Shown: one piece after another, positions 1 through 64,000 of the stretch
How positions within the stretch are numbered: position 1 is the stretch's first letter
Layout: every line of letters starts with the position of its first letter
Source of the DNA: Sulfurovum indicum
GTDB taxonomy: Bacteria; Campylobacterota; Campylobacteria; Campylobacterales; Sulfurovaceae
Assembly (NCBI RefSeq): GCF_014931715.1
Contig: NZ_CP063164.1
Location: forward strand, 1,674,001-1,738,000
DNA length: 64,000 nt
Reading direction: 5' to 3'
Program-made: the position numbers and the translations under genes
The notes under the pieces: generated by a model
Seen by the model: only the letters and a program-made list of their open reading frames with translations
Database searches by the model: none
What the model was told of the DNA's origin: nothing

Positions 1-9
1 TTTTTTCAT
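1..9 (-). CDS. possible 5' end of the gene downstream of trpG (partial)
   Basis: An ATG followed by two lysine codons reads leftwards out of the window. A GAGG ribosome-binding motif lies about 9 bases upstream, and the start is 20 bases after the stop of the glutamine amidotransferase gene. Only three codons are visible, so the product cannot be named. Confidence 0.3.
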
Positions 10-29
10 CTTGCAATGCCTCAATTGCT

Positions 30-599
30 TTAGAGTTTCAGAAAGTTGTCTAGCATCTCATGTCCATATTCACTCATAATCGACTCAGGATGGAACTGTA
101 CACCGTAAATTGGTTTGTCTTTAATCTGTAAAGACATGATCTCATCATCATCCGTACTGTATGAGGTCGCAATAATATGCTCCGGAAGTTTCTCCCTGTT
201 CACTGTCAGAGAATGGTATCGTGTAGCCCTGAACTCTGTAGGAAGTCCTTTGAAAATGGGAGTTTGCGCAATCACCTCAACCTGGGAAGTTTTTCCATGC
301 ATCATATGTTTGGCACGTATAACTTCTCCTCCGAAGGCCTGGGCAATACTCTGATGCCCCAGGCAAATTCCGAATATCGGTGTTGTATCAGCAAACTCTT
401 TGATGACATCAAGTGTCACACCTGCATCATCCGGCGTAGATGGTCCCGGAGAGAGAATGATCTTCTCAGGATTCAATGCTTTGATCTCCTCAATGCTCAT
501 CTCATCATTTCGAATGACTTTCAGATCAGCACCCAACTCTCTGCAGTACTGCACGACATTGTAGGTAAAACTGTCGTAATTGTCTATCATTAATACCAT
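30..599 (-). CDS. trpG: anthranilate / aminodeoxychorismate synthase glutamine amidotransferase component
   Basis: This is a 189-residue class I glutamine amidotransferase of the TrpG/PabA family. It releases ammonia from glutamine for the partner synthase that makes anthranilate (tryptophan) or aminodeoxychorismate (folate). The oxyanion motif SPGPSTP is at about 50-56, the nucleophile Cys79 sits in GICLGHQS, and His170/Glu172 in FHPES complete the triad. Length is normal for a stand-alone subunit. A ribosome-binding site (AGGAAAAATT) precedes the ATG. It lies 53 bases downstream of mqnE on the same strand and may be cotranscribed with it. No trpE or pabB is in view, so trpG and pabA cannot be separated; in many bacteria one protein serves both pathways. 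Confidence 0.9.
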   Translation of the reverse strand: MVLMIDNYDSFTYNVVQYCRELGADLKVIRNDEMSIEEIKALNPEKIILSPGPSTPDDAGVTLDVIKEFADTTPIFGICLGHQSIAQAFGGEVIRAKHMMHGKTSQVEVIAQTPIFKGLPTEFRATRYHSLTVNREKLPEHIIATSYSTDDDEIMSLQIKDKPIYGVQFHPESIMSEYGHEMLDNFLKL

Positions 600-652
600 A
601 ATTTTTCCTAACTTTCTTATCGGATAAAAGTTATTTTATCACGCTTTGTCTA

Positions 653-1726
653 TCAATATACTTTGAGTTCATTGTAAAGACTGTCACGCTCGACCGGAAT
701 AAATCCCGAATTTTTAATCATTGCAACAAAATCATCAAGGTTCATACCATGTGCCGAAGCAGCGCCTGCTGCAGACTGAATGGACTCTTTTTCGATCGTT
801 CCGTCAAGATCATCTGCACCGAACTCCTGGGCGATAAGCGCCAGATTGACGGAAGCAGTTACCCAGTAAGCTTTAATGTGGGGAATATTATCAAGCAGTA
901 TACGACTGATAGCATAGGTCTTGAGTATCTCCTGTCCAGAAGGAAAGTTCTCCACTTTCAAAAAATTGTTATCCCGCTGATAAACCAGAGGGATAAAAGC
1001 ATTGAAACCACCGGTTTTATCCTGAAGATCCCGTAGTCTAAGCATATGGTCGATTCGGTGTGCACGTGTCTCTACATGTCCAAAAAGCATCGTGGCATTG
1101 GACTCTCTGCCTCTTTCATGCCACTTTTTGTGGATCTCAAGCCACTGGTCAGAGGTAACCTTGCCTTTACAGAGATACTCTCTTACCTTTTCATCGAAGA
1201 TCTCTGCACCACCTCCAGGCATAGAGTCCACTCCGTTTTCCATCATCATATCGAGTACTTCATCATAACTGAGCCCATATTCACGATGCAGAAAATCCAC
1301 TTCGGCAGCAGTCATTGCCTTGACATGAACACTGGGAAACTGCTCTTTGATCTTGCGGAAAGCTCCCATATACCACTCTACTCCGTCATTAGGGTTGTGT
1401 GCAGAGACAATATGCATCTCTTTAGCCCCTTTCTTTACAGAGTTTTCAACAATCTTCAGAATCTCATCATGGCTCATTGTATACTGGTCTGGGTTTTTAC
1501 GGCTTGCCGAATAGGCACAGAATTTACAAATATCAGCACATACATTGGTCGGATTGATATGACGGTTGATATTGAAAAAGCTTTTGCTGCCGTATTTCTC
1601 TTTACGTATCTTATCAGCAAGTTCACCAAGAGTGTAAAGGTCAAGATCGTACAGTGCTTCCCCCTCTTCCCGGGTCAAGCGTTCACGATTGCGTACTTTT
1701 GCTATCAAATCCATATTTCTGTCCAT
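653..1726 (-). CDS. mqnE: aminodeoxyfutalosine synthase (radical SAM)
   Basis: MqnE catalyses the radical-SAM step of the futalosine menaquinone pathway, joining S-adenosylmethionine to the chorismate-derived enolpyruvyl benzoate. The motif NRHINPTNVCADICKFCAY near residues 50-68 carries the CxxxCxxC ligands of the [4Fe-4S] cluster and is typical of MqnE rather than MqnC. The chosen ATG at 1726 gives 357 residues. An alternative ATG at 1714 has a slightly better purine stretch upstream. The reading frame stays open up to 1894, but that extension crosses the divergent glnD start and shows no family motif, so I excluded it. It is divergent from glnD across about 100 bases. The pathway is usual in Campylobacterota. 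Confidence 0.92.
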   Translation of the reverse strand: MDRNMDLIAKVRNRERLTREEGEALYDLDLYTLGELADKIRKEKYGSKSFFNINRHINPTNVCADICKFCAYSASRKNPDQYTMSHDEILKIVENSVKKGAKEMHIVSAHNPNDGVEWYMGAFRKIKEQFPSVHVKAMTAAEVDFLHREYGLSYDEVLDMMMENGVDSMPGGGAEIFDEKVREYLCKGKVTSDQWLEIHKKWHERGRESNATMLFGHVETRAHRIDHMLRLRDLQDKTGGFNAFIPLVYQRDNNFLKVENFPSGQEILKTYAISRILLDNIPHIKAYWVTASVNLALIAQEFGADDLDGTIEKESIQSAAGAASAHGMNLDDFVAMIKNSGFIPVERDSLYNELKVY

Positions 1727-1827
1727 TATAGTAAATTTCGGTATTATATCACTAAAACCTGAGTTCAGCGGAGTGTAATACTTACTTACCGCACCAACTG
1801 AATAAACAGATAAGAGGGGTATAAAAG

Positions 1828-4305
1828 TTGGACAGTCTAAAACGTGAAATCGAGTCACTGCTGTATGAGAATGCACCTGACTTTGAGATTGCAAAAATAT
1901 TGAAAAAGGATATCAAAGCCTACTTTGAAACACTGGAGGAGACCTTTGCTACTACCGGAGGAAAAGATTTTCTGGTCAAACATACCAAGAAGATCGATAC
2001 TATTCTCAAACTCACCTACCAGATAGCACTGCGTTCAATGTTTGGAAATTATGCACCAATGAAAAACGCCATTCCCCTGGGCCTGGTTGCGCTGGGCAGT
2101 TACGGACGAGAACAGCTCTGTGTCTACTCGGATATCGATTTGATGCTCATCTACAAAGACATTCCCGGTTACAACACGAAGGAGTTCATAGAGAAGATCC
2201 TCTACATTCTCTGGGATACCGGTCTGAAAATGGGACACCGTGTCCATACTGTCGAAGAGCTGCTGGAGGTTTCCAAAACCGATATTACCATCAAAACTGC
2301 CCTTATCGAATCACGTTTTATCGAAGGTTCACACTTTATCTGGACTGAAACACAAAATGCTCTTTATCAGATACGACACGATGATATAAAAACCTTCATC
2401 AAGCTCAAACTTGATGAACAGGCACAAAAACACAGCAAGTTCCACTTGACCATGGAACCAAACCTTAAAGAGGGTGTAGGGGGATTCAGGGATGCCAATC
2501 TTGTTTTTTGGATCGGCAAAGTACTTTACAATGTGAATTCGATTAAGGACCTGCCTGCCCATATTGTTGAAGAGAAGGAGTATAAACCTTTCCGTGTAGC
2601 ATTGGAATTTCTCTTCCGTGTGCGTTCTGCGCTGCATCTTGCCACACACAAGAAAGAGGACAAACTTCGACTTGAGCTCATTCCCTCCATTGCAAAGCTT
2701 CTCGGATATACAGAAGGCCGGGAAGGCCAAATGAAATTTGCAAGAAAAGTAACCGAGTCACTTAAGATTATCCGTCTCTACAGTACAATATGGCTGGAGA
2801 AACTCACCAGAGAATATATGAAACTACCTTCCAAAAAACGTTTTATCTACCCCAAGGGAAAAGATTTCAATGCCATGCTTAAACATCTCTGCAAAGAGGC
2901 TAAAACACCTTTCAGGGCACACCCTACCCTTTTACAGGCGCTTATCAATGCCGAACGTCCCGAACGTCCCGATAATGCTCTCTATGAGACTATTGCCATG
3001 ATCTTCTATCAGCCGTATGCCTATTCTATTTTAAGTACACTCTCTTATGCCAGACTGCTGCGCTATACCATATCTCCCATCAAAAAGGTGGTCGATCTGC
3101 CGCAATTCGACGGCTATCACCAATATGCTGTTGACATACACTCTCTTCGCTGTCTCTATCATCTTGAACATATAGATGATTCCTCTGTTTTAGAGCTTTA
3201 TGAACAGCTGAACAAAGATGAAAAAGCCATGTTGAAACTGGTGGTCTTTCTTCATGATGCCGGCAAAGGCCGAAAACGGGATCATCACTTTGTCGGAGCA
3301 TCACTTTTCAAAATTTTTGCACAAAAACTGCATATGGATGAGGCACTGATAGAGACAGGAGAACGTCTCATACAGTACCATACCCTGATGAGCAAAGTAG
3401 CTCAAAGAGAGGACATTTACAATGAAAAGGTTATCTTCTCCTTTGCCTCACACTTTCCTACCAAAAAGCTTTTGGATATGATCTATATTCTTACCTATGC
3501 CGATATGAACGGTGTAAGCAAAGATACGTATAACTCCTTTAATGCAAAGTTGATCCGGACACTTTACAAGCATTCTCTTGAGGTACTGGGACGAACCTCA
3601 ATTCTGGATGAAGCTGCAAAGCGTGCGAAAAAAGAGGAATCCCTGAAAAGAAAACCTTCATTCCAGGCATTGACTAAGAACCAGCAAAAGAAAATATTGC
3701 AAATGCCGTCAAATCTGCTTTTTTTACGCTATAGACCGGAACGCATTGTTGATATTTGCAAAAAAGCGTTTGAAACAACTGATTTCAGTTATCATATCAG
3801 TAATGAAGAGCATCTTACCATCGAGATTATACGTACAGACTCCATCAATCTCAGCTATCTATTGGGAAAACTCAGCAATCTTGAAGTGGTCAATATGGAC
3901 ATCAGTAAACTTTTTGACGAACTCAAATATTTCAAAATCGACTTTGCCGTCAAAGTAGACATCGAAGAGATACCACTAATCGAGAAGATCATTATTGACG
4001 CTTTTGATCCGGCAAAAAAAAGTATTGACAGAGTACCTCATATAAAAAAAGAAGATATAGACATTGACTGTGAACACTCAAAAACCTATGCGATTATGCA
4101 TCTTCGAAGTAAAAACCAGAAAGGTCTTTTAGCATACATTATCAACCTTTTCGACGAGCTGGGTATAGATATTGTGACGGCAAAAGTGCATACCATCAAA
4201 AACCGGGTCCGTGATATGTTCCTTATCGAAAAGAATGGAAACTTTTGCCATAATACGGAACTCATTATAGAGAAATTGACAATCCAACAGAAGAAGGAAG
4301 TGTAA
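1828..4305 (+). CDS. glnD: bifunctional [protein-PII] uridylyltransferase / uridylyl-removing enzyme
   Basis: GlnD senses glutamine and controls nitrogen assimilation by adding and removing UMP on PII proteins. The 825-residue protein has the family order. A nucleotidyltransferase domain comes first, with ALGSYGRE at about 88-95 and the metal-binding SDIDLM (Asp102, Asp104). A central HD hydrolase domain follows (FLHDAGKG, His476-Asp477). Two C-terminal ACT domains close the protein, the last at about 750-815. The start is TTG, supported by GAGGGG about 10 bases upstream. Its TAA is followed directly by the ATG of glmS with no intervening base, so the two are probably translationally coupled. 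Confidence 0.95.
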   Translation: MDSLKREIESLLYENAPDFEIAKILKKDIKAYFETLEETFATTGGKDFLVKHTKKIDTILKLTYQIALRSMFGNYAPMKNAIPLGLVALGSYGREQLCVYSDIDLMLIYKDIPGYNTKEFIEKILYILWDTGLKMGHRVHTVEELLEVSKTDITIKTALIESRFIEGSHFIWTETQNALYQIRHDDIKTFIKLKLDEQAQKHSKFHLTMEPNLKEGVGGFRDANLVFWIGKVLYNVNSIKDLPAHIVEEKEYKPFRVALEFLFRVRSALHLATHKKEDKLRLELIPSIAKLLGYTEGREGQMKFARKVTESLKIIRLYSTIWLEKLTREYMKLPSKKRFIYPKGKDFNAMLKHLCKEAKTPFRAHPTLLQALINAERPERPDNALYETIAMIFYQPYAYSILSTLSYARLLRYTISPIKKVVDLPQFDGYHQYAVDIHSLRCLYHLEHIDDSSVLELYEQLNKDEKAMLKLVVFLHDAGKGRKRDHHFVGASLFKIFAQKLHMDEALIETGERLIQYHTLMSKVAQREDIYNEKVIFSFASHFPTKKLLDMIYILTYADMNGVSKDTYNSFNAKLIRTLYKHSLEVLGRTSILDEAAKRAKKEESLKRKPSFQALTKNQQKKILQMPSNLLFLRYRPERIVDICKKAFETTDFSYHISNEEHLTIEIIRTDSINLSYLLGKLSNLEVVNMDISKLFDELKYFKIDFAVKVDIEEIPLIEKIIIDAFDPAKKSIDRVPHIKKEDIDIDCEHSKTYAIMHLRSKNQKGLLAYIINLFDELGIDIVTAKVHTIKNRVRDMFLIEKNGNFCHNTELIIEKLTIQQKKEV

Positions 4306-6114
4306 ATGTGCGGAATTGTAGGGTATATCGGTCCCAAGGAGAAGAAAAAGATTCTTTTGGACGGCCTTCAGGAACTGGAGTACAGAGGGTATGATTCAGC
4401 AGGTATCGCTATTATTGAAGGAGAGAGGCTTAATAACTTCAAAGCCATAGGCAAACTCTCAAATCTGCGTGAAAAAACCAAAGAGTATCACAGTGAAGGT
4501 TTTGGTGTATCCATAGGACATACCCGCTGGGCTACACACGGGAAACCCACTGAACTCAATGCCCACCCACATCTGGGGAAGTACTCTTATGTCGTTCATA
4601 ACGGGATCATAGAGAACTATCAGGAACTCAAAAAGGAGTTGCTCTCTGAGGGAGTCAACTTCCTGAGCCAGACCGACACAGAGACGATTGTTCACCTCTT
4701 TGAAAAATACAATAATGTCATCAGTGATCCTTTCAAAGCCTTTGAAAAAACCATTGAGCGCCTTGAAGGAGCCTACGCAACACTGCTTATTACAGAAGCG
4801 GCACCCGACACGATCTTCTTTGCTAAGAACGGCTCGCCTATGCTCATCGGATTTGACGAAGAAGAGGTCTATTTTGCTTCTTCTGATACACCGATCATAG
4901 GAAAAGCGACTGAAGTCTATTACCTTGAAGACGGTGAATACGGTTATGTGAAGGAGGGAAAGGTTCATCTTTTCAATGCAAATGGAGAGAAGCTATTCAC
5001 AAAACAACCACTCAAAGCAGATAAAACATCCGCACAAAAAGAGGGTTACCGATTCTTCATGGAAAAAGAGATCTATGAGCAAAGTTACGTCATGATAGAA
5101 ACGATGATGGGACGTGTTCTGGATGAAAATATCATTCTGGATGAACTGGATAAAGACTTTTTGGACGGGATCAATGCCATCAAAATCTGTGCCTGTGGTA
5201 CATCCTACCACTCTGCGCTTACAGCAGCTTACCTCTTTGAACGCCTTGCCAAGATACGCTGTGATGTGGAGATCGCCTCTGAATTCCGCTATAAAGAACC
5301 GCTCTTGGGACAAGATACCCTTTTTATTACCATCTCCCAAAGTGGGGAAACCGCAGATACGCTGGAAGCACTCAAAATGGCAAAACGTGCAGGGCTAAAG
5401 AGTCTGAGTATCTGTAATGTGGACAACTCCTCCATTGTACGGGAAAGTGATGCTGCTATTCTTACCCGTGCAGGTATAGAAAAAGGTGTAGCAAGTACCA
5501 AGGCCTTTGCTACACAGACCATGGTACTGTGGATGCTGGCACTCTATGTTGGTCAGGAGAAAGCAACCATTGCACCGGAAGTACTTAAAACCGAGATCGA
5601 TGCAATGCGCCACACTCCAAAAGCACTGACAGTCACAGATGAGCTGCATGCCAAACTGCACCGTCTGAGTAAACGCTATCTGCACGGACACGGTTTCTTC
5701 TTTATCGGACGAGACATCTTCTTCCCCCTTGCACTGGAAGGTGCACTTAAACTTAAAGAGATCAGTTACCTGCATGCGGAAGGGTATCCGGCAGGAGAGA
5801 TGAAACATGGGCCTATCGCACTTGCCGATGCGGAGCTCTTTACCATTGCCCTGATGCCCAAGACAATGCATTACGAGAAGATCAAATCCAATGTGGAGGA
5901 GCTGAGTGCAAGAGATGCCACAATCTGTGCTATCTCACCTGAGCCATTTGATCTGGCTGATGATTTTATTCAAACACAATACTGCACCCATCCGATGATC
6001 GAGTTCTTTGAGATGATGGTGGTCACACAGCTGCTCGCTCTGGAGATCTCTATACGACTGGGGAACGATGTGGATATGCCTAGAAACCTGGCTAAGAGTG
6101 TTACCGTAGAGTAA
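4306..6114 (+). CDS. glmS: glutamine--fructose-6-phosphate aminotransferase (isomerizing)
   Basis: GlmS makes glucosamine-6-phosphate from fructose-6-phosphate and glutamine, the first step to UDP-GlcNAc for peptidoglycan and lipopolysaccharide. At 602 residues it is full length. The N-terminal nucleophile is Cys2 (MCGIVGYIGP), followed by the glutaminase motifs GHTRWATHG and NGIIENY. Two SIS sugar-isomerase domains follow (ACGTSYHSA, ISQSGETADT, HAEGYPAGEMKHGP), and the protein ends in the characteristic PRNLAKSVTVE. It starts on the base after the glnD stop, which couples a nitrogen sensor to a glutamine-consuming enzyme. No glmS ribozyme is possible in the zero-length spacer. Confidence 0.96.
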   Translation: MCGIVGYIGPKEKKKILLDGLQELEYRGYDSAGIAIIEGERLNNFKAIGKLSNLREKTKEYHSEGFGVSIGHTRWATHGKPTELNAHPHLGKYSYVVHNGIIENYQELKKELLSEGVNFLSQTDTETIVHLFEKYNNVISDPFKAFEKTIERLEGAYATLLITEAAPDTIFFAKNGSPMLIGFDEEEVYFASSDTPIIGKATEVYYLEDGEYGYVKEGKVHLFNANGEKLFTKQPLKADKTSAQKEGYRFFMEKEIYEQSYVMIETMMGRVLDENIILDELDKDFLDGINAIKICACGTSYHSALTAAYLFERLAKIRCDVEIASEFRYKEPLLGQDTLFITISQSGETADTLEALKMAKRAGLKSLSICNVDNSSIVRESDAAILTRAGIEKGVASTKAFATQTMVLWMLALYVGQEKATIAPEVLKTEIDAMRHTPKALTVTDELHAKLHRLSKRYLHGHGFFFIGRDIFFPLALEGALKLKEISYLHAEGYPAGEMKHGPIALADAELFTIALMPKTMHYEKIKSNVEELSARDATICAISPEPFDLADDFIQTQYCTHPMIEFFEMMVVTQLLALEISIRLGNDVDMPRNLAKSVTVE

Positions 6115-6193
6115 ACCGGAATTTCTATTTCGGGATTTGGGTTTAAGCATTTCTATCATACAATAAATCAAACAAGAGGAAAAGGAATACATC

Positions 6194-6973
6194 ATGCACA
6201 CAAACTATCTTAAAGTCGTACTTCTCGGGTCTTTGATAAGCGGACATACTCTCTATGCAGACTTTGCAGACGGAGTAGTTGGAGGTCTTGTAGGTGGTGC
6301 CGTTGGTTCTGTTATCACAAATGAAATATACAATAGCAATAAAGCATCCGAACCTGCCTATAGACCGGTTCAGAAAACAGCATCCCACCGGACACATAAA
6401 AGAGCTTCCGTACCAAAAATGACAGATGGAATGAAACTTCAAAAGGCACTGGCAGGTTTAGGCTTCTATCGTGGCCGAATCGATGGAGAAGTCAACTCTT
6501 TTGAGACAAGAACAGCTATCAAAGAACTCAACAATGCGTACCATATTGGTAATACCGCTTCTCTCAAACCTGAAGAGAAAGATACACTTATCTATCTGGG
6601 TACACTCTTTATGTTCGACCGCTACCTGATTGCACAGGGTAATGATAAAATAACACGTGGAAAACGCATTCAAACTGCCTTGAAAGTTTTAGGATTCTAT
6701 TACGGAAAGATCGATGGTATTGTTGGAAGCGGTACACGCCGTGCCATTTCGGAATATCAGCAAGCTTATGGCCTTGGATACGGAAGCGGGCTTGACTTTG
6801 AAGCAGAATACCGGCTTATCAGTAATGCAAAAGCAAAAAATGAAAAGAACATCAATGATTCTATTGCCGCACTGAAAGCTATGGGACAACCGCCGGCAAA
6901 ACCACAAAACGATATGCAAAAACAGACCCCAGAGATCATCAAACTTCAGACACAACCCGCACAGCAGTATTAG
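6194..6973 (+). CDS. exported protein with two peptidoglycan-binding-like repeats
   Basis: This 259-residue protein starts with a signal peptide (hydrophobic VVLLGSLISGHTLYA, predicted cleavage after YA). A glycine-rich segment follows (VVGGLVGGAVGSVI, about 28-42) that resembles glycine-zipper segments. Two repeats of the PG_binding_1 type come next: LQKALAGLGFYRGRIDGEV near 80-100 and IQTALKVLGFYYGKIDGIVG near 157-177, each with the LG-FY-G-IDG signature. The tail is rich in proline and glutamine. The start has a strong ribosome-binding stretch (AGAGGAAAAGGAA). It ends tail-to-tail with the kinase gene, 27 bases apart. A periplasmic or outer-membrane role at the cell wall is likely; there is no catalytic domain. 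Confidence 0.75.
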   Translation: MHTNYLKVVLLGSLISGHTLYADFADGVVGGLVGGAVGSVITNEIYNSNKASEPAYRPVQKTASHRTHKRASVPKMTDGMKLQKALAGLGFYRGRIDGEVNSFETRTAIKELNNAYHIGNTASLKPEEKDTLIYLGTLFMFDRYLIAQGNDKITRGKRIQTALKVLGFYYGKIDGIVGSGTRRAISEYQQAYGLGYGSGLDFEAEYRLISNAKAKNEKNINDSIAALKAMGQPPAKPQNDMQKQTPEIIKLQTQPAQQY

Positions 6974-7000
6974 TCACAGTCCAACCACAAACACATCGCC

Positions 7001-7732
7001 TCAAAGTGATGGCGGTGTATTCATATCGAACCACTGTTCACAGAGTGAACGGTAGATTATCTTATAGGCTTCCAGCTTCTTTTGGTCTATCTTCACTTTA
7101 TGCCTGAAATATCTTTTCAGAAAATAGATCTCATCTGCTTTCTTCAGACGGAACTCTTCGCAGACGGATGCAAGGTCAAAATATCTGTCATTGATACTCG
7201 CATATTCCCAATCGATCACCTTTACCCGGTTTCCGAAAAGTATATTCAAAGGATTGAGGTCGTTATGGGAGAGTACGTCATCATTGGCTGATCGTTCTGC
7301 ACACCTCACCGCATTTCGAAGCTTTTTTCCTTTTATAACCAAGGAGCGTCTGGGATTGAACCGATGTGCTCTAAACCTTAATTTATGAAGTTTGTACACT
7401 GTGAGCGCCAGATGGTGAAGATCATATCTCGCAAGTCTCTTCCTATGAGTTCCTTCACTAAGGAACTCAGTGACCATAATATCGTTTGAAAGATCTAAAA
7501 AATATGGTTTGGCGGTCAGCTGCTTTTTGCCGGCTAAACGCTGCAAGCGATATTCACTTCTTCTGTCGATACCCTGCTGATTGAAATGACGTATCAGGTA
7601 TTGTTTGTGTGATAATGTACTTGCAAGGTAGTTGTCGTTGCAGTATCCTTGAGAAGAAAGCCGATCCAAAGATAAAATCGGATCATCCTTAAAGAGAGAA
7701 TAATGCTCAAGCAGAGTTTTTTTGATGTGCAT
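7001..7732 (-). CDS. APH/choline-kinase-fold phosphotransferase, probable thiamin kinase
   Basis: This 243-residue aminoglycoside/choline kinase-fold enzyme has the catalytic loop LSHNDLNPLNILF and the metal-binding VIDWEYA, both typical of the LicA/ThiK/CotS group. It is the last gene of the TPP-riboswitch operon starting at the TonB receptor. By context it probably phosphorylates imported thiamin. Whether it makes thiamin phosphate (ThiK-like) or the diphosphate cannot be read from the sequence. I used the ATG at 7732, which overlaps the transporter gene by 26 bases and has GGAGTAAGG upstream. A start at 7762 is possible but has weaker support. A choline or other small-molecule kinase cannot be excluded by sequence alone. 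Confidence 0.7.
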   Translation of the reverse strand: MHIKKTLLEHYSLFKDDPILSLDRLSSQGYCNDNYLASTLSHKQYLIRHFNQQGIDRRSEYRLQRLAGKKQLTAKPYFLDLSNDIMVTEFLSEGTHRKRLARYDLHHLALTVYKLHKLRFRAHRFNPRRSLVIKGKKLRNAVRCAERSANDDVLSHNDLNPLNILFGNRVKVIDWEYASINDRYFDLASVCEEFRLKKADEIYFLKRYFRHKVKIDQKKLEAYKIIYRSLCEQWFDMNTPPSL

Positions 7733-8321
7733 GATATGCCTTACTCCAGCGGACATAGCCATAGAATGCCAGAATTACATAGATTACAAAAAGTACAATG
7801 GTTGCCAGATAGCCGGACTTGAAGTAGAGCACGACAGCAGTAGAGTCGATCACCATCCAGTAGAGCCAGTTCTCCAACACTTTTTTTGCCATCATCCAGG
7901 TGGCCATGCCGGAGAATACCATCACAAAGGCATCGTGGTAGGCGAACTTAGCTCCGGCATAGGTGGAGGTCAGATAGCCCAAACCCGCCGTACCAATGAT
8001 GCCGAGTATAATAAAGACCAAATGATGTTTAAGCGACCACCGGCTGATCGCCAATGTCACGCCCTTCTCATCCTCTTTCCAAAGTATGAAACCGTAGACT
8101 GCCATGACCATGTAGTAGAAGTTGAGGATAGAAGAGGCCACCAGTGCCCCATCCCAGAAGATCACCGTGTAGATAAGTGTACTGACAAAGGCGAACGGCC
8201 ATGCCCACTGGGATTCTTTGGCCGCGAGGATCACATAGGCGATGCCAAACAGGGTCGCAGCCACTTCCCAACCTGACATCTGTACGAAGGCACTACCTAT
8301 GCTCTCAAATGAGAAGTCCAT
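7707..8321 (-). CDS. pnuT: PnuC-family inner-membrane transporter, probable thiamin importer (PnuT)
   Basis: This 204-residue membrane protein has seven or so hydrophobic segments and the PnuC family hallmarks: WPFAFVSTLIYTVIFWDGAL in the first half and ENWLYWMVIDSTAVVLYF plus YGYVRWSK near the end. PnuC proteins import vitamin precursors by facilitated diffusion, with trapping by a kinase. PnuT is the thiamin branch. Position between a thiamin-binding-like protein and a kinase, behind a TPP riboswitch, argues for thiamin rather than nicotinamide riboside. The ATG at 8321 overlaps the preceding stop (TAATG) and has AAAGGGGTG upstream, so I preferred it to the GTG at 8330. Confidence 0.82.
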   Translation of the reverse strand: MDFSFESIGSAFVQMSGWEVAATLFGIAYVILAAKESQWAWPFAFVSTLIYTVIFWDGALVASSILNFYYMVMAVYGFILWKEDEKGVTLAISRWSLKHHLVFIILGIIGTAGLGYLTSTYAGAKFAYHDAFVMVFSGMATWMMAKKVLENWLYWMVIDSTAVVLYFKSGYLATIVLFVIYVILAFYGYVRWSKAYHAHQKNSA

Positions 8322-8575
8322 TAAAAACACCCCTTTCTGTCTTCTCCAACCAGTTTGATGACAAAAACCGACTGAGGGATCTTTTCAAAGACCGCTTTGA
8401 TCTCTCTGTTGAGAAGATTCATAACTGTATCGTACTCACCGTAGATCTGTGTACTTAACTCCGTACAGACGATGTTGACCGTCCGCTCTTTTGCCAAAGC
8501 TTCGATGAATGCTGCAATAGGCTTTTCAAACTCACTTTTGAGCGGATACATACTGATATCTACGGAGATCTTCAT
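8321..8575 (-). CDS. small YkoF/MTH1187-like thiamin-binding protein
   Basis: The product has 84 residues and no signal peptide, so it is cytoplasmic. It has the pattern of the MTH1187/YkoF (formerly DUF77) family: an N-terminal strand MKISVDISMYPL, a helix FEKPIAAFIEALAK, then strand-helix-strand. Members of this ferredoxin-fold family bind thiamin or hydroxymethylpyrimidine. The start has a strong AAGGAG site. It lies 13 bases after the TonB receptor gene and overlaps the PnuT-like gene by one base, so it is part of the same translation-coupled operon. Assignment rests on short motif similarity plus context. Confidence 0.65.
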   Translation of the reverse strand: MKISVDISMYPLKSEFEKPIAAFIEALAKERTVNIVCTELSTQIYGEYDTVMNLLNREIKAVFEKIPQSVFVIKLVGEDRKGCF

Positions 8576-8588
8576 GTGTTACTCCTTT

Positions 8589-10658
8589 TTAGAAGTCATA
8601 TGATAGTGTAAACCCGAATGTCAAAGGATCACCCTGCTGGGTATATAGACTCTCTCCTTCAGGAAAGCCGTTATCAAAGTAGTACCCTCTGGTCTGATAG
8701 TCCGTATCAGTCAGGTTGCGTCCCCACAGGATTGCACTCCAGTTCCCATACATATACTCGATACTTGCATTCCACAGTGCATAGGGGTCAGACTTTTCAT
8801 CATGTCCGTTGGAGAAGTAGTAGCTACCTCTTCCATCAACCGAAGTCTTAAAACGCCAGTTATCAAGGAACATGTAATCCAGTCCAATACTGTACTGATA
8901 TTTTGGTGATTGTGCCGGTGCTCTTCCATCCTTGACTGTTCCGTCTACCGGATTATAAAACTCATCAAATTCAGCATGCAGCAGACCAAGACTTGCAAAA
9001 AGAAGCAGATTTTCATTTACTATATAGTCTACACTCTCTTCCAGTCCATAATAAGTACCTTTTTGTGCATTGAAAATATAGTCGGAAAACCTATCCGCAC
9101 CGGTTACAGGGTTGTAATAAGAATAATATGTCCCTACCTGTTGATCTGTCCGTTTACCATAGAAAAGATTCAATCTGTTGTGCAGTTTGCCTTGCAGATA
9201 GGTTCCATTCACACCAAGATCGATGTTCCACAGTGTTTCAGTATCATAACGTTTAGGAAGTCCGCTGCTGTCTGTTACAGGATTGAATCCACCTGGTTTA
9301 TAACCTCTTGAAAAGGTCAGATAATACAGATCCGTTTCACTTTCATGGTACTCCAAACCAATCTTCCCACCTACAAGGTTTTCCGTATCGTTGAATATAA
9401 CGCTCTCAGAATCACTGTAATCTGTCTTCCACTGTTCAAGACGAAGGCCTGTCACAAGCATCCACTTGGGTGCCACCTCAATATCAAGCTGACCGTAAAC
9501 TGCAACACTTTCTGCATCGTAATAACTTTTGAAAGGTACTGTAAGCCAAGTATAGTTCCGTACAAGGTCACTACTATACTCTCTATAGTAGGCACCGATC
9601 GTCCAGGCTGTCGAACCGTTAAAGAGCTTGCCATCCTCATCGGAAACAAGACGCAGATCGACATCAAATTGTTTCTTGGTTCTAAGATACTGGTCAGTCG
9701 AATCCCAGCCTCCATAATTCCACCCATCAGTCCAGTCCTCATCATAGCTGTACTCAAGGTCTGAGCTACTATAACTGAGTGACGTCACCATATGATAGGT
9801 ACGCTTTATCTGATAAGTTGACTCTAACGCTACTGCATCAGTTTTCTGTGTATCTTTTCCTGGCTGATCCGCTTCAGATGTTCTTGTATTAAACCTGTTG
9901 AAAGCATCATATCCATTGTTTATATCCGTGTGCATATAAGTCAGGTCTATCGTATGGTTGCCTGAGACGATCCATCGCAGTTTTCCTTTAGCTGTCAGTT
10001 CATCGATATTGTTGGTATCATCCCTGTTCAGATAGGTATTGGTAATGTAACCGTCACTTTTATTACTGTAGATCGAAAATCTTGAAAGCAGTTTATCCTC
10101 TACTATCGGTGTATTGAGCGCTATACCGAAAGCTCTAGTATTGTAGTTCCCTATAGTCGTTTCAAGATGTCCGCCCGCTTCATTCGTCGGTTCATTAGTC
10201 TCAACATTGATCACCCCTGCAAGCGCATTGGCACCGAATGTTGTTCCCTGTGGACCGCGAAGAACCTCTATCTGCTTTACGTCAAACAGTGAAGCACTCA
10301 ACGGTACATTGGAAAAATCAATTCCGTCGATAATAAGCCCTACTGAAGGGTTGACCGGTGTCTCAAACTGTCCTCTCTCTCCCATACCTCTTATCTGGAT
10401 ATACTTTGCTCTGGAAGCACCGGCAGAAAAGTTGACATTCGGTGTAGTTCCTACAACTTCAGCAAAAGGCTCGGTGACCTTGTCATAGAGTTTCTCTTCG
10501 CCGATCACGCTTACACTTGTCGCTGTCTGTGAAAGCTTTTCACTTCTGAAATCTGCCCCGATAACAATCGGATCAAGAGCAATCTCTTCTGCATAAAGCG
10601 TGCTGGCAGTCAAGATAGAGAGTGTGATACATGTGCGGGTAAAAATTGATGGTTTCAT
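8589..10658 (-). CDS. TonB-dependent outer-membrane receptor under a TPP riboswitch (probable thiamin uptake)
   Basis: This 689-residue outer-membrane receptor begins with a signal peptide ending in LYA, before EEIALDPIVI. A TonB-box-like stretch follows, then the plug domain, with QIEVLRGPQGTTFGANALAG near 130-150 as the clearest motif. A large beta-barrel follows and ends in the aromatic C-terminus (LSYDF) used for outer-membrane insertion. The mRNA leader is a TPP aptamer and the ribosome-binding site lies in a hairpin. The cargo is therefore probably thiamin or a derivative, although siderophore and cobalamin receptors share the fold. Downstream genes provide inner-membrane transport and phosphorylation. 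Confidence 0.88.
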   Translation of the reverse strand: MKPSIFTRTCITLSILTASTLYAEEIALDPIVIGADFRSEKLSQTATSVSVIGEEKLYDKVTEPFAEVVGTTPNVNFSAGASRAKYIQIRGMGERGQFETPVNPSVGLIIDGIDFSNVPLSASLFDVKQIEVLRGPQGTTFGANALAGVINVETNEPTNEAGGHLETTIGNYNTRAFGIALNTPIVEDKLLSRFSIYSNKSDGYITNTYLNRDDTNNIDELTAKGKLRWIVSGNHTIDLTYMHTDINNGYDAFNRFNTRTSEADQPGKDTQKTDAVALESTYQIKRTYHMVTSLSYSSSDLEYSYDEDWTDGWNYGGWDSTDQYLRTKKQFDVDLRLVSDEDGKLFNGSTAWTIGAYYREYSSDLVRNYTWLTVPFKSYYDAESVAVYGQLDIEVAPKWMLVTGLRLEQWKTDYSDSESVIFNDTENLVGGKIGLEYHESETDLYYLTFSRGYKPGGFNPVTDSSGLPKRYDTETLWNIDLGVNGTYLQGKLHNRLNLFYGKRTDQQVGTYYSYYNPVTGADRFSDYIFNAQKGTYYGLEESVDYIVNENLLLFASLGLLHAEFDEFYNPVDGTVKDGRAPAQSPKYQYSIGLDYMFLDNWRFKTSVDGRGSYYFSNGHDEKSDPYALWNASIEYMYGNWSAILWGRNLTDTDYQTRGYYFDNGFPEGESLYTQQGDPLTFGFTLSYDF

Positions 10659-10660
10659 TG

Positions 10661-10684
10661 TTTCTCCTGTAAATGCCGGAGAAA
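10661..10684 (-). promoter_or_regulatory. ribosome-binding-site-sequestering hairpin of the uptake operon
   Basis: On the transcript, TTTCTCC pairs perfectly with GGAGAAA around a 10-base loop. The right arm contains the AGGAG ribosome-binding site of the TonB receptor gene, whose ATG is at 10658. This fits a translational off-switch for the riboswitch just upstream. Confidence 0.75.
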
Positions 10685-10715
10685 AAGCGGTGAGAGTATA
10701 GACGACGGTCTGTTC

Positions 10716-10800
10716 ACACCACTCTTCCTTCCGCCGGTATGATCCGGTTCAAGTTCTGCGGGTGGTTATCTCAGCCTTTTAAGCGGCACCCCGAGAGTGT
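10716..10800 (-). ncRNA. TPP riboswitch (THI element), uptake operon
   Basis: The minus strand carries the conserved TPP aptamer segments in order: CTCTCGGGGTGCC, the GGCTGAGA motif, GAACTTGAACCGGATCATAC and GCGGAAGGAAGAG. The P1 arms ACTCT and AGAGT close it. It precedes the TonB receptor gene, with the sequestering hairpin between. A promoter probably lies in 10801-10843: TGTATAAAC resembles an extended -10 box and overlaps the end of thiD. High thiamin diphosphate should repress the four-gene uptake operon. Confidence 0.93.
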
Positions 10801-10843
10801 TGATAATCCGTTTATACATCACAATAGATTTGAATAGGCTTAA

Positions 10844-11653
10844 TCAAAAAATAGGTTCTTTTCTATTTGTATCAATAGTATGATACGCAAGCTGTAACGA
10901 ATCTGCCTGTTGCAGCCTTGTGTAAAGGAACTCTTTTGAGCGTTTCACACTCTCGGTAAGACTTTCTCCCTGTGCCAAACAGGTAGCGATGGCTGATGAG
11001 AGAAAACAGCCTGTTCCATGCGTATGTGTCGTTTTTACACGTTGGGTACTAAAACGGGTAATACTTGCATCTTCCACCAGATGATCTACCGCTTTTTCTT
11101 CTATGGTGTGTCCTCCTTTAAGCAGTACGTTCCGTACACCAAGATCCAAAAGTCCCTGTGCCATCTGGGGTACCTCTTTGGCTGTCCCCTTAAACTCAGA
11201 CCGTAACAGTACATTGGTTTCATTCAGGTTTGGAGTTACCAGCGTACAGAGAGGGAACAGGTCATTGACCATCATCTCAATTGCATTGTGTTCCAAAAGT
11301 ATCTGTCCGCTGGAGCTTACAAGCACAGGGTCAAGCACGACATTGCCAAGCTGATAGCGCTCAATCATCTCTGAAACAACCTTGATCAATGCAGCATTGG
11401 CAAGCATGCCTATTTTGACTGCATCGACCTTCAGATCATCCAAGAGGGTTGTAAGCTGCAGGCGAAGCATCTTGGCAGAAACTGCTTCGACTCCACTCAC
11501 ACCTTTGGAATTTTGTGCCGTAAGCGCAGTGGTTGCACTGACAGCATAGCCGTTGAGTGCATGGATCGTCTTGGTATCAATCAATATGCCCGCACCCCCA
11601 TATGGGTCAAATCCTGCGATCGTCAGAACTGTCGGAGTGTGATCAGATACCAT
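10844..11653 (-). CDS. thiD: hydroxymethylpyrimidine / HMP-phosphate kinase
   Basis: ThiD phosphorylates HMP and HMP-phosphate to the diphosphate used by ThiE. The 269-residue ribokinase-fold protein shows TIAGFDPYGGAGILID at the N-terminus, the TALTAQNS motif, VLDPVLVSSSG, TPNLNE and the C-terminal THTHGTGCFLSSAI anion hole with catalytic Cys. The ATG at 11653 overlaps the thiE stop by 11 bases, with GAGG just upstream. A longer in-frame extension to 11713 lies inside thiE and lacks family residues. It is the last gene of the biosynthetic operon. Confidence 0.93.
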   Translation of the reverse strand: MVSDHTPTVLTIAGFDPYGGAGILIDTKTIHALNGYAVSATTALTAQNSKGVSGVEAVSAKMLRLQLTTLLDDLKVDAVKIGMLANAALIKVVSEMIERYQLGNVVLDPVLVSSSGQILLEHNAIEMMVNDLFPLCTLVTPNLNETNVLLRSEFKGTAKEVPQMAQGLLDLGVRNVLLKGGHTIEEKAVDHLVEDASITRFSTQRVKTTHTHGTGCFLSSAIATCLAQGESLTESVKRSKEFLYTRLQQADSLQLAYHTIDTNRKEPIF

Positions 11654-12275
11654 AAGCCTCGAATACCCCAATAAGTGCTCCCGTCTTCTCTTTTGAAACA
11701 TTATTACCCTCAAGTACCCCTGAGATCATTGCAATCCCGCTGGCAGCTTTGGTCTGTGCAACCTCTTTGATATTGTCAATTGTAATTCCTCCTATGGCCA
11801 CCACAGGATACTCTACATGCTCTGCCCAGCGTTTCAGAAGATCTATACCGACAGGATCATAGGTCAACTCTTTTGAGATCGGTTCGAAAACCGGTCCAAT
11901 TGCAAGATACGAAGGTTCAAAACCAAGTGCAATATCGATCTCTTTGGGAGTATGGGTACTGATACCAAGACGGATACCGGCATCAAGTATAGCTTGAACA
12001 TCTGCTTCCTGAATATCTTCCTGTCCCAGATGGATACCATATGCCTGATGTTTAACAGCAAGCTCCCAGTAGTCATTGACAAAAAACCTTACATCAAATT
12101 CTCTTGATACTTTTATAGCCTCTACGATCTCATTCTCCAGCTCCATGCCCTGCATATCTTTGATACGCAGTTGTGCTGTAGTAATGCCGCACTCATAAAG
12201 CGGTCTGAGTTTTTCGGTTCTGTCTACAACCGGATAGATCCCAATCGGTCTGTCACCGCAGTCCGGAAATCGCAT
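11643..12275 (-). CDS. thiE: thiamin phosphate synthase
   Basis: ThiE joins HMP diphosphate and thiazole phosphate to make thiamin phosphate. The 210-residue TIM-barrel protein has IGIYPVVD, TAQLRIKD, VNDYWELAV, YGIHLGQED, GISTHT, AIGPVFEP and VAIGGIT, which follow the family order. The ATG at 12275 has AAGGAG six bases upstream and is clearly the start. The frame is open to 12398, but those extra codons only translate a palindromic repeat in the intergenic gap. It overlaps thiD and follows thiG by 140 bases. Confidence 0.92.
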   Translation of the reverse strand: MRFPDCGDRPIGIYPVVDRTEKLRPLYECGITTAQLRIKDMQGMELENEIVEAIKVSREFDVRFFVNDYWELAVKHQAYGIHLGQEDIQEADVQAILDAGIRLGISTHTPKEIDIALGFEPSYLAIGPVFEPISKELTYDPVGIDLLKRWAEHVEYPVVAIGGITIDNIKEVAQTKAASGIAMISGVLEGNNVSKEKTGALIGVFEAYGI

Positions 12276-12300
12276 ACGTTTCTCCTTTTGATATTCCATA

Positions 12301-12360
12301 GAGGTATCCCTTGTGGGTACCCCTCTTCCATTTTGGGCGACACAAGAGGTTGCCCCTACA
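12301..12360. repeat. palindromic repeat remnant between thiG and thiE
   Basis: The plus strand shows CCTCTT at 12322-12327 pairing with AAGAGG at 12344-12349. A second pair GGTATCCC/GGGTACC lies just outside, and the unit ends in TTGCCCCTACA. It resembles the short GC-rich intergenic palindromes ending in CCTAC that are scattered in many bacterial genomes. It breaks the spacing of the thi operon without containing a gene. Confidence 0.5.
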
Positions 12361-12415
12361 TTTTTGGTGTCTGTACAAAACATACAGCCATGACTCATTT
12401 AAAGAGCTTCCTGCA

Positions 12416-13228
12416 TTATTTGTTCTGATGCCAAAACGGTGTCCCCACCGTCGGAGTGGAAGGAGAAGCGAATTCCCGCTCCTGCATCGCTCCTGCTTCA
12501 TAACCCATACGCCCTGCTTTGACTGCCAGTGCAAACGCTTCTGCCATGCCAACAGGGTCTTGTGCCAATGCTACAGCAGAGTTAAGCAAAATACCGTCAT
12601 AGCCAAGCTCCATTGCCTCTATGGCATGGGAGGGTTTTCCTATCCCTGCATCGATAATCAGCGGCAACTCGGGAAACGCTTCACGGATAGCTTTAAGGCT
12701 ATATGGGTTCATCAGCCCTTTGCCTGAACCGATAGGCGAACCCCACGGCATCAGGATATTACATCCTGCATCAACCAGTTTTTTGGCAACAACAAGATCA
12801 TCCGTCGTATAGGGGAATACCTCAAAGCCTTCTTTGACCAGTACCTTCGCAGCCTCGACCGTCTCATAGGGATCTGGCTGAAGGTTGTACTGGTCACCTA
12901 TCACCTCCAGTTTGATCCAGTTGGTACCAAAGACTTCTCTTGCCATCTGGGCAATTGTGATCGCCTCTTTGGCAGAGTGGCACCCGGCAGTATTGGGCAG
13001 TACTTGAATATCCAACTCACGAATGATGTTCCAAAAGCCTTCACCCGCCTCTTTGTTGACCCCTTGTCTGCGCAGCGAGACTGTCACCACCTGAGCCCCA
13101 GAAGCCCTGATAGACTCTTCCATAATCGCAGGTGAAGGATAGAGTGCCGAACCGATGAACATTCTCGAGTTCAACTTCTTCCCGCCGATCTGCCAGCCGT
13201 TTTCATTTGTTTCCATCTGTTTTGTCAT
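12416..13228 (-). CDS. thiG: thiazole synthase
   Basis: ThiG forms the thiazole phosphate ring from deoxyxylulose phosphate, dehydroglycine and ThiS thiocarboxylate. The 270-residue protein has the Schiff-base lysine in WIKLEVIGD (Lys106), the PNTAGCHSA phosphate-binding motif, [11 protein letters not shown] and [11 protein letters not shown]. The ATG at 13228 follows GGAGGG by seven bases. ThiS (sulfur carrier) and ThiO (dehydroglycine source) are encoded just upstream. No thiF or thiH is present in the window, so adenylation of ThiS must be encoded elsewhere. Confidence 0.95.
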
Positions 13229-13242
13229 CTTACATCCCTCCT

Positions 13243-13267
13243 CGTTCCCATGCTTTGCGTGGGAATG
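13243..13267. repeat. palindrome between thiS and thiG
   Basis: TTCCCATGC and GCGTGGGAA form a hairpin (with G-U pairs) around a TTT loop, starting just upstream of thiG. A related, less perfect copy with TTCCCACCC and GGGGACAAGG lies at about 13291-13325. Together they fill most of the 146-base thiS-thiG gap. Confidence 0.55.
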
Positions 13268-13374
13268 CGTATTTCTGATACTGTTGAGTGTACGTTCCCA
13301 CCCTCAGTATGGGGACAAGGTACACTTCTCTATCACTATCTGTACTGTCACTAACAACTGACAAACAAAGTTTG

Positions 13375-13575
13375 TCAACCACCACAAACCGGAGCAAGTA
13401 TCTCCACCTCATCCCCCTCTTTCAATACCGTCTCCCGGTATTTATCCGATGGGATGAAGCTCATATTGACCGCCACTGCACCGATATTGCCGGTGTAGCC
13501 AAGCTGGTCCATAAGTGTAGCAACGGTTACGCTCTCTTCAAGCTCTTTACTTTCACCATTAACTGTAATATTCAT
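13375..13575 (-). CDS. thiS: sulfur carrier protein ThiS
   Basis: This 66-residue ubiquitin-like protein ends in the essential Gly-Gly (VCGG). ThiF adenylates that terminus, which then carries the thiocarboxylate sulfur to ThiG. The N-terminus MNITVNGESKEL and ILAPVCGG are typical. The ATG at 13575 has AAGGAAAAG upstream. Extension to 13617 would run into a palindromic repeat and is unlikely. It lies between thiO and thiG in the operon. Confidence 0.93.
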   Translation of the reverse strand: MNITVNGESKELEESVTVATLMDQLGYTGNIGAVAVNMSFIPSDKYRETVLKEGDEVEILAPVCGG

Positions 13576-13605
13576 TATTCTTTTCCTTTTGGAATCTAAG
13601 GCTCT

Positions 13606-13636
13606 CCTCGTTCCCATACTGAGCGCGGGAACGAGG
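13606..13636. repeat. perfect 10-bp palindrome between thiO and thiS
   Basis: CCTCGTTCCC at 13606-13615 and GGGAACGAGG at 13627-13636 are exact inverted repeats around 11 bases. The core is nearly the same as in the copies at 13243-13325, so this is a repeated unit and not a single terminator. Confidence 0.65.
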
Positions 13637-13669
13637 TAAAAACACTCGATTTATCCAAATTTAACAAAA

Positions 13670-13686
13670 GTACTGCAAAGCAGTAC
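13670..13686. repeat. short palindrome downstream of thiO
   Basis: GTACTGC and GCAGTAC form a perfect 7-bp stem with an AAA loop, followed by CTGCC. It is built like the hairpin GCATTGC-CTT-GCAATGC at 38340-38356, which is also followed by a CCTAC-like sequence. Confidence 0.5.
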
Positions 13687-13706
13687 CTGCCAACACTCTT
13701 CACCTT

Positions 13707-14816
13707 TTACGCTTCATTCTTCACTTGAAAAAGCCCTTCATTCAGGGCTTTTTCCACAATCGCCGGTGCCAGCAGATAACCATGTCTGTATAGCCCGTTG
13801 ATACGGGTCAGGCCTTTTTCATTCTCGATGCGCGGCAGGTTGTCTTTGAATGCCGGACGGCAGTTGGTCTCGGAATTGACCACACGTGCTTCTCCGAAGT
13901 TAGGATGAACCGTATAGAGTGCTGAAAGCAGTTCCATACTGGAACGTACTGAAATAGGTGAAGTATCTTCACTCTCTATTTCAGTTGCCCCGATGATATA
14001 ACGCTTGTAGCCGGTTGTTTGTGAAAGCTTACAATCCTTACAATACTCCAAGTCTATCCCTTCACAACCACTGCCTCTTGGTACGATGTAAAGTTTGTAA
14101 CGCGGATGCATCAGACGGGTTGGACGGGAGATATCAATATCATTTGATTCCACCCACATAACCTCACCGCGTACACCACGCAGGTCTTTGAAATACTCTT
14201 TGGCACCTACACCACGGGTATCGAATACCCAGTCAAACTCCTCTACACTATCTTTAGTATATACTTTGCCAGCCTCTATCTTCTCAACCGGTGTGTATTC
14301 TCTAATACTGACATTCTCATAGCGGTCAAAATAGTTGACAGAAAATGCCATGAAACGCTGTGCATCAACCAAGCCTTCACTCGGAATGTAAAAACCTTTT
14401 TGATGGGTGTACAGGTCAGGCTCAAGCTTACTGATCTTTGTTCTGTCCAATACCTCTATGGAGCCTGCAGCATCAACTTTGCGCTGAAGCATTCCGATGA
14501 AATGCTCCAGCTCCCCCATATCCTGAGGATGGGCAGTAATCACTGTACCCTTTTGCTGGTACCCGTCAAAAAGTCCTATCTCCTTAAGCAGAGCGGGCCA
14601 AAGTGCTATAGAGCGATGACCAAGCTCAAAAATGACTGACTCTGCTGTTTCCATTTCTGCAAACGGAGCAAGCATTCCTGCTGCGGTAAAACCCGCTGCT
14701 GTGACCCCCTCTTTACTGTCTTTCTCAAAAAAAGTGATCCTATGGTTACCGGATTGAAGCAGATTTAGGGCGACCACTCTTCCTACCAGTCCGGCACCTG
14801 CGATGGCGATATTCAT
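13707..14816 (-). CDS. thiO: glycine oxidase ThiO
   Basis: ThiO is a flavoprotein that oxidises glycine to the imine used by ThiG; it replaces the radical enzyme ThiH and needs oxygen. The 369-residue protein has the FAD dinucleotide fold GAGLVGRVVALNLL at 7-20, AAGFTAAGMLAPFAE, the SEGLVDAQRF region and a C-terminal NGLYRHGYLLAPAI. A cysteine-containing insertion (CEGIDLEYCKDCKL) interrupts the usual FAD-oxidase segment near residues 243-256 and contains a CxxC. The start at 14816 follows a 104-base gap from thiC that carries a palindrome. Confidence 0.88.
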   Translation of the reverse strand: MNIAIAGAGLVGRVVALNLLQSGNHRITFFEKDSKEGVTAAGFTAAGMLAPFAEMETAESVIFELGHRSIALWPALLKEIGLFDGYQQKGTVITAHPQDMGELEHFIGMLQRKVDAAGSIEVLDRTKISKLEPDLYTHQKGFYIPSEGLVDAQRFMAFSVNYFDRYENVSIREYTPVEKIEAGKVYTKDSVEEFDWVFDTRGVGAKEYFKDLRGVRGEVMWVESNDIDISRPTRLMHPRYKLYIVPRGSGCEGIDLEYCKDCKLSQTTGYKRYIIGATEIESEDTSPISVRSSMELLSALYTVHPNFGEARVVNSETNCRPAFKDNLPRIENEKGLTRINGLYRHGYLLAPAIVEKALNEGLFQVKNEA

Positions 14817-14829
14817 TCTCTCTTCCTTG

Positions 14830-14905
14830 CCATATTTTTTGGTATGTGGGAGGGAAGTATCTCATACTGTTTCCCACATCCATATTTTTGGTGTATTGAA
14901 AACAC
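14830..14905. repeat. nested palindrome flanked by direct repeats between thiC and thiO
   Basis: On the minus strand ATGTGGG and CCCACAT form an outer stem, with AGTAT-GAG-ATACT as a perfect inner hairpin. The palindrome is bordered by the near-identical direct repeats ACCAAAAATATGG and ACCAAAAAATATGG, which look like a duplicated target. A similar ACACCAAAAAT stretch borders the repeat at 12360. Confidence 0.55.
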
Positions 14906-14920
14906 ACCCTGCAATCATTT

Positions 14921-16868
<1,948 letters not shown>

Positions 16869-16933
16869 GAGTGTAATACGAGGTGAGATAAAGGCTGTTT
16901 CGAAACGAAGCTTTATCACATAAGCAGTCATTA

Positions 16934-17032
16934 CAAATCTCTTCCTTACGCCGGTATAATCCGGGTCAAGTTCAACGGGTAGACCTTTGTGGGTCTTCTC
17001 AGCCATGTCTTCCATGGCACCCCGAGAGTTTG
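16934..17032 (-). ncRNA. TPP riboswitch (THI element), biosynthetic operon
   Basis: The minus strand has CTCTCGGGGTGCC, ATGGCTGAGAAG, a variable P3-like stem (ACCCACAAAGGTCT region), TTGAACTTGACCCGGATTAT and GCGTAAGGAAGAG, in the order of the TPP aptamer. The arms CAAACTCT and AGAGATTTG close P1 with one bulged A. It leads thiC and so the whole thiC-O-S-G-E-D operon. It is the second such switch in 6.2 kb. Confidence 0.94.
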
Positions 17033-17142
17033 AAAGTCCACTATAGTCAATTAAAGATAAAATTTCTCTTAAATAACACCTGCTTTACCTAAAGATATTT
17101 GCATTATTATCTTTTACTACACATATAAAAGGAGAAGAGATC

Positions 17143-17585
17143 ATGGGAACCTAATCAACGCATCCACTCCAGAAAACATGAAGACATAAAGAACAAACGC
17201 ACCTTTCTCATCAGCTCAGGCATTGCCTCACTTGCTGCCGCACACTACCTCATCCGTGATGGTTACATGAAAGGTGACAGGCAACCCCCCGATGTCGTCC
17301 CACAAGGCAGCGTCAACCTCGCCTTCCTCAGACAGTTCGCTGAAATAGAAGGTGATTGTATCTTTACCATCGAATACTCGGTACATTCAGCCATGATGAC
17401 GATCTATAGCCTGCTGAACCTCGAAAAGAACCCTCCTAATATTCTACCCCAGCCAGTACGACATCCACGCCCTTGAAGCCGCTTCCAAAACGATGAAACC
17501 CAATGATGAAGGGATCTTGGAGAAAATCACAGAACATGTGTTGATAAAAAAGTTGGCGCATACAACGTGGAAGGGATTGATATAA
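17143..17585 (+). pseudogene. frameshifted remnant of an unidentified small gene
   Basis: An ATG with a strong AAAAGGAG site starts a frame that stops after three codons (MGT*). Shifting by one base gives a long coherent reading (PNQRIHSRKHEDIKNKR, then TFLISSGIASLAAAHYLIRD and on through GSVNLAFLRQFAEIEG) to 17476. A second shift near 17445 restores YPSQYDIHALEAASKTMK to a stop at 17583-17585. The combined product would be about 145 residues. The KRTFLISSGIASLAAAH stretch looks like a twin-arginine-type or membrane segment. I do not recognise the family. It lies tail-to-tail with the fusion helicase gene, 8 bases apart. The stretch 17041-17142 holds only AT-rich promoter-like sequence. Confidence 0.6.
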
Positions 17586-17593
17586 TCGCCATT

Positions 17594-20500
17594 CTATTTC
17601 GTCAAAACAACTTTACACAACGGATGCTTTAAGTAAGCATCTTTCTCTTTGTCATACCACACAACCACATGATCAATATATGCTTTTCCGACTTGATACC
17701 CTTTTTCAAAATAGCCCTGAAGATCCGCATAAAACCTTTTTGACAATAGACCTATCTGTAGACCTTTATAGAAGATAGAAAACGGTCTGTTTTCTCCTCT
17801 TTGTTTGAATGTGACAACTTCACCCGCTATTATCTCATCCCCTTGCATATTCATAGCGTTATCAAACCCAAGTACTATATCTTTTAATCCCATGATCAGT
17901 GTTACTTGCTCATCTTTACTGTTATAGTGGGTTTCATCGAAGAGGTATCTGACGTTCTCATCGGTTTTCGAAAGATTTTGTTTTCCATGCATTAAAATCG
18001 TTAGTTCCTGTTTCGCACGTGTCATGCCCACATAAAAAAGTCGGTACTCTTCGTCTTTTTTGGGCATACGATCAGGTGCAACCAGCAAAATGACTTTGTC
18101 AAACTCCATCCCCTTTGATTTGTGGATGGTAGAAACAGTAACTGTTTTATGGTAAGACTCAAAATCTTCAAACTTGATCTCATCAAGGTAAGCCAACCAT
18201 TGTGAAATATGATACGTAAGGCTCTCCAGAAGAAATTTATCAATCACTTTTTCCAAAAGCGGAAGGTTTTTTGAGCCATTGAACCTTACCTGTGTCAAAG
18301 CAAAGGCTTCACGAAAGTCTTCTGCCCTGTAGAGACTCTCATGTTTGTTTATTTCACTCAAGACCTGATCAAAGTAGATGATCTCTACAAGATTTTTAAG
18401 AGAAAAACCATCTCTATCCAAAATATATTTGACCGTAATCCCTTTGGTATCTAACAGGGAATAGAGTCTCATCACCTCTGCGTTCGTATAGGCTAAAACG
18501 GCACAGTTTTGGAACATCTCCTCTGTTTCAACCTTTTTGACAGCAGGCATGACCAGATCATTCCAGAGGCAAGTCTGTACCGTAACCGATCCCTCTTCCT
18601 CACTGTAAGGCACTAACGGATGGGTCTTGTATCGCTTCTGAACACGTTCTATAAATGTATTGGTATAAGAGACAATTCGTCTTGTGCTTCTAAAGTTGGT
18701 CAGCAGTTCATACTGCTTATAATTATCATTTCCCTCATCGTCCTTTCCGAACACCTCTTTAAACACATCAATAAAACGTACATCCGCTCCGGCATGATCC
18801 ATTATGCACTGGTCATCATCGCCTACGGCGATGATACGCATTTCTCTATTGGCATGGTAAATCTCTTTGACCAGATCAAAACTATCTTGATTGATGTCCT
18901 GATACTCATCCAAAACCAGAACACTTTTAAACGGTAACGATATATCGCCATTAACGATCTGTCTCACCGCCTCGCCGATGGCATTGTGGAGAATATCGTC
19001 ATCCTCTTTTACCACTCTGCCTATGAGTTTCAAAGCATAGGCATGAAAGGTATAGATTTCAATATCATAAGAGATCTCGCCTACCAGCTTATAGAGTCGG
19101 CTTCGAAATTCATTGGCGGCGGTACGGGAAAAGGTGAGCATCATGAACTGTTCGGGTTTGATATCTTCCGTTAGGATCAATGAGGCGATCTTATGCACCA
19201 GCACTTTTGTTTTACCGCTTCCCGGACCGGCAAGCACCATCATCGCTTTGGTCTCCCTGTCGATGATCACCGCTTTTTGTTCATCAGACATTTCAGCAAA
19301 TATCTTGTTGTACCTTCGCTGCGTTATCGGACGTGTGATCTTTGCTTTGACCAAGGCATATTTCTTTTTAAAGGAGTCGTATTCCATCGTAAAATAGTCT
19401 CTTAAGAACTTACCGGCTCTTGTCGGATCGTATTGCAGTATTTTGCCGTATTCACCCATAATATGAATCGCTTCCACCTTGGAACGATAGTGTGGTTCCA
19501 TACGATGTTTATAATCCTGTTTGGTATATTTTTTGTTGATCCGTTTCATCTCCTCCTCTTTAGTGATGATCATAGGCGAATAACTGATAAAACGACCATT
19601 CAACAACTCAACAATACGCATATGGTGCAGATAGAGCAATGCTTTATCGATCGCTTTCATGCTGTACTGTTTCCCTATCTTTTTGCGTAATTGCTTCAAT
19701 GAGAACTCTACTTTTGCCTCTTTCTGCTTCTCCGGTATCTGGCAGATAAAATCGGTAATGATCTTTTTACTGATCGTATGTTTGGACTTCAAGTCATTTT
19801 GAAACGTCTCCTCATCTATCACCTTAAAATACCATAGATCATACTGACGGCTGATACGTTTGAACATAAAGCTGCTTTTGTCTCTGAGGTTACGAAGCAG
19901 ATCTCTAATACGCGTTGATTCATTCTTTTGGATAACTCCCGTACTGTAAAGATGTTCGCTCAATTCCTTGATACTCACCGTTTCACGATCCAACGACAAC
20001 AAATAAGAGACAAGTGATTGTTCTATCTGCCTGATCTCTCGGAACATCTTTAAAGCGTTTTTAAAGATCATCAAGCTTAAATCTTTACTGTCACCCAAGA
20101 TGCTCATCTCCTTAAGCTGCTGTATCGCCAACGCAATAGCCGATTTTTCCGCACCGAGAAGAAAAGCCAACTCATCAATTTGTATCGACCCTGTACTGCC
20201 TCGGTGCAAAATATGCTGAAGTACCAGTATCAACAGTTCCTTGTCCTTTTGTTCTAATGTTTGATCGGCTAAGGTTTGATGGAGTTTATCCATACTTTGT
20301 GCAGCAACAGAGTCGGCAAAAAATCTGGTTTTGTTCCGTTTCCGGCTGATGTACCCTTCTCTCTCCAACTCCAAGAGTGCCGTTTTAACTTTTGTACCAT
20401 AGTCGACCGCACTATCTTCTATATCCCATCCCGCTTCAAGGGCTATTTCAAAAGCTGTTTTGGTCACAGTATCGCCTTTGGCTCGTTTAATAACCTGAAA

Positions 20501-22447
20501 CACGGAGTTGATTTCGGCAGCAGTGATCTTGGAACGGTTCAGTGCGGCAAAATGTTTATCCATATCATTCTCATCGAACAAAATAGGACAAAAGGCTTCC
20601 AGCTTCTCATTTCGCGCGCCTCTTCCCGCTTCCTGTGCATAGTTCTCCAAAGAGTCCGAGACCTCGTAGTGGATGACGTTGGTGATGTCCGCTTTATCTA
20701 CGCCCATCCCAAATGCTGTGGTCGCGACAATAACATCAATACGGTTCTCAATATAGTCTTTGAGTATTTGCATCTTCTCTTGCGAATCAAGCTTGGAGTG
20801 AAAAGAGCGCACCGTTTTGTCCGTATCAATATTGAGTTGTTCGGCGATTTTGTCACACTCTTTAGTCGACGATGGGATATACACCAGTGTTGCGCCATTA
20901 TGCTCATTGATCAGTTTCAAAAGTGCTGGATACTTCTCTCTGTTCTCAGCAGGCAGTGCTTTGTATTTGAGGTTTTTTCTCTCAGGCTTGGCGACATACT
21001 CATCAAGCTTTAACCCCAACCCCTCAAAGAAATACGTTTTAATATCGTCAATTACATCCTTTTTCGCCGTTGCAGTAAAACAGGAAACAGGGATATGATC
21101 CTGATAGTTCTTTGCTTCAAGCAGATCGTTAATATAGTCACAAATATAGTAGTAGTCCTGTCTAAAGTCATTTCCCCATGTAGAGAGACAGTGTGCTTCA
21201 TCGACCACAAAGCGTTCAATGAGCCTGTTTTTCAAGATATTGAAGATCATATTCGAGCGTAATGACTCAGGTGCCAAGTAAAGAATATCCGCTTCTCCAT
21301 TCACCACCTGCTCTATTGCTTCACTTCGTTCAAGCGGGCTCATGTATCCACTAATGGCTACGGCTTTGTAGTTAGCCACCTTGGCATTAAAACTTGTAAT
21401 ATGGTCTTCTATCAATGCTTGCAAAGGTGAAATGACAACGGTTAACGACTTGGTCGTTTTTGCCTTGATGATCGCCGGCAGCCAGAATGTGAATGTCTTA
21501 CCTCCACCGGTAGGTAAGACGGCAAGAAAAGAGTCATTGTTCAATGAAGCTTCAATAATATCTTTTTGGGAGACCTGCGAACTGAGTAGCGTAGGGTTCA
21601 GTTTTGGAAAGATCCTAAAAGTGCCGAAGCCGAATGTCTCCTTGGAAAAAGCACTTAAGCTTTTCTTTTCGTAAGAGAGGTCAAAACAGAGTTCTCTTTG
21701 GATATTGACAATATCCGGATGGCGGAACAGGATTCTTGGCGGATGCGATTTGATCTCAATGTGTGGCGTTAAGAGAGCGATAATATATGCAAGCTCAACA
21801 GGGTGCTTTTTGATCACCTCTTTGAGATACTTGGTATTTTTGATGACCTGTTCGTATTCGCCGGAAATAATGCTATGAAGTTCTTTTGCATCCATGAACA
21901 CAAAGGACCGATCATTCGATAAGTAATCAAAAAAGCCGCTGAAGTGCTCCTCTTCTCTCAAAAGAGAATAAAAGATATTTTGAAGTTTCCTCTCCAACAA
22001 TAAAAAACGTGTCTCTATGCGTCCAAAAAGTTCAGCAGTCAATTTGGAATCCTCTACCGGATCATTTTTAAAGTCATCTTCACTCTTATAGTTTTTTGGT
22101 AAAGCATGTATCGATTTTTCATTAAAAAGCAAGAGAGAAAGAGACAAGGTATCTATAATCTTATGCGCTTTTAATGCATAATAAAGCGTGGTGTCTCTTA
22201 ATATCTCCAGATCGAAATCGATAAAGTTATGCCCACACATATAACGGGCATTGCAGAATTTAATAAAGTTGACCGTCTCCTTAATGCCGGTGGTGTTATG
22301 TGTACGGTTTTTATACACCATTCCAAGTTCATAGATCTTCTTCGTATGTTTATCTACTTCAAGATCTAAAAATATGATATTTTGATAATTGATTTCAGCA
22401 ACCATTGTAAGATCTGTCTTCCTCTCTTGTTTATATAATTCTATCAT
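17594..22447 (-). CDS. exonuclease-RecQ-UvrD fusion helicase
   Basis: This 1617-residue protein joins three machines. Residues about 22-160 look like a DnaQ-type 3'-5' exonuclease (FLDLEVD with Asp28/Glu30, GHNFIDFDLE with Asp78, NDPVEDSKLT with Asp133; the usual His before the last Asp is Asn). Residues about 285-800 are a RecQ helicase: LPTGGGKT Walker A near 311-318, DEAH at 416-419, SCFTATAKK, and FGMGVDKADI followed by AQEAGRGARNE. Residues about 1045-1530 are a UvrD/Rep SF1 helicase: LAGPGSGKTKVL, TFHAYALKL, LVLDEYQD, VGDDDQCI, STIHKSKGMEFD, YVGMTRAKQEL. The two motors probably unwind DNA with cooperating polarity while the nuclease trims an end. Repair or anti-mobile-element defence are both possible. 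The start at 22447 has AGGGAA upstream; an ATG at 22405 is an alternative. Confidence 0.88.
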   Translation of the reverse strand: MIELYKQERKTDLTMVAEINYQNIIFLDLEVDKHTKKIYELGMVYKNRTHNTTGIKETVNFIKFCNARYMCGHNFIDFDLEILRDTTLYYALKAHKIIDTLSLSLLLFNEKSIHALPKNYKSEDDFKNDPVEDSKLTAELFGRIETRFLLLERKLQNIFYSLLREEEHFSGFFDYLSNDRSFVFMDAKELHSIISGEYEQVIKNTKYLKEVIKKHPVELAYIIALLTPHIEIKSHPPRILFRHPDIVNIQRELCFDLSYEKKSLSAFSKETFGFGTFRIFPKLNPTLLSSQVSQKDIIEASLNNDSFLAVLPTGGGKTFTFWLPAIIKAKTTKSLTVVISPLQALIEDHITSFNAKVANYKAVAISGYMSPLERSEAIEQVVNGEADILYLAPESLRSNMIFNILKNRLIERFVVDEAHCLSTWGNDFRQDYYYICDYINDLLEAKNYQDHIPVSCFTATAKKDVIDDIKTYFFEGLGLKLDEYVAKPERKNLKYKALPAENREKYPALLKLINEHNGATLVYIPSSTKECDKIAEQLNIDTDKTVRSFHSKLDSQEKMQILKDYIENRIDVIVATTAFGMGVDKADITNVIHYEVSDSLENYAQEAGRGARNEKLEAFCPILFDENDMDKHFAALNRSKITAAEINSVFQVIKRAKGDTVTKTAFEIALEAGWDIEDSAVDYGTKVKTALLELEREGYISRKRNKTRFFADSVAAQSMDKLHQTLADQTLEQKDKELLILVLQHILHRGSTGSIQIDELAFLLGAEKSAIALAIQQLKEMSILGDSKDLSLMIFKNALKMFREIRQIEQSLVSYLLSLDRETVSIKELSEHLYSTGVIQKNESTRIRDLLRNLRDKSSFMFKRISRQYDLWYFKVIDEETFQNDLKSKHTISKKIITDFICQIPEKQKEAKVEFSLKQLRKKIGKQYSMKAIDKALLYLHHMRIVELLNGRFISYSPMIITKEEEMKRINKKYTKQDYKHRMEPHYRSKVEAIHIMGEYGKILQYDPTRAGKFLRDYFTMEYDSFKKKYALVKAKITRPITQRRYNKIFAEMSDEQKAVIIDRETKAMMVLAGPGSGKTKVLVHKIASLILTEDIKPEQFMMLTFSRTAANEFRSRLYKLVGEISYDIEIYTFHAYALKLIGRVVKEDDDILHNAIGEAVRQIVNGDISLPFKSVLVLDEYQDINQDSFDLVKEIYHANREMRIIAVGDDDQCIMDHAGADVRFIDVFKEVFGKDDEGNDNYKQYELLTNFRSTRRIVSYTNTFIERVQKRYKTHPLVPYSEEEGSVTVQTCLWNDLVMPAVKKVETEEMFQNCAVLAYTNAEVMRLYSLLDTKGITVKYILDRDGFSLKNLVEIIYFDQVLSEINKHESLYRAEDFREAFALTQVRFNGSKNLPLLEKVIDKFLLESLTYHISQWLAYLDEIKFEDFESYHKTVTVSTIHKSKGMEFDKVILLVAPDRMPKKDEEYRLFYVGMTRAKQELTILMHGKQNLSKTDENVRYLFDETHYNSKDEQVTLIMGLKDIVLGFDNAMNMQGDEIIAGEVVTFKQRGENRPFSIFYKGLQIGLLSKRFYADLQGYFEKGYQVGKAYIDHVVVWYDKEKDAYLKHPLCKVVLTK

Positions 22448-22514
22448 ATCATTTTATATTCCCTAAACCTTTCTTGGCTATAATTCCACTTAAACTCAAA
22501 ATAGGAGAAGTATC

Positions 22515-22847
22515 ATGCTGCGTGGTTTTGGTAAGAACTACTTTACATTGTCGTCCATACTTGCACACGCTGTTGCGCACAAGCTTCAGGCACAGGTAAC
22601 CTCTACACAAACACTTCTCCGCCTTAACAATGACAAGGAGTCTTCGGAGGACGGTGATCCGCCTGAAGAGCTGCTTGAAGAGCGTACGGCACTCCAGCCG
22701 GTCAACCCCTGCCATTGTAACTGTTACTATAAACGCAAAGCCCGTCTGGTGCTTCTGCTCAACCACTTCATTCCCCGTTGTCCATTCTATACAACATTTT
22801 ATGCCTTTCGGCGTACGGGTGTGCACCCTCCCCTTTTTTCTTCATAA
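22515..22847 (+). CDS. hypothetical 110-residue protein upstream of metE
   Basis: This short frame starts at an ATG with a very good ribosome-binding site (ATAGGAGAAGTATC), which is the main reason to believe in it. The product has a hydrophobic N-terminal third, an acidic middle (SSEDGDPPEELLEE, about 44-57), then a cysteine cluster PCHCNCYYKRKAR and a hydrophobic tail. I recognise no family. It is divergent from the helicase gene and 129 bases before metE. A reverse frame over the same stretch has no ribosome-binding site. It could be a real small protein or part of the metE leader. Confidence 0.45.
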   Translation: MLRGFGKNYFTLSSILAHAVAHKLQAQVTSTQTLLRLNNDKESSEDGDPPEELLEERTALQPVNPCHCNCYYKRKARLVLLLNHFIPRCPFYTTFYAFRRTGVHPPLFSS

Positions 22848-22888
22848 CTATTTTTAGATTAAGATCACTATTTGTTTAACCGGCAACC

Positions 22889-22918
22889 ACCCACAAACGG
22901 TGGGTAAGAGTGCCCACC
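22889..22918 (+). repeat. two overlapping, mutually exclusive hairpins before metE
   Basis: ACCCAC pairs with GTGGGT (5-base loop), while the overlapping GGTGGG pairs with CCCACC (8-base loop). Only one can form at a time. The unit ends in CCCTACAC, like other repeats in this window, so it may be a repeat and not a regulator. It lies 59 bases before the metE start. Confidence 0.45.
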
Positions 22919-22976
22919 CTACACATACGGATTGTACGGTTTTCATTACACTATTGTATGAAAAAAGGATACACAC

Positions 22977-25250
22977 ATGTCACACAACTATGTTATCGGA
23001 TTCCCACGTATTGGGGAGCAGAGAGAACTTAAAAAAGTACTGGAAAAGTTCTGGGCAAAAGAGACTGATTTTGCAGAGGTTGAGAGAGTAGCTTCCGAAC
23101 TCAGAGCAAGACACTGGCACTACCAAAAAGAGGCAGGCATTGATTTCATTGCAAGCAACGACTTCTCACTTTATGACAATATGCTCGACACTGCTGTCAT
23201 GCTTGGAGCAATCCCCGCACGTTTCAAAGGGCTTGAGAATGAAGAGCTCTACTTTGCCATGGCCAGAGGGAATAAAGATGCCGTGGCAATGGAGATGACC
23301 AAGTGGTTTAATACCAACTACCACTACATCGTACCCGAATTAAGCAAAGAAGACAACTATGTACTCAATGCCAGCAAGATCATCGGTGAATATAAAGAGG
23401 CAAAAGCACAGGGTATCAGAACCAAGATAAATCTTATCGGGCCCATCACCTTCCTTGGACTCTCCAAACGTGTAGACAGAGGCGATACCTATGAATTTTT
23501 CGGGAAAATTCTGCCACTTTATGAACAGCTTATCAAAGAGATATCCACTTTGGATGAAACAGTAACCGTACAGATTGATGAGCCTATTTTTGTCAAAGAC
23601 GTGGAGTCAAAAGTACTTAGTCTGATCAAACCGTGTTACGATGCACTGTGCCATGCTGCTGACAATGTCAAAATCATAGTGACAACTTACTTCGAACACT
23701 CCAATGAAGCCAGTAAAGTACTTGTCCATACTCCGGTATGGGGTATTGGACTTGACTTCCTTTACGGAGACAAAAACCTTCAAAGTCTTGAACAGATCGC
23801 CAACAACGGAAAATATCTTATTGCAGGTATCGTAGATGGACGTAATATTTGGAAAAACGATATTGAAGCAAGCCTCGCACTGCTTGATACGATTTCCTAC
23901 AAAATTGATAAAAGCAGGATTATTGTCTCTACCTCATGTTCTCTGCTGCACACACCTTTTACACTTAGATATGAAGAGAAGATGGATCCGGAAATAAAAA
24001 ACTGGCTTTCCTATGCTGTTGAAAAACTTGATGAAATAAACCTTATTAGCAAATCTTTTTTTGGTGAGAAGTTAAACGAAGAGGAGAGATCTGCGCTTGA
24101 GGCAAATCAAAAAGCAAATCAAAGCAGACGTATTTCCTCACGTATTCATGATGAAACCGTTCAACAGCGTGTAGCCGGTCTGACAAAGCTTCAGCGTGAC
24201 GGAAAGTATGAGGAGCGTATCAAAATACAACATGAAGCACTTGCATACAAGCCATTAGCAACCACAACCATCGGATCTTTTCCCCAGACACCAGAGGTCA
24301 GACAGGCTAGACGAAATTATAAAAACGGTATCATCAACGAAACGGAATACATCAATGAAATGAAAGCATATATTGATGAGTGTATCGCTTTCCAGGAAAC
24401 ATGCGGGCTTGAAATACTTGTCCATGGCGAACCTGAACGTAATGATATGGTCGAATATTTCGGCGAACAACTTAAAGGCTATGGATTTAGCCAGAACGGA
24501 TGGGTACAAAGCTATGGAAGCCGATGTGTTAAGCCACCGTTCATTTACGGAGATATCAGCCGTCCCAAACCTATGACTGTTGACTGGATAACCTATGCAC
24601 AGAGTAAAACGAAGAAGATCATGAAAGGTATGCTCACCGGTCCGGTTACCATTCTCAACTGGTCATTCGTTCGTGATGACCTGCCAAGAAGTGAAGTAAG
24701 CAAACAGATCGCCATTGCTATCTGTGATGAAGTAAAAGATCTGCAGGAAGCAGGTATTAAAGTTATCCAGGTTGATGAGGCAGCTTTTAAAGAGGGATAT
24801 CCCCTTAGAAGCGAGAATGTTCCAACCTATGAAAGCTGGGCGGTACGGGATTTCAAGATCGCTGTAAGTTCTGCAAACAAAGAGACACAGATACACACCC
24901 ATATGTGTTACTCTGAGTTCAATGACATCATCCGAACCATTGAAGCCATGGATGCCGATGTCATCTCCATAGAGACGGCAAGAAGCGGTAACGAACTGCT
25001 CAAGATCTTCGCCGAAGTCGGGTACAAACAGGAAGTAGGACCTGGTGTCTATGATATCCACTCTCCACGTATCCCAAGTGTAGAGGAGATCGTCGAACAG
25101 ATCAGGAAACTCTTGGAGGTCCTACCAAAAGAGCAGCTCTGGATCAACCCTGACTGTGGTTTGAAAACCCGTAAATGGGAAGAGGTCAAACCGAGTCTGG
25201 AGAACATGGTAAAAGCTGTACAGATCGTACGTGACGAGTTGGGTGTTTAA
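22977..25250 (+). CDS. metE: cobalamin-independent methionine synthase
   Basis: MetE transfers a methyl group from 5-methyltetrahydropteroyl-triglutamate to homocysteine, the last step of methionine synthesis. At 757 residues it has both TIM-barrel halves. The N-terminal half begins GFPRIGEQRELKK. The C-terminal half holds TTTIGSFPQTPEVR, LVHGEPERNDMVEYFGEQL, TGPVTILNWS, QVDEAAFKEG and the zinc ligands THMCYSEF and WINPDCGLKTR. A ribosome-binding site (AAAAGGA) precedes the ATG. No cobalamin or SAM riboswitch is recognisable in the leader. Confidence 0.97.
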   Translation: MSHNYVIGFPRIGEQRELKKVLEKFWAKETDFAEVERVASELRARHWHYQKEAGIDFIASNDFSLYDNMLDTAVMLGAIPARFKGLENEELYFAMARGNKDAVAMEMTKWFNTNYHYIVPELSKEDNYVLNASKIIGEYKEAKAQGIRTKINLIGPITFLGLSKRVDRGDTYEFFGKILPLYEQLIKEISTLDETVTVQIDEPIFVKDVESKVLSLIKPCYDALCHAADNVKIIVTTYFEHSNEASKVLVHTPVWGIGLDFLYGDKNLQSLEQIANNGKYLIAGIVDGRNIWKNDIEASLALLDTISYKIDKSRIIVSTSCSLLHTPFTLRYEEKMDPEIKNWLSYAVEKLDEINLISKSFFGEKLNEEERSALEANQKANQSRRISSRIHDETVQQRVAGLTKLQRDGKYEERIKIQHEALAYKPLATTTIGSFPQTPEVRQARRNYKNGIINETEYINEMKAYIDECIAFQETCGLEILVHGEPERNDMVEYFGEQLKGYGFSQNGWVQSYGSRCVKPPFIYGDISRPKPMTVDWITYAQSKTKKIMKGMLTGPVTILNWSFVRDDLPRSEVSKQIAIAICDEVKDLQEAGIKVIQVDEAAFKEGYPLRSENVPTYESWAVRDFKIAVSSANKETQIHTHMCYSEFNDIIRTIEAMDADVISIETARSGNELLKIFAEVGYKQEVGPGVYDIHSPRIPSVEEIVEQIRKLLEVLPKEQLWINPDCGLKTRKWEEVKPSLENMVKAVQIVRDELGV

Positions 25251-25605
25251 CTCTGTCACGCAGGGTGCATTTCAAGCCGTTACATGATATGAACCGGCGG
25301 TGCCCTGCACCTCCTTCACTGCTTTTATAACTCATTATATCGGGTTGTATCATAGTCCCCTTCTTACATATATAGCAGACTATGCCTGCTCCTATACTAC
25401 ACACTGTTTGCACACTATATACATATGATTAATACAAGAGATACTTTTTATATTTTGAGAGGGTTTATCCCGGATTATCTATAAAACCGTGATACAATCC
25501 TAATCATGACAACGGTCCGGTAAAAAAGGAAACGTACATCAAAATATTTTTGTAAAGACAGCATACATCCATATGTATAAATACCAAGTATGGAGCCAGA
25601 AAGAA
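25251..25605. other. 355-base gap between metE and the multicopper oxidase, with a hairpin
   Basis: Just after metE, GCAGGG (25260-25265) and CCCTGC (25303-25308) enclose an inner pair GCCGTT/AACCGGC with one bulged C, giving a 49-base cruciform. There is no T run, so it may be a repeat or an mRNA end structure and not a classic terminator. The rest is AT-rich, with CTATAAAAC and GATACAAT resembling promoter boxes for the oxidase gene. I see no coding frame with a plausible start here. Confidence 0.5.
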
Positions 25606-27099
25606 ATGGATAGAAGATATTTTTTATGTTATTCCACTATTACAGCTACCCTCCTGCTGAGCGGTTGTGAAGAGCATACCCCGCAAGAAGAACAACCGAA
25701 GCAAAAAGTTGCCTCCTCTGAAAAAAAAGATATTAAAAGAACAGAAACAAAACCTTTTACCCAGGAACTCAAAATTCCCGAAGAGATCAGTTTCAGCAAA
25801 ACAAAGAAGGCTAAATTCAGCTCACAAAAGAGTCTTGTACAGATCTATACCGATAAGCCGACGGAAGTCTTGACCTTTCGGGGAATGTTACCCAATCCTA
25901 CAATACGAATAAAAAGGGGAGAGAACTTTGACCTGGAATTTACCAACAGATTACCCCAGCCTACTATTATTCATTGGCACGGCCTGATCGTACCTTCAGT
26001 AATGGATGGTCACCCAAAAGATGTCATTCCTGCAAACAAAACCAAACACTACCACTATAAAGTAGATCAAAGTGCAGGGACATTTTGGTACCATACCCAC
26101 CCCCATGCCAGAACAGGGAAAGAGATCTATCATGGACTCTCTGGATTTTACATCATCGAAGATGATGAAGAGAAGAGACTGAATCTTCCAAGCGGCGAAT
26201 TTGATCTGCCACTTTCCATCCAGGACAGAAGGTTTGATGAAAACCGAAAACTGTTCTATAAAGACAAAGAGGTTCCACAGGACAATAACGGTGTTTTGGG
26301 AGATGTGATCCTGGTCAATGCAACCCCTTTCCCTTACAAAAATGTAAAAAACAGAAAATACCGGCTCAGAATTCTTAACAGTTCAAGTGTCAGAACCTAC
26401 AATCTGGCTTTTGACGGGATCGAAGAATTTGCACTTATTGCAACAGATGCCGGCCTTTTAGAAGCACCTTTAATGGTTAAAAATGTCATTGTATCCGTAG
26501 CAGAACGTATTGATATAGTCATAGATTTCAAAGACAAGCGTATCGGTGATACAGTTACACTGAAAAACCTTGGTTTTAAAGAAGTAAGCAATCTAAAACT
26601 CCATCCGAAATATCCTGACTTTGATGCCAAAATGGATATTATGCAGTTCCATATCAGTGAAAAAGCAGAAGATACCAGCTCTCTGCCTGCAAAACTGGTA
26701 CATATACCAAGGATGAAAGCGTCTGAGGCAGTCAGAACCAGAACGATCACAATGGAGATGATAGCAGGTGGCCTATGGACATTAAACAGGAAGCCTTACG
26801 ATATGTACCGGATTGATGAGAGGGTAAAGCTTGGTACAACAGAGATCTGGGAACTTAAAAACAGTGTACATATGGGTCACCCTTTCCATATGCATGGTGT
26901 TCGCTTCCAGGTGCTTGATAGAAGCGGTAAAATAGACTTTCCTACCGATAAAGGCTGGAAAGACACAGTCCTTGTCATGCCGTTTGAAACGGTTCGGATC
27001 ATCGTGAAGTTTACAATGCCGGGGCTGTTCTTATATCATTGCCATATACTTGAACATGAAGATCAGGCAATGATGGCGAATTTTTTCGTAGAACGATAG
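25606..27099 (+). CDS. multicopper oxidase, Tat-type lipoprotein
   Basis: This is a three-cupredoxin-domain oxidase (497 residues from the ATG at 25606) with all four copper motifs: IHWHG, WYHTHPH, HPFHMHG and YHCHILEHED. It should couple one-electron oxidation of a metal ion or phenolic to reduction of oxygen to water. The N-terminus combines DRRYFL, a twin-arginine-like motif, with the lipobox LLLSGC. It is therefore probably exported and lipid-anchored, then has a charged linker to about residue 60. The frame stays open 11 codons further upstream. Cu(I) or Mn(II)/Fe(II) oxidation (CueO/CotA-like) are the obvious options; there is no methionine-rich insert of CueO type. It is a single gene with its own promoter region. 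Confidence 0.9.
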   Translation: MDRRYFLCYSTITATLLLSGCEEHTPQEEQPKQKVASSEKKDIKRTETKPFTQELKIPEEISFSKTKKAKFSSQKSLVQIYTDKPTEVLTFRGMLPNPTIRIKRGENFDLEFTNRLPQPTIIHWHGLIVPSVMDGHPKDVIPANKTKHYHYKVDQSAGTFWYHTHPHARTGKEIYHGLSGFYIIEDDEEKRLNLPSGEFDLPLSIQDRRFDENRKLFYKDKEVPQDNNGVLGDVILVNATPFPYKNVKNRKYRLRILNSSSVRTYNLAFDGIEEFALIATDAGLLEAPLMVKNVIVSVAERIDIVIDFKDKRIGDTVTLKNLGFKEVSNLKLHPKYPDFDAKMDIMQFHISEKAEDTSSLPAKLVHIPRMKASEAVRTRTITMEMIAGGLWTLNRKPYDMYRIDERVKLGTTEIWELKNSVHMGHPFHMHGVRFQVLDRSGKIDFPTDKGWKDTVLVMPFETVRIIVKFTMPGLFLYHCHILEHEDQAMMANFFVER

Positions 27100-27157
27100 T
27101 CTCCACTTCATATCTTTTTTTGTTCATTACTCACAGGAAGTAAAAAACAGAGAAGAA

Positions 27158-27415
27158 CTACTCCTCCGTTTTTATCTCAACAAGCTCAGTAAGAAGCTCT
27201 TCTGCTTCCTCTTCATCCATCTCATCACGTTTAATCTCTTCAACCATAGCAAAGCACTCCGTTCGCATATCTCTCATCTCTTCAAGGTCTGCCTTCTGTT
27301 CTGCTGATGCATTTTTTGCTTTATCGATCGCAGCAAAAAGTTCATCGATTGCAACTTCAAGATCAGGGATCACTTCATTCTCAAGCAGGTTTTTGAGTTT
27401 TTCTGTATTTGTCAT
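27158..27415 (-). CDS. small acidic coiled-coil protein
   Basis: The product has 85 residues and is strongly acidic, without a signal or membrane segment. Heptad-like stretches run through NLLENEVIPDLEVAIDELFA and EQKADLEEMRDM, and it ends in an acidic run (DEMDEEEAEELLTELVE). I chose the ATG at 27415 because the open frame upstream translates AT-rich leader sequence, though the AGGAAAA site is a little distant. Function unknown. It follows mrp after a 237-base gap with a hairpin, so it may have its own promoter. Confidence 0.65.
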   Translation of the reverse strand: MTNTEKLKNLLENEVIPDLEVAIDELFAAIDKAKNASAEQKADLEEMRDMRTECFAMVEEIKRDEMDEEEAEELLTELVEIKTEE

Positions 27416-27601
27416 TATGGTTTTTCCTATGTAAATAATTATTATCGTATTGTAGCGAAAAAGAGATATGAAGGTTAACACCAAAAACTCTATATCTATT
27501 AGATTTGGTTTGAAGTATGATATAGAATAAAAACGCTAATTGTTTCAGTGTGCAGTAGATTTGATTGATCGGTGTGAGTGAAGCGAGAGAGCATACTTAA
27601 A

Positions 27602-27628
27602 GACCGAACGGAACGAAGCCGATCGGTC
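27602..27628 (-). terminator. possible terminator of mrp
   Basis: On the minus strand GACCGA and TCGGTC form a perfect 6-bp stem around 15 bases, followed by TTTAAG, 24 bases after the mrp stop. The T run is short, so termination is likely but not certain. Confidence 0.45.
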
Positions 27629-27651
27629 ACATGTGCTGTGCAATGGAACAA

Positions 27652-28830
27652 TTAGTTGCAGCCGCAACCACCACCACCGTGAGAGTGTCCACCCTGTGGT
27701 GCACTTGCAGCACCTGCACCAGTACTGCAGGCACTTACGCCTGGAGGTGTAGTTGGTTGAATTGCCTGGTTGTCCGCACCGCCTTCTGCCTGTACCTTGT
27801 CAATAAAAGCAAGAAGATTGCTTGCAGCTTCCTGATAACGTTTTGCCGTTTCAGAATCCGGTTTATGATAAGTAACCGGCATACCTGTATCTCCCCCTAC
27901 TCTGATCGCCGGTTCTATCGGGATACGTGCAATAACATTGGTATCGTACTCTTTGGCAACAGGCTCGGTTGTACCCATACCGAAAATATCAGATTCGGTT
28001 TCACATGAAGGACAGATAAATCCGCTCATATTCTCAATGATACCTGCAGTCGGGATATGCAGTTTCTGGAACATATCGAGAGATCTTCTGGAGTCATCCA
28101 GAGAAACCTCCTGAGGTGTTGTTACCGTAATACCCGCCGTTACAGGTACAGACTGTGCCAAAGTAAGCTGGGCATCACCGGTTCCCGGAGGCATATCTAT
28201 CACCAGTACATCCAGTTCGGACCACAGGATATCTCTAAGGAACTGCTCGATCGCTTTCATGATCATAGAACCTCTCCAGATAAGAGACTGGCCAGGTTCC
28301 ATCAAAGAACCCATAGACATTATTTCTACACCATAAGCTTTCAGAGGCAGTACTTTATTACCCTGAATTTCAGGCTTTTGATCTTCAACGCCCATCATAC
28401 GAGGGATGTTCGGTCCGTAGATGTCTGCATCCAGAAGTCCAACTTTCTTTCCTTGCATCGCCATAGCTATTGCCAGGTTCACAGAAGTAGTCGATTTCCC
28501 AACCCCTCCTTTTCCTGAGCTGACCATCACAAAACTTTTAACATGCGGTGCAATATTTTTACCGCTGACAGAGTTACTCATCTGCTTTGGTGCCTGCGGT
28601 GCTTTAATAGTAATATTGATATTGTCAAAGCCTGCTTTTTTAAGCTCGGTGGTTGCTTCATCTGTCAGTTGTGCCTTCACCTCATCTGCAGAAGAAGTAA
28701 TATCAATAGTCAATGCGACATTGTTACCTTCCACTACGATATCTTTTACAAACCCGAATGATACGATATCTTTTGTAAATCCGGGATAGGTTACATTCTT
28801 CAATGCTTCTAATACATTTTCCTGTGTCAT
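27652..28830 (-). CDS. mrp: Mrp/ApbC-type iron-sulfur cluster carrier ATPase
   Basis: This 392-residue ParA-like ATPase transfers Fe-S clusters. An N-terminal MIP18-like domain (about 1-85) is followed by the deviant Walker A SSGKGGVGKST near 104-114, DADIYGPNIPRM, DMPPGTGD and the bridging-cluster pair in ICPSC. The C-terminus has an unusual proline/alanine linker and a tail HSHGGGGCGCN that may bind metal. It is divergent from ispDF across 240 bases. I recall the same mrp | ispDF arrangement from Campylobacter jejuni (Cj1606c | Cj1607). Confidence 0.93.
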   Translation of the reverse strand: MTQENVLEALKNVTYPGFTKDIVSFGFVKDIVVEGNNVALTIDITSSADEVKAQLTDEATTELKKAGFDNINITIKAPQAPKQMSNSVSGKNIAPHVKSFVMVSSGKGGVGKSTTSVNLAIAMAMQGKKVGLLDADIYGPNIPRMMGVEDQKPEIQGNKVLPLKAYGVEIMSMGSLMEPGQSLIWRGSMIMKAIEQFLRDILWSELDVLVIDMPPGTGDAQLTLAQSVPVTAGITVTTPQEVSLDDSRRSLDMFQKLHIPTAGIIENMSGFICPSCETESDIFGMGTTEPVAKEYDTNVIARIPIEPAIRVGGDTGMPVTYHKPDSETAKRYQEAASNLLAFIDKVQAEGGADNQAIQPTTPPGVSACSTGAGAASAPQGGHSHGGGGCGCN

Positions 28831-29070
28831 AAATTGACTCCTAATACAAAGTTTGATACTTGAGTTATACCACTACAATCTTAAATAAGGTTTAATTTAA
28901 AATAAAATAAGAGTAAAGTGCTCTTCTTTAGCCAGTCATCAATTTTTATGGTTAAAACAGTACAACTTCATCTAAAATTCAAAATAAATAAAAAAAGTGT
29001 GTACTAAAGAAACTATCAAGGTTTCACTTTGTATAATCCGTTACAATTTGATACACAGAGAGGTGGTTTT

Positions 29071-30210
29071 TTGTCACAGACAACACTCGTACTGCTTGGT
29101 GCAGGAAGCTCATCACGGTTTAAAAGTAGGGTTAAGAAACAATGGCTCTATAGCGGAGAGGTCCCTTTATGGCTTCAAGTTGCCCAACACTTTGAAGGCA
29201 TGGGCCTCTTTGAGAAGATTATCATCGTCTCTTCTTCCCAGGAGATACACTATATGAAACACTTTGCTGACTACACTTTTATAGAAGGTGGTGACAGCAG
29301 ACAAGCCTCTTTGAGCAATGCACTTTCCCATGTGAACTCTTCATATGTCATGGTCAGCGATATTGCCCGCTGCTGCATTCCGGAAACTATGATACAGCGC
29401 ATACTGCATGCCAAAAATGAAGCTGCATGTATCGTTCCGACCCTACCTGTAACCGATACCCTCTATATGGAAAATACTCCTATAGACAGAGAAAAAGTCA
29501 AAATTATCCAGACTCCACAGTTAAGCAGAACCAAAACACTTAAACAAGCACTTGATACCGAGATCCTCTTTACAGACGAGAGCTCTGCTATCGCCTCATT
29601 GGGTCAACAGATACATTTTGTAGAGGGGTCCCCTCTCGCGCATAAATTAACCACACTCGATGACTTGCTGAAACTCCCTTGCATACAGGCACCCTCTTCA
29701 CGTACACTGACAGGTTACGGCATTGATATCCACCCTTTTGAAACAGGTAAAGAGATGAAGCTATGTGGAGTAACTATCGATGCAGAGTACGGTTTTAAAG
29801 CACACAGTGACGGGGATGTCGCTATTCATGCACTTATCGATGCTCTTTTGGGTGCTGCAGGTATGGGTGACATTGGCGAACTCTATCCTGATACCGAACC
29901 TGTTTTTGCCGGAGCAGACTCAACCAAACTGCTGGAAGATACAGTAGAGCGCATCAGCTCTTTTGGATTTGAGATAGGCAATATAGATATGACGATCATG
30001 GCTGAGGCCCCAAAACTGCTTCCTTATAAAGCCATAATGCGTACAACATTGGCTTCTATACTGGGTATTCCCTCCAACCGTATCAATATTAAGGCCACCA
30101 CAGCTGAAAAACTCGGATTCGTAGGTCGTAAAGAAGGTGTAACAGTACATGCTGTAGCAAACTTGAACTATTTTAACTGGAAAAAATCAATTAATGGACG
30201 AAAAACATGA
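29071..30210 (+). CDS. ispDF: bifunctional IspD/IspF isoprenoid enzyme
   Basis: One protein carries two steps of the methylerythritol phosphate pathway. IspD makes CDP-methylerythritol: LLGAGSSSRF near the N-terminus, then VSDIARCCIPE. IspF makes the cyclodiphosphate: GYGIDIHPF, AHSDGDVAIHAL, GDIGELYPDT and the C-terminal TAEKLGFVGRKEG. The fusion is typical of Campylobacterota. I chose the TTG at 29071 (379 residues) because AGAGAGGTGG lies just before it; an upstream TTG at 29029 lacks such a site and adds residues foreign to IspD. Its stop overlaps the next ATG (ATGA). Confidence 0.94.
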   Translation: MSQTTLVLLGAGSSSRFKSRVKKQWLYSGEVPLWLQVAQHFEGMGLFEKIIIVSSSQEIHYMKHFADYTFIEGGDSRQASLSNALSHVNSSYVMVSDIARCCIPETMIQRILHAKNEAACIVPTLPVTDTLYMENTPIDREKVKIIQTPQLSRTKTLKQALDTEILFTDESSAIASLGQQIHFVEGSPLAHKLTTLDDLLKLPCIQAPSSRTLTGYGIDIHPFETGKEMKLCGVTIDAEYGFKAHSDGDVAIHALIDALLGAAGMGDIGELYPDTEPVFAGADSTKLLEDTVERISSFGFEIGNIDMTIMAEAPKLLPYKAIMRTTLASILGIPSNRINIKATTAEKLGFVGRKEGVTVHAVANLNYFNWKKSINGRKT

Positions 30211-31088
30211 AGATCATCATTGTAGAAAACGAACTCTATCTGGCACAAAGTATTGCCTCCAAACTTACTGAGAACGGTTTTGAAACAGAGATATACAGCT
30301 CTATCAAAGAAGCGATGCAGAGCAGCGGTGATGTCTACCTGCTCTCTACCAACCTACCCGGGCAGAATACTGCTCCGCTTATTACACAGTTCAAAGAGAA
30401 GATCATTATTCTCATGGTCTCCTATATCAACAATGATACCGTGGGAGAACCGCTTAAACTGGGGGCTAAAGACTACATTGTCAAACCTTTCATGATCGAA
30501 GAACTTCTGCGTAAGATAGAACATTATCAGGAGTACCAGGATCTCAAAAAACATACCAGACTTTATCAGGAGTATATGGAAAACCTGCTTCAAGAGATTG
30601 AAACCGATTTTGACATCGATACACTGAGTACTCCGCTGGTCATACAGACAAACTATCAGCGACTTGCAGACAAAGTAGTTTTTGAATATGCACACAAAAA
30701 TGAAAAACTGCTTACTTTTGTTCCTCTGGGAAACAAAGAGTGGAAAGAAAAACTGGAGAGTGCAAGTCCCAACTCCCTACTTTATATTACCGAGACACAT
30801 ACTCTCAAAAAAGCAGATAAAGAGCACCTTCTCAATAAACTTAAAACATATGACTTCATTCTCTCTACAACAACTGAACTTGAAACAGATTACGATACCA
30901 TTATACTTAACACAGACTCCAAGCTCTATGATCAGAATGAGATCCTGACCATCGATGATTATGTCAAGTTTATCGTCAACAGTTTCCAGTACAAATTCCC
31001 GGACACTGAACTCTCCAAAAAACTGGGGATATCAAGAAAAAGTTTATGGGAAAAACGTAAAAAATACGGGCTGTTTAAGAAAAAATAG
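30207..31088 (+). CDS. cemR: orphan atypical response regulator, HP1021/CemR type
   Basis: The product has 293 residues: a receiver-like domain (1-120), a middle domain and a C-terminal Fis-like helix-turn-helix (LSKKLGISRKSLWEKRKKYG). In the receiver, the phosphorylated Asp is missing: the strand reads YLLSTNLPG where LLDxxLP is expected. The acidic pocket is VENE in place of VEDD. KPF is kept. This matches what I recall for H. pylori HP1021 and C. jejuni Cj1608 (CemR), phosphorylation-independent regulators of replication initiation and metabolism. The gene order ispDF-regulator-sat-pgpA also matches. The protein contains no cysteine at all, unlike the redox-sensing H. pylori protein. Confidence 0.85.
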   Translation: MKIIIVENELYLAQSIASKLTENGFETEIYSSIKEAMQSSGDVYLLSTNLPGQNTAPLITQFKEKIIILMVSYINNDTVGEPLKLGAKDYIVKPFMIEELLRKIEHYQEYQDLKKHTRLYQEYMENLLQEIETDFDIDTLSTPLVIQTNYQRLADKVVFEYAHKNEKLLTFVPLGNKEWKEKLESASPNSLLYITETHTLKKADKEHLLNKLKTYDFILSTTTELETDYDTIILNTDSKLYDQNEILTIDDYVKFIVNSFQYKFPDTELSKKLGISRKSLWEKRKKYGLFKKK

Positions 31089-31109
31089 CTATAGAGAGAA
31101 AGGAATAGT

Positions 31110-32291
31110 ATGTCTAACAACAAATCACTCTACATTGATATCGAAGCTCTCTCTACACTGGCATTGGTCCAGGCTGGACTTATCTCCCCTGTAGATAAGC
31201 TTATGAATGAAGCTGAAGCAAAAGAGGTTGACCGTACACAGTTTTACAAAGGTGTTCCTTTCCCTTTTGCTTTTGTACTCGCCCCGAAGGGGAACAAAAA
31301 CAAAAAAGTACTCCAAACACTTGAAAGCGGGGAAACAGTTGACCTGATCAGTGAAGGTAATAAAGTAGGAGAGCTTACTGTGGAAGAGACTTTCTCTATC
31401 GATCCGCAGCAACGCCTTTACAATATTTACGGTACTGCGGATCCTTCACATCCTGGAGTGAAGAATACCACTTCCAGGCTGGGAGAAATCGCTGTTTCCG
31501 GTCCTTACCATGTTGAATATCCTCTCATCGAGGATAATATCAAGCGGATTGAGCAAATGATCACCAAAACCGGTGCAAAGTATGTCACCTCTATGATGAT
31601 CGCCGCAAATCCGCTTAACCGTGCCCATGAGAGAATGATCCGTCAAGCCATTACCGATGCGGATCTGCTGGTGATCTTTCTGCGTAAACCTTTCACTCAG
31701 GAAGGACTCCGCTACGATATACGATATCAGGCACTCAGCCGATTCATTGACAACTTCATTCCGAGAAACAGAGTCCTCATCATCCCATTTGAGAATACCT
31801 ATATCTTTGCAGGATATAATGAACTTATCCTTGATGCGATCCTGGCAAAAAACTATGGATGCCATCAACTTGTCGTGGGAAAAAACCATGGTGGGCTGGG
31901 ACTCTACTACGATAAAAACCGTCTTAATTCAGTATTTGACCACTGTAAGGATATAGATATTGACATTAAAACGGTAGATGAGTATGTCTACTGCGATACC
32001 TGTAAAACACTGGTCAGTACCACTACATGTCCGCACGGACAGCATCATCATGTACACTACCACAGTGAATCGATCATGAAGCTGATCCAAAGCGGACTTA
32101 TTCCGCCATCGATCCTGGTCCGAAAAGAAGTTTCAGCGAATATTCTTGCCTCACTTTTTCCTGAACGTTTCAATAAGCTACAGGAAATGCACTACTCTCT
32201 GATGCCGGGTTCAGGGCTGCTGGAGCAGCAAAGCGAAGAGCAGTTCTATCTAAAACTGATAGAACTCTATCAAACCTCATCATTAACATAG
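31110..32291 (+). CDS. sat: sulfate adenylyltransferase-like protein with altered active-site motifs
   Basis: This 393-residue protein has the ATP sulfurylase fold: an N-terminal PUA-like domain, a catalytic domain and a C-terminal zinc site (CDTCKTLVSTTTCPHG). In the family the substrate motif is QxRNPxHRxHE; here it reads IAANPLNRAHE, losing Gln, Arg and the first His of HxxH. The second motif, usually VGRDHAGVG, is VGKNHGGLG. Those residues contact ATP and sulfate, so activity or substrate may differ. AAAGGA precedes the ATG. It sits between the CemR-like gene and pgpA, as I recall for Cj1608-Cj1609-Cj1610. Confidence 0.82.
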   Translation: MSNNKSLYIDIEALSTLALVQAGLISPVDKLMNEAEAKEVDRTQFYKGVPFPFAFVLAPKGNKNKKVLQTLESGETVDLISEGNKVGELTVEETFSIDPQQRLYNIYGTADPSHPGVKNTTSRLGEIAVSGPYHVEYPLIEDNIKRIEQMITKTGAKYVTSMMIAANPLNRAHERMIRQAITDADLLVIFLRKPFTQEGLRYDIRYQALSRFIDNFIPRNRVLIIPFENTYIFAGYNELILDAILAKNYGCHQLVVGKNHGGLGLYYDKNRLNSVFDHCKDIDIDIKTVDEYVYCDTCKTLVSTTTCPHGQHHHVHYHSESIMKLIQSGLIPPSILVRKEVSANILASLFPERFNKLQEMHYSLMPGSGLLEQQSEEQFYLKLIELYQTSSLT

Positions 32292-32300
32292 GGAAAGAGA

Positions 32301-32789
32301 ATGAATATGCAAAAACTTTTTCTTACCTTCTTTGGTACTGGACTCTCCCCCAGGATACCCGCACAGATTGCTTCACTGCTTGCAATTGCTGTGGGGATAT
32401 TGATACTGCGTATTTTTGGTATGGAAACACTCTTCATGCTTACTTTTGTCACAATAATTATAAGCATTTTTGAGGTGAACAAGTATGTAGCAGCATATCC
32501 AAAAAACAACTATGAGGAGATCACTGTGGATGATGCTTCAGGAATGTGGCTGAGTATGATGATCTCTCTCTCCAGTGTAACAACACTGCATATCCCCTAT
32601 GCAGAATGGATCGGTACTATTTTGGCTTTTGCTTCCTTTACCCTCTTTCAGCAATGGAAACCTTCCACCATCGGCTGGACGGCAAGAGAACTGGGAGGAG
32701 GACTGGGAATTGTACTCAGCAGTGTACTTTCCGGGATCGCCGGAGGGCTTTTGAGCGTCGTAGTCCTCATGGGGCTAGACAGACTCTAA
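32301..32789 (+). CDS. pgpA: phosphatidylglycerophosphatase A
   Basis: PgpA removes the phosphate from phosphatidylglycerol phosphate in phospholipid synthesis. The 162-residue membrane protein has the expected segments: FFGTGLSPRIPAQIASL at the N-terminus, VDDASGMWLSMM in the middle, and WKPSTIGWTARELGGGLGIV near the end, with four hydrophobic helices. GGGAAA lies just before the ATG; a second ATG at 32307 is possible. Its last four bases overlap the convergent small gene. Confidence 0.9.
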   Translation: MNMQKLFLTFFGTGLSPRIPAQIASLLAIAVGILILRIFGMETLFMLTFVTIIISIFEVNKYVAAYPKNNYEEITVDDASGMWLSMMISLSSVTTLHIPYAEWIGTILAFASFTLFQQWKPSTIGWTARELGGGLGIVLSSVLSGIAGGLLSVVVLMGLDRL

Positions 32790-33073
32790 CCGGAACCCTC
32801 CATGGTTTCAGGCTTTTTTTCAGATTGGAACGCACTCGGTCTTGCTTTATGCGAGAACTTGACAATAAAAGCGGTAATGACGGCACCTCCCGGAAGCACC
32901 CAGACAATACCAAGCCCTGCCATCTTGCAGATATCCACTACCTGTGCCCCTGCTTTTTTATATTCACGTTTTAGCAGTAAAGAGGGGATCTCTTTTGTCT
33001 CTTTCCACTCCACATGCATTCCCTTTCCTATCTCTTTGGTAAAGTGTCTGAAGGAATCGATCTTTTTTTTCAT
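32786..33073 (-). CDS. small LETM1-like membrane protein
   Basis: This 95-residue protein has one hydrophobic helix. The segment GLGIVWVLPGGAVITAF, followed by KARPSAF, resembles the ribosome-binding region of LETM1-like proteins (a proline-glycine-containing helix and a PSxF end). The N-terminal half is basic and amphipathic. Its ATG overlaps the GTPase stop (ATGA), so it is coupled to that gene. Function is unknown; the LETM1 resemblance is a short motif only. Confidence 0.6.
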   Translation of the reverse strand: MKKKIDSFRHFTKEIGKGMHVEWKETKEIPSLLLKREYKKAGAQVVDICKMAGLGIVWVLPGGAVITAFIVKFSHKARPSAFQSEKKPETMEGSG

Positions 33074-34470
33074 TGTAGAAGTCTCCTGAGAATATCCAAG
33101 ATCAGAGCTTCATATGCCTGAAGCTTCTCTTCATCTACCGATTTTCCTGATCGAAACTGCTTATGAAATCTTTCAAGCTGTTTACGTGTCATATCATCAA
33201 GCCAGATCTCCTTGAATGAACTGACCATCTTAAGATCGATTTTATCTCTTCGTGCATGAGAAAGATTTGCGATCATACTTGTATAGTAAAGAATCCGTCC
33301 CAACTGGATATAGGGGAAATTCCTGTTTTCCATAGGTCCCATCTCCAAATAGCGCTTGCCGATCTGCTGTCCGAGAAGCTTGATCTCAGAAAGTTCATTG
33401 AAAGCAAAAAATGCCCCTAATCCTCCGGCGACTGCTCCAATAGCACCCCCGATAAACATAGTATGTCCGGCAAAAAGCAGATCGATCCCCGCTCCAGTCA
33501 CTGCACCGGTTGTGGCACCGGTAATCATCAGCTCTTTACGTGTCAATCCAAAAACGGATGCACTCTCTTCGGAAAAAAGATCCATCCCTTCAAACGTGAT
33601 CTCTTCCAGCTCTTTTTGTATATGCTGATGGTTCCAGATCAGTTCTATCTGTTTTTGTGTCTCTATTTCAAAGTGCCGGAGTACCGACTTATAGGCTTCT
33701 TCTATCTTTTCTTTCTCTTCACCTGTGGCATCTTCACCCTTCAAAGGCAGCTGCTCAACATAGGAAATAGCACGCAAAAGCAGTTTGGTAATCGCAGATG
33801 CACTCCGTTCCATCATCATTTGGTGATAGGTTTCAAAAAGACTTATAGACATCTTGACCTGCCCAGTCCACTCCTCACGAAGCTGTGCCATACTCTCCAG
33901 TACAGCCATATGCTGCTGAAGGTCTGCACGCATCGGATTGTAAGTACGTATGATCTGAAAATAGCCGCCAAGTGCACGCTTCCACTCCTTAGAGTAGTCA
34001 TCCTCATCGATATGATTGATAAGTGCCATAGAGGGCTGTCCGGTCCAGCGAAGTATCTCCATCTCCGCCTCATACTCCTCCCCATAGGGTTTGGAGGCAT
34101 CCACAACATAGATAATGCCTGCACCATCCATGATAGGCTCAAGAAGCTGCACTTCATCATTGAATTTCGGATCCTCTTTATAGGTATGAATAAAAGCCTT
34201 TACTATCTCATAACGTCTGTCCGCACTCACATCATGCTGCTGCAGCCATGCAAGTACCTGCCGTGCACGCTGGAAACCGGGTGTATCAAAAAGTTCATAA
34301 AGTATCTTGCCGTCCACCTTAAGAGGAAAACTTCGTTTTTTTGTAGTTGTACCAGGGGTATCGGAGATAACAATGGAGTCATCCATGGACAAAGAAGAGA
34401 CAATGGAACTTTTACCCTTGTTTGGATGACCTACAACGGCAAATTTAGGATGTGTATGTGTCTGCATCAT
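33070..34470 (-). CDS. DUF3482-family GTPase
   Basis: This 466-residue GTPase shows G1 GHPNKGKSS near the N-terminus, the switch region DTPGTTTKK, DTPGFQRARQ as G3, and INHIDEDD in place of NKxD at G4. After the G domain come a long helical region and a glycine-rich hydrophobic hairpin (ATTGAVTGAGIDLLF, MFIGGAIGAVAGGLGAFFAF) that could insert in a membrane, the usual DUF3482 arrangement. The ATG at 34470 overlaps the stop of the DUF2868 gene (TGATG) and has AAAGG upstream, so I preferred it to 34485. DUF2868 and DUF3482 proteins are commonly neighbours. Confidence 0.82.
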   Translation of the reverse strand: MMQTHTHPKFAVVGHPNKGKSSIVSSLSMDDSIVISDTPGTTTKKRSFPLKVDGKILYELFDTPGFQRARQVLAWLQQHDVSADRRYEIVKAFIHTYKEDPKFNDEVQLLEPIMDGAGIIYVVDASKPYGEEYEAEMEILRWTGQPSMALINHIDEDDYSKEWKRALGGYFQIIRTYNPMRADLQQHMAVLESMAQLREEWTGQVKMSISLFETYHQMMMERSASAITKLLLRAISYVEQLPLKGEDATGEEKEKIEEAYKSVLRHFEIETQKQIELIWNHQHIQKELEEITFEGMDLFSEESASVFGLTRKELMITGATTGAVTGAGIDLLFAGHTMFIGGAIGAVAGGLGAFFAFNELSEIKLLGQQIGKRYLEMGPMENRNFPYIQLGRILYYTSMIANLSHARRDKIDLKMVSSFKEIWLDDMTRKQLERFHKQFRSGKSVDEEKLQAYEALILDILRRLLQ

Positions 34471-35852
34471 CACACCTTTATCCACACTCTTTCATGATCA
34501 AGTTCTGCCAACTTGCGCACCCAAATATCAATCTGTTTATCTGATACAGCATACACATCTTTTGCCGTACCGATCGGTACAACTACCACCTTCTCAACCC
34601 GATCGGCCAGTAGCTCCAGATAATCTATGAAATCCATTGTCGGAGGTTCCCAGGCTTTGACAAACAATACGACCTCCCCATGACTTCGATGAATAATCTC
34701 CCTGTCCTCATCAAGTGTATTGTTCCCACCTGTTTCATAACAGTCAGGAGATATCAAAGAGAGTGTATCACAGATAGTCACCAATGCTTTTTGAGAAATT
34801 GCCCACCCCTGTACTACATCATAAGAGGCATCAAGTTGCTCTACCTTTCTATCATACTTTCCATGTCGTCCTCTCTTACGCATTTCCTCTTTATTTGCAT
34901 AAGTGGTGATAAGCGGTTCATTCATATCCTTCAAAAGCTCTCTCGCTCCTTCCAGAGTAAGCAATGCACGTTTAAATGCTTTTTTCAGCCCCCATGTTGA
35001 AAGCAGGTAGAGAAAAAATCTTAAAATAATCGCATAAAAAAGTGTTGCCATTGCCAAAAACTTCCACCAGGTGCCAAGCAGCACGGCCTGCGCAACCATC
35101 CTTTCATTCAGCTCTCCACCGAGTCTGAAATAATGGCTCTGCTCTATCAGATCCAGAGAAGGTACTGCCGAAGGAAGCCAGTTTCTCCAAGGGAAAGCCA
35201 AAATATTCAGAAACTGATGGAAATGTTCTGAAGAGATATTCAGTGTTGTACTCCAGGCAAAAGCAATATCTTTGGTTGCAACAATACCCAGAAGTGCCAC
35301 AAACAGTCCCAGGGAGAATGAAAGTGCCAGCATCTGAGAACGTTTGATAACAATCCAGTTGGCAAGCAGAGGATTGATCTTAAACCGGGTCAGATCAATA
35401 TCTGCTTTTTTAGAAAAGAACAGCAATAACTTTTCCATCCAAAATGCCGGTGAAATATGCACCAGAATATTTTTGGCACGCCTTATCCAAAGCATAGAAA
35501 CCAGTGTTAGTGTCATAGTTAAAAGCGGTAGAAAAACAACCATCGCCAAAAAATAGACAAGATTTACAGGCTCTTTTCCACTGTAACTGAGCAGTCCGAT
35601 CCCCGAAAACAGCCCCAGAACAAAGGCGATCATAACAAGTATCAATGTGATATGGTAAAGAATACTTTCAAATCGGTCGCCGTAAAACGGTTTACTTAAT
35701 TTATTGCGATACTCTGCTGTCCAGGCGAGCAACTGGGCAACAGGATCATTCTTGATCGTGACGTGTGTCAAACCGAAAGTACGCCGTTCCGCCTGTGTAG
35801 AAATGTCATCTTTGAGCAGTGCCTGAAGATCGATATAGGATTGAAGTTTCAT
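34470..35852 (-). CDS. DUF2868-family membrane protein
   Basis: This 460-residue protein has a soluble N-terminus of about 60 residues, then at least four hydrophobic helices (for example ITLILVMIAFVLGLFSGIG and FLAMVVFLPLLTMTLTLVSM). Its cytoplasmic C-terminal part contains WEPPTMDFIDYLELLAD and VVVVPIGTA. This architecture is that of DUF2868. It lies 3 bases after the malic enzyme gene and overlaps the GTPase gene, so it is cotranscribed with both. With the GTPase it probably forms a membrane-associated complex of unknown role. Confidence 0.78.
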   Translation of the reverse strand: MKLQSYIDLQALLKDDISTQAERRTFGLTHVTIKNDPVAQLLAWTAEYRNKLSKPFYGDRFESILYHITLILVMIAFVLGLFSGIGLLSYSGKEPVNLVYFLAMVVFLPLLTMTLTLVSMLWIRRAKNILVHISPAFWMEKLLLFFSKKADIDLTRFKINPLLANWIVIKRSQMLALSFSLGLFVALLGIVATKDIAFAWSTTLNISSEHFHQFLNILAFPWRNWLPSAVPSLDLIEQSHYFRLGGELNERMVAQAVLLGTWWKFLAMATLFYAIILRFFLYLLSTWGLKKAFKRALLTLEGARELLKDMNEPLITTYANKEEMRKRGRHGKYDRKVEQLDASYDVVQGWAISQKALVTICDTLSLISPDCYETGGNNTLDEDREIIHRSHGEVVLFVKAWEPPTMDFIDYLELLADRVEKVVVVPIGTAKDVYAVSDKQIDIWVRKLAELDHERVWIKV

Positions 35853-35855
35853 TGC

Positions 35856-37133
35856 CTATTTAGTCTCGTCAGGAGATCCATATATCAGACAGCGTAAATG
35901 CTCACGATAAGCATCATAGTCAAATCTTTCCACCCTTGCAACACCTTCTTCAACCGCTGTTCTTGCCACCGCAGACGCTACCCATATCAATGCCTCTTTA
36001 TTAAAAGGAAGTGGAATAATATGCTCTTTCCCATAGCTGATATTTTCATTATGATAGGCTGCCTTGACATAGTAAGGAACCGGCTCTTTTGCCAAAGTTG
36101 CCAAGGCTACAGCTGCAGCCATTTTCATTCCCTCCGTGATCTTTCTGGCACGTACATCAAGTGCCCCTCTGAAAATGAACGGAAAGCCCAAAACATTATT
36201 GGTTTGGTTAGGATAGTCCGAACGTCCTGTAGCGATAATTGCATCACTGCGTACTCTCATAACCTCTTCGGGAAGTATTTCAGGCACAGGATTCGCCAGT
36301 GCGAAGATAACAGGCTCTGGTGCCATCTTAGCGACCATCTCTCTCTTTAGGGCACCGGCAACGCTGAGCCCGAGAAACATGTCAGCACCTTCAATGGCAT
36401 CATCAAGTGTTTTACACTCTGTATCTATGGCAAATTCCTCCTTGTACGGATTGAGATCATCTCTTGAAGTAGAGATCACACCCTTTGAATCACACATAAT
36501 AATATTCTTTACACCCAGTGCCTGGTACATTTTTGCACAAGCGATCCCTGCAGCACCTGCTCCGTTAATAACGATCTTGATCTCACCTGCCTTTTTCCCT
36601 GTCAGTTCAAGTACATTCATCAAACCGGCAGTGGTAATAATGGCTGTTCCGTGCTGATCATCGTGAAATACAGGAATATCAAGTTCCTCTTTAAGAATAC
36701 GCTCGATCTCAAAACATTTTGGTGCTTGAATATCTTCAAGATTGATCCCTCCAAATGTAGGTGCAACTGCTTTACAGACAGCAACGATCTCTTCAACTGT
36801 ATGCACATCCAACTCGATATCAAACGCATCAACATTCGCAAACTTCTTAAAGAGTATCGACTTCCCCTCCATCACCGGTTTGGAAGCCAAAGGACCAATA
36901 TCTCCCAGACCAAGTACTGCCGTTCCATCAGAGATAACGGCCACCAGGTTGGCACGGTTGGTATATTCAAACGATAGATCCCCGTTTTTTGCAATCTCCT
37001 GACAGGGAAAAGCTACACCGGGTGTATAGGCAAGAGAAAGCTCATACTGTGTGTTGCAGGGCTTGGTAACATCGATACCGGTCTTTCCGCCAATATGATA
37101 CGCTAACGCTTTTTCTTTTGTAATTTCTGACAT
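35856..37133 (-). CDS. maeB: malic enzyme (oxaloacetate-decarboxylating)
   Basis: The enzyme decarboxylates malate to pyruvate with reduction of NAD(P). At 425 residues it is the short form without the phosphotransacetylase-like domain of E. coli MaeB. Visible motifs are YTPGVA, VISDGTAVLGLGDIG, GGINLEDIQAP, FHDDQHGTAI, the nucleotide fold VINGAGAAGIACAKM and ATGRSDYPNQTNN. I start at the ATG at 37133, with AAAGG six bases upstream; the preceding GTG is in frame. The next three genes follow with almost no spacing. Confidence 0.93.
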   Translation of the reverse strand: MSEITKEKALAYHIGGKTGIDVTKPCNTQYELSLAYTPGVAFPCQEIAKNGDLSFEYTNRANLVAVISDGTAVLGLGDIGPLASKPVMEGKSILFKKFANVDAFDIELDVHTVEEIVAVCKAVAPTFGGINLEDIQAPKCFEIERILKEELDIPVFHDDQHGTAIITTAGLMNVLELTGKKAGEIKIVINGAGAAGIACAKMYQALGVKNIIMCDSKGVISTSRDDLNPYKEEFAIDTECKTLDDAIEGADMFLGLSVAGALKREMVAKMAPEPVIFALANPVPEILPEEVMRVRSDAIIATGRSDYPNQTNNVLGFPFIFRGALDVRARKITEGMKMAAAVALATLAKEPVPYYVKAAYHNENISYGKEHIIPLPFNKEALIWVASAVARTAVEEGVARVERFDYDAYREHLRCLIYGSPDETK

Positions 37134-37248
37134 CACTTACCTTTGGAGGATTATCCCGGATTATATTACTTTACAAAATTATACTTAATAAACGATATAG
37201 TCTCTCTGTTGGGATAAAAATATAAAAATAAGCATACAAATATATTAT

Positions 37249-37281
37249 CCGGGCTCAAAAGCTTTTCTAAAGATATCCCGG
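37249..37281 (-). terminator. hairpin after the 160-residue gene
   Basis: On the minus strand CCGGG and CCCGG enclose the palindrome AAAAGCTTTT, 12 bases after the stop of the hypothetical gene at 37293. An A/T-rich stretch without a clear T run follows, so this is a possible terminator only. Confidence 0.35.
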
Positions 37282-37292
37282 CAGTAAAGAGA

Positions 37293-37775
37293 TTATGCCT
37301 CCGGGAAATACTCTTCCAGGATTTGAGGAAAAAGCTTCATTGTTCTGCGTGCCTTATCGATCTTTGGCTGAAAGACTTCTGCACTGGTCGGGAAAGCTGT
37401 CATCAGCTCCTGATAGATAGCGATCTTCTCCTCCATATGGTTTTCAAGTGCATCAAGTACCGCTTGCATATTCTCTCTGCTGGTCGCATACTTCATCAAA
37501 AGTTCAAACATACGTTTGCGTGGATGTATCGCCATGGAATCCCCCGCGGCCAAAGCAATATCTTTAATATCCCATCTTGAAATATAGATACCGCTGACAT
37601 GCGGTGCGATCAGCTTGGCATACAGTGCTTCCGTATAGGAAGGATAGTCCTTCAGGTCTGTCTCTTCATCAGCATCACACTGCCCATCCGGACAAAGAGC
37701 AGGATCTCCGGCAAAATTCTTTAAATTTAAATCTTCAAACTCTTTTCTTAGATCTTGTATATCTTTGGGGTCCAT
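37293..37775 (-). CDS. hypothetical protein (160 residues)
   Basis: A soluble, acidic, mainly helical protein with no signal peptide. An N-terminal acidic region contains a cysteine pair (ALCPDGQCDADEE, about 26-38). The remainder is a helical bundle with SRWDIKDIALAAGDSMAIHP in the middle. I do not recognise the family. It starts 10 bases after the stop of the 156-residue gene and is almost certainly cotranscribed with it. The pair sits downstream of the molybdoenzyme accessory genes, but a palindromic element at 38282-38391 separates the two blocks. Confidence 0.7.
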   Translation of the reverse strand: MDPKDIQDLRKEFEDLNLKNFAGDPALCPDGQCDADEETDLKDYPSYTEALYAKLIAPHVSGIYISRWDIKDIALAAGDSMAIHPRKRMFELLMKYATSRENMQAVLDALENHMEEKIAIYQELMTAFPTSAEVFQPKIDKARRTMKLFPQILEEYFPEA

Positions 37776-37785
37776 CTTCTTCTCC

Positions 37786-38256
37786 TTAAGTCTCTATAAG
37801 TAACGGTATGGTATCCGTATCTATTTTTGCATTGAACCATCGGTTGGCAATCAGCATCATCTTTGCCACAAATATGATCTGGTCATCAAGAAACTCCGGT
37901 TTTTCAAACAATCCCTTTACTTCTTCATCCAGACAAAAACCGTATATTTTTCCCTCATTCACTTCAATGAAGTCGATACGCCCTTCTCGCTGTGCAGAGT
38001 CATTCAGTACTTCACAAAATACTACTGCCTTGTGTTGGAACTCTTTTTCAATCATCATTCTGTCCACTTTTGACTGTGCCACGCTTCCCATAGTAAAATC
38101 AAAATGCTCATCGGTGATATTCAGCGCGATTGCTGTTGCGTTAATGGCGTTATGTTTGAGTATCTTGTTGAAATACTTTCTGGTATACCCTGTCTGTGCA
38201 TTATAGCCAAGAATAGTACATAGCTTAGTATCGGGTTTGATCTCATGCGGCTGCAT
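37786..38256 (-). CDS. hypothetical protein, faintly like the N-terminal domain of shikimate dehydrogenase
   Basis: This 156-residue soluble protein starts with KLCTILGYNAQTGYTRKYF, followed by a helix and an alternating strand-helix pattern (NATAIALNITDEHFDF). The rhythm recalls the substrate-binding half of AroE proteins (IG-[DN]P-xxHS-x-SP). The catalytic motifs are not conserved and there is no NADP domain, so this is a weak structural guess. It is the first gene of a two-gene operon with the 160-residue protein. Confidence 0.6.
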   Translation of the reverse strand: MQPHEIKPDTKLCTILGYNAQTGYTRKYFNKILKHNAINATAIALNITDEHFDFTMGSVAQSKVDRMMIEKEFQHKAVVFCEVLNDSAQREGRIDFIEVNEGKIYGFCLDEEVKGLFEKPEFLDDQIIFVAKMMLIANRWFNAKIDTDTIPLLIET

Positions 38257-38281
38257 AAAACACCTCCGGTATTTTAAATAT

Positions 38282-38391
38282 GTAACGAATAGCGAGTAAT
38301 GAGTAACCGATTTTCATTTTACGTTCTTCATGAATAAAAGCATTGCCTTGCAATGCATACCTACATGGCTCACTACTCATTATTCCGTTAC
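38282..38391. repeat. MITE-like element with ~22-bp imperfect terminal inverted repeats
   Basis: The left arm GTAACGAATAGCGAGTAATG (38282-38301, continuing to 38303) matches the reverse complement of the right arm at 38369-38391 with a few mismatches, most of them G-U compatible. In the centre GCATTGC-CTT-GCAATGC (38340-38356) is a perfect hairpin. The right arm includes the stop codon of the ferredoxin gene. No gene lies inside. It could be a miniature transposable element or a strong bidirectional transcript end. Confidence 0.6.
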
Positions 38392-39530
38392 TCATTTGAT
38401 CCCTCATTCCTCATTTTTTTCGCGTTCTCATGTAAAAACATCGCTTCCTCCTCTTCCACAAGGCAGCGTGGACAGGCCTGTTCTCCACCTGTATAGGTAA
38501 AAGGGTTACCGCATTCGTTACAGCGTTTGATGTTGAAGGTTGCAAGTGTACGTTGTGTCGGTTCAAAAAACTCTCTTGTCTCAAATCCGGGTTGCAGCTG
38601 TATGGAGCCCGGTTCACATACATCATGACAGAGATGACACTTGACACAGAGCATTGCATCAAAATGGATGAGGGAGAACCTCGTATTGGAACTAAGCGCA
38701 CCTGTCGGACATATACGGTAACAGATCTGACAGTTGGTACAACTCTCATCTACAAATTTTTGTGAAACAAAACCGATATCTTCCTGAGCAAGCACTTCAT
38801 ACTGTCGGGGCTTTGGTGTATGTTTCAAGGTTGTAAAGAGGATCTTGCGTTTATCAGGCAGATGTTTGTCTTTGATCTTTTGTGTCATAGAAGCATCGAT
38901 CTCGAACTGATGCAGCTCTTCTGCTTCTACAGCCTCATCAAACTCCTGTTTCTGCTTGATCATCCCTTTAAGGGAAGCGGTATTACGAAGGAAGTTCCGT
39001 CTTTCCGATACTTCTTCATCGTTGCTGTCACTATCCTTCTCTCTGGCATTCGACTCATTGGAAGCCTCCACCCTCTCTTCAGTATTTACAAGCAGTACTT
39101 TGTCTGAAAAAGATGAAAGAACGAAATTTGCCTCTTCGATACGGCTTGAAATCAGATTAAAAAGATGGGTTCCCTGCTCATAATCGTTCAGATCCAGCGT
39201 CACCGGGCTATCACTGGCCAATACAAGAGAAACAAGGTGTTCTACACTCAATACCGAAAGACAGGGAACATTGATCTTTCTGGAAATCAGACGTACTTTA
39301 CTGTCAAGGAAAGTAAAGAAAAACTCTGTAGCAGAAAAGTCTGAAAGTGAAAAAGCCTCCGTCGGGCAGGCACCTATACAGGCTGCTGCTTCGACACCTG
39401 TTCCTTTGGCAAATGTGGGAAGCTGTTCCTCAATCTGTACTATTCCATTGGTTGCATCAACACACTTGGTACATTCAGAAAACTTGCTGGTCGCACGTAC
39501 ACAGAGTGCTACATCCAGGTGAAGCTTCAT
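38388..39530 (-). CDS. polyferredoxin accessory protein of the molybdoenzyme operon
   Basis: This 380-residue protein has three cysteine-rich regions. The N-terminus carries spaced Cys (C10, C20, C23) and CIGACP near 51. The core has two classic [4Fe-4S] motifs, CTNCQICYRICP and CVKCHLCHDVCEP. The C-terminus has a rubredoxin/zinc-ribbon pair (CNECGNPF, CPRC). A charged, low-complexity linker sits around 150-190. No signal peptide is seen, so it probably works in the cytoplasm, perhaps passing electrons or helping cofactor insertion. Its ATG overlaps the TorD-like stop (TAATG). Confidence 0.8.
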   Translation of the reverse strand: MKLHLDVALCVRATSKFSECTKCVDATNGIVQIEEQLPTFAKGTGVEAAACIGACPTEAFSLSDFSATEFFFTFLDSKVRLISRKINVPCLSVLSVEHLVSLVLASDSPVTLDLNDYEQGTHLFNLISSRIEEANFVLSSFSDKVLLVNTEERVEASNESNAREKDSDSNDEEVSERRNFLRNTASLKGMIKQKQEFDEAVEAEELHQFEIDASMTQKIKDKHLPDKRKILFTTLKHTPKPRQYEVLAQEDIGFVSQKFVDESCTNCQICYRICPTGALSSNTRFSLIHFDAMLCVKCHLCHDVCEPGSIQLQPGFETREFFEPTQRTLATFNIKRCNECGNPFTYTGGEQACPRCLVEEEEAMFLHENAKKMRNEGSNE

Positions 39531-40186
39531 TATACCTCTTCTCTTTTGGGTGTACAGTTCTCGTTGAGTTTGGCTGTAATATACTCAAAATCACTGAGCA
39601 GAAACTCCAGAGTCAACTCAGCTCCGTCATGATACAGCGGTGTTCTTGATTCTCTTTTGGCATTGATAAGGAACATCGGTGCCCATTCAAGCAGATGCTC
39701 TTTGAGAAAAGCACGCTGCACTTCAAGCAATTCACATACTCCCTCTTTATCCTCTGCATCGAGTGCCTTTCTCTGTGCCATACAAAGCATATACATAAAC
39801 TCAAGTTCCACACCGATATGATCAGCACTCACCACTCTTGCTGCATCCAGTTCAACACGAAAATCAAGCTCGTTATAAAGTTCAACAACCGGATTGTCCC
39901 CTCCACTCTCAATCATCTGGTCATCTCTGGTATAGAAACTCTCATAAGGTACCAGGTGCATCAAAAAAAGATTGGTAAAATCAACATTATAGTATTGGTT
40001 AATCAGGTCTTTTTTACTTAACTCTGTACGTTTGGACCAGTCTCTGTAGTTTGGAAAGAAGGAGAGCAGGCTCTCATCACTCTCAATCTGGTCCAGGAAC
40101 ACTTCATCCACTTCAACCATCATCAAGCGTGAGATCAAAGCATAAAGCGCTATTCTGTTTTCAATGTCTTGTTTCATATCGTTCAT
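39530..40186 (-). CDS. TorD/DmsD-family molybdoenzyme chaperone
   Basis: TorD-family proteins bind the twin-arginine signal of a molybdoenzyme and hold it for cofactor loading before export. This 218-residue all-helical protein shows YESFYTRDDQM, DHIGVELEFMYML (the family E-x-D-H-IG-x-ELEF region) and FLKEHLLEWAP. Its client is presumably the Tat-signal catalytic subunit encoded just upstream. A 134-base gap with a perfect hairpin separates the two. The start at 40186 has only a weak purine stretch; 40177 is an alternative. Confidence 0.85.
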   Translation of the reverse strand: MNDMKQDIENRIALYALISRLMMVEVDEVFLDQIESDESLLSFFPNYRDWSKRTELSKKDLINQYYNVDFTNLFLMHLVPYESFYTRDDQMIESGGDNPVVELYNELDFRVELDAARVVSADHIGVELEFMYMLCMAQRKALDAEDKEGVCELLEVQRAFLKEHLLEWAPMFLINAKRESRTPLYHDGAELTLEFLLSDFEYITAKLNENCTPKREEV

Positions 40187-40281
40187 TGTAATTCCACATT
40201 TGTTAAATTATTGGCACTATACCACTTTCAAGATAAATAAGTCATAAGAGATGTAATTATCTGGGAAATTGTATAGTGTAG

Positions 40282-40304
40282 AGGGCAGACATTCTGTCTG
40301 CCCT
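40282..40304. repeat. perfect 10-bp hairpin between the catalytic subunit and TorD genes
   Basis: AGGGCAGACA and TGTCTGCCCT flank a TTC loop, 17 bases after the molybdoenzyme stop. No T run follows on the minus strand. It may shield the long upstream message from decay, reduce chaperone expression, or be another copy of the window's intergenic palindromes. Confidence 0.6.
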
Positions 40305-40320
40305 TGGATTTACGAAAACC

Positions 40321-43300
40321 TTACTCTGAAATATTTACAGAGTATGCCTTGAGAGACAACGGTACTGCCGGTCTCTTTATATGCGTTGGTCTTCTAAGCG
40401 TATCATTCGTATTAAGAGGTCTTGTCAACTTGTCTCTCCATGCCTGATAGACTTTCATATTGTTCTCATAGTTCACATAGATATCACCGATCTTGTCATC
40501 CGGACCGGCTTTTTCAATACGAACTTTTTGATGCCATGCATGGTTACCGGCAATCGGGTCAGGATGAGAAGGTGCCACAGCATTCTGCCAAGAACCACTC
40601 AGACCATCCCACCAGATATTGTCAAGGTCTTTGTTATACTCTTTGAACTGCCAGGAATCTCTACGTGCCTGCATACCGTCATCCAGTCCCTGTGTAGGTT
40701 TAAGTGTACCGATCTTACCATCCATTGTCATGTCATAAAGCGGTGCACCCACTCCCATAATACCTAGCTTATGCTCAAATCCAGGTATTTCAACGGCATT
40801 TTTAAGCTTCCAGCGTCCTGCATGGTGTGAACAGGCAAGTACACCAGGCATAGTTCCTTCTGTCGGTACTGCCATTGCGATAAAGTAACCTGATTCAAGA
40901 CCCGAAACCGTATCTTCAATCGTTACTTTGATCGCATCTCCACGCTTGATACCAAGCCGTTTTGCATCTTCTGTATAGATCCAAACCGGATTATGGTTTT
41001 GAGAGATCTCCATAAGATGTTTAGAGTTGACAGAACGTGTATGGATATTATATGGCAATCTGAAGACTGTATTGAGCGCAAACTCATTCTCTTTCTTCAT
41101 AAAGTCATGGTGTACCTGGGTAACAACATGTGTCATCTCTTTACGTTCTTTCTCATTTTTTGGATAAATAGGTATTGCATACTCAGGCCACTTCCACTCT
41201 TTGAACCACTCAGAGTAGAATTCAAGTTTCTTGGAGAGTGTATGGAATCCCTGCATAATCTCACCTTCGATCTCAATACCGATCGCTTTTTTGCCGCCAA
41301 ATGTATGGTCTTCAACGAGCAGTGTACCAAATTCGTCTTTTTCCACTTCACTTTCATCATACTCATGACCGTGAGCAATATATTTACTGCCCTCTTTTCT
41401 GAGCGGTCTCTCCTGAGGCTTATAGATATGGTCTTCTTCCAGCCATGTCCCTCGATCTCTCATCATTTCGTAGTTCGGATACTTCGAGTCAGGATAAGCT
41501 GCTTTTGCTGCTTTTCTAAGGTTAGGAAGTTTATCGAATGCCGCCTGGTACCATTCCGGGATCGTTACGGCTCTGCTTGGATCCTCTTTGGAAGCCCAGT
41601 ATTTTTTGACACCGAGAGTTCCGTCAGGATCTACATGATGAACCATAATATTTGCCCAGAACTCTACCTCTTCCCAAATCTCGCCAAGACCTGCTTTAAT
41701 GTGTGCTTCCAGTGTTGCACGTGTCGGATCTTTCGGTTTCCATCCCATCTTCTCAAGTGCTACTCTGAGTGCCGGATTACGGAAACTGAGCCATCTTGAC
41801 GGCTGTGTTGCTTCAGAGTGCTGATCATGTCTCTCACCTGCAAGACCTACCGGAAGGATATAGTCACAGTACCAGTTCGTTTCAGACCAGGTAGGAGAGA
41901 GGTTGAAACTAAGCTCGATTTTATCTTCACGCTTCAGTGCTTCAATCCATCTGAATCCGTCCGGGTTGATCCATACCGGGTTATACATACGAGGGATCCA
42001 TACCGCCAATCTGTCAGGAACATTCAACCCTTTCTTATTCCACTTGTTTCTCCATTCATCATCAAGAAGAAGATGAGGCATAATATGGCTCATTTCATAT
42101 GTACTGAGTGGATACTCTGGCGGCCATGCGATCTCATTCCAGACATCAACCCTTGGAGGTCTTTGTCCTGCAGCAGTTGCAGCATCACCTTTGCCGTTGA
42201 CAGAAATAACGTGCCAGTGGTGAAGCCCTACACCACCTTTATCACCTGCCATTGCCCCACGGAGTACAAAAGGAAGGAATGCTGATCTGGCGATCATCCA
42301 CCCGCCTTTGTGACCGATCGGTCCTGCTCTCCAGATATAGGTCGCTACTCTTGCTCCTGCATCTATGAACATCTCATAAAGTTTTTCTACGATTCTTGCT
42401 TCAATACGACACTCTTTAGTCACAAAATCAAGTGTATACGGAGAATACATCTCTGCGATCATCGTAATGAAATCTTCGTAGCTCTCTCCCTCTGGTACAG
42501 ACTTGATGTATCCTTTTTCAACAAGATAGGCAAGATACTCTTTGTCTTTCATCAATCTGTCCCAGTTCACCCAGTTTTTGACAAAGTTATGGTTTACAAG
42601 GCTCTCACCGTTGATCCCTTTTTCATTCAGGATTCTGTTTGCGAGATAGAGATAGAGTGCTGCCTCTGTTCCCGGCCAACATGGAACCCAAAGATCTGCC
42701 ATACCTGCAGAGTTAGACATACGAGGATCCATAACAACCAGTTTGGCACCTTTCTTACGCGCATCTGCTATACGGCCCGCTGCCTGCTGGAAGTAGTGAC
42801 CGGCATCCGCAGCGTGGGAAGACTGAAGAAAGATCAGCTTTGCATTCGACCAATCCGGAGAGTTCCTGTCATCATTTGACCACTGGATCGTACCTTCACG
42901 TGCACCGGCTGAACAGATATTGGTGTGTGAATCATATCCGTCACAACCCATTGAATGAGGGATTCTGTGACCAAAACCGTTCTCATTTGGACGACCGACA
43001 TGATACATGATCAGTTTACGGGACATCTCATCACCTTTTTTCAAGGTATCATGCATTTTCTTACCGATGGTTGCCATCGCCTCATCCCAAGTTGTTCTTA
43101 CCCATTTACCTTCACCTCTCTTGGAACCTGGAGCTCTTTTAAGAGGGAAAGGAATTCTGTCAGGATCGTACATTTGCGACTGTGCTGCATAACCTTTTGC
43201 ACAGTTTCTGCCACGGCTTCCTGCATGAAGCGGGTTACCCATGTATTTACGTACTGCAAGCTGACCACCTTTTTTATAGCTTGATAGATCAACCCATGCA

Positions 43301-43653
43301 GTCAGACCACATGATGCTTCACAGTTTGAACATGCTGTCGGAACAAGCATATACTCTGTTGCTTTGATCCCGTCAGGATTCGCTTCACTTTCAACGCCGT
43401 TTCTCTGAGTTCCACCTCTTTTCCAGTCATTACCATCCAGCTCTGTAAAGCTATCCCACTCATTAAGAGGTGGATAGAATGAGAGTGTCTTGGGTGTTGG
43501 TGTGAACTTGCTCTGAGCATTGGCAGGGGTATCTGCAATTGTTTTAAATACACCCGTAGCAAGTGATGCACCCGCTACAGTATAAGCTGTTCCTTTTAAA
43601 AACGTTCTTCTGCTCTCTACGAATGCAGGTTGTTCATTGTTTACTTTTGTCAT
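40321..43653 (-). CDS. molybdopterin oxidoreductase catalytic subunit (Psr/Phs/Ttr/Soe class), Tat-exported
   Basis: This 1110-residue DMSO-reductase-family enzyme begins with the Tat motif SRRTFLKG at 14-21. Cys108, Cys111 and Cys115 (ACSNCEASCG) plus Cys151 (GRNCAKG) bind the FS0 [4Fe-4S] cluster. The SHTNICSAGARE motif offers Cys247 as the molybdenum ligand, as in polysulfide, thiosulfate, tetrathionate and arsenate enzymes and unlike Ser-ligated DMSO reductases. The C-terminal half includes the molydopterin-binding barrel. Family members reduce or oxidise sulfur, arsenic or formate substrates, and the sequence alone does not settle which. It forms an A-B-C complex with the next two genes. 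It is 11 bases after the NrfD gene. Confidence 0.88.
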   Translation of the reverse strand: MTKVNNEQPAFVESRRTFLKGTAYTVAGASLATGVFKTIADTPANAQSKFTPTPKTLSFYPPLNEWDSFTELDGNDWKRGGTQRNGVESEANPDGIKATEYMLVPTACSNCEASCGLTAWVDLSSYKKGGQLAVRKYMGNPLHAGSRGRNCAKGYAAQSQMYDPDRIPFPLKRAPGSKRGEGKWVRTTWDEAMATIGKKMHDTLKKGDEMSRKLIMYHVGRPNENGFGHRIPHSMGCDGYDSHTNICSAGAREGTIQWSNDDRNSPDWSNAKLIFLQSSHAADAGHYFQQAAGRIADARKKGAKLVVMDPRMSNSAGMADLWVPCWPGTEAALYLYLANRILNEKGINGESLVNHNFVKNWVNWDRLMKDKEYLAYLVEKGYIKSVPEGESYEDFITMIAEMYSPYTLDFVTKECRIEARIVEKLYEMFIDAGARVATYIWRAGPIGHKGGWMIARSAFLPFVLRGAMAGDKGGVGLHHWHVISVNGKGDAATAAGQRPPRVDVWNEIAWPPEYPLSTYEMSHIMPHLLLDDEWRNKWNKKGLNVPDRLAVWIPRMYNPVWINPDGFRWIEALKREDKIELSFNLSPTWSETNWYCDYILPVGLAGERHDQHSEATQPSRWLSFRNPALRVALEKMGWKPKDPTRATLEAHIKAGLGEIWEEVEFWANIMVHHVDPDGTLGVKKYWASKEDPSRAVTIPEWYQAAFDKLPNLRKAAKAAYPDSKYPNYEMMRDRGTWLEEDHIYKPQERPLRKEGSKYIAHGHEYDESEVEKDEFGTLLVEDHTFGGKKAIGIEIEGEIMQGFHTLSKKLEFYSEWFKEWKWPEYAIPIYPKNEKERKEMTHVVTQVHHDFMKKENEFALNTVFRLPYNIHTRSVNSKHLMEISQNHNPVWIYTEDAKRLGIKRGDAIKVTIEDTVSGLESGYFIAMAVPTEGTMPGVLACSHHAGRWKLKNAVEIPGFEHKLGIMGVGAPLYDMTMDGKIGTLKPTQGLDDGMQARRDSWQFKEYNKDLDNIWWDGLSGSWQNAVAPSHPDPIAGNHAWHQKVRIEKAGPDDKIGDIYVNYENNMKVYQAWRDKLTRPLNTNDTLRRPTHIKRPAVPLSLKAYSVNISE

Positions 43654-43664
43654 ACCTATCCTCC

Positions 43665-44612
43665 TTAACTCAACGGTAGCATTTGTGGAATTTTAAGCCA
43701 TACATCTTTTGCCATGTAAAGCCCGACCAATGCCAATATCGCTGCAAACCTCAATAATGTTTTATTGTCACTCTTCATGTTGCTTACTGCAAGGAAGAAT
43801 GGAATAATAAATCCAAGTGTCATACCAAACCAGAACTCTGTATTGTATGCTCCGCCTGAATGGACATATGCCAATGTCGCTTCTGCTTCAGAAGACTTGA
43901 ATGAGAAGAAATACTCACCCATATACATCAGAAAACTGAAGAATGTTGCAATTGCCAATACCAATGCCAGATCTCTTCTGCTCTCTCTGCTCCAGTTTCC
44001 TGAAACAAGAATCAGTGCGGCTGAACCAGCCAGAAGTGCTGCCCACATCATCTGCATAACTTCTGCAGGAGCCTGCCATAACTCTCTGGCACTCGATTCT
44101 GCCATAATAATCGCTGTATAGAGTGTTACAGGGATCGCAAGAAAAACAACGAAGGGAAAGATCTTCTCATAGAATGGAGAGATATCTCTTACTTTGTTTG
44201 CAAATGCACATTTTTTTCTGAATTCAGGAAAGGCATCAAATCCGCCAATCAGCATCAATACTGTAACCAAACCTGTAAAGAGTGATGCCATCCATGCTCC
44301 TACAGTAATAGCCGATGTCCAGTGCGGATGCAGGAAGATATTAATCATTCTGTACGGCTGATGCAGGTCTGTCAATGTAAAAAGCAGGAAAATGTTCAGG
44401 AAAATAAATGAAATCAAAGGCATGATCCATCTGAGATTCGGCATCTCCTCCTTCTTGTGTCTGTAAAGCAAAAATGCACCTACAAGAATAACACCTGTAC
44501 CAACTGACTTTGCCCACATATTAAGTGTGATCATCCACCCCCAGATAATTCCCGGAAGTGCTACATCCAATGTTACAACTGCTTGTGTTGCGTGAATTGT
44601 ATTTTCTACCAT
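43665..44612 (-). CDS. NrfD/PsrC-type quinone-interacting membrane anchor
   Basis: This 315-residue polytopic protein has eight to nine hydrophobic helices, with TDLHQPYRMINIFLHPHWTS as the recognisable NrfD-family segment facing the periplasm. It exchanges electrons with the quinone pool, here menaquinone given mqnE. I start at the ATG at 44612, one base after the stop of the iron-sulfur subunit and behind GGGAGG. The open frame to 44666 overlaps that gene and adds a methionine-rich leader without support. Confidence 0.88.
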   Translation of the reverse strand: MVENTIHATQAVVTLDVALPGIIWGWMITLNMWAKSVGTGVILVGAFLLYRHKKEEMPNLRWIMPLISFIFLNIFLLFTLTDLHQPYRMINIFLHPHWTSAITVGAWMASLFTGLVTVLMLIGGFDAFPEFRKKCAFANKVRDISPFYEKIFPFVVFLAIPVTLYTAIIMAESSARELWQAPAEVMQMMWAALLAGSAALILVSGNWSRESRRDLALVLAIATFFSFLMYMGEYFFSFKSSEAEATLAYVHSGGAYNTEFWFGMTLGFIIPFFLAVSNMKSDNKTLLRFAAILALVGLYMAKDVWLKIPQMLPLS

Positions 44613-44613
44613 C

Positions 44614-45378
44614 TTAGTGACCTCCCTCTTCTTCGTGAGACTCATGTGCATGCGCATCATTGTCAAAGTTCATGAAACTTTTGTTGTCTGTATCTCCATG
44701 TGATGTAAATGGTGCAAGGAATCTATCAATAACACCATGGTTTGGATCACCTACATGCTTGAGGTGTGTAATATTGTTAAAGAGGCTATAGCCTTCAATT
44801 CTCTGATGTGCCAACGGATCAAGTGTCTGAGAACCGCCGCCAACATAATAGTGTTTAGGATTGGTGTGTTTTTCAGGTTTACGCACCTGTACGCCACCCT
44901 GATGCGCCATGATATACTGTGAAATATGACTTGTATCATCTTCCACATCACCAAAGATATTCGCTTCAACCGGACAGGCAACAACACAAGCAGGCATCAT
45001 ACCACTCTCAATTCTGTGAGCACAATAGGTACACTTGTCTGCTGTATTTGTTTCAGGGTCCATATAGATCGCTCCATATGGACATGCCATCATACATCCT
45101 GCACACCCTATACATCTGTCACTGTCAACATTGACAATACCATTCTCCAGATAGTGCAGTGCAGATACCGGACAAATGCGCTCACACGGCGCACTTTCAC
45201 AATGGTTACAACGTAACGGTGTAAATGATCTGGACGTATCGGGGAATGTCCCGATATCAATATATTTTACACGCAGACGCCAAGAGCTAAGTGGTACTTC
45301 ATTTTCCACTTTACAAGCGATTTCACAACCTTTACAGCCCATACACAGGTTAAGGTCAACTAAGAAACCCAGTTTCAT
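44614..45378 (-). CDS. four-cluster ferredoxin subunit of the molybdoenzyme
   Basis: This 254-residue DmsB/PsrB-like electron-transfer subunit has four [4Fe-4S] motifs: CMGCKGCEIAC at 12-22, CNHCESAPCERICP, CIGCAGCMMACP, and CTYCAHRI with CVVACP. It links the NrfD anchor to the catalytic subunit. The C-terminal tail is unusual, ending in a His/Glu-rich stretch (HAHESHEEEGGH) that could bind metal. It is the first gene of the operon, with AAGGAGG before its ATG and TATTAT-type promoter elements at about 45400-45440. Confidence 0.9.
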   Translation of the reverse strand: MKLGFLVDLNLCMGCKGCEIACKVENEVPLSSWRLRVKYIDIGTFPDTSRSFTPLRCNHCESAPCERICPVSALHYLENGIVNVDSDRCIGCAGCMMACPYGAIYMDPETNTADKCTYCAHRIESGMMPACVVACPVEANIFGDVEDDTSHISQYIMAHQGGVQVRKPEKHTNPKHYYVGGGSQTLDPLAHQRIEGYSLFNNITHLKHVGDPNHGVIDRFLAPFTSHGDTDNKSFMNFDNDAHAHESHEEEGGH

Positions 45379-45645
45379 ATTTCCTCCTTGGTAATTTGAT
45401 CGGTATAATACTTACTTTGCGAAATAAGTTTATATAATACGCTTTAATTGTATTACATAAAGTGTTAACTTTAAATGATTTTTCAAATAAAAAGATTTTT
45501 TTGCAGAATTGTGCGTAAAAATGTATGTTTTGAATGCATTTAAATCATCTCATTCAATCTTTCTCATACCTTTTATCAACGAAATCAATGATTGACGGCT
45601 TAGTGTGGAAAGATTGATATTTTTTACGTCAATAACGAAAGTTGC
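45379..45645 (-). promoter_or_regulatory. control region of the molybdoenzyme operon, with inverted repeat
   Basis: These 267 very AT-rich bases contain a 9-bp perfect inverted repeat, CAATCTTTC at 45555-45563 and GAAAGATTG at 45608-45616, enclosing a smaller palindrome TCAATGATTGA (45585-45595). The first may end the histidine kinase transcript or be a regulator site. Nearer the operon, GTATTATATAA resembles a -10 box. I cannot assign a specific regulator. Confidence 0.45.
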
Positions 45646-46665
45646 TTAAAGCTTAAAGGAAAAAGTAGACCCTTCGTCCAACTTACTTTTAATCTCGATC
45701 GTTGTTCCATGAAGCGTTAGAATCGTTTTTACAATAGAGAGTCCGAGTCCCATAGAGTTGTCCCAGTTATGAGTACCGGAACGGTAAAATTTCTTAGTGA
45801 CTTTCTCAATATCCTTTTCACTGATACCTACACCGTAGTCACGTACAGAAACCCTGCCATTATCAATAGTTACCTCCACATCCTTCTTGGAATACTTCAG
45901 TGCATTCTCTATAAGGTTTTTAAGTACGACATCTATCAATGTACGGTCTGCGTCCACTATGCATGAAGTTCCATGAATATGTATATGACGATTCTTGTAC
46001 TTCTCTTCGAGTGAGCGCTTCACCTCTATTGCCAGCAAATAAAGATCAAATTGGTTCTTATGCAGTGTTGCCTCTCCGCTTTCAAACTTGTTCCAGAGTA
46101 TCAAACGTCCCAACAGTGACTCGATCTTGTTACCGTTATTATATATTTTTTCAAGAAATTTTCTCTGCAGTACCGGAGGAATATCAGGGTCATCCTGAAG
46201 TGTCTGAGAGTATCCCATGATCGAAGCGATCGGATTTCTGAACTCATGGGCAATTGCAGAAATCATATCGGCACGCTGTCGGTTTTTGAGTTTGAGCTTG
46301 GCATTGTAGCGCTGTTTGATATCTTCTCTTTTTTTTGCTTTTTTCAATGCCTTAATAAGATTCTTGTTAAGGTCTTCAAACTCTTTGGTAAAAAAACGTG
46401 CCTTATGATCCACTTCATCGAGTGTCTCCAGGTTCTCCAGATAGTCATTGAGTATTATAAGCTCTTTTTGCATCTGCTTTGAACCACGGTAAATAGCATA
46501 AATGAACAGTATAAAAGCAAAGCCTACAAAAGCAATGGCGAACAGAGTGTTCTGCGTACTGTCATTAAGGAAGACCAGGCCGACAGTAAAAAGTATAAAG
46601 ATAGCAACAGCCATGGTTACCAAGCGCGCCATGACATATTCTGTAAAGTGAGGTCTGTCAAACAA
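45646..46665 (-). CDS. orphan membrane sensor histidine kinase
   Basis: This 339-residue kinase has two membrane helices (about 14-34 and 41-60) with almost no periplasmic loop, a HAMP-like coiled coil, then HisKA with SAIAHEFRNPIAS (His140). The ATPase domain follows with N box NLIENALKYS, G1 DYGVGIS and G2 MGLGLSIVK. The absence of an external domain suggests it senses a membrane or intracellular signal. No response regulator is adjacent. It is the last gene of a minus-strand run and lies directly before the molybdoenzyme operon, which is a natural candidate target. The start is TTG, with AGGAG 10 bases upstream. Confidence 0.85.
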   Translation of the reverse strand: MFDRPHFTEYVMARLVTMAVAIFILFTVGLVFLNDSTQNTLFAIAFVGFAFILFIYAIYRGSKQMQKELIILNDYLENLETLDEVDHKARFFTKEFEDLNKNLIKALKKAKKREDIKQRYNAKLKLKNRQRADMISAIAHEFRNPIASIMGYSQTLQDDPDIPPVLQRKFLEKIYNNGNKIESLLGRLILWNKFESGEATLHKNQFDLYLLAIEVKRSLEEKYKNRHIHIHGTSCIVDADRTLIDVVLKNLIENALKYSKKDVEVTIDNGRVSVRDYGVGISEKDIEKVTKKFYRSGTHNWDNSMGLGLSIVKTILTLHGTTIEIKSKLDEGSTFSFKL

Positions 46666-46669
46666 GACG

Positions 46670-46744
46670 TTAGTGCTCCTCTTTCAATTTTGCAAGATAC
46701 GATGATGAACAGTTCGTATCACCGTCACAGGACAATTCATACAA
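46670..46744 (-). CDS. candidate 24-residue cysteine-containing peptide before the kinase
   Basis: This small frame starts at TTG with AGGA four bases upstream and reads LSCDGDTNCSSSYLAKLKEEH near its end, after an initial MYE. Its last codons (GAG GAG) are the ribosome-binding site of the kinase gene, whose TTG lies 5 bases after its stop. That suggests a coupled leader peptide. The frame is the same as that of the thioredoxin-like gene upstream, from which it is separated only by that gene's TGA and four codons. It could equally be a detached C-terminal piece. Confidence 0.35.
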   Translation of the reverse strand: MYELSCDGDTNCSSSYLAKLKEEH

Positions 46745-46756
46745 ATATTCCTGTTT

Positions 46757-47188
46757 TCATTTATCTGATGAAAGCTGCTTGTTCTGTTTTTTTTGCCTTA
46801 CCTTACGATCGACACTGACAAAAAAACTCAGGAAATCCGCTACATTAAAATAACCCACTGCCGTTTCAATGACCTCTTTATCCGGGTACATAAAAAATAT
46901 CGTGGGTACTCCCTGGATCTTAGGAAGTTCTTTCATAACTGCTTTATCTTCCTGCATCACCCTTATATTGACAAATGGTTTGAGTTTCGCGACCACTGCA
47001 TCATTACTCAATGTACGGTAACGCATCTTTTTACACCACCTGCAGTGTTCTCCCTCTACCATTACCATAAGCAAACGATTCTCTTTCTTTGCCAGTTCCA
47101 ATGCACTGTCAAGGTCTTTCTGCCAGACAATATCATCTGCAATCAACATACCCAGCAACATTAAAAATCCTATCACTATTTTCTTCAT
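46757..47188 (-). CDS. exported thioredoxin-fold protein
   Basis: This 143-residue protein has a signal peptide (IVIGFLMLLGMLIA) followed by a thioredoxin-like domain with the redox motif EHCRWCKKM and the cis-proline segment QGVPTIFFMYPD. It belongs to the SoxW/DUF255-like group of periplasmic thioredoxins that keep partner cysteines reduced or trap heavy thiols. The C-terminus is lysine/glutamine-rich and ends at a TGA, after which the frame stays open for 28 codons. It is followed by the kinase gene and preceded by dapE with a 12-base gap. Confidence 0.8.
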   Translation of the reverse strand: MKKIVIGFLMLLGMLIADDIVWQKDLDSALELAKKENRLLMVMVEGEHCRWCKKMRYRTLSNDAVVAKLKPFVNIRVMQEDKAVMKELPKIQGVPTIFFMYPDKEVIETAVGYFNVADFLSFFVSVDRKVRQKKQNKQLSSDK

Positions 47189-47200
47189 ATCTATATCCGC

Positions 47201-48316
47201 CTAAAAATGGTTTACTATATCTTTAAAGACCTGATGAAGCTGTTTTACCTCATCAATGGAGGTACGTTCATTGGGCGCATGGATTGTATCGTTTATGACT
47301 CCAAACTCCACAACATCAATCCCAAATGCTCCCATAAAACGTGCATCACTGGTACCGCCTGCTGTCGAGAGTTTTGTCTCAACACCTGTGATCCTTCTGA
47401 TACTCTCCTGTATCTGCTTCACCACTTTGGAATCATGGTTGGTTACAAAGGGGTACGATCCCTGTGTCAGTTTAAGTTCATAATCCAGGTCTTTCAGGAC
47501 TTCATCAATATGTAGCCTAACATCATCTTGTGTAGTTTTCGTGGAGTTGCGTACATTAAACATGATCTTAAGCTCCCCTGGAGTGACATTGGTAACTTCC
47601 ATGCCACCCCGTATATCGGTAATAACCATCTGGCTTGGTGCAAAATCTGCATCTCCCTCATCCAGATGTATGCCTGCAAGCCGGTGAAGCACACCTGATA
47701 TCTGATGGACCGGATTGACTGCTTTTTCCGGATAAGCCGCATGCCCGTGCTTGCCATGAACAGTCAGGTAGCCGTTGATCGACCCTCTGCGTCCTATTTT
47801 GATAGCATCACCAAACTGCTCTTCACAGGTCGGTTCTGCCACAATACAGTAATCAGGCAACATACCTCTCTCTTTGAGCGCTTCAAGCATAATGATCGTA
47901 CCGAATTTTGCATCTCCCTCTTCATCCGAAGTCAAAAGCAGTGAAAGTGTTCCCTTGAACTTCTTCGTCTCTTTGAGTGTCTGTACAAATGCAGCTACAC
48001 CACTTTTCATATCCTGTGCACCGCGTGCATAGATCTTCCCATCTTTGACCAGGGGGACAAAAGGATCACTCTCCCATTTGTTTCCTGGAGGCACTACATC
48101 AACATGCCCTGCGAAGCAGAGGTGGTCTCCTTCTCCGAACTTCTTGTATAAAAAAAGATTCTTGACTTCACCTTCATTAACCCATATTGCTTTATAGCCG
48201 TCCAGGTAAGATTCGATAAATGCCAGTGATCCGGCATCATCAGGTGTAATCGACTCAAAACTGAGCAGCTTTATGAAAAGATCGATCACATTCATTTCAG
48301 GGGTTTTATTGTGCAT
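47201..48316 (-). CDS. dapE: succinyl-diaminopimelate desuccinylase
   Basis: DapE removes succinate from N-succinyl-LL-diaminopimelate in lysine and peptidoglycan synthesis. The 371-residue M20-family zinc enzyme has CFAGHVDVVPPG (metal His and Asp), ARGAQDMKSGVAA (bridging Asp) and LTSDEEGDA (catalytic Glu pair). A C-terminal GGTSDARFMG and HAPNERTSID supply the last metal ligand. The ATG at 48316 overlaps the esterase stop by 11 bases and has AGGAAA nine bases upstream. Confidence 0.93.
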   Translation of the reverse strand: MHNKTPEMNVIDLFIKLLSFESITPDDAGSLAFIESYLDGYKAIWVNEGEVKNLFLYKKFGEGDHLCFAGHVDVVPPGNKWESDPFVPLVKDGKIYARGAQDMKSGVAAFVQTLKETKKFKGTLSLLLTSDEEGDAKFGTIIMLEALKERGMLPDYCIVAEPTCEEQFGDAIKIGRRGSINGYLTVHGKHGHAAYPEKAVNPVHQISGVLHRLAGIHLDEGDADFAPSQMVITDIRGGMEVTNVTPGELKIMFNVRNSTKTTQDDVRLHIDEVLKDLDYELKLTQGSYPFVTNHDSKVVKQIQESIRRITGVETKLSTAGGTSDARFMGAFGIDVVEFGVINDTIHAPNERTSIDEVKQLHQVFKDIVNHF

Positions 48317-48857
48317 GCTTAAAATTTCCTATTATACTGAGATAATCCTCTAAATTCTCAAAACGGTGGTTTCCACCATACTCAACGACCACACGTTCAT
48401 TCCGGTAATGTATTTTGGCTTTGGTATAGTCAAGCACCTCATCTTCACTCTGAAGTAATACCAGATACGTCCCTGCATTCGGTTTTGATTCAAACTCTCT
48501 CATCTGTTCCAGATAAACCGCTTTGAATTCAAACACTTCACCGTCACAAAAACGCTTCTGCCATCCAACGTAGGGTTTTAGTGTTTCCCAAGGCTTGACG
48601 GAAGGATTGATCAATACAGCTTTCATATGGTACTTTTCCGCTATGTAGGCTGCATAAAAGCCACCGAGAGAAGAACCGACAAGTAGATCATACTCTCCTT
48701 CTTCGACCATCGACTCAAGTAGAGAAACGGCATCATTCGGAGAAGGAGGAAGATTCGGAGCATCAACATGTTCTTGTCCGAAACAGGTGGAAAGTACCGT
48801 TGATTTCTGCCCTACACCACAACTGGAAAACCCATGAATGTAGAGAAGTTTTGACAT
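48306..48857 (-). CDS. YqiA/UPF0227-type alpha/beta-hydrolase
   Basis: The product is a 183-residue small serine esterase. It begins LLYIHGFSSCG (oxyanion region), has the nucleophile elbow VGSSLGGFYAAY and ends with the catalytic His in YGGNHRFENL; an Asp (SEDEVLDY) completes the triad. YqiA-type enzymes hydrolyse short-chain acyl esters; the natural substrate is not known. It is 2 bases from the rhodanese gene and overlaps dapE. Confidence 0.85.
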   Translation of the reverse strand: MSKLLYIHGFSSCGVGQKSTVLSTCFGQEHVDAPNLPPSPNDAVSLLESMVEEGEYDLLVGSSLGGFYAAYIAEKYHMKAVLINPSVKPWETLKPYVGWQKRFCDGEVFEFKAVYLEQMREFESKPNAGTYLVLLQSEDEVLDYTKAKIHYRNERVVVEYGGNHRFENLEDYLSIIGNFKHAQ

Positions 48858-48859
48858 AC

Positions 48860-49204
48860 CTAATGCTCTATATGCCCGCGAAAAGTAACAATGCCTCCAG
48901 CATGGTTGATCGGTCTCTTAAATCCATTGGCTTTGAATATCTGTTGAATCTGTCCGCTTCTGCTTCCAGTCCTGCAGGTAAAGATTGCCGGTTTGTCATT
49001 ATGCTCTTTCAGGAAAGCTTCTGCCCATTGCTGGAACACAGAAGTAGGTTTGAGCATATCTACACCTTTAATGTGTCCCATACGATACTCCATATCTTCA
49101 CGTACATCTACCAGAAGAAAATCGGCTTCACCTTTTTCTCTGGCTTCCAAAAGTGCCTCAAGATCTTCTGAGTTGATATTGTCTTTTGCCAATAATTCAT
49201 GCAT
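48860..49204 (-). CDS. single-domain rhodanese-like sulfurtransferase
   Basis: This is a 114-residue cytoplasmic rhodanese domain. It shows the family's LLVDVREDMEYRMGHIKG near 30-48 and the active-site loop TCRTGSRSG, in which Cys carries the persulfide. It probably moves sulfane sulfur between donors and acceptors. Its neighbours include an FTR-type iron-sulfur/thiol protein upstream and a thioredoxin-like protein downstream, suggesting thiol or sulfur handling. The start ATG at 49204 has AAGGAAAC somewhat far upstream. Confidence 0.87.
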   Translation of the reverse strand: MHELLAKDNINSEDLEALLEAREKGEADFLLVDVREDMEYRMGHIKGVDMLKPTSVFQQWAEAFLKEHNDKPAIFTCRTGSRSGQIQQIFKANGFKRPINHAGGIVTFRGHIEH

Positions 49205-49276
49205 ATCATTGTTTCCTTGGAAAGTGACAAAAATATGCCACTAAAAAATAGGCGCGTATTATAGCACTTATTAAAT

Positions 49277-49624
49277 TTATTTACTGTTTTCCTTGACATA
49301 TTCCGGTGTACAGAAGATACCACAGTGACATTTTCCTTCTTCCGGGATCTCTTTCTCCAAAGCTTGGGGACAAGGACAGATACGATCATCGACACTCTTG
49401 AACTTTCCCGGTTTGTTGGGGTCTTCTTCTACCATAAAACAAGGACAGAATCGTTTGCCGTAAAGCAGTTTGTGACGCGCAAGCCCCATAATGACACCTT
49501 CATTGACATCATCCATAGGATGGTATTCAAAACCAAACTGTTTACATACCTTATCCGTAAATTTTTTTGTCTTCTCCATCTCTTCGAGGAATTCCGGAGA
49601 ACTCATATCTAACTGTTGTAACAT
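49277..49624 (-). CDS. ferredoxin-thioredoxin reductase catalytic-chain-like protein
   Basis: This 115-residue protein carries the FTR catalytic signature of three paired cysteines: FCPCFM, ICPCPQ and KCHCGIF. In FTR these ligate a [4Fe-4S] cluster next to a redox-active disulfide, allowing ferredoxin electrons to reduce thioredoxin. No variable chain gene is nearby, as is common outside phototrophs. AAAGGA precedes the ATG. It heads a minus-strand run (FTR, rhodanese, esterase, dapE, thioredoxin-like, kinase), and is divergent from gatC. Confidence 0.85.
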   Translation of the reverse strand: MLQQLDMSSPEFLEEMEKTKKFTDKVCKQFGFEYHPMDDVNEGVIMGLARHKLLYGKRFCPCFMVEEDPNKPGKFKSVDDRICPCPQALEKEIPEEGKCHCGIFCTPEYVKENSK

Positions 49625-49731
49625 TGTGTATCCTTTACAAAAATAGTTTGAATGATTGTATGTAGTTATATCTTAAACCAAATTTATATATAATAAGAAA
49701 AATCACAAAACTATACAATAGGTACTTAAAT

Positions 49732-50022
49732 ATGCAAATAGACAACACCCTTTTGGAAAAACTGGAAAAACTTTCACATCTCCGTATTGCAGATGAAAAA
49801 AAAGAAGAGGTTATGGGGCAACTCACAGAAATTCTTGGTTATATAGAAAACCTGAACGAGCTCAATACCGATGCACTCAGCCCTGCTTTCTCTACACTGG
49901 AGGGGGGGACTCCACTCAGAGAAGATATCCCCCGCGAGCCTGATACAGTTGCCCAAGAGATTCTTGCACATGCACCACAGGCAGAAGATGACTTCTTTAT
50001 CGTTCCGGCAATTATTGAGTAG
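49732..50022 (+). CDS. gatC: Asp-tRNA(Asn)/Glu-tRNA(Gln) amidotransferase subunit C
   Basis: GatC is the small helper subunit of the amidotransferase that makes Gln-tRNA and Asn-tRNA in bacteria lacking the direct synthetases. The 96-residue product has LEKLSHLRIADEKKEEVMGQ at the start, LGYIENLNELNTD in the middle and the PLREDIP loop; it ends DDFFIVPAIIE. gatA and gatB are not in the window. It opens a plus-strand run through fur; the ribosome-binding site is weak. Confidence 0.9.
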   Translation: MQIDNTLLEKLEKLSHLRIADEKKEEVMGQLTEILGYIENLNELNTDALSPAFSTLEGGTPLREDIPREPDTVAQEILAHAPQAEDDFFIVPAIIE

Positions 50023-50031
50023 TTTCTACCC

Positions 50032-50379
50032 ATGTTAAAGATTTTCGGTATCAAAAACTGTGACAGTGTACGAAAAGCTGTCAAATTCTTAAAACTGCAT
50101 GAAGTCCCTTTTGAATTCATTGATTTCAAAGTGACACCTGTCGGAGAGAAGAAGATACGCTCCTGGGTAGAAAAAGCAGATATCAAAACCCTTTTCAACA
50201 CACGCGGCACTACCTATCGTACACTAAAACTAAAAGAGCTTGACCTTGACGATGAAGCAAAAATAGAGTGGCTGGCAAAAGAGAATATGCTTATCAAGCG
50301 ACCGGTGATCGACTTTGATGGAAAAGTTATTATTGGCTATAATGAATCTGAATATTTAAAAACCCTACTTCACCGATAA
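50032..50379 (+). CDS. ArsC/Spx-family protein (YffB-like)
   Basis: This 115-residue thioredoxin-fold protein has the ArsC-family pattern FGIKNCDSVRKA with a single active-site Cys, FIDFKVTP, FNTRGTTYR and LIKRPVI. Spacing matches the YffB/Spx branch and not true arsenate reductase, which needs additional residues (three Arg). It may act as a glutathione- or thiol-dependent reductase. It starts 9 bases after gatC and ends 9 bases before pilT; no arsenic genes are near. Confidence 0.82.
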   Translation: MLKIFGIKNCDSVRKAVKFLKLHEVPFEFIDFKVTPVGEKKIRSWVEKADIKTLFNTRGTTYRTLKLKELDLDDEAKIEWLAKENMLIKRPVIDFDGKVIIGYNESEYLKTLLHR

Positions 50380-50388
50380 AGGATATCC

Positions 50389-51453
50389 ATGTCGATTTTT
50401 GATATAAAAAAACTGCTTCAGAGTGTTGTTGCTCACGGTGCATCTGATCTTCATCTTGTCAGCCGGGCTGAACCACAGATCAGACTTGACGGGAAACTCA
50501 AACCTGTCAATCTCCCGAAGCTGAAGGGTGAAGATATCGAAGAGATGGCATATTCCCTGATCACAGAAAAACAAAAGCAGCGATTTGAAGAGTTCAATGA
50601 ACTCGACTTTGCTCTTCTGCTTCCAGGTATCGGACGATTCAGAGCAAACTACTACCGGACACTGGGTGACACAGCAGCTGCATTCAGGATCATCCCTATC
50701 GATATTCCGTCACTCGATGATCTTGGTACACCGCCGGTATTTAAAAAACTGGTTAAAAGAGAAAAAGGGCTTATCCTTGTTACCGGTCCTACCGGCTCAG
50801 GTAAATCAACAACACTTGCCGCACTGCTGAACGAGATCAACCTGTATGAACAGAAACACATTATTACGGTTGAGGATCCGGTAGAGTTCATCCATGATAA
50901 TAAAAAAGCGGTCTTCTCACATAGAGAGGTAGGAGAAGATACCAAAACCTTTGCAACTGCACTGAAATATGCAATGCGTGAAGACCCTGATGTCATCCTT
51001 ATCGGGGAGATGAGGGATAAGGAAACGATTGCAGCAGCACTAACCGCAGCAGAAACCGGACACCTTGTTTTCGCCACACTTCATACCACATCTGCACCAG
51101 GAACCATTAACCGTATTATCGATGTTTTCTCAGGTGAAGAGCAACCACAGGTAAGAGCTATGCTCTCCTCTTCCCTTATTGCTGTTATTGCCCAGTCTCT
51201 CCTTCCCAAACTTGGTGGGGGACGTATAGCGGCACATGAGATCATGATCACTAACCATGCGATCGCGAATCTTATCCGTGAAGACAAGGTTCACCAGATA
51301 TACTCACAAATGCAGCTGGGACAGGAAGATACCGGAATGCAGACTCAAACTCAGGCACTGCTTAAATTCCTCAAAGAAGGCAAGATCAGCAGGGATGTTG
51401 CCCTGCAATTTGCGAATAAACCGGAGGAACTCTCAAAAGCGGTCTCATACTAA
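50389..51453 (+). CDS. pilT: type IV pilus retraction ATPase PilT-like
   Basis: This 354-residue secretion ATPase has Walker A VTGPTGSGKSTTLAALL near 131-147, the Asp box ITVEDPVEFIH, Walker B AMREDPDVILIGEMRD and the His box ETGHLVFATLHTTS. The C-terminal AHEIMITNHAIANLIRE (AIRNLIRE-like) motif is specific to PilT-type retraction motors. The N-terminal DLHLVSRAEPQIRLDGKL PAS-like domain is present. AAAGGA lies before the ATG. No other pilus genes are in view. Confidence 0.93.
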   Translation: MSIFDIKKLLQSVVAHGASDLHLVSRAEPQIRLDGKLKPVNLPKLKGEDIEEMAYSLITEKQKQRFEEFNELDFALLLPGIGRFRANYYRTLGDTAAAFRIIPIDIPSLDDLGTPPVFKKLVKREKGLILVTGPTGSGKSTTLAALLNEINLYEQKHIITVEDPVEFIHDNKKAVFSHREVGEDTKTFATALKYAMREDPDVILIGEMRDKETIAAALTAAETGHLVFATLHTTSAPGTINRIIDVFSGEEQPQVRAMLSSSLIAVIAQSLLPKLGGGRIAAHEIMITNHAIANLIREDKVHQIYSQMQLGQEDTGMQTQTQALLKFLKEGKISRDVALQFANKPEELSKAVSY

Positions 51454-51510
51454 AGCATTTTTAGTATGATTTGTCGATACAATACGGAAATTTTTATGAA
51501 GTGAGCGTAG

Positions 51511-52107
51511 ATGGAAAACTTTACCATGGTTAATTTTAACTATTTTGATATTACGATCGGTGCGATCATACTTCTCCTGGCTGTCAAAGGCTTCATGAAT
51601 GGTGTGATCAAAGAGGTTTTTGGCCTTGCGGGATTGGTCGGCGGCGTTTATTTTGCTTCACGCCTCGCCGGCAAAGCTGCTGCCTTCATCGATACGAACT
51701 TTATCCATATCGAGAATGCCTCACTGCTCAAACTGATCGGCTTCATGACGATTCTCATTCTGGTCTGGCTGAGTGCCACCGTACTCGGATCGGTCTTTTC
51801 AAAGCTTACCTCAGCCAGTGGACTGGGCTTTATTGACCGTCTTCTGGGTTTCATCGCAGGCGGAGGAAAGTACTTTGTCATCTTTGCACTGATCATTACA
51901 GCACTTTCAAATGTGACTCTCATCAAAGATAATACACAGAAGTATGTTAAAGACTCCATACTTTACCCTATACTCTATAAAGCCGGCAGTGCTATCATTA
52001 AGATAGATCCTGCCTCTTTGGGACTGAAAACAGTCTCTTCCGAAAAAACCGCTGTTATCCCCGGTATAACAGAAGAAGACAATAAAACCGCTAAAAATCT
52101 AAACTAA
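51511..52107 (+). CDS. CvpA-family membrane protein
   Basis: This 198-residue protein has four hydrophobic helices and the CvpA-family rhythm: DITIGAIILLLAVKGFMNGV at the N-terminus, then FGLAGLVGGVYFASRLAG, FMTILILVWLSATVLGSV, and GFIDRLLGFIAGGGKYFVIF. CvpA proteins have been linked to colicin V secretion and bile or envelope tolerance, but their molecular role is unclear. A short polar C-terminal tail follows. The start at 51511 or the ATG five codons later are both possible. It is 9 bases from fur. Confidence 0.82.
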   Translation: MENFTMVNFNYFDITIGAIILLLAVKGFMNGVIKEVFGLAGLVGGVYFASRLAGKAAAFIDTNFIHIENASLLKLIGFMTILILVWLSATVLGSVFSKLTSASGLGFIDRLLGFIAGGGKYFVIFALIITALSNVTLIKDNTQKYVKDSILYPILYKAGSAIIKIDPASLGLKTVSSEKTAVIPGITEEDNKTAKNLN

Positions 52108-52116
52108 AGGCTCAAG

Positions 52117-52563
52117 ATGATCACCTATCCCGTACTTTTAGAACAGTTCAAAACACTGCTTAAGGGCAATACTCTCAAATTTACAAAACAAAGAGAGCTG
52201 ATCTTGAAGTTCCTTTATGAGAACAAAGGGCATTTCACTCCCGAAGAGATCTATATGCTTCTTAAAAAATCACATCCTGATATCAATATCGGTATTGCCA
52301 CAGTCTACAGAACCTTGACTCTTTTGGAAGACTCAGGTATTGCAAGCTCCATCTCTTTTGGTGCACAGGGGAAAAGGTATGAACTGGGGCTCACAAAACA
52401 TCATGATCATCTCATCTGTACCAAATGTGGAGAGATCATCGAATTTTTCGACGAGACGATCGAAGAGCGACAGGAAGAGATTGCAAAAAAATTTAATTTT
52501 AAAATGCAGGACCATACAATGAAGATCATAGGACTTTGCAAAAAGTGCCAAGAAACAGCATGA
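52117..52563 (+). CDS. fur: Fur-family metal-responsive repressor
   Basis: The product has 148 residues and a winged-helix N-terminal domain: KFTKQRELILKFL, HFTPEEIYMLLKK, IGIATVYRTLTLLEDSG. The metal-sensing half contains KHHDHLICTKCGEIIEF, where HHDH and CxxC give regulatory and structural metal ligands, then a second pair GLCKKCQ. It best fits Fur itself, not PerR or Zur, and the downstream lysS-glyA order supports that (Cj0400-Cj0402 in my recollection). AAAGG lies before the ATG. No Fur box could be identified by eye with confidence. Confidence 0.92.
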   Translation: MITYPVLLEQFKTLLKGNTLKFTKQRELILKFLYENKGHFTPEEIYMLLKKSHPDINIGIATVYRTLTLLEDSGIASSISFGAQGKRYELGLTKHHDHLICTKCGEIIEFFDETIEERQEEIAKKFNFKMQDHTMKIIGLCKKCQETA

Positions 52564-52625
52564 TTTTTTCTGTATTTGACTCAGCATCTTTGATATAATA
52601 GAGATTTTGATTCAAGTCCAGAAAA

Positions 52626-52737
52626 GATTGTAACAACAACCGCACGGGAAGTGAGCACTTCGGTTTTACCAAACATGCAATAACTATGGTTAATATGCAT
52701 ATTGATATAAGACCAAAGTCCTCACTTCCCTACAATC
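52626..52737. other. long palindromic, probably structured element between fur and lysS
   Basis: The 112 bases fold into one rod. The outer arms GATTGTA/TACAATC close it, followed by 13 unpaired bases on the left only. Then GGGAAGTGAG (52646-52655) pairs perfectly with CTCACTTCCC (52721-52730), continued by ACTT/AAGT and GGT/ACC with two mismatches. Inside, ATGCA/TGCAT and TAAC/GTTA form a second stem. This is far more pairing than expected by chance. It could be a leader RNA of lysS, a small RNA on either strand, or a miniature mobile element. No coding frame is present. Confidence 0.6.
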
Positions 52738-52770
52738 ACTGCATGACACAAGAATAACACAGGAGAGACC

Positions 52771-54411
52771 TTGATATTTGACAATCAGTATATTCAAGAA
52801 CGTATTAAAAAAACCGAAAGACTAAGAGAAGAGGGGATCAATCCTTACCCGGCAAATATTACAAAAGGAATGCCTTCCTCACAATTCTTTAAACACTTCG
52901 CTTATGTAACAGAGCAGAATGCTGAAGAGAAAAAAGATGAAAACCAGATCGTTACACTGACAGGACGCATCAAATTTATCCGTATAATGGGAAAAGCTGC
53001 TTTTGCCAAAATAGAAGATACTGATGGGCTGGTACAGATCTATTACAACCGTGATGACCTTCCCGAAGGCTACTACAATAACATAGCAAAAAAACTCTTT
53101 GAAGTAGGAGACATTATCGAGGCGACAGGTTTCCCTTTCGTTACACAGACAGGTGAACTGACACTGCACTGTAAAGAGGTCAAGATCGTTTCAAAAGCGA
53201 TATTCCCGCTTCCGGAGAAATTTCACGGTCTGACCGACCACGAGATCCGCTATCGCCAACGTTATCTTGACATGATCATGAATCCTGAGGTCAAACAGAC
53301 CTTCATTATGCGTTCCAAAATCGTTTCACTCATCAGACGCTTTTTTGAAGACCATGGCTTCCTGGAAGTAGAAACACCAATGATGCACCCTATTCCGGGT
53401 GGTGCCAATGCCAAACCCTTCATCACCCATCATAATGCACTTGGGGTTGACCGCTATCTGCGTATTGCACCGGAACTCTATCTCAAACGACTGACTGTTG
53501 GAGGAATGGAAGCTGTCTTTGAGATCAACCGAAACTTCAGAAACGAAGGGATGGACCATACACATAATCCGGAGTTCACTTCCATCGAATTCTACTGGGC
53601 TTATCATAACTATCATGATCTTATGAAACTTACTGAAGAACTTTTTGAGTATATCTTTGCACAATTGCAAATAGACAAAACCATCACATATGGAGAATAT
53701 AAGATAGACTGTTCTACTCCATTTGCAAAAATACCGTTTGTAGAAGCACTCACCACTATCGGTGAAGTACCTGCCGAGGTAGCTGCCGACAGAGAAAAGG
53801 CGATCGGGTACCTTAAAGAACATGGTGTCGAGGTCAACCCCAATCTGACACTTGGTTATCTTCAGGCAGAACTTTTTGATGAATTCGTCGAAGGAAAACT
53901 GATCAATCCGACTTTCATTACCGACTACCCTATCGATATCTCACCACTTTCAAGAAGAAATGATGAGAACCCTGAAATTGCAGAACGTTTCGAACTTTTC
54001 ATGGCAGGGAAAGAGATAGCCAACGGCTTTAACGAGCTTAACGACCCGATCGACCAGTTCGAGCGTTTCAAAGCACAGATGGAAGCCAAAGAAGCAACCG
54101 GTGATGAAGAGACAATGCATATGGATCTGGATTTCATCAGAGCACTTGGACACGGTATGACACCCACTGCAGGAGAGGGAATCGGTATCGACCGTCTGGT
54201 CATGATGCTGACTGATCACCACTCTATTCGTGACGTGATCCTCTTCCCGGCCATGAAACCGGAAGTCGCATTGGAAGAAAAGCCAAAAAATGCCTGCAAG
54301 AAGTGCGGTAACACCAATGAAGAAGAGCTCAAACCCGCTAAAAAAGGCAAAGGTTTCTTCTGTATCGATGCAGCGGCTTGTAAAAAACGAGAACAAGAGA
54401 ATAAAAAGTAA
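52771..54411 (+). CDS. lysS: lysyl-tRNA synthetase (class II) with C-terminal cysteine extension
   Basis: LysS charges tRNA-Lys. An N-terminal OB-fold anticodon domain (about 55-165) precedes the class II core. Motif 2 is [19 protein letters not shown] and motif 3 [15 protein letters not shown]. After the usual end ([12 protein letters not shown]) there are about 45 further residues with [10 protein letters not shown] and [10 protein letters not shown], a CxxC-like, lysine-rich tail that most LysRS proteins lack. The start is TTG with AGGAGAGACC directly before it. It lies 33 bases after the long palindromic element. Confidence 0.94.
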
Positions 54412-54439
54412 AGATCAGATATCTCTTCAGACTATACTT

Positions 54440-54464
54440 CGTTACTGCACTCTCTGCAGTAACG
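54440..54464. terminator. perfect 10-bp hairpin after lysS
   Basis: CGTTACTGCA and TGCAGTAACG flank a 5-base loop, 28 bases beyond the lysS stop. An A/T-rich stretch follows and a run of T appears only about 25 bases later. It sits between convergent genes and may end both transcripts. The remaining 54465-54620 shows no gene. Confidence 0.5.
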
Positions 54465-54620
54465 TATATACGTACTTATATCAGCCAAGAAACTTTTTTT
54501 GGTTTATCATACATGACATATGGGCACCTCTAATAACCCCATACGCCCATATATATCCCGGGTGCAGTATCTGAAGTATTTGGTATACGCTCTGGCAAAC
54601 CTCTTCTACCCAGACAGAAT

Positions 54621-55832
54621 CTATCTGGCTTTATTCTTCCCATATACTAATTTAATCAGAAACGGTGGAAGCATGGTGGTAAGCACAATCACCAAAATCA
54701 GCGCAGCATAAATCTCATTGGTAAAAATATTACTTGCACGGCCGATCTCTGCAAAGATCAATCCCACTTCACCACGCGGCACCATGGAGAGTCCGACAAT
54801 TACTTTCTTATAGGAAGGTATTGATTTAAGTAAAAAAGGGAAGATCATTTTCCCGATCACCGCAACAATCAGAATCGACCCGCCAAAAAGCCAAACATGG
54901 GATGCTCCCCAGTTAATCTCCTGCATATTGATAGAGACCCCGACCGTTACAAAGAAAATAGGTGTAAAAAGGTAGACTATCGGGCTGATCTGCTTTTCTA
55001 TCTTGTCCGAAAACGCCTGGTTTTCATGGAGTATTGCACCAAACGGTAAAAAGAAACGCCTTGAGAGTGCCAAACCTGCCGCAAACCCGCCAATGATCTC
55101 CGGTGCACCCATCTGATGTGCCAACCATGCGAAAAAAAGTACCAGTGAGATAATAGCCGTGGGGATCAACCCCGGGTAATTCGTCTGTCCTTCATATTTA
55201 TGGATTAAGATCGCAATCATTTTTGCTGCAATCGGCGCTGTAACAAAAAAAACAATAATGAACAGGAAAATCCGACCGGTATCAACAAAGTTGACCTCAC
55301 CACTTTGAGAAAAATCGTAAAGAATTGCCAGCAGAACAACACCAAAAATATCATCCAGCACGGCAGCTCCAAGAACGATCTCACCTTCCAGACTCTGATT
55401 TTTCTTCAAATCTTTGAGTACACGTACAGTAATTCCGATACTCGTCGCCGTAATAGTACCCCCAATAAAGAGTGATGAGATCAGAGAGAGATTAAAAACA
55501 TAATATGCCACTACTGTTCCAAGCATTAAAGGAAGTACAAAACCTCCTATAGCAACAAGAGTTGCATTCCAACCACTCTCTTTTAGACGTTTGAGGTCAG
55601 TATCCAGTCCCACATCAAACAGTAACAGGATAATACCTATTTCAGCAATCAGTTTAATAGTATCATTCAACGTTACCCAGCCCAAAAAAGTAGGACCGAG
55701 AACCAGCCCGGCCGCCAACTCTCCAAGGACAGGAGGAAGTCCGAGTCTGATAAAGAGCTCGGCAAAGATACGTGCTCCTATCAATATCAGTAGTAATATC
55801 AGAAAAAAATCATGTGCCTGCATAACAATCAT
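54621..55832 (-). CDS. CPA2-family cation:proton antiporter
   Basis: This 403-residue protein has about twelve membrane helices. Family marks are LGLPPVLGELAAGLVLGP near the N-terminus, the unwound-helix segment GGTITATSIGITVRVL and the ion-binding Asp pair in VLDDIFGVV. It also has APEIIGGFAAGLALS and VGLSMVPRGEVGLIFAEIG. These place it with NapA/GerN/KefB-like antiporters without a TrkA domain. It should exchange Na+ or K+ for protons. The ATG at 55832 has AGAGGAG upstream; the open frame to 55991 overlaps the divergent glyA start and was not used. Inserted between lysS and glyA on the opposite strand, it breaks the order I recall in Campylobacter. Confidence 0.9.
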   Translation of the reverse strand: MIVMQAHDFFLILLLILIGARIFAELFIRLGLPPVLGELAAGLVLGPTFLGWVTLNDTIKLIAEIGIILLLFDVGLDTDLKRLKESGWNATLVAIGGFVLPLMLGTVVAYYVFNLSLISSLFIGGTITATSIGITVRVLKDLKKNQSLEGEIVLGAAVLDDIFGVVLLAILYDFSQSGEVNFVDTGRIFLFIIVFFVTAPIAAKMIAILIHKYEGQTNYPGLIPTAIISLVLFFAWLAHQMGAPEIIGGFAAGLALSRRFFLPFGAILHENQAFSDKIEKQISPIVYLFTPIFFVTVGVSINMQEINWGASHVWLFGGSILIVAVIGKMIFPFLLKSIPSYKKVIVGLSMVPRGEVGLIFAEIGRASNIFTNEIYAALILVIVLTTMLPPFLIKLVYGKNKAR

Positions 55833-55989
55833 TATAACAAAACTCCTCTCTTCTCTACAAGAGTTTATCGCCGCATTGTAAAATAGACGATAATTGCTTT
55901 GTGTATGAACAGGTTTAATAGAATATAATAAAGCCCTTAGAGTAATTTTGCTATAAATACATTTAAATTTATTCCCCCAAAGGAACATC

Positions 55990-57240
55990 ATGTCTTATGC
56001 CCTAGAAACTTTTGACCCTGAAATTTTTCAAGCTATTGAAAAGGAAAGAGAGAGACAGACAGATCATCTTGAAATGATCGCATCTGAGAACTTTACCATC
56101 CCAGCCGTTATGGAAGCGATGGGTTCGGTTTTTACCAACAAATATGCGGAAGGCTATCCGCATAAAAGATACTATGGAGGATGTGAATATGCCGATGTCG
56201 TTGAGCAACTGGCGATCGACAGAGCCTGTAAGCTCTTTGACTGTAAATTTGCCAACGTACAACCCCATTCCGGTTCACAGGCAAACGGTGCCGTTTACGC
56301 TGCCCTGCTAAAGCCTTACGACAAGATCCTCGGTATGGATCTCAGCCACGGCGGTCACCTTACACACGGAAGCAAACCGAGCTTTTCAGGGAAGAACTAC
56401 CAAAGCTTTACTTACGGTGTTGAACTTGACGGCCGTATCAACTATGACAGAGTGATGGACATTGCCAAGATTGTTCAACCAAAGATCATTGTATGCGGTG
56501 CCTCTGCCTATGCCAGAGAGATCGACTTCAAAAAATTCAGAGAGATTGCTGACGAAGTAGGCGCAATCTTGTTTGCAGATATCGCTCACATTGCCGGTCT
56601 GGTCTGTGCCGGTGAGCACCCAAGTCCATTCCCGTACGCCGATGTAGTGACCACTACAACACACAAAACACTTGCAGGACCACGCGGCGGTATGATCATG
56701 ACAAACAATGAAGAGATCGCCAAGAAGATCAATTCTGCAATCTTCCCGGGTCTTCAAGGGGGACCGCTTGTGCATGTTGTTGCAGCCAAAGCAGTCGGTT
56801 TCAAACATAACTTGAGTGATGAGTGGAAAGTTTATGCAAAACAGGTTAAAGCCAATGCAAAAAAACTGGCTGAAGTACTGGTTGCCCGTGGCTATGATGT
56901 CGTTTCAGGCGGAACGGACAACCACCTTGTACTTGTCTCTTTCCTTAACAAAACGTTCAGTGGAAAAGATGCAGATGCTGCACTGGGTGCAGCCGGGATT
57001 ACGGTAAATAAAAACACAGTTCCCGGTGAAACAAGATCGCCATTTGTAACTTCCGGTATCCGTATCGGTTCTCCGGCGCTTACCAGCCGTGGAATGAAAG
57101 AGGCAGAGTTTGAGATCATCGCCAATAAGATAGCCGATGTGCTTGACAACATCAATGATACAGCACTTCATACGAAGATCAAAGAGGAGATGAAGGAGCT
57201 TGCTTCCAACTTCGTCATCTATGATAAACCGATTTACTAA
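55990..57240 (+). CDS. glyA: serine hydroxymethyltransferase
   Basis: GlyA converts serine and tetrahydrofolate to glycine and methylene-tetrahydrofolate. The 416-residue PLP enzyme has [51 protein letters not shown] and the PLP-lysine motif [15 protein letters not shown]. Length is normal. It is divergent from the antiporter gene and is followed in the same frame, nine bases after its TAA, by the DUF1882 coding sequence. Glycine from this enzyme is also the substrate of ThiO. Confidence 0.96.
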
Positions 57241-57249
57241 GGATCGGAT

Positions 57250-57744
57250 ATAAAAGTATTTGATTTAGAGTTCAGTACAGATCACTACTACATCAAGCGC
57301 TCTCGTGTTGTTGAACAGATACCGTTCAACAACCGTACTTTCTATGCAAAATTCGAACGTATCAGCGAACCTCTTACCCCCCTGCTTTTCCAACAGCATC
57401 TGAATAAACAGTATACTATTGCCGTACCTTTGGTAAAAAATGGGTTTACCGACTATCTGGTTCTGGAATACAAAGGAGAAGAGTATCTGCGGTTTTCTCA
57501 TCTTGTCAAACATCTTTTTCATACAATGGACATTACCAAATTTTACATTTATCAGGGAAAAGATGAGGAGAAAATACAAGTCTTCATTCATGTAATGCAC
57601 CTTACACTCGAAGAAGCGGAAAAACAACTCACAGAGATCTCAGATAGACTCAAACAGAGACTCACAAAACGCTGGAAGACCCTGCCCTCAACACAGCTTC
57701 CAGAAGCATATAACATAGTAACACTCCCCTACAACGAAATATGA
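57250..57744 (+). CDS. DUF1882-family protein with apparent AUA start
   Basis: The clear coding sequence runs from IKVFDLEFSTDHYYIKRSR to YNIVTLPYNE, about 164 residues, and matches the Campylobacterota DUF1882 family that I recall next to glyA (Cj0403). Conserved-looking stretches are DHYYIK, FERISEPLTPLL, DYLVLEYKGEEY and LVKHLF. No ATG, GTG or TTG exists in frame until the TTG at 57430, which would remove 60 residues including the family N-terminus. The best start is the ATA at 57250, with AAGGA (57239-57243) six bases upstream and overlapping the glyA stop. Function unknown. Confidence 0.72.
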   Translation: MKVFDLEFSTDHYYIKRSRVVEQIPFNNRTFYAKFERISEPLTPLLFQQHLNKQYTIAVPLVKNGFTDYLVLEYKGEEYLRFSHLVKHLFHTMDITKFYIYQGKDEEKIQVFIHVMHLTLEEAEKQLTEISDRLKQRLTKRWKTLPSTQLPEAYNIVTLPYNEI

Positions 57745-57748
57745 ACAG

Positions 57749-58345
57749 TTACACCTTGCTTCGGAACAGTTTCTTATAACTTTTATAAAAAAACAGATTG
57801 ACAGACGCACCTATCATCGCAGCTACAGTATCTTTGTGTCCATCCCATATATCTCCCTGGGTTCCCATAAATGCAATGCCAAGTTCCGGATGAAAAACGA
57901 TCATTGCAAGCCATTCCAGTATCTCATACAGTGCTGAAACAGCAATGATCAGGATAAAAACAAAAAAGAGTGCTTTTTTAATATGGGTGATCCCTGCCGT
58001 GGTCATTTCAAAAAGTATCCGAAAAACCAACAGACCAAAGAGAAAATGTACCACCCGGTCAAAATGATTTCTTTCAAAACCAAAAAACTGTGTTATGGTA
58101 TCAAAGTATTCCATTTCGGCATAGGTAAAGTGCGATCCCAGAGAGTGCAGGCTGGCAAAAATAAGAAGGAAGATGATACTTGTAAGTGTATAACGGTGCT
58201 TATGGTCCATCCAGACGACCAAAGGAAAGACAATAAACACCAATATGTTTTCAAGCAGCCAGTCTTCACGGTATTTAGGGTTGATCGCCATGATCACCCA
58301 TACAACGATATAGAGGGTGTAGACTATTTTGTGTGATCTTGGCAT
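57749..58345 (-). CDS. YjdF/DUF2238-like inner-membrane protein
   Basis: This 198-residue polytopic protein has six hydrophobic helices. The segment FFGFERNHFDRVVHFLFG and the later YEILEWLAM with GTQGDIWDGHKD give acidic and histidine residues in the pattern of the DUF2238 (YjdF) family. It has no known activity. It ends 4 bases from the convergent DUF1882 gene and has its own promoter region upstream at 58346-58529, shared with the RND pump gene. Confidence 0.78.
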   Translation of the reverse strand: MPRSHKIVYTLYIVVWVIMAINPKYREDWLLENILVFIVFPLVVWMDHKHRYTLTSIIFLLIFASLHSLGSHFTYAEMEYFDTITQFFGFERNHFDRVVHFLFGLLVFRILFEMTTAGITHIKKALFFVFILIIAVSALYEILEWLAMIVFHPELGIAFMGTQGDIWDGHKDTVAAMIGASVNLFFYKSYKKLFRSKV

Positions 58346-58529
58346 AAAGCTCTCCTCTCTTCTATATCAATAATTATACACTAAAACTTAACCAAAGGAT
58401 ACACAAGATTTTCCTTGCCTCTCAAAAACAGATTAAAACAATTAATCACCCCAAGTATCCCGAAAAATAAACAATAGGCCAAAAATAGTACAGATACGCT
58501 ACAATTGTAAAAAAATTAAATGGATACTG

Positions 58530-61500
58530 ATGTTCGAAAAACTTTTACGTTTCTTCGTTGAGAACAGCCGCCTCAACTATTTTCTCTTCATCTCCGTTTT
58601 TCTAACAGGAATCATACTCTACACTAAAACCCCCAAAGAGATTTTCCCTTCATTTGAACTCGACATGGTCTCTGTAAACGGACATTATGCCGGAGCCTCC
58701 ATCGATATGCTTGACAAAATGGCAGTACGTGAGATAGAAGAACAAATCAGGAACATTGACGGGATCGACAAGATGGCAACTATCATCTCTGCAGGCAAGT
58801 TCAATATTATTCTAGAACTGGAAAAACGTGTCGACAAATACAATATCGCTGACAAGGTCAAAGATACAGTAACACTTGCCAGACAGTACCTGCCTTCAGA
58901 TATGGATGAACCCACCGTCAAAGTACTCGATATCAAACGTAATCTGATGCGTATTGCCGTCTCTTCCGATGAAGTAACACATGCAGAACTTGTAGAAGCG
59001 GCAAATGAGCTCAAAGAGAGGATCACTGCACTCAAGCATATTGCAGAAGTAACCATCTACGGTGATTCGGACAAGTACTATGATATCAAACTCAATGCTG
59101 AAAAGATACAAGCTCTGGGACTCGATGAGAACAGTCTCATTAACGTACTCTCAGGAGTAAGCTATATCTACCCCGCAGGGACCATAGAGGATGAGAAAAA
59201 AGGCTTCTACTACCTCTCTACATATAACGGTCCGAAAGATGCCCAGTCACTGCTTGAAAGCCGTATAGAGGTCGAAGGAAAGACTCTTTACGTCAAAGAT
59301 ATCGCTACTGTGGCCAAACGCTATGAAGATACCGAAACTCTCTACTCCATCGATACCCAAAATGCCCTTGATCTCAACATCAAACAGAGCCCTGCAGGAA
59401 ATGCACTGGAGCTCTCAGAAGCAATAGAGATACTGGTCAGGGAACATAATGCAAACCATCCCGAGATCACCTATACGATCCACAATGACCGCTCCACTGC
59501 CATCAAAGACCGTCTGAACATCATTGTCTCCAATATCCTTCTTGGACTTATTCTCATCACACTGCTCATGGTACTGCTTATCAACAAACGGATGGCCTTC
59601 ATCATCTTTTTAGGGATCCCAACCTCCTTTGTCATGGGTGCGGCCTATCTCTACTTTGCAGGATACAGCATTAACATGATCTCCCTGATTGGTGTACTCA
59701 TTGCACTGGGGATCATTGTTGATGATGCCATCGTTGTCAGTGAGAACATCCAGCAGCATATTGAAGAGGGAATACTGCCAAAAGAAGCAGCGGTCCTTGG
59801 AGCCAAAGAGATGTTCAAGCCGGTTACCATCGCATCGGTCACCACTCTTTTTGCCTTTATCCCTGCACTGATGCTGCATGGGACAATGGGAGAAGTAATC
59901 AAGCTGATTCCCATTGCAGTGTCTGTACTGGTCCTTGCTTCTCTGATTGAATCGTTTATCTTTTTGCCTATTCATGCAGCCCATGTGCTGAACAAAAAAG
60001 AAAAAACCACTTCATGGAGACGTGCCAACATACTTTACAGCAGAATCATCCACTACTTTATGAAGCGGCGAAAACGCTTTTTGGCACTCTTTGTCATTCT
60101 GGTACCGATACTGACAATTTGGGGAGTAAAGATGAGTAAATTCCAAATGTTTCCAAAGTTCGATGCTACATCATTGACACTCACACTCAAAGCCAATGTC
60201 AATACAACTACTGAAGAGACACTCCGCTATCTCAAAAAGATCGAAGAAGATCTCTTTGAGAACAAAGATCTCTTCTTTATCGATCATATAGGATCCGTTG
60301 CAGGATGGAGACGTGACAGTGCAGGCAATTCTGAAACCTACCCCTATGTGGGGCAAATGGTCATTGAGCTGAAAAAGCTCAAGGCTCAGAATTTTGTTGA
60401 CCGATTCATCACACCGGCACTAAGTTTTTACTATGATTCAACCGGGCGTAGCAGAGAGGAGAAGTCACGCATAATAGCCAAACGGCTTCGTAAATTTATT
60501 GAAGAAAAAGAATACAAAGAACGTTTCGGGCTTAGTGATCTTGCCATAGTGGAAAAAAAGGTCGGTCCTATAAAATCCGATCTTAAGGTCGGCCTTGTCA
60601 GTAACGACAGCCAGAAAGTAATGTACTTTTCAGAAAAAATTCAGGAAAAACTGAACAAGATCAAGGGAGTTGTCTCAGTCAATAACAGTATGAACTATGG
60701 ACGTGATGAGATCAAACTGCAGGTCAATACCTATGGTGAATCCTTAGGGTTGAATGAAAAACAGATTGGATCACTACTTGCTGATGCCTTTTTGGAACGG
60801 CGTATCGCCATAGCATTTGACAACAGTGACCTGCTCGAAATCAAAGTACGCAGTGAAGAGAAGGAGACACTCGAGGCACTTGAGAACTTCAGACTCAAAC
60901 TCAGCAACGGTAGCTTCGTTTCTCTCAAAGAGGTTGTCTCCTTCCGCAAAATACGCTCTTTTGAAAAGATCATCAAAGATGGTGGTATCAAGAATTTCTA
61001 TATCTATGCCAATGTTGACAGTAAAACGATCACTGCAACAGAAGTGTTGGAAAGACTCAGTACTATTTTGGAAGAGGCCAAACAGGCAGGGATCAAAATC
61101 GTTCTCAAAGGAGAAGCAGAAAAAAAACAGGAACTCAAAAACGATATGATACTTGCCGGTTCAGTTGCAATGGTACTCATTATGCTCTCCCTTCTCTACC
61201 TCTTCAACTCTTTCAGGGAGACTTTCATGATGATGTCTGTGATCCCTTTTGCTTTTTTGGGTGTACTCATCGGACATTTTCTACTGGGGATCAATCTCTC
61301 TATGCCATCCATTATTGGCATGCTTGGACTCTCCGGAGTCGTTATCAATGACGGGATCATTATGGTCATGAATCTTAAAAAAGCACAAACAATCGATGAT
61401 ATTTTTCTCTATGCATCAAAACGTTTCAGACCGATTATTCTAACTTCGATAACGACATTAATTGGCCTGAGTACACTGATCTTCTTTCCGACAGGACAAG

Positions 61501-61622
61501 CTGCTATCTTTCAGCCTATGGCTATTGCTCTTGGTTTTGGACTTGCATGGGGAACCGTGCTCAACCTTCTCTATCTTCCGGTACTCTATACAATACTGAA
61601 TGAAAAAAGGTTGGCCAGGTAA
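58530..61622 (+). CDS. RND-superfamily inner-membrane efflux transporter
   Basis: This 1030-residue AcrB-like transporter has the full two-fold plan of twelve helices and two large periplasmic loops. The TM4 proton-relay aspartates are in GIIVDDAIVVSENIQ. The TM10 counterpart reads SGVVINDGIIMVMN, so the AcrB-type lysine is replaced by Asp. The N-terminus FFVENSRLNYFLFISVFLTG is typical. No membrane-fusion or outer-membrane partner is encoded beside it, so its partners are elsewhere or it works alone. The ATG has only a weak GGAT upstream. Substrate unknown. Confidence 0.88.
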   Translation: MFEKLLRFFVENSRLNYFLFISVFLTGIILYTKTPKEIFPSFELDMVSVNGHYAGASIDMLDKMAVREIEEQIRNIDGIDKMATIISAGKFNIILELEKRVDKYNIADKVKDTVTLARQYLPSDMDEPTVKVLDIKRNLMRIAVSSDEVTHAELVEAANELKERITALKHIAEVTIYGDSDKYYDIKLNAEKIQALGLDENSLINVLSGVSYIYPAGTIEDEKKGFYYLSTYNGPKDAQSLLESRIEVEGKTLYVKDIATVAKRYEDTETLYSIDTQNALDLNIKQSPAGNALELSEAIEILVREHNANHPEITYTIHNDRSTAIKDRLNIIVSNILLGLILITLLMVLLINKRMAFIIFLGIPTSFVMGAAYLYFAGYSINMISLIGVLIALGIIVDDAIVVSENIQQHIEEGILPKEAAVLGAKEMFKPVTIASVTTLFAFIPALMLHGTMGEVIKLIPIAVSVLVLASLIESFIFLPIHAAHVLNKKEKTTSWRRANILYSRIIHYFMKRRKRFLALFVILVPILTIWGVKMSKFQMFPKFDATSLTLTLKANVNTTTEETLRYLKKIEEDLFENKDLFFIDHIGSVAGWRRDSAGNSETYPYVGQMVIELKKLKAQNFVDRFITPALSFYYDSTGRSREEKSRIIAKRLRKFIEEKEYKERFGLSDLAIVEKKVGPIKSDLKVGLVSNDSQKVMYFSEKIQEKLNKIKGVVSVNNSMNYGRDEIKLQVNTYGESLGLNEKQIGSLLADAFLERRIAIAFDNSDLLEIKVRSEEKETLEALENFRLKLSNGSFVSLKEVVSFRKIRSFEKIIKDGGIKNFYIYANVDSKTITATEVLERLSTILEEAKQAGIKIVLKGEAEKKQELKNDMILAGSVAMVLIMLSLLYLFNSFRETFMMMSVIPFAFLGVLIGHFLLGINLSMPSIIGMLGLSGVVINDGIIMVMNLKKAQTIDDIFLYASKRFRPIILTSITTLIGLSTLIFFPTGQAAIFQPMAIALGFGLAWGTVLNLLYLPVLYTILNEKRLAR

Positions 61623-61637
61623 CATATAACAAAGATG

Positions 61638-61889
61638 CTATCTGGCAGTATTGTTCGCTTTTGTTTTTCGTTTTGAACAGAAGAGGGATGCACGCTGTTC
61701 ATAGGAGGCAAGTGTTGTTTTGGCCAAACGATCATCCCGCATGGTCGCTTGATACTTTTGTACTTTTTCGGTAAAGAGCTTGCAGAGTCTTGCATTTTCC
61801 ATCATTTCTGCCTTTTCACTCTCCTGTGCAGTGTTAAAGAATCCTGCTGTCAAAAAAGTTGTAACCAGTATATTTATCATCAGCTTCAT
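61638..61889 (-). CDS. small exported protein
   Basis: An 83-residue product with a signal peptide (LMINILVTTFLTAGFF) followed by a charged helical region and two cysteines (ARLCKLF and ASLFCSKR). I chose the second of two adjacent ATGs because AAAGGA is then spaced normally. Family not recognised. It ends 15 bases from the end of the convergent RND gene. Confidence 0.6.
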   Translation of the reverse strand: MKLMINILVTTFLTAGFFNTAQESEKAEMMENARLCKLFTEKVQKYQATMRDDRLAKTTLASYEQRASLFCSKRKTKANNTAR

Positions 61890-61986
61890 CATTATCCTTT
61901 AAATAGAGCTCAATATTGCATTAATTCTGATAATATTATACATAAGATAAGTTAACATAATATTTATGAAAAATATAGTGAACCCG

Positions 61987-62715
61987 TTACTCCTGTTTTT
62001 CAAAGGTTGAATTCTCTCCTATAACCTTATAAAAATAGCCATATCCAAAATCCTTGTCAACAACAATTCTTCCTTTTGCAATAACGTGATCGCCAGCCTT
62101 AACTAGAGTCTCTGATGCTGTGAATACCAAATCATCTGTCAGTTTCTGTTCATTGCCTGTACCGTCACCCAAATGTACCCAGTCACGTCTCATGATCTGA
62201 TGAGATACTTTGTAGACTTTGGCTTTGACAGCAACAACCTTGCCTGCCAACTCTTTTCTGTAGCGGTGTACCTCTTCAATCGTATAAAATGGTTTTTCTC
62301 TGAAATCCTTCAGTTCACTTTTCACCTCAACAGCATCGATCTTCTCCGAAAGCATCTCTTTCATACTCAAAGGTCTGCCTGCTTTCTGTGAAAGGTAGAC
62401 TTCATTGGCAAATATGATCTCTTCAAACGTTTTGCCAAGAGTTGGACTTGTAAAATTTTTCATTACTGTTTTTGTATCATACCCTATAGTATCACCCACT
62501 TCTACCGGTGCTCTGGCAATAGCAATCCAGCGCTGTCTGCCATTCTCATCAACCTTGAGGTAGATATACCCCAACACCTCTTTTTTCTCCAGCACCTTTC
62601 CGTAAGAGACAAGGGTCACTTTGCTGTTTTCTGACTCTGTCTGTATTTTTTGTGTATTGGCAGACAGAGAATAAAGACTTCCGCTCAGTATCAATATCAT
62701 TATCTCTTTTATCAT
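61987..62715 (-). CDS. exported protein with NrfJ-like and OB-fold-like domains
   Basis: This 242-residue protein starts with a signal peptide (IMILILSGSLYSLSA). The first domain (about 45-115) contains GYIYLKVDENGRQRWIAIA, VGDTIGYD and MKNFTSPTLGKTFEEIIF. I recall this pattern from small periplasmic proteins linked to NrfJ-type nitrite reductase accessory genes. The second domain (KVVAVKAKVYKVSHQIM, WVHLGDGTG) is like the bacterial OB-fold that binds extended ligands. No cytochrome genes are nearby, so the role stays open. Confidence 0.65.
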   Translation of the reverse strand: MIKEIMILILSGSLYSLSANTQKIQTESENSKVTLVSYGKVLEKKEVLGYIYLKVDENGRQRWIAIARAPVEVGDTIGYDTKTVMKNFTSPTLGKTFEEIIFANEVYLSQKAGRPLSMKEMLSEKIDAVEVKSELKDFREKPFYTIEEVHRYRKELAGKVVAVKAKVYKVSHQIMRRDWVHLGDGTGNEQKLTDDLVFTASETLVKAGDHVIAKGRIVVDKDFGYGYFYKVIGENSTFEKQE

Positions 62716-62870
62716 TGGTTTCTCCCGGCAATATAAATATACAGATATATTATAGCCCAGAGATGTTAATAATTGTTTTTTATAGTATAAAATAAGTTAT
62801 GTTTTAACTTTTACTATGTAAGATTGCATCATACGAAATCGTCAATATAGACATATAATAAAGGGTATCT

Positions 62871-63545
62871 ATGCATAAGTTGCTTTACACAGGGCTCATT
62901 GTCTCTACCCTCCTGCAGGCTGAACTCTTTACAGAGTACTTTAACAACGGTGCAGTAAAATCACGTATCGAATATAAAGATGGTACTCGGACCAAAACCT
63001 CCAGAGGAGTTAAAGAGGGGTGGGAGAAAATATACTATGAAACCGGTCAACTGGCCTATGAGGTCAAAAATACCGCAGGCAGGCGAAATGGAACACTCAA
63101 ATGGTTCGATCGGCAGGGAAAACTACTTGAGATACTGCATTATCAAAATGGCCAGCGCCATGGTATCAACAAACTTTTTTACCATGACGGTACTCTGCGT
63201 TCAGAGGTGACCTACCTTTTTGATAACAAAGAGGGACCCTACAGAGAGTATTTCAGCAGTGGTGAACTCGCCCTGGAAGTGAACTATAAAAATAACCGCA
63301 AAGAAGGAGTACAAAAAGAGTACTTCAAAAATGGAAAACTCTCTTCGGAAGTACTTTATGTTAACGGATACAAAGAAGGTAGACAAAAGTGGTATGATGA
63401 GAACGGAACATTGATACGTACTGAGGCTTTTAAAATGGACCGTCCCATTGAAATACTTAAAAAACTGAAAGAGAAAAAACCTGATGCAACGGAAATGCTG
63501 CTTCAGAAGCTGGATTTCAACCCACAGCACCATAGAGCACAGTAG
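62871..63545 (+). CDS. exported MORN-repeat (YwqK-like) protein
   Basis: After a signal peptide (LLYTGLIVSTLLQA), this 224-residue protein consists of about seven repeats of roughly 23 residues with the pattern YYxNGxLxxExxYxNGxxxGxxKxYY, for example YFSSGELALEVNY and YFKNGKLSSEVLYVNG. This is the MORN_2 repeat seen in proteins sometimes called YwqK antitoxins, although here it is secreted and no toxin is beside it. A binding or scaffold role on the cell surface is likely. AAAGGG precedes the ATG. A second copy follows directly. Confidence 0.82.
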   Translation: MHKLLYTGLIVSTLLQAELFTEYFNNGAVKSRIEYKDGTRTKTSRGVKEGWEKIYYETGQLAYEVKNTAGRRNGTLKWFDRQGKLLEILHYQNGQRHGINKLFYHDGTLRSEVTYLFDNKEGPYREYFSSGELALEVNYKNNRKEGVQKEYFKNGKLSSEVLYVNGYKEGRQKWYDENGTLIRTEAFKMDRPIEILKKLKEKKPDATEMLLQKLDFNPQHHRAQ

Positions 63546-63553
63546 GAGGATCG

Positions 63554-64000
63554 ATGAAAGCCTGTTTCACATTTTTGTCCGTACTTTTAACAGCCGGAAG
63601 CCTTCAAGCTTCTCTCCAGGAGCTGCCATGCCGTGCTCCACAGCAACATATCATAGAGGACCATGCGGCCAGATCTGTGTATAAAAACTGTAAACGCAAC
63701 GGTATGACATGGTGGTATAACGACAAAGGGGGCATCAAATCAAAAGTCAATTTCAAAAATGGAAAAGAAGAGGGAGTCTATACCTCCTATCATGATAACG
63801 GAAAAGTAAAACTCACTGTCAACTACACCAACGGTCAAAAAAACGGGATACAGTATATCTATTATGACAATGGACAGCTTGGAAGCCGGGTCAACTATGT
63901 CAACGGCCGCCGAGAAGGCTTAATGACAGAATGGGACTACACGGGGTACAAATCTTCCGAAGTATTCTATAAACACAACTATAAAGTCGGTCTTAAAAAA
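63554..64000 (+). CDS. second exported MORN-repeat protein (cut by window end)
   Basis: The ATG at 63554 follows AGGAGG by a few bases and lies 8 bases after the previous gene. The 149 visible residues begin with a signal peptide (FLSVLLTAGSLQA), then a short region with two cysteines (PCRAP, KNCKRNG). At least four MORN_2 repeats follow (for example YHDNGKVKLTVNYTNGQ and YYDNGQLGSRVNYVNG). It is a diverged paralogue of the upstream protein. No stop occurs before the window end, so the 3' part is missing. Confidence 0.85.
   Translation, partial: MKACFTFLSVLLTAGSLQASLQELPCRAPQQHIIEDHAARSVYKNCKRNGMTWWYNDKGGIKSKVNFKNGKEEGVYTSYHDNGKVKLTVNYTNGQKNGIQYIYYDNGQLGSRVNYVNGRREGLMTEWDYTGYKSSEVFYKHNYKVGLKK

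Follow-up and report, generated by a model that had tools for sequence, protein, structure and literature searches.

Within a window of 64,000 nt of Sulfurovum indicum (GCF_014931715.1, NZ_CP063164.1, positions 1,674,001-1,738,000, forward strand), the minus-strand open frame 17594-22447, of 1617 codons, encodes a single chain in which a DEDD-fold exonuclease is followed by an SF2 core of the RecQ type, linkers that resemble winged helices, an SF1 motor of the UvrD type and, at the C-terminus, a small beta domain. It represents a large family, with at least 563 relatives confirmed by a pattern scan of species genomes, in which the nuclease-SF2-SF1 order is fixed and which is annotated only as RecQ; its nuclease is invisible to Pfam. 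Each module is known, and it is the combination, together with an asparagine in the nuclease site, that is new among helicase-nuclease enzymes. We favour, at slightly less than even chance, a self-contained helicase-nuclease that moves horizontally and works on foreign or abnormal DNA.

Three enzyme modules in one reading frame

Residue numbers throughout are those of the 1617-residue frame, even though the protein probably starts 14 codons in. In the congeners G009 and G452, which share AGAGAGGAAG upstream of the ATG at 22405, an in-frame stop follows the first ATG and lies just upstream of the one at 22405; the true start is therefore probably the ATG at 22405 (residue 15), and the most likely coding sequence, 17594-22405 on the minus strand, has 1603 residues.

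We aligned 100 full-length proteins of about 1560-1900 residues, taken from the loci fetched and spread over more than ten phyla. In all of them the same modules follow one another in the same order within a single frame and both ATPase sites are intact, and because this order is kept by 100 homologues the fusion is, judging from the alignment, far beyond chance. The first-pass annotation had described three modules in one frame and mentioned that similar long fusions are annotated as plain RecQ. The former is confirmed by Pfam for the motors and by profile search and an AlphaFold model for the nuclease; as to the latter, the NCBI name of such proteins is indeed "RecQ family helicase" and nothing else. 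On the full protein, Pfam finds DEAD (294-465), Helicase_C (505-613), UvrD-helicase (from 1054) and UvrD_C (to 1487), with no match before residue 290, so that the nuclease is missed.

A helical bundle (residues 151-290; 21578-21997, minus strand), seen in the model, the structural match and the family alignment, joins the nuclease to the helicase. In 74 of the 100 relatives this linker contains a Cys-x(3-8)-Cys-x2-Cys cluster, located where the window's protein has residues 225-285 (about 21593-21775) and possibly zinc-binding; it is absent from this copy, from the Campylobacterota group as a whole and from two cyanobacterial copies.

The RecQ-type SF2 core follows (residues 291-640; 20528-21577, minus strand), delimited by Pfam, NCBIfam, PDB and alignment, with Walker A K317, the DEAH box at 416-419 and R609/R612. 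It scores 226 bits against the RecQ family model TIGR00614 (cut-off 219.8), and 236 bits against the 640 required by the RecQ equivalog TIGR01389. Its closest PDB relatives are BLM and RECQ5. No RecQ zinc Cys4 stands behind the core, residues 615-760 being devoid of CxxC in all 100 members, and Pfam, run on the whole chain, gave no HRDC match; a divergent HRDC may be present. The helical, winged-helix-like connector (residues 641-1045; 19313-20527, minus strand), delimited by the secondary structure of model m0adc1cfcd1fe, is predicted to be mostly helical with short hairpins, which may be those of winged helices.

The second motor is a UvrD/PcrA-type SF1 helicase (residues 1046-1490; 17978-19312, minus strand) with Walker A K1079, D1180/E1181, Q1213, R1253 and R1477. 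The model of residues 625-1617 (mean pLDDT 83) matches UvrD and PcrA with Foldseek E-values of 1e-23 to 1e-25, and the module superposes on D. radiodurans UvrD with Z 39 over 443 residues; AddA and RecB come after UvrD/PcrA among its structural matches. Pfam, PDB profile search, this Z score and the conserved motif residues all identify a UvrD/PcrA/Rep SF1A core with the complete set of motifs, which scores 111-129 bits against the 911-1144 of the UvrD, PcrA and Rep equivalogs. The chain ends, according to model and alignment, in a small, moderately conserved beta domain with no family assigned (residues 1491-1617; 17597-17977, minus strand). Across the 100 full-length members both Walker A lysines, both DEAH/DExx boxes, R609/R612, Q1213 and R1253 are invariant; the listed helicase motif residues are 97-100% conserved, except for S/T at 318.

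The exonuclease domain and its asparagine site

The DEDD-fold exonuclease occupies residues 22-150 (21998-22384, minus strand), as defined by profile, model and family alignment, with the acids D28, E30, D79 and D133, N128 at the His position, and H114 and K118. A profile built from 12 N-termini retrieves TREX/DEDDh exonucleases from the PDB at E 4e-4 and DinG at E 0.03. The AlphaFold model of residues 20-292 (mean pLDDT 92) aligns best in structure with S. aureus DinG, over its exonuclease and helical bundle (Z 12.7 across 206 residues, rmsd 4.3), and next with ExoI, Pol II, the TREX-like Plex9.1 and Cap18 at Z 10-11. With matches at Z 10-13, the domain has the RNase H-like exonuclease fold of the DEDDh/DEDDy superfamily. 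A domain search without any N-terminal nuclease fold had been named beforehand as grounds for abandoning the fusion; the fold is there.

The four acids D-E-D-D are present in 99-100 of the 100 members: D28, D79 and D133 are invariant, as is K118, and E30, H114 and N128 are each found in 99. Profile alignments put Asn128 in the catalytic-His column of the exonucleases, in agreement with the earlier remark that Asn replaces His in the last nuclease motif. Where DEDDh enzymes have His, five residues before the last Asp, 99 of 100 members have N128 and one has Ser; where DEDDy enzymes have Tyr, four residues before it, 93 of 100 members have D or N (position 129), with no Tyr listed. The nuclease sequence also matches family A phage polymerases, weakly, and a single profile alignment, made with a family A polymerase (L228), suggests that H114 may correspond to the His in the exonuclease motif of phage polymerases.

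Being fixed across the family together with H114 and K118, the Asn is a family trait rather than a mark of decay: by alignment, Asn for His is a family signature and a constrained variant site. A decayed or damaged nuclease in this copy was considered and rejected, as the Asn is family-wide. The suggestion that the nuclease may be altered thus has to be recast: the site deviates, but not through decay of this copy. A DEDD site with neither His nor Tyr may nevertheless make a poor nuclease.

Distribution, transfer and neighbourhood

The gene is accessory, transferred and plasmid-borne. Counting the window's own genome, it is carried by 3 of 60 relatives and by 23 of 397 genomes of the phylum (about 94% lack it), which belong to 15 of its 68 genera; one genome of the phylum has two copies and another a truncated one. 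In the same genus, locus L055 (G030) has a copy about 54% identical and broken over several frames, which may be a pseudogene or a sequencing error. By tblastn, 16 plasmid records contain at least 80% of the protein, among them records from Aliarcobacter, Bacteroides, Nostoc, Rhizobium and Thiothrix, and here too it is named only RecQ family helicase. Five IMG/VR contigs, whose viral nature is putative, match well, four of them over the full length. The 50,697 phage records held no full-length copy, and a phage origin was rejected on that ground.

We found no description of the three-module protein in the literature searched, most subscription journals lying outside it. One report describes a gene in which only a RecQ ATPase domain was detected, close to the RecQ of a gammaproteobacterial symbiont; that it belongs to the same family is only possible (PMC6390638).

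In G000, G009 and G452 the helicase gene lies between thiC and a 110-residue ORF that precedes metE, with the reservation that the G452 locus, where an ABC operon occupies the far side of the gene, does not extend to thiC. The gene is missing, and the site empty, in congeners whose thiC-metE junction is intact. One edge of the insertion site in the window is the divergent 110-residue ORF (22515-22847, plus strand), found beside metE in the genus with or without the helicase gene; the other is the TPP riboswitch of thiC (16926-17034, minus strand). The ORF, kept upstream of metE in about 30 congeners, has a Cys-rich C-terminal half (PCHCNCYYKRKARLVLLLNHFIPRCPFY) and no Pfam family; as a partner gene it was rejected, since it tracks metE and not the helicase. 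The first-pass annotation had spoken of a lone gene beside a decayed one. The gene does stand alone, and the decayed neighbour is what is left of an oleate hydratase (MCRA) gene that has suffered an internal deletion (17192-17473, plus strand; Pfam E 7e-22); the ORF at 22515-22847 is intact and conserved in the genus. The aligned DNA of G009 lacks the stretch of the remnant.

An ABC transporter operon fills the gap before metE in G448 and G452 (L191, L192). This gap looks like a hotspot, given that G452 has the helicase gene beside the ABC operon there. Between G000 and G009 the helicase gene has a dS of 0.68, well below that of the flanking genes (1.1-2.5 or saturated), so it was probably exchanged between the lineages after their split. 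Its dN/dS in the same comparison is about 0.065, and it is under strong purifying selection. In the family tree the host-family codes f1, f8, f10, f16 and f20 are interleaved. Phylum labels cluster fairly well in the large non-Campylobacterota group, and transfer would therefore be less frequent there. A universally conserved chromosomal context, announced in advance as an outcome that would count against the first reading, did not appear.

No constant partner accompanies the gene: no neighbouring family recurs beyond a few per cent of the roughly 100 loci, and a conserved operon partner was rejected, the commonest neighbour families being generic. In Campylobacterota the neighbours include HNH_4 (3), AbiEii-type AAA_21 (3), methyltransferases, type I/II restriction-modification genes, DUF2779 (2) and integrases (2), the last adjoining the helicase gene in two genomes; random loci of the same genomes contain mainly housekeeping families. 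The corresponding PADLOC comparison, 184 families vs 27, counts models and not proteins, each restriction-modification gene matching many models, and is unfit as a statistic. Single neighbours in other phyla match Avs2, a CBASS cyclase, HEC-01 and type IIG enzymes, most neighbours there being metabolic; elsewhere a type I-D CRISPR locus or a type I restriction-modification system lies near relatives. The neighbour analysis proposed earlier as a probe for defence enrichment thus returned some restriction-modification, Abi and HNH genes, a suggestive signal only, amid mostly ordinary neighbours. On the Aliarcobacter plasmids the gene adjoins parAB and replication genes.

Three further associations were noted. 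A methyltransferase-HNH gene adjoins the helicase gene in two loci and a truncated helicase copy in a third (L070:12813-14555, L063:12325-14038, L054:6975-8714), the gene being split in L063. In two loci from different host families, a DUF2779 gene and the start of the helicase frame share a few bases (L057:6068-7546, L064:12286-13773). The tRNA methyltransferase family gene mnmA lies at most two genes away in L056, L073, L082 and L093, from two phyla, which may be chance.

Proposed function and related systems

As families, RecQ and UvrD helicases travel 3'->5' and DEDD nucleases degrade from the 3' end. In the mechanism we propose, loading of the protein would take place at a single-stranded 3' end or gap; the RecQ motor would open the duplex, the UvrD motor would translocate or strip bound protein, and the DEDD domain would trim or hold the exposed 3' end. 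A weaker part of the proposal is that the main target would be incoming or abnormally replicating DNA, phage or plasmid, rather than a substrate of housekeeping repair; the protein would then be the counterpart, in one polypeptide, of two-part systems like Gabija.

Housekeeping repair fits poorly with a gene that is patchy, transferred, carried on plasmids and redundant with RecQ, UvrD and AddA. The window's genome also has its own RecQ and UvrD-like helicases. In 45 genomes, carriers and non-carriers alike, AddA is always present, and an ordinary RecQ scores above the cut-off in 12 of 23 carriers vs 14 of 22 non-carriers. Both thus occur beside the fusion as they do without it, so it replaces neither; replacement of AddAB and replacement of RecQ were each rejected on these counts. 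As to "repair or defence", as it was first put, distribution, transfer, plasmids and redundancy weigh against the housekeeping half, and the defence enrichment is suggestive only. Against our preferred reading stand the immediate neighbours, most of which are ordinary metabolic genes with no constant partner among them, and the defence enrichment itself, which, counted in model matches and not in proteins, is not statistically firm.

We consider it rather unlikely that the protein is an accessory factor of repair or recombination, which would mirror in bacteria the exonuclease-RecQ order of WRN, act on stalled forks or recombination intermediates and have spread through its benefit under DNA stress. 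RecQ, UvrD and DEDD exonucleases all belong to repair, BLM/RECQ5 are nearest to the RecQ core and DinG to the exonuclease module, and many copies sit among ordinary genes; in B. subtilis, DinG acts as a 3'->5' exonuclease and mitigates replication stress, which counts in the same direction (PMC12525004). However, the gene is missing from about 94% of the genomes of the phylum and has often been gained or exchanged, and its hosts already have AddA, UvrD/PcrA and often RecQ, with which it is redundant. Less probable still is a gene that serves plasmids or integrative elements in replication, recombination or competition, its chromosomal copies being leftovers. Full-length plasmid copies, those of Aliarcobacter with their parAB and replication genes, the adjoining integrases and the IMG/VR matches would fit such a role, but most copies are chromosomal without mobility genes alongside, there is no conserved relaxase or replication partner, and full-length copies are absent from the phage records.

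Whether the nuclease cuts is a separate question, and the likelihoods we attach to the alternatives therefore do not add up to a whole. That the domain is catalytically dead and only binds 3' ends, leaving a two-motor translocase, seems to us doubtful, about as much so as accessory repair. The general base His/Tyr is replaced by Asn in 99 of 100 members, and pExoDinG offers a precedent of a pseudo-exonuclease joined to a helicase (PMC11981726); yet pExoDinG lacks two of the acidic residues, whereas here all four metal-binding acids are invariant, and so are H114 and K118 in the same domain.

Among known systems, ExoDinG (DinG of B. subtilis and S. aureus) comes close in that a single chain places a helical bundle and then an SF2 helicase after an N-terminal DEDD exonuclease, and it is also the best structural match of model residues 1-236. 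DinG, however, pairs a DEDDh nuclease with an XPD-like, usually iron-sulphur, motor, whereas the fusion has an Asn site, a RecQ-type SF2 core and an added UvrD; lacking the XPD-like motor, it is no ExoDinG. WRN likewise has its exonuclease N-terminal to the RecQ core, but is eukaryotic, has RQC and HRDC and no UvrD, and the fusion's RecQ core scores higher to BLM and RECQ5. The best PADLOC matches of that core are RqlH/PsyrT and DpdF, RecQ-like helicases of defence systems; these matches are limited to residues 292-681, and neither has a nuclease or UvrD module.

The UvrD-module profile also matches, at E 1e-33, GajB of Gabija, the compact UvrD-like helicase of a nuclease-helicase pair that acts against phage. 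In contrast to Gabija, the fusion has no GajA (OLD/TOPRIM) partner and carries its nuclease as a DEDD domain in the same chain; its neighbours are thiC, the 110-residue ORF and metE, with no constant partner in the family's loci, and it cannot be assigned to that system. RecBCD and AddAB also bring SF1 motors and a nuclease to DNA ends, and the UvrD module matches them structurally. The fusion differs in lacking a RecB-type nuclease and a RecC/AddB partner and in having an SF2 RecQ as its second motor, while carriers possess AddA as well; the Pfam scan found no PD-(D/E)XK domain, the genome encodes a separate AddA, and the protein falls outside this group too.

A more specific possibility, which we hold unlikely by a slightly wider measure than accessory repair, is an undescribed single-protein immune system present in more than ten phyla under the name "RecQ", whose Asn-site exonuclease (N128, H114, K118) and two motors would destroy or block foreign DNA. 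A role in defence would make the protein the one-gene equivalent of Gabija or of RecBCD-like systems; and if its Asn-site nuclease is active, it would stand as a third catalytic type beside DEDDh and DEDDy.
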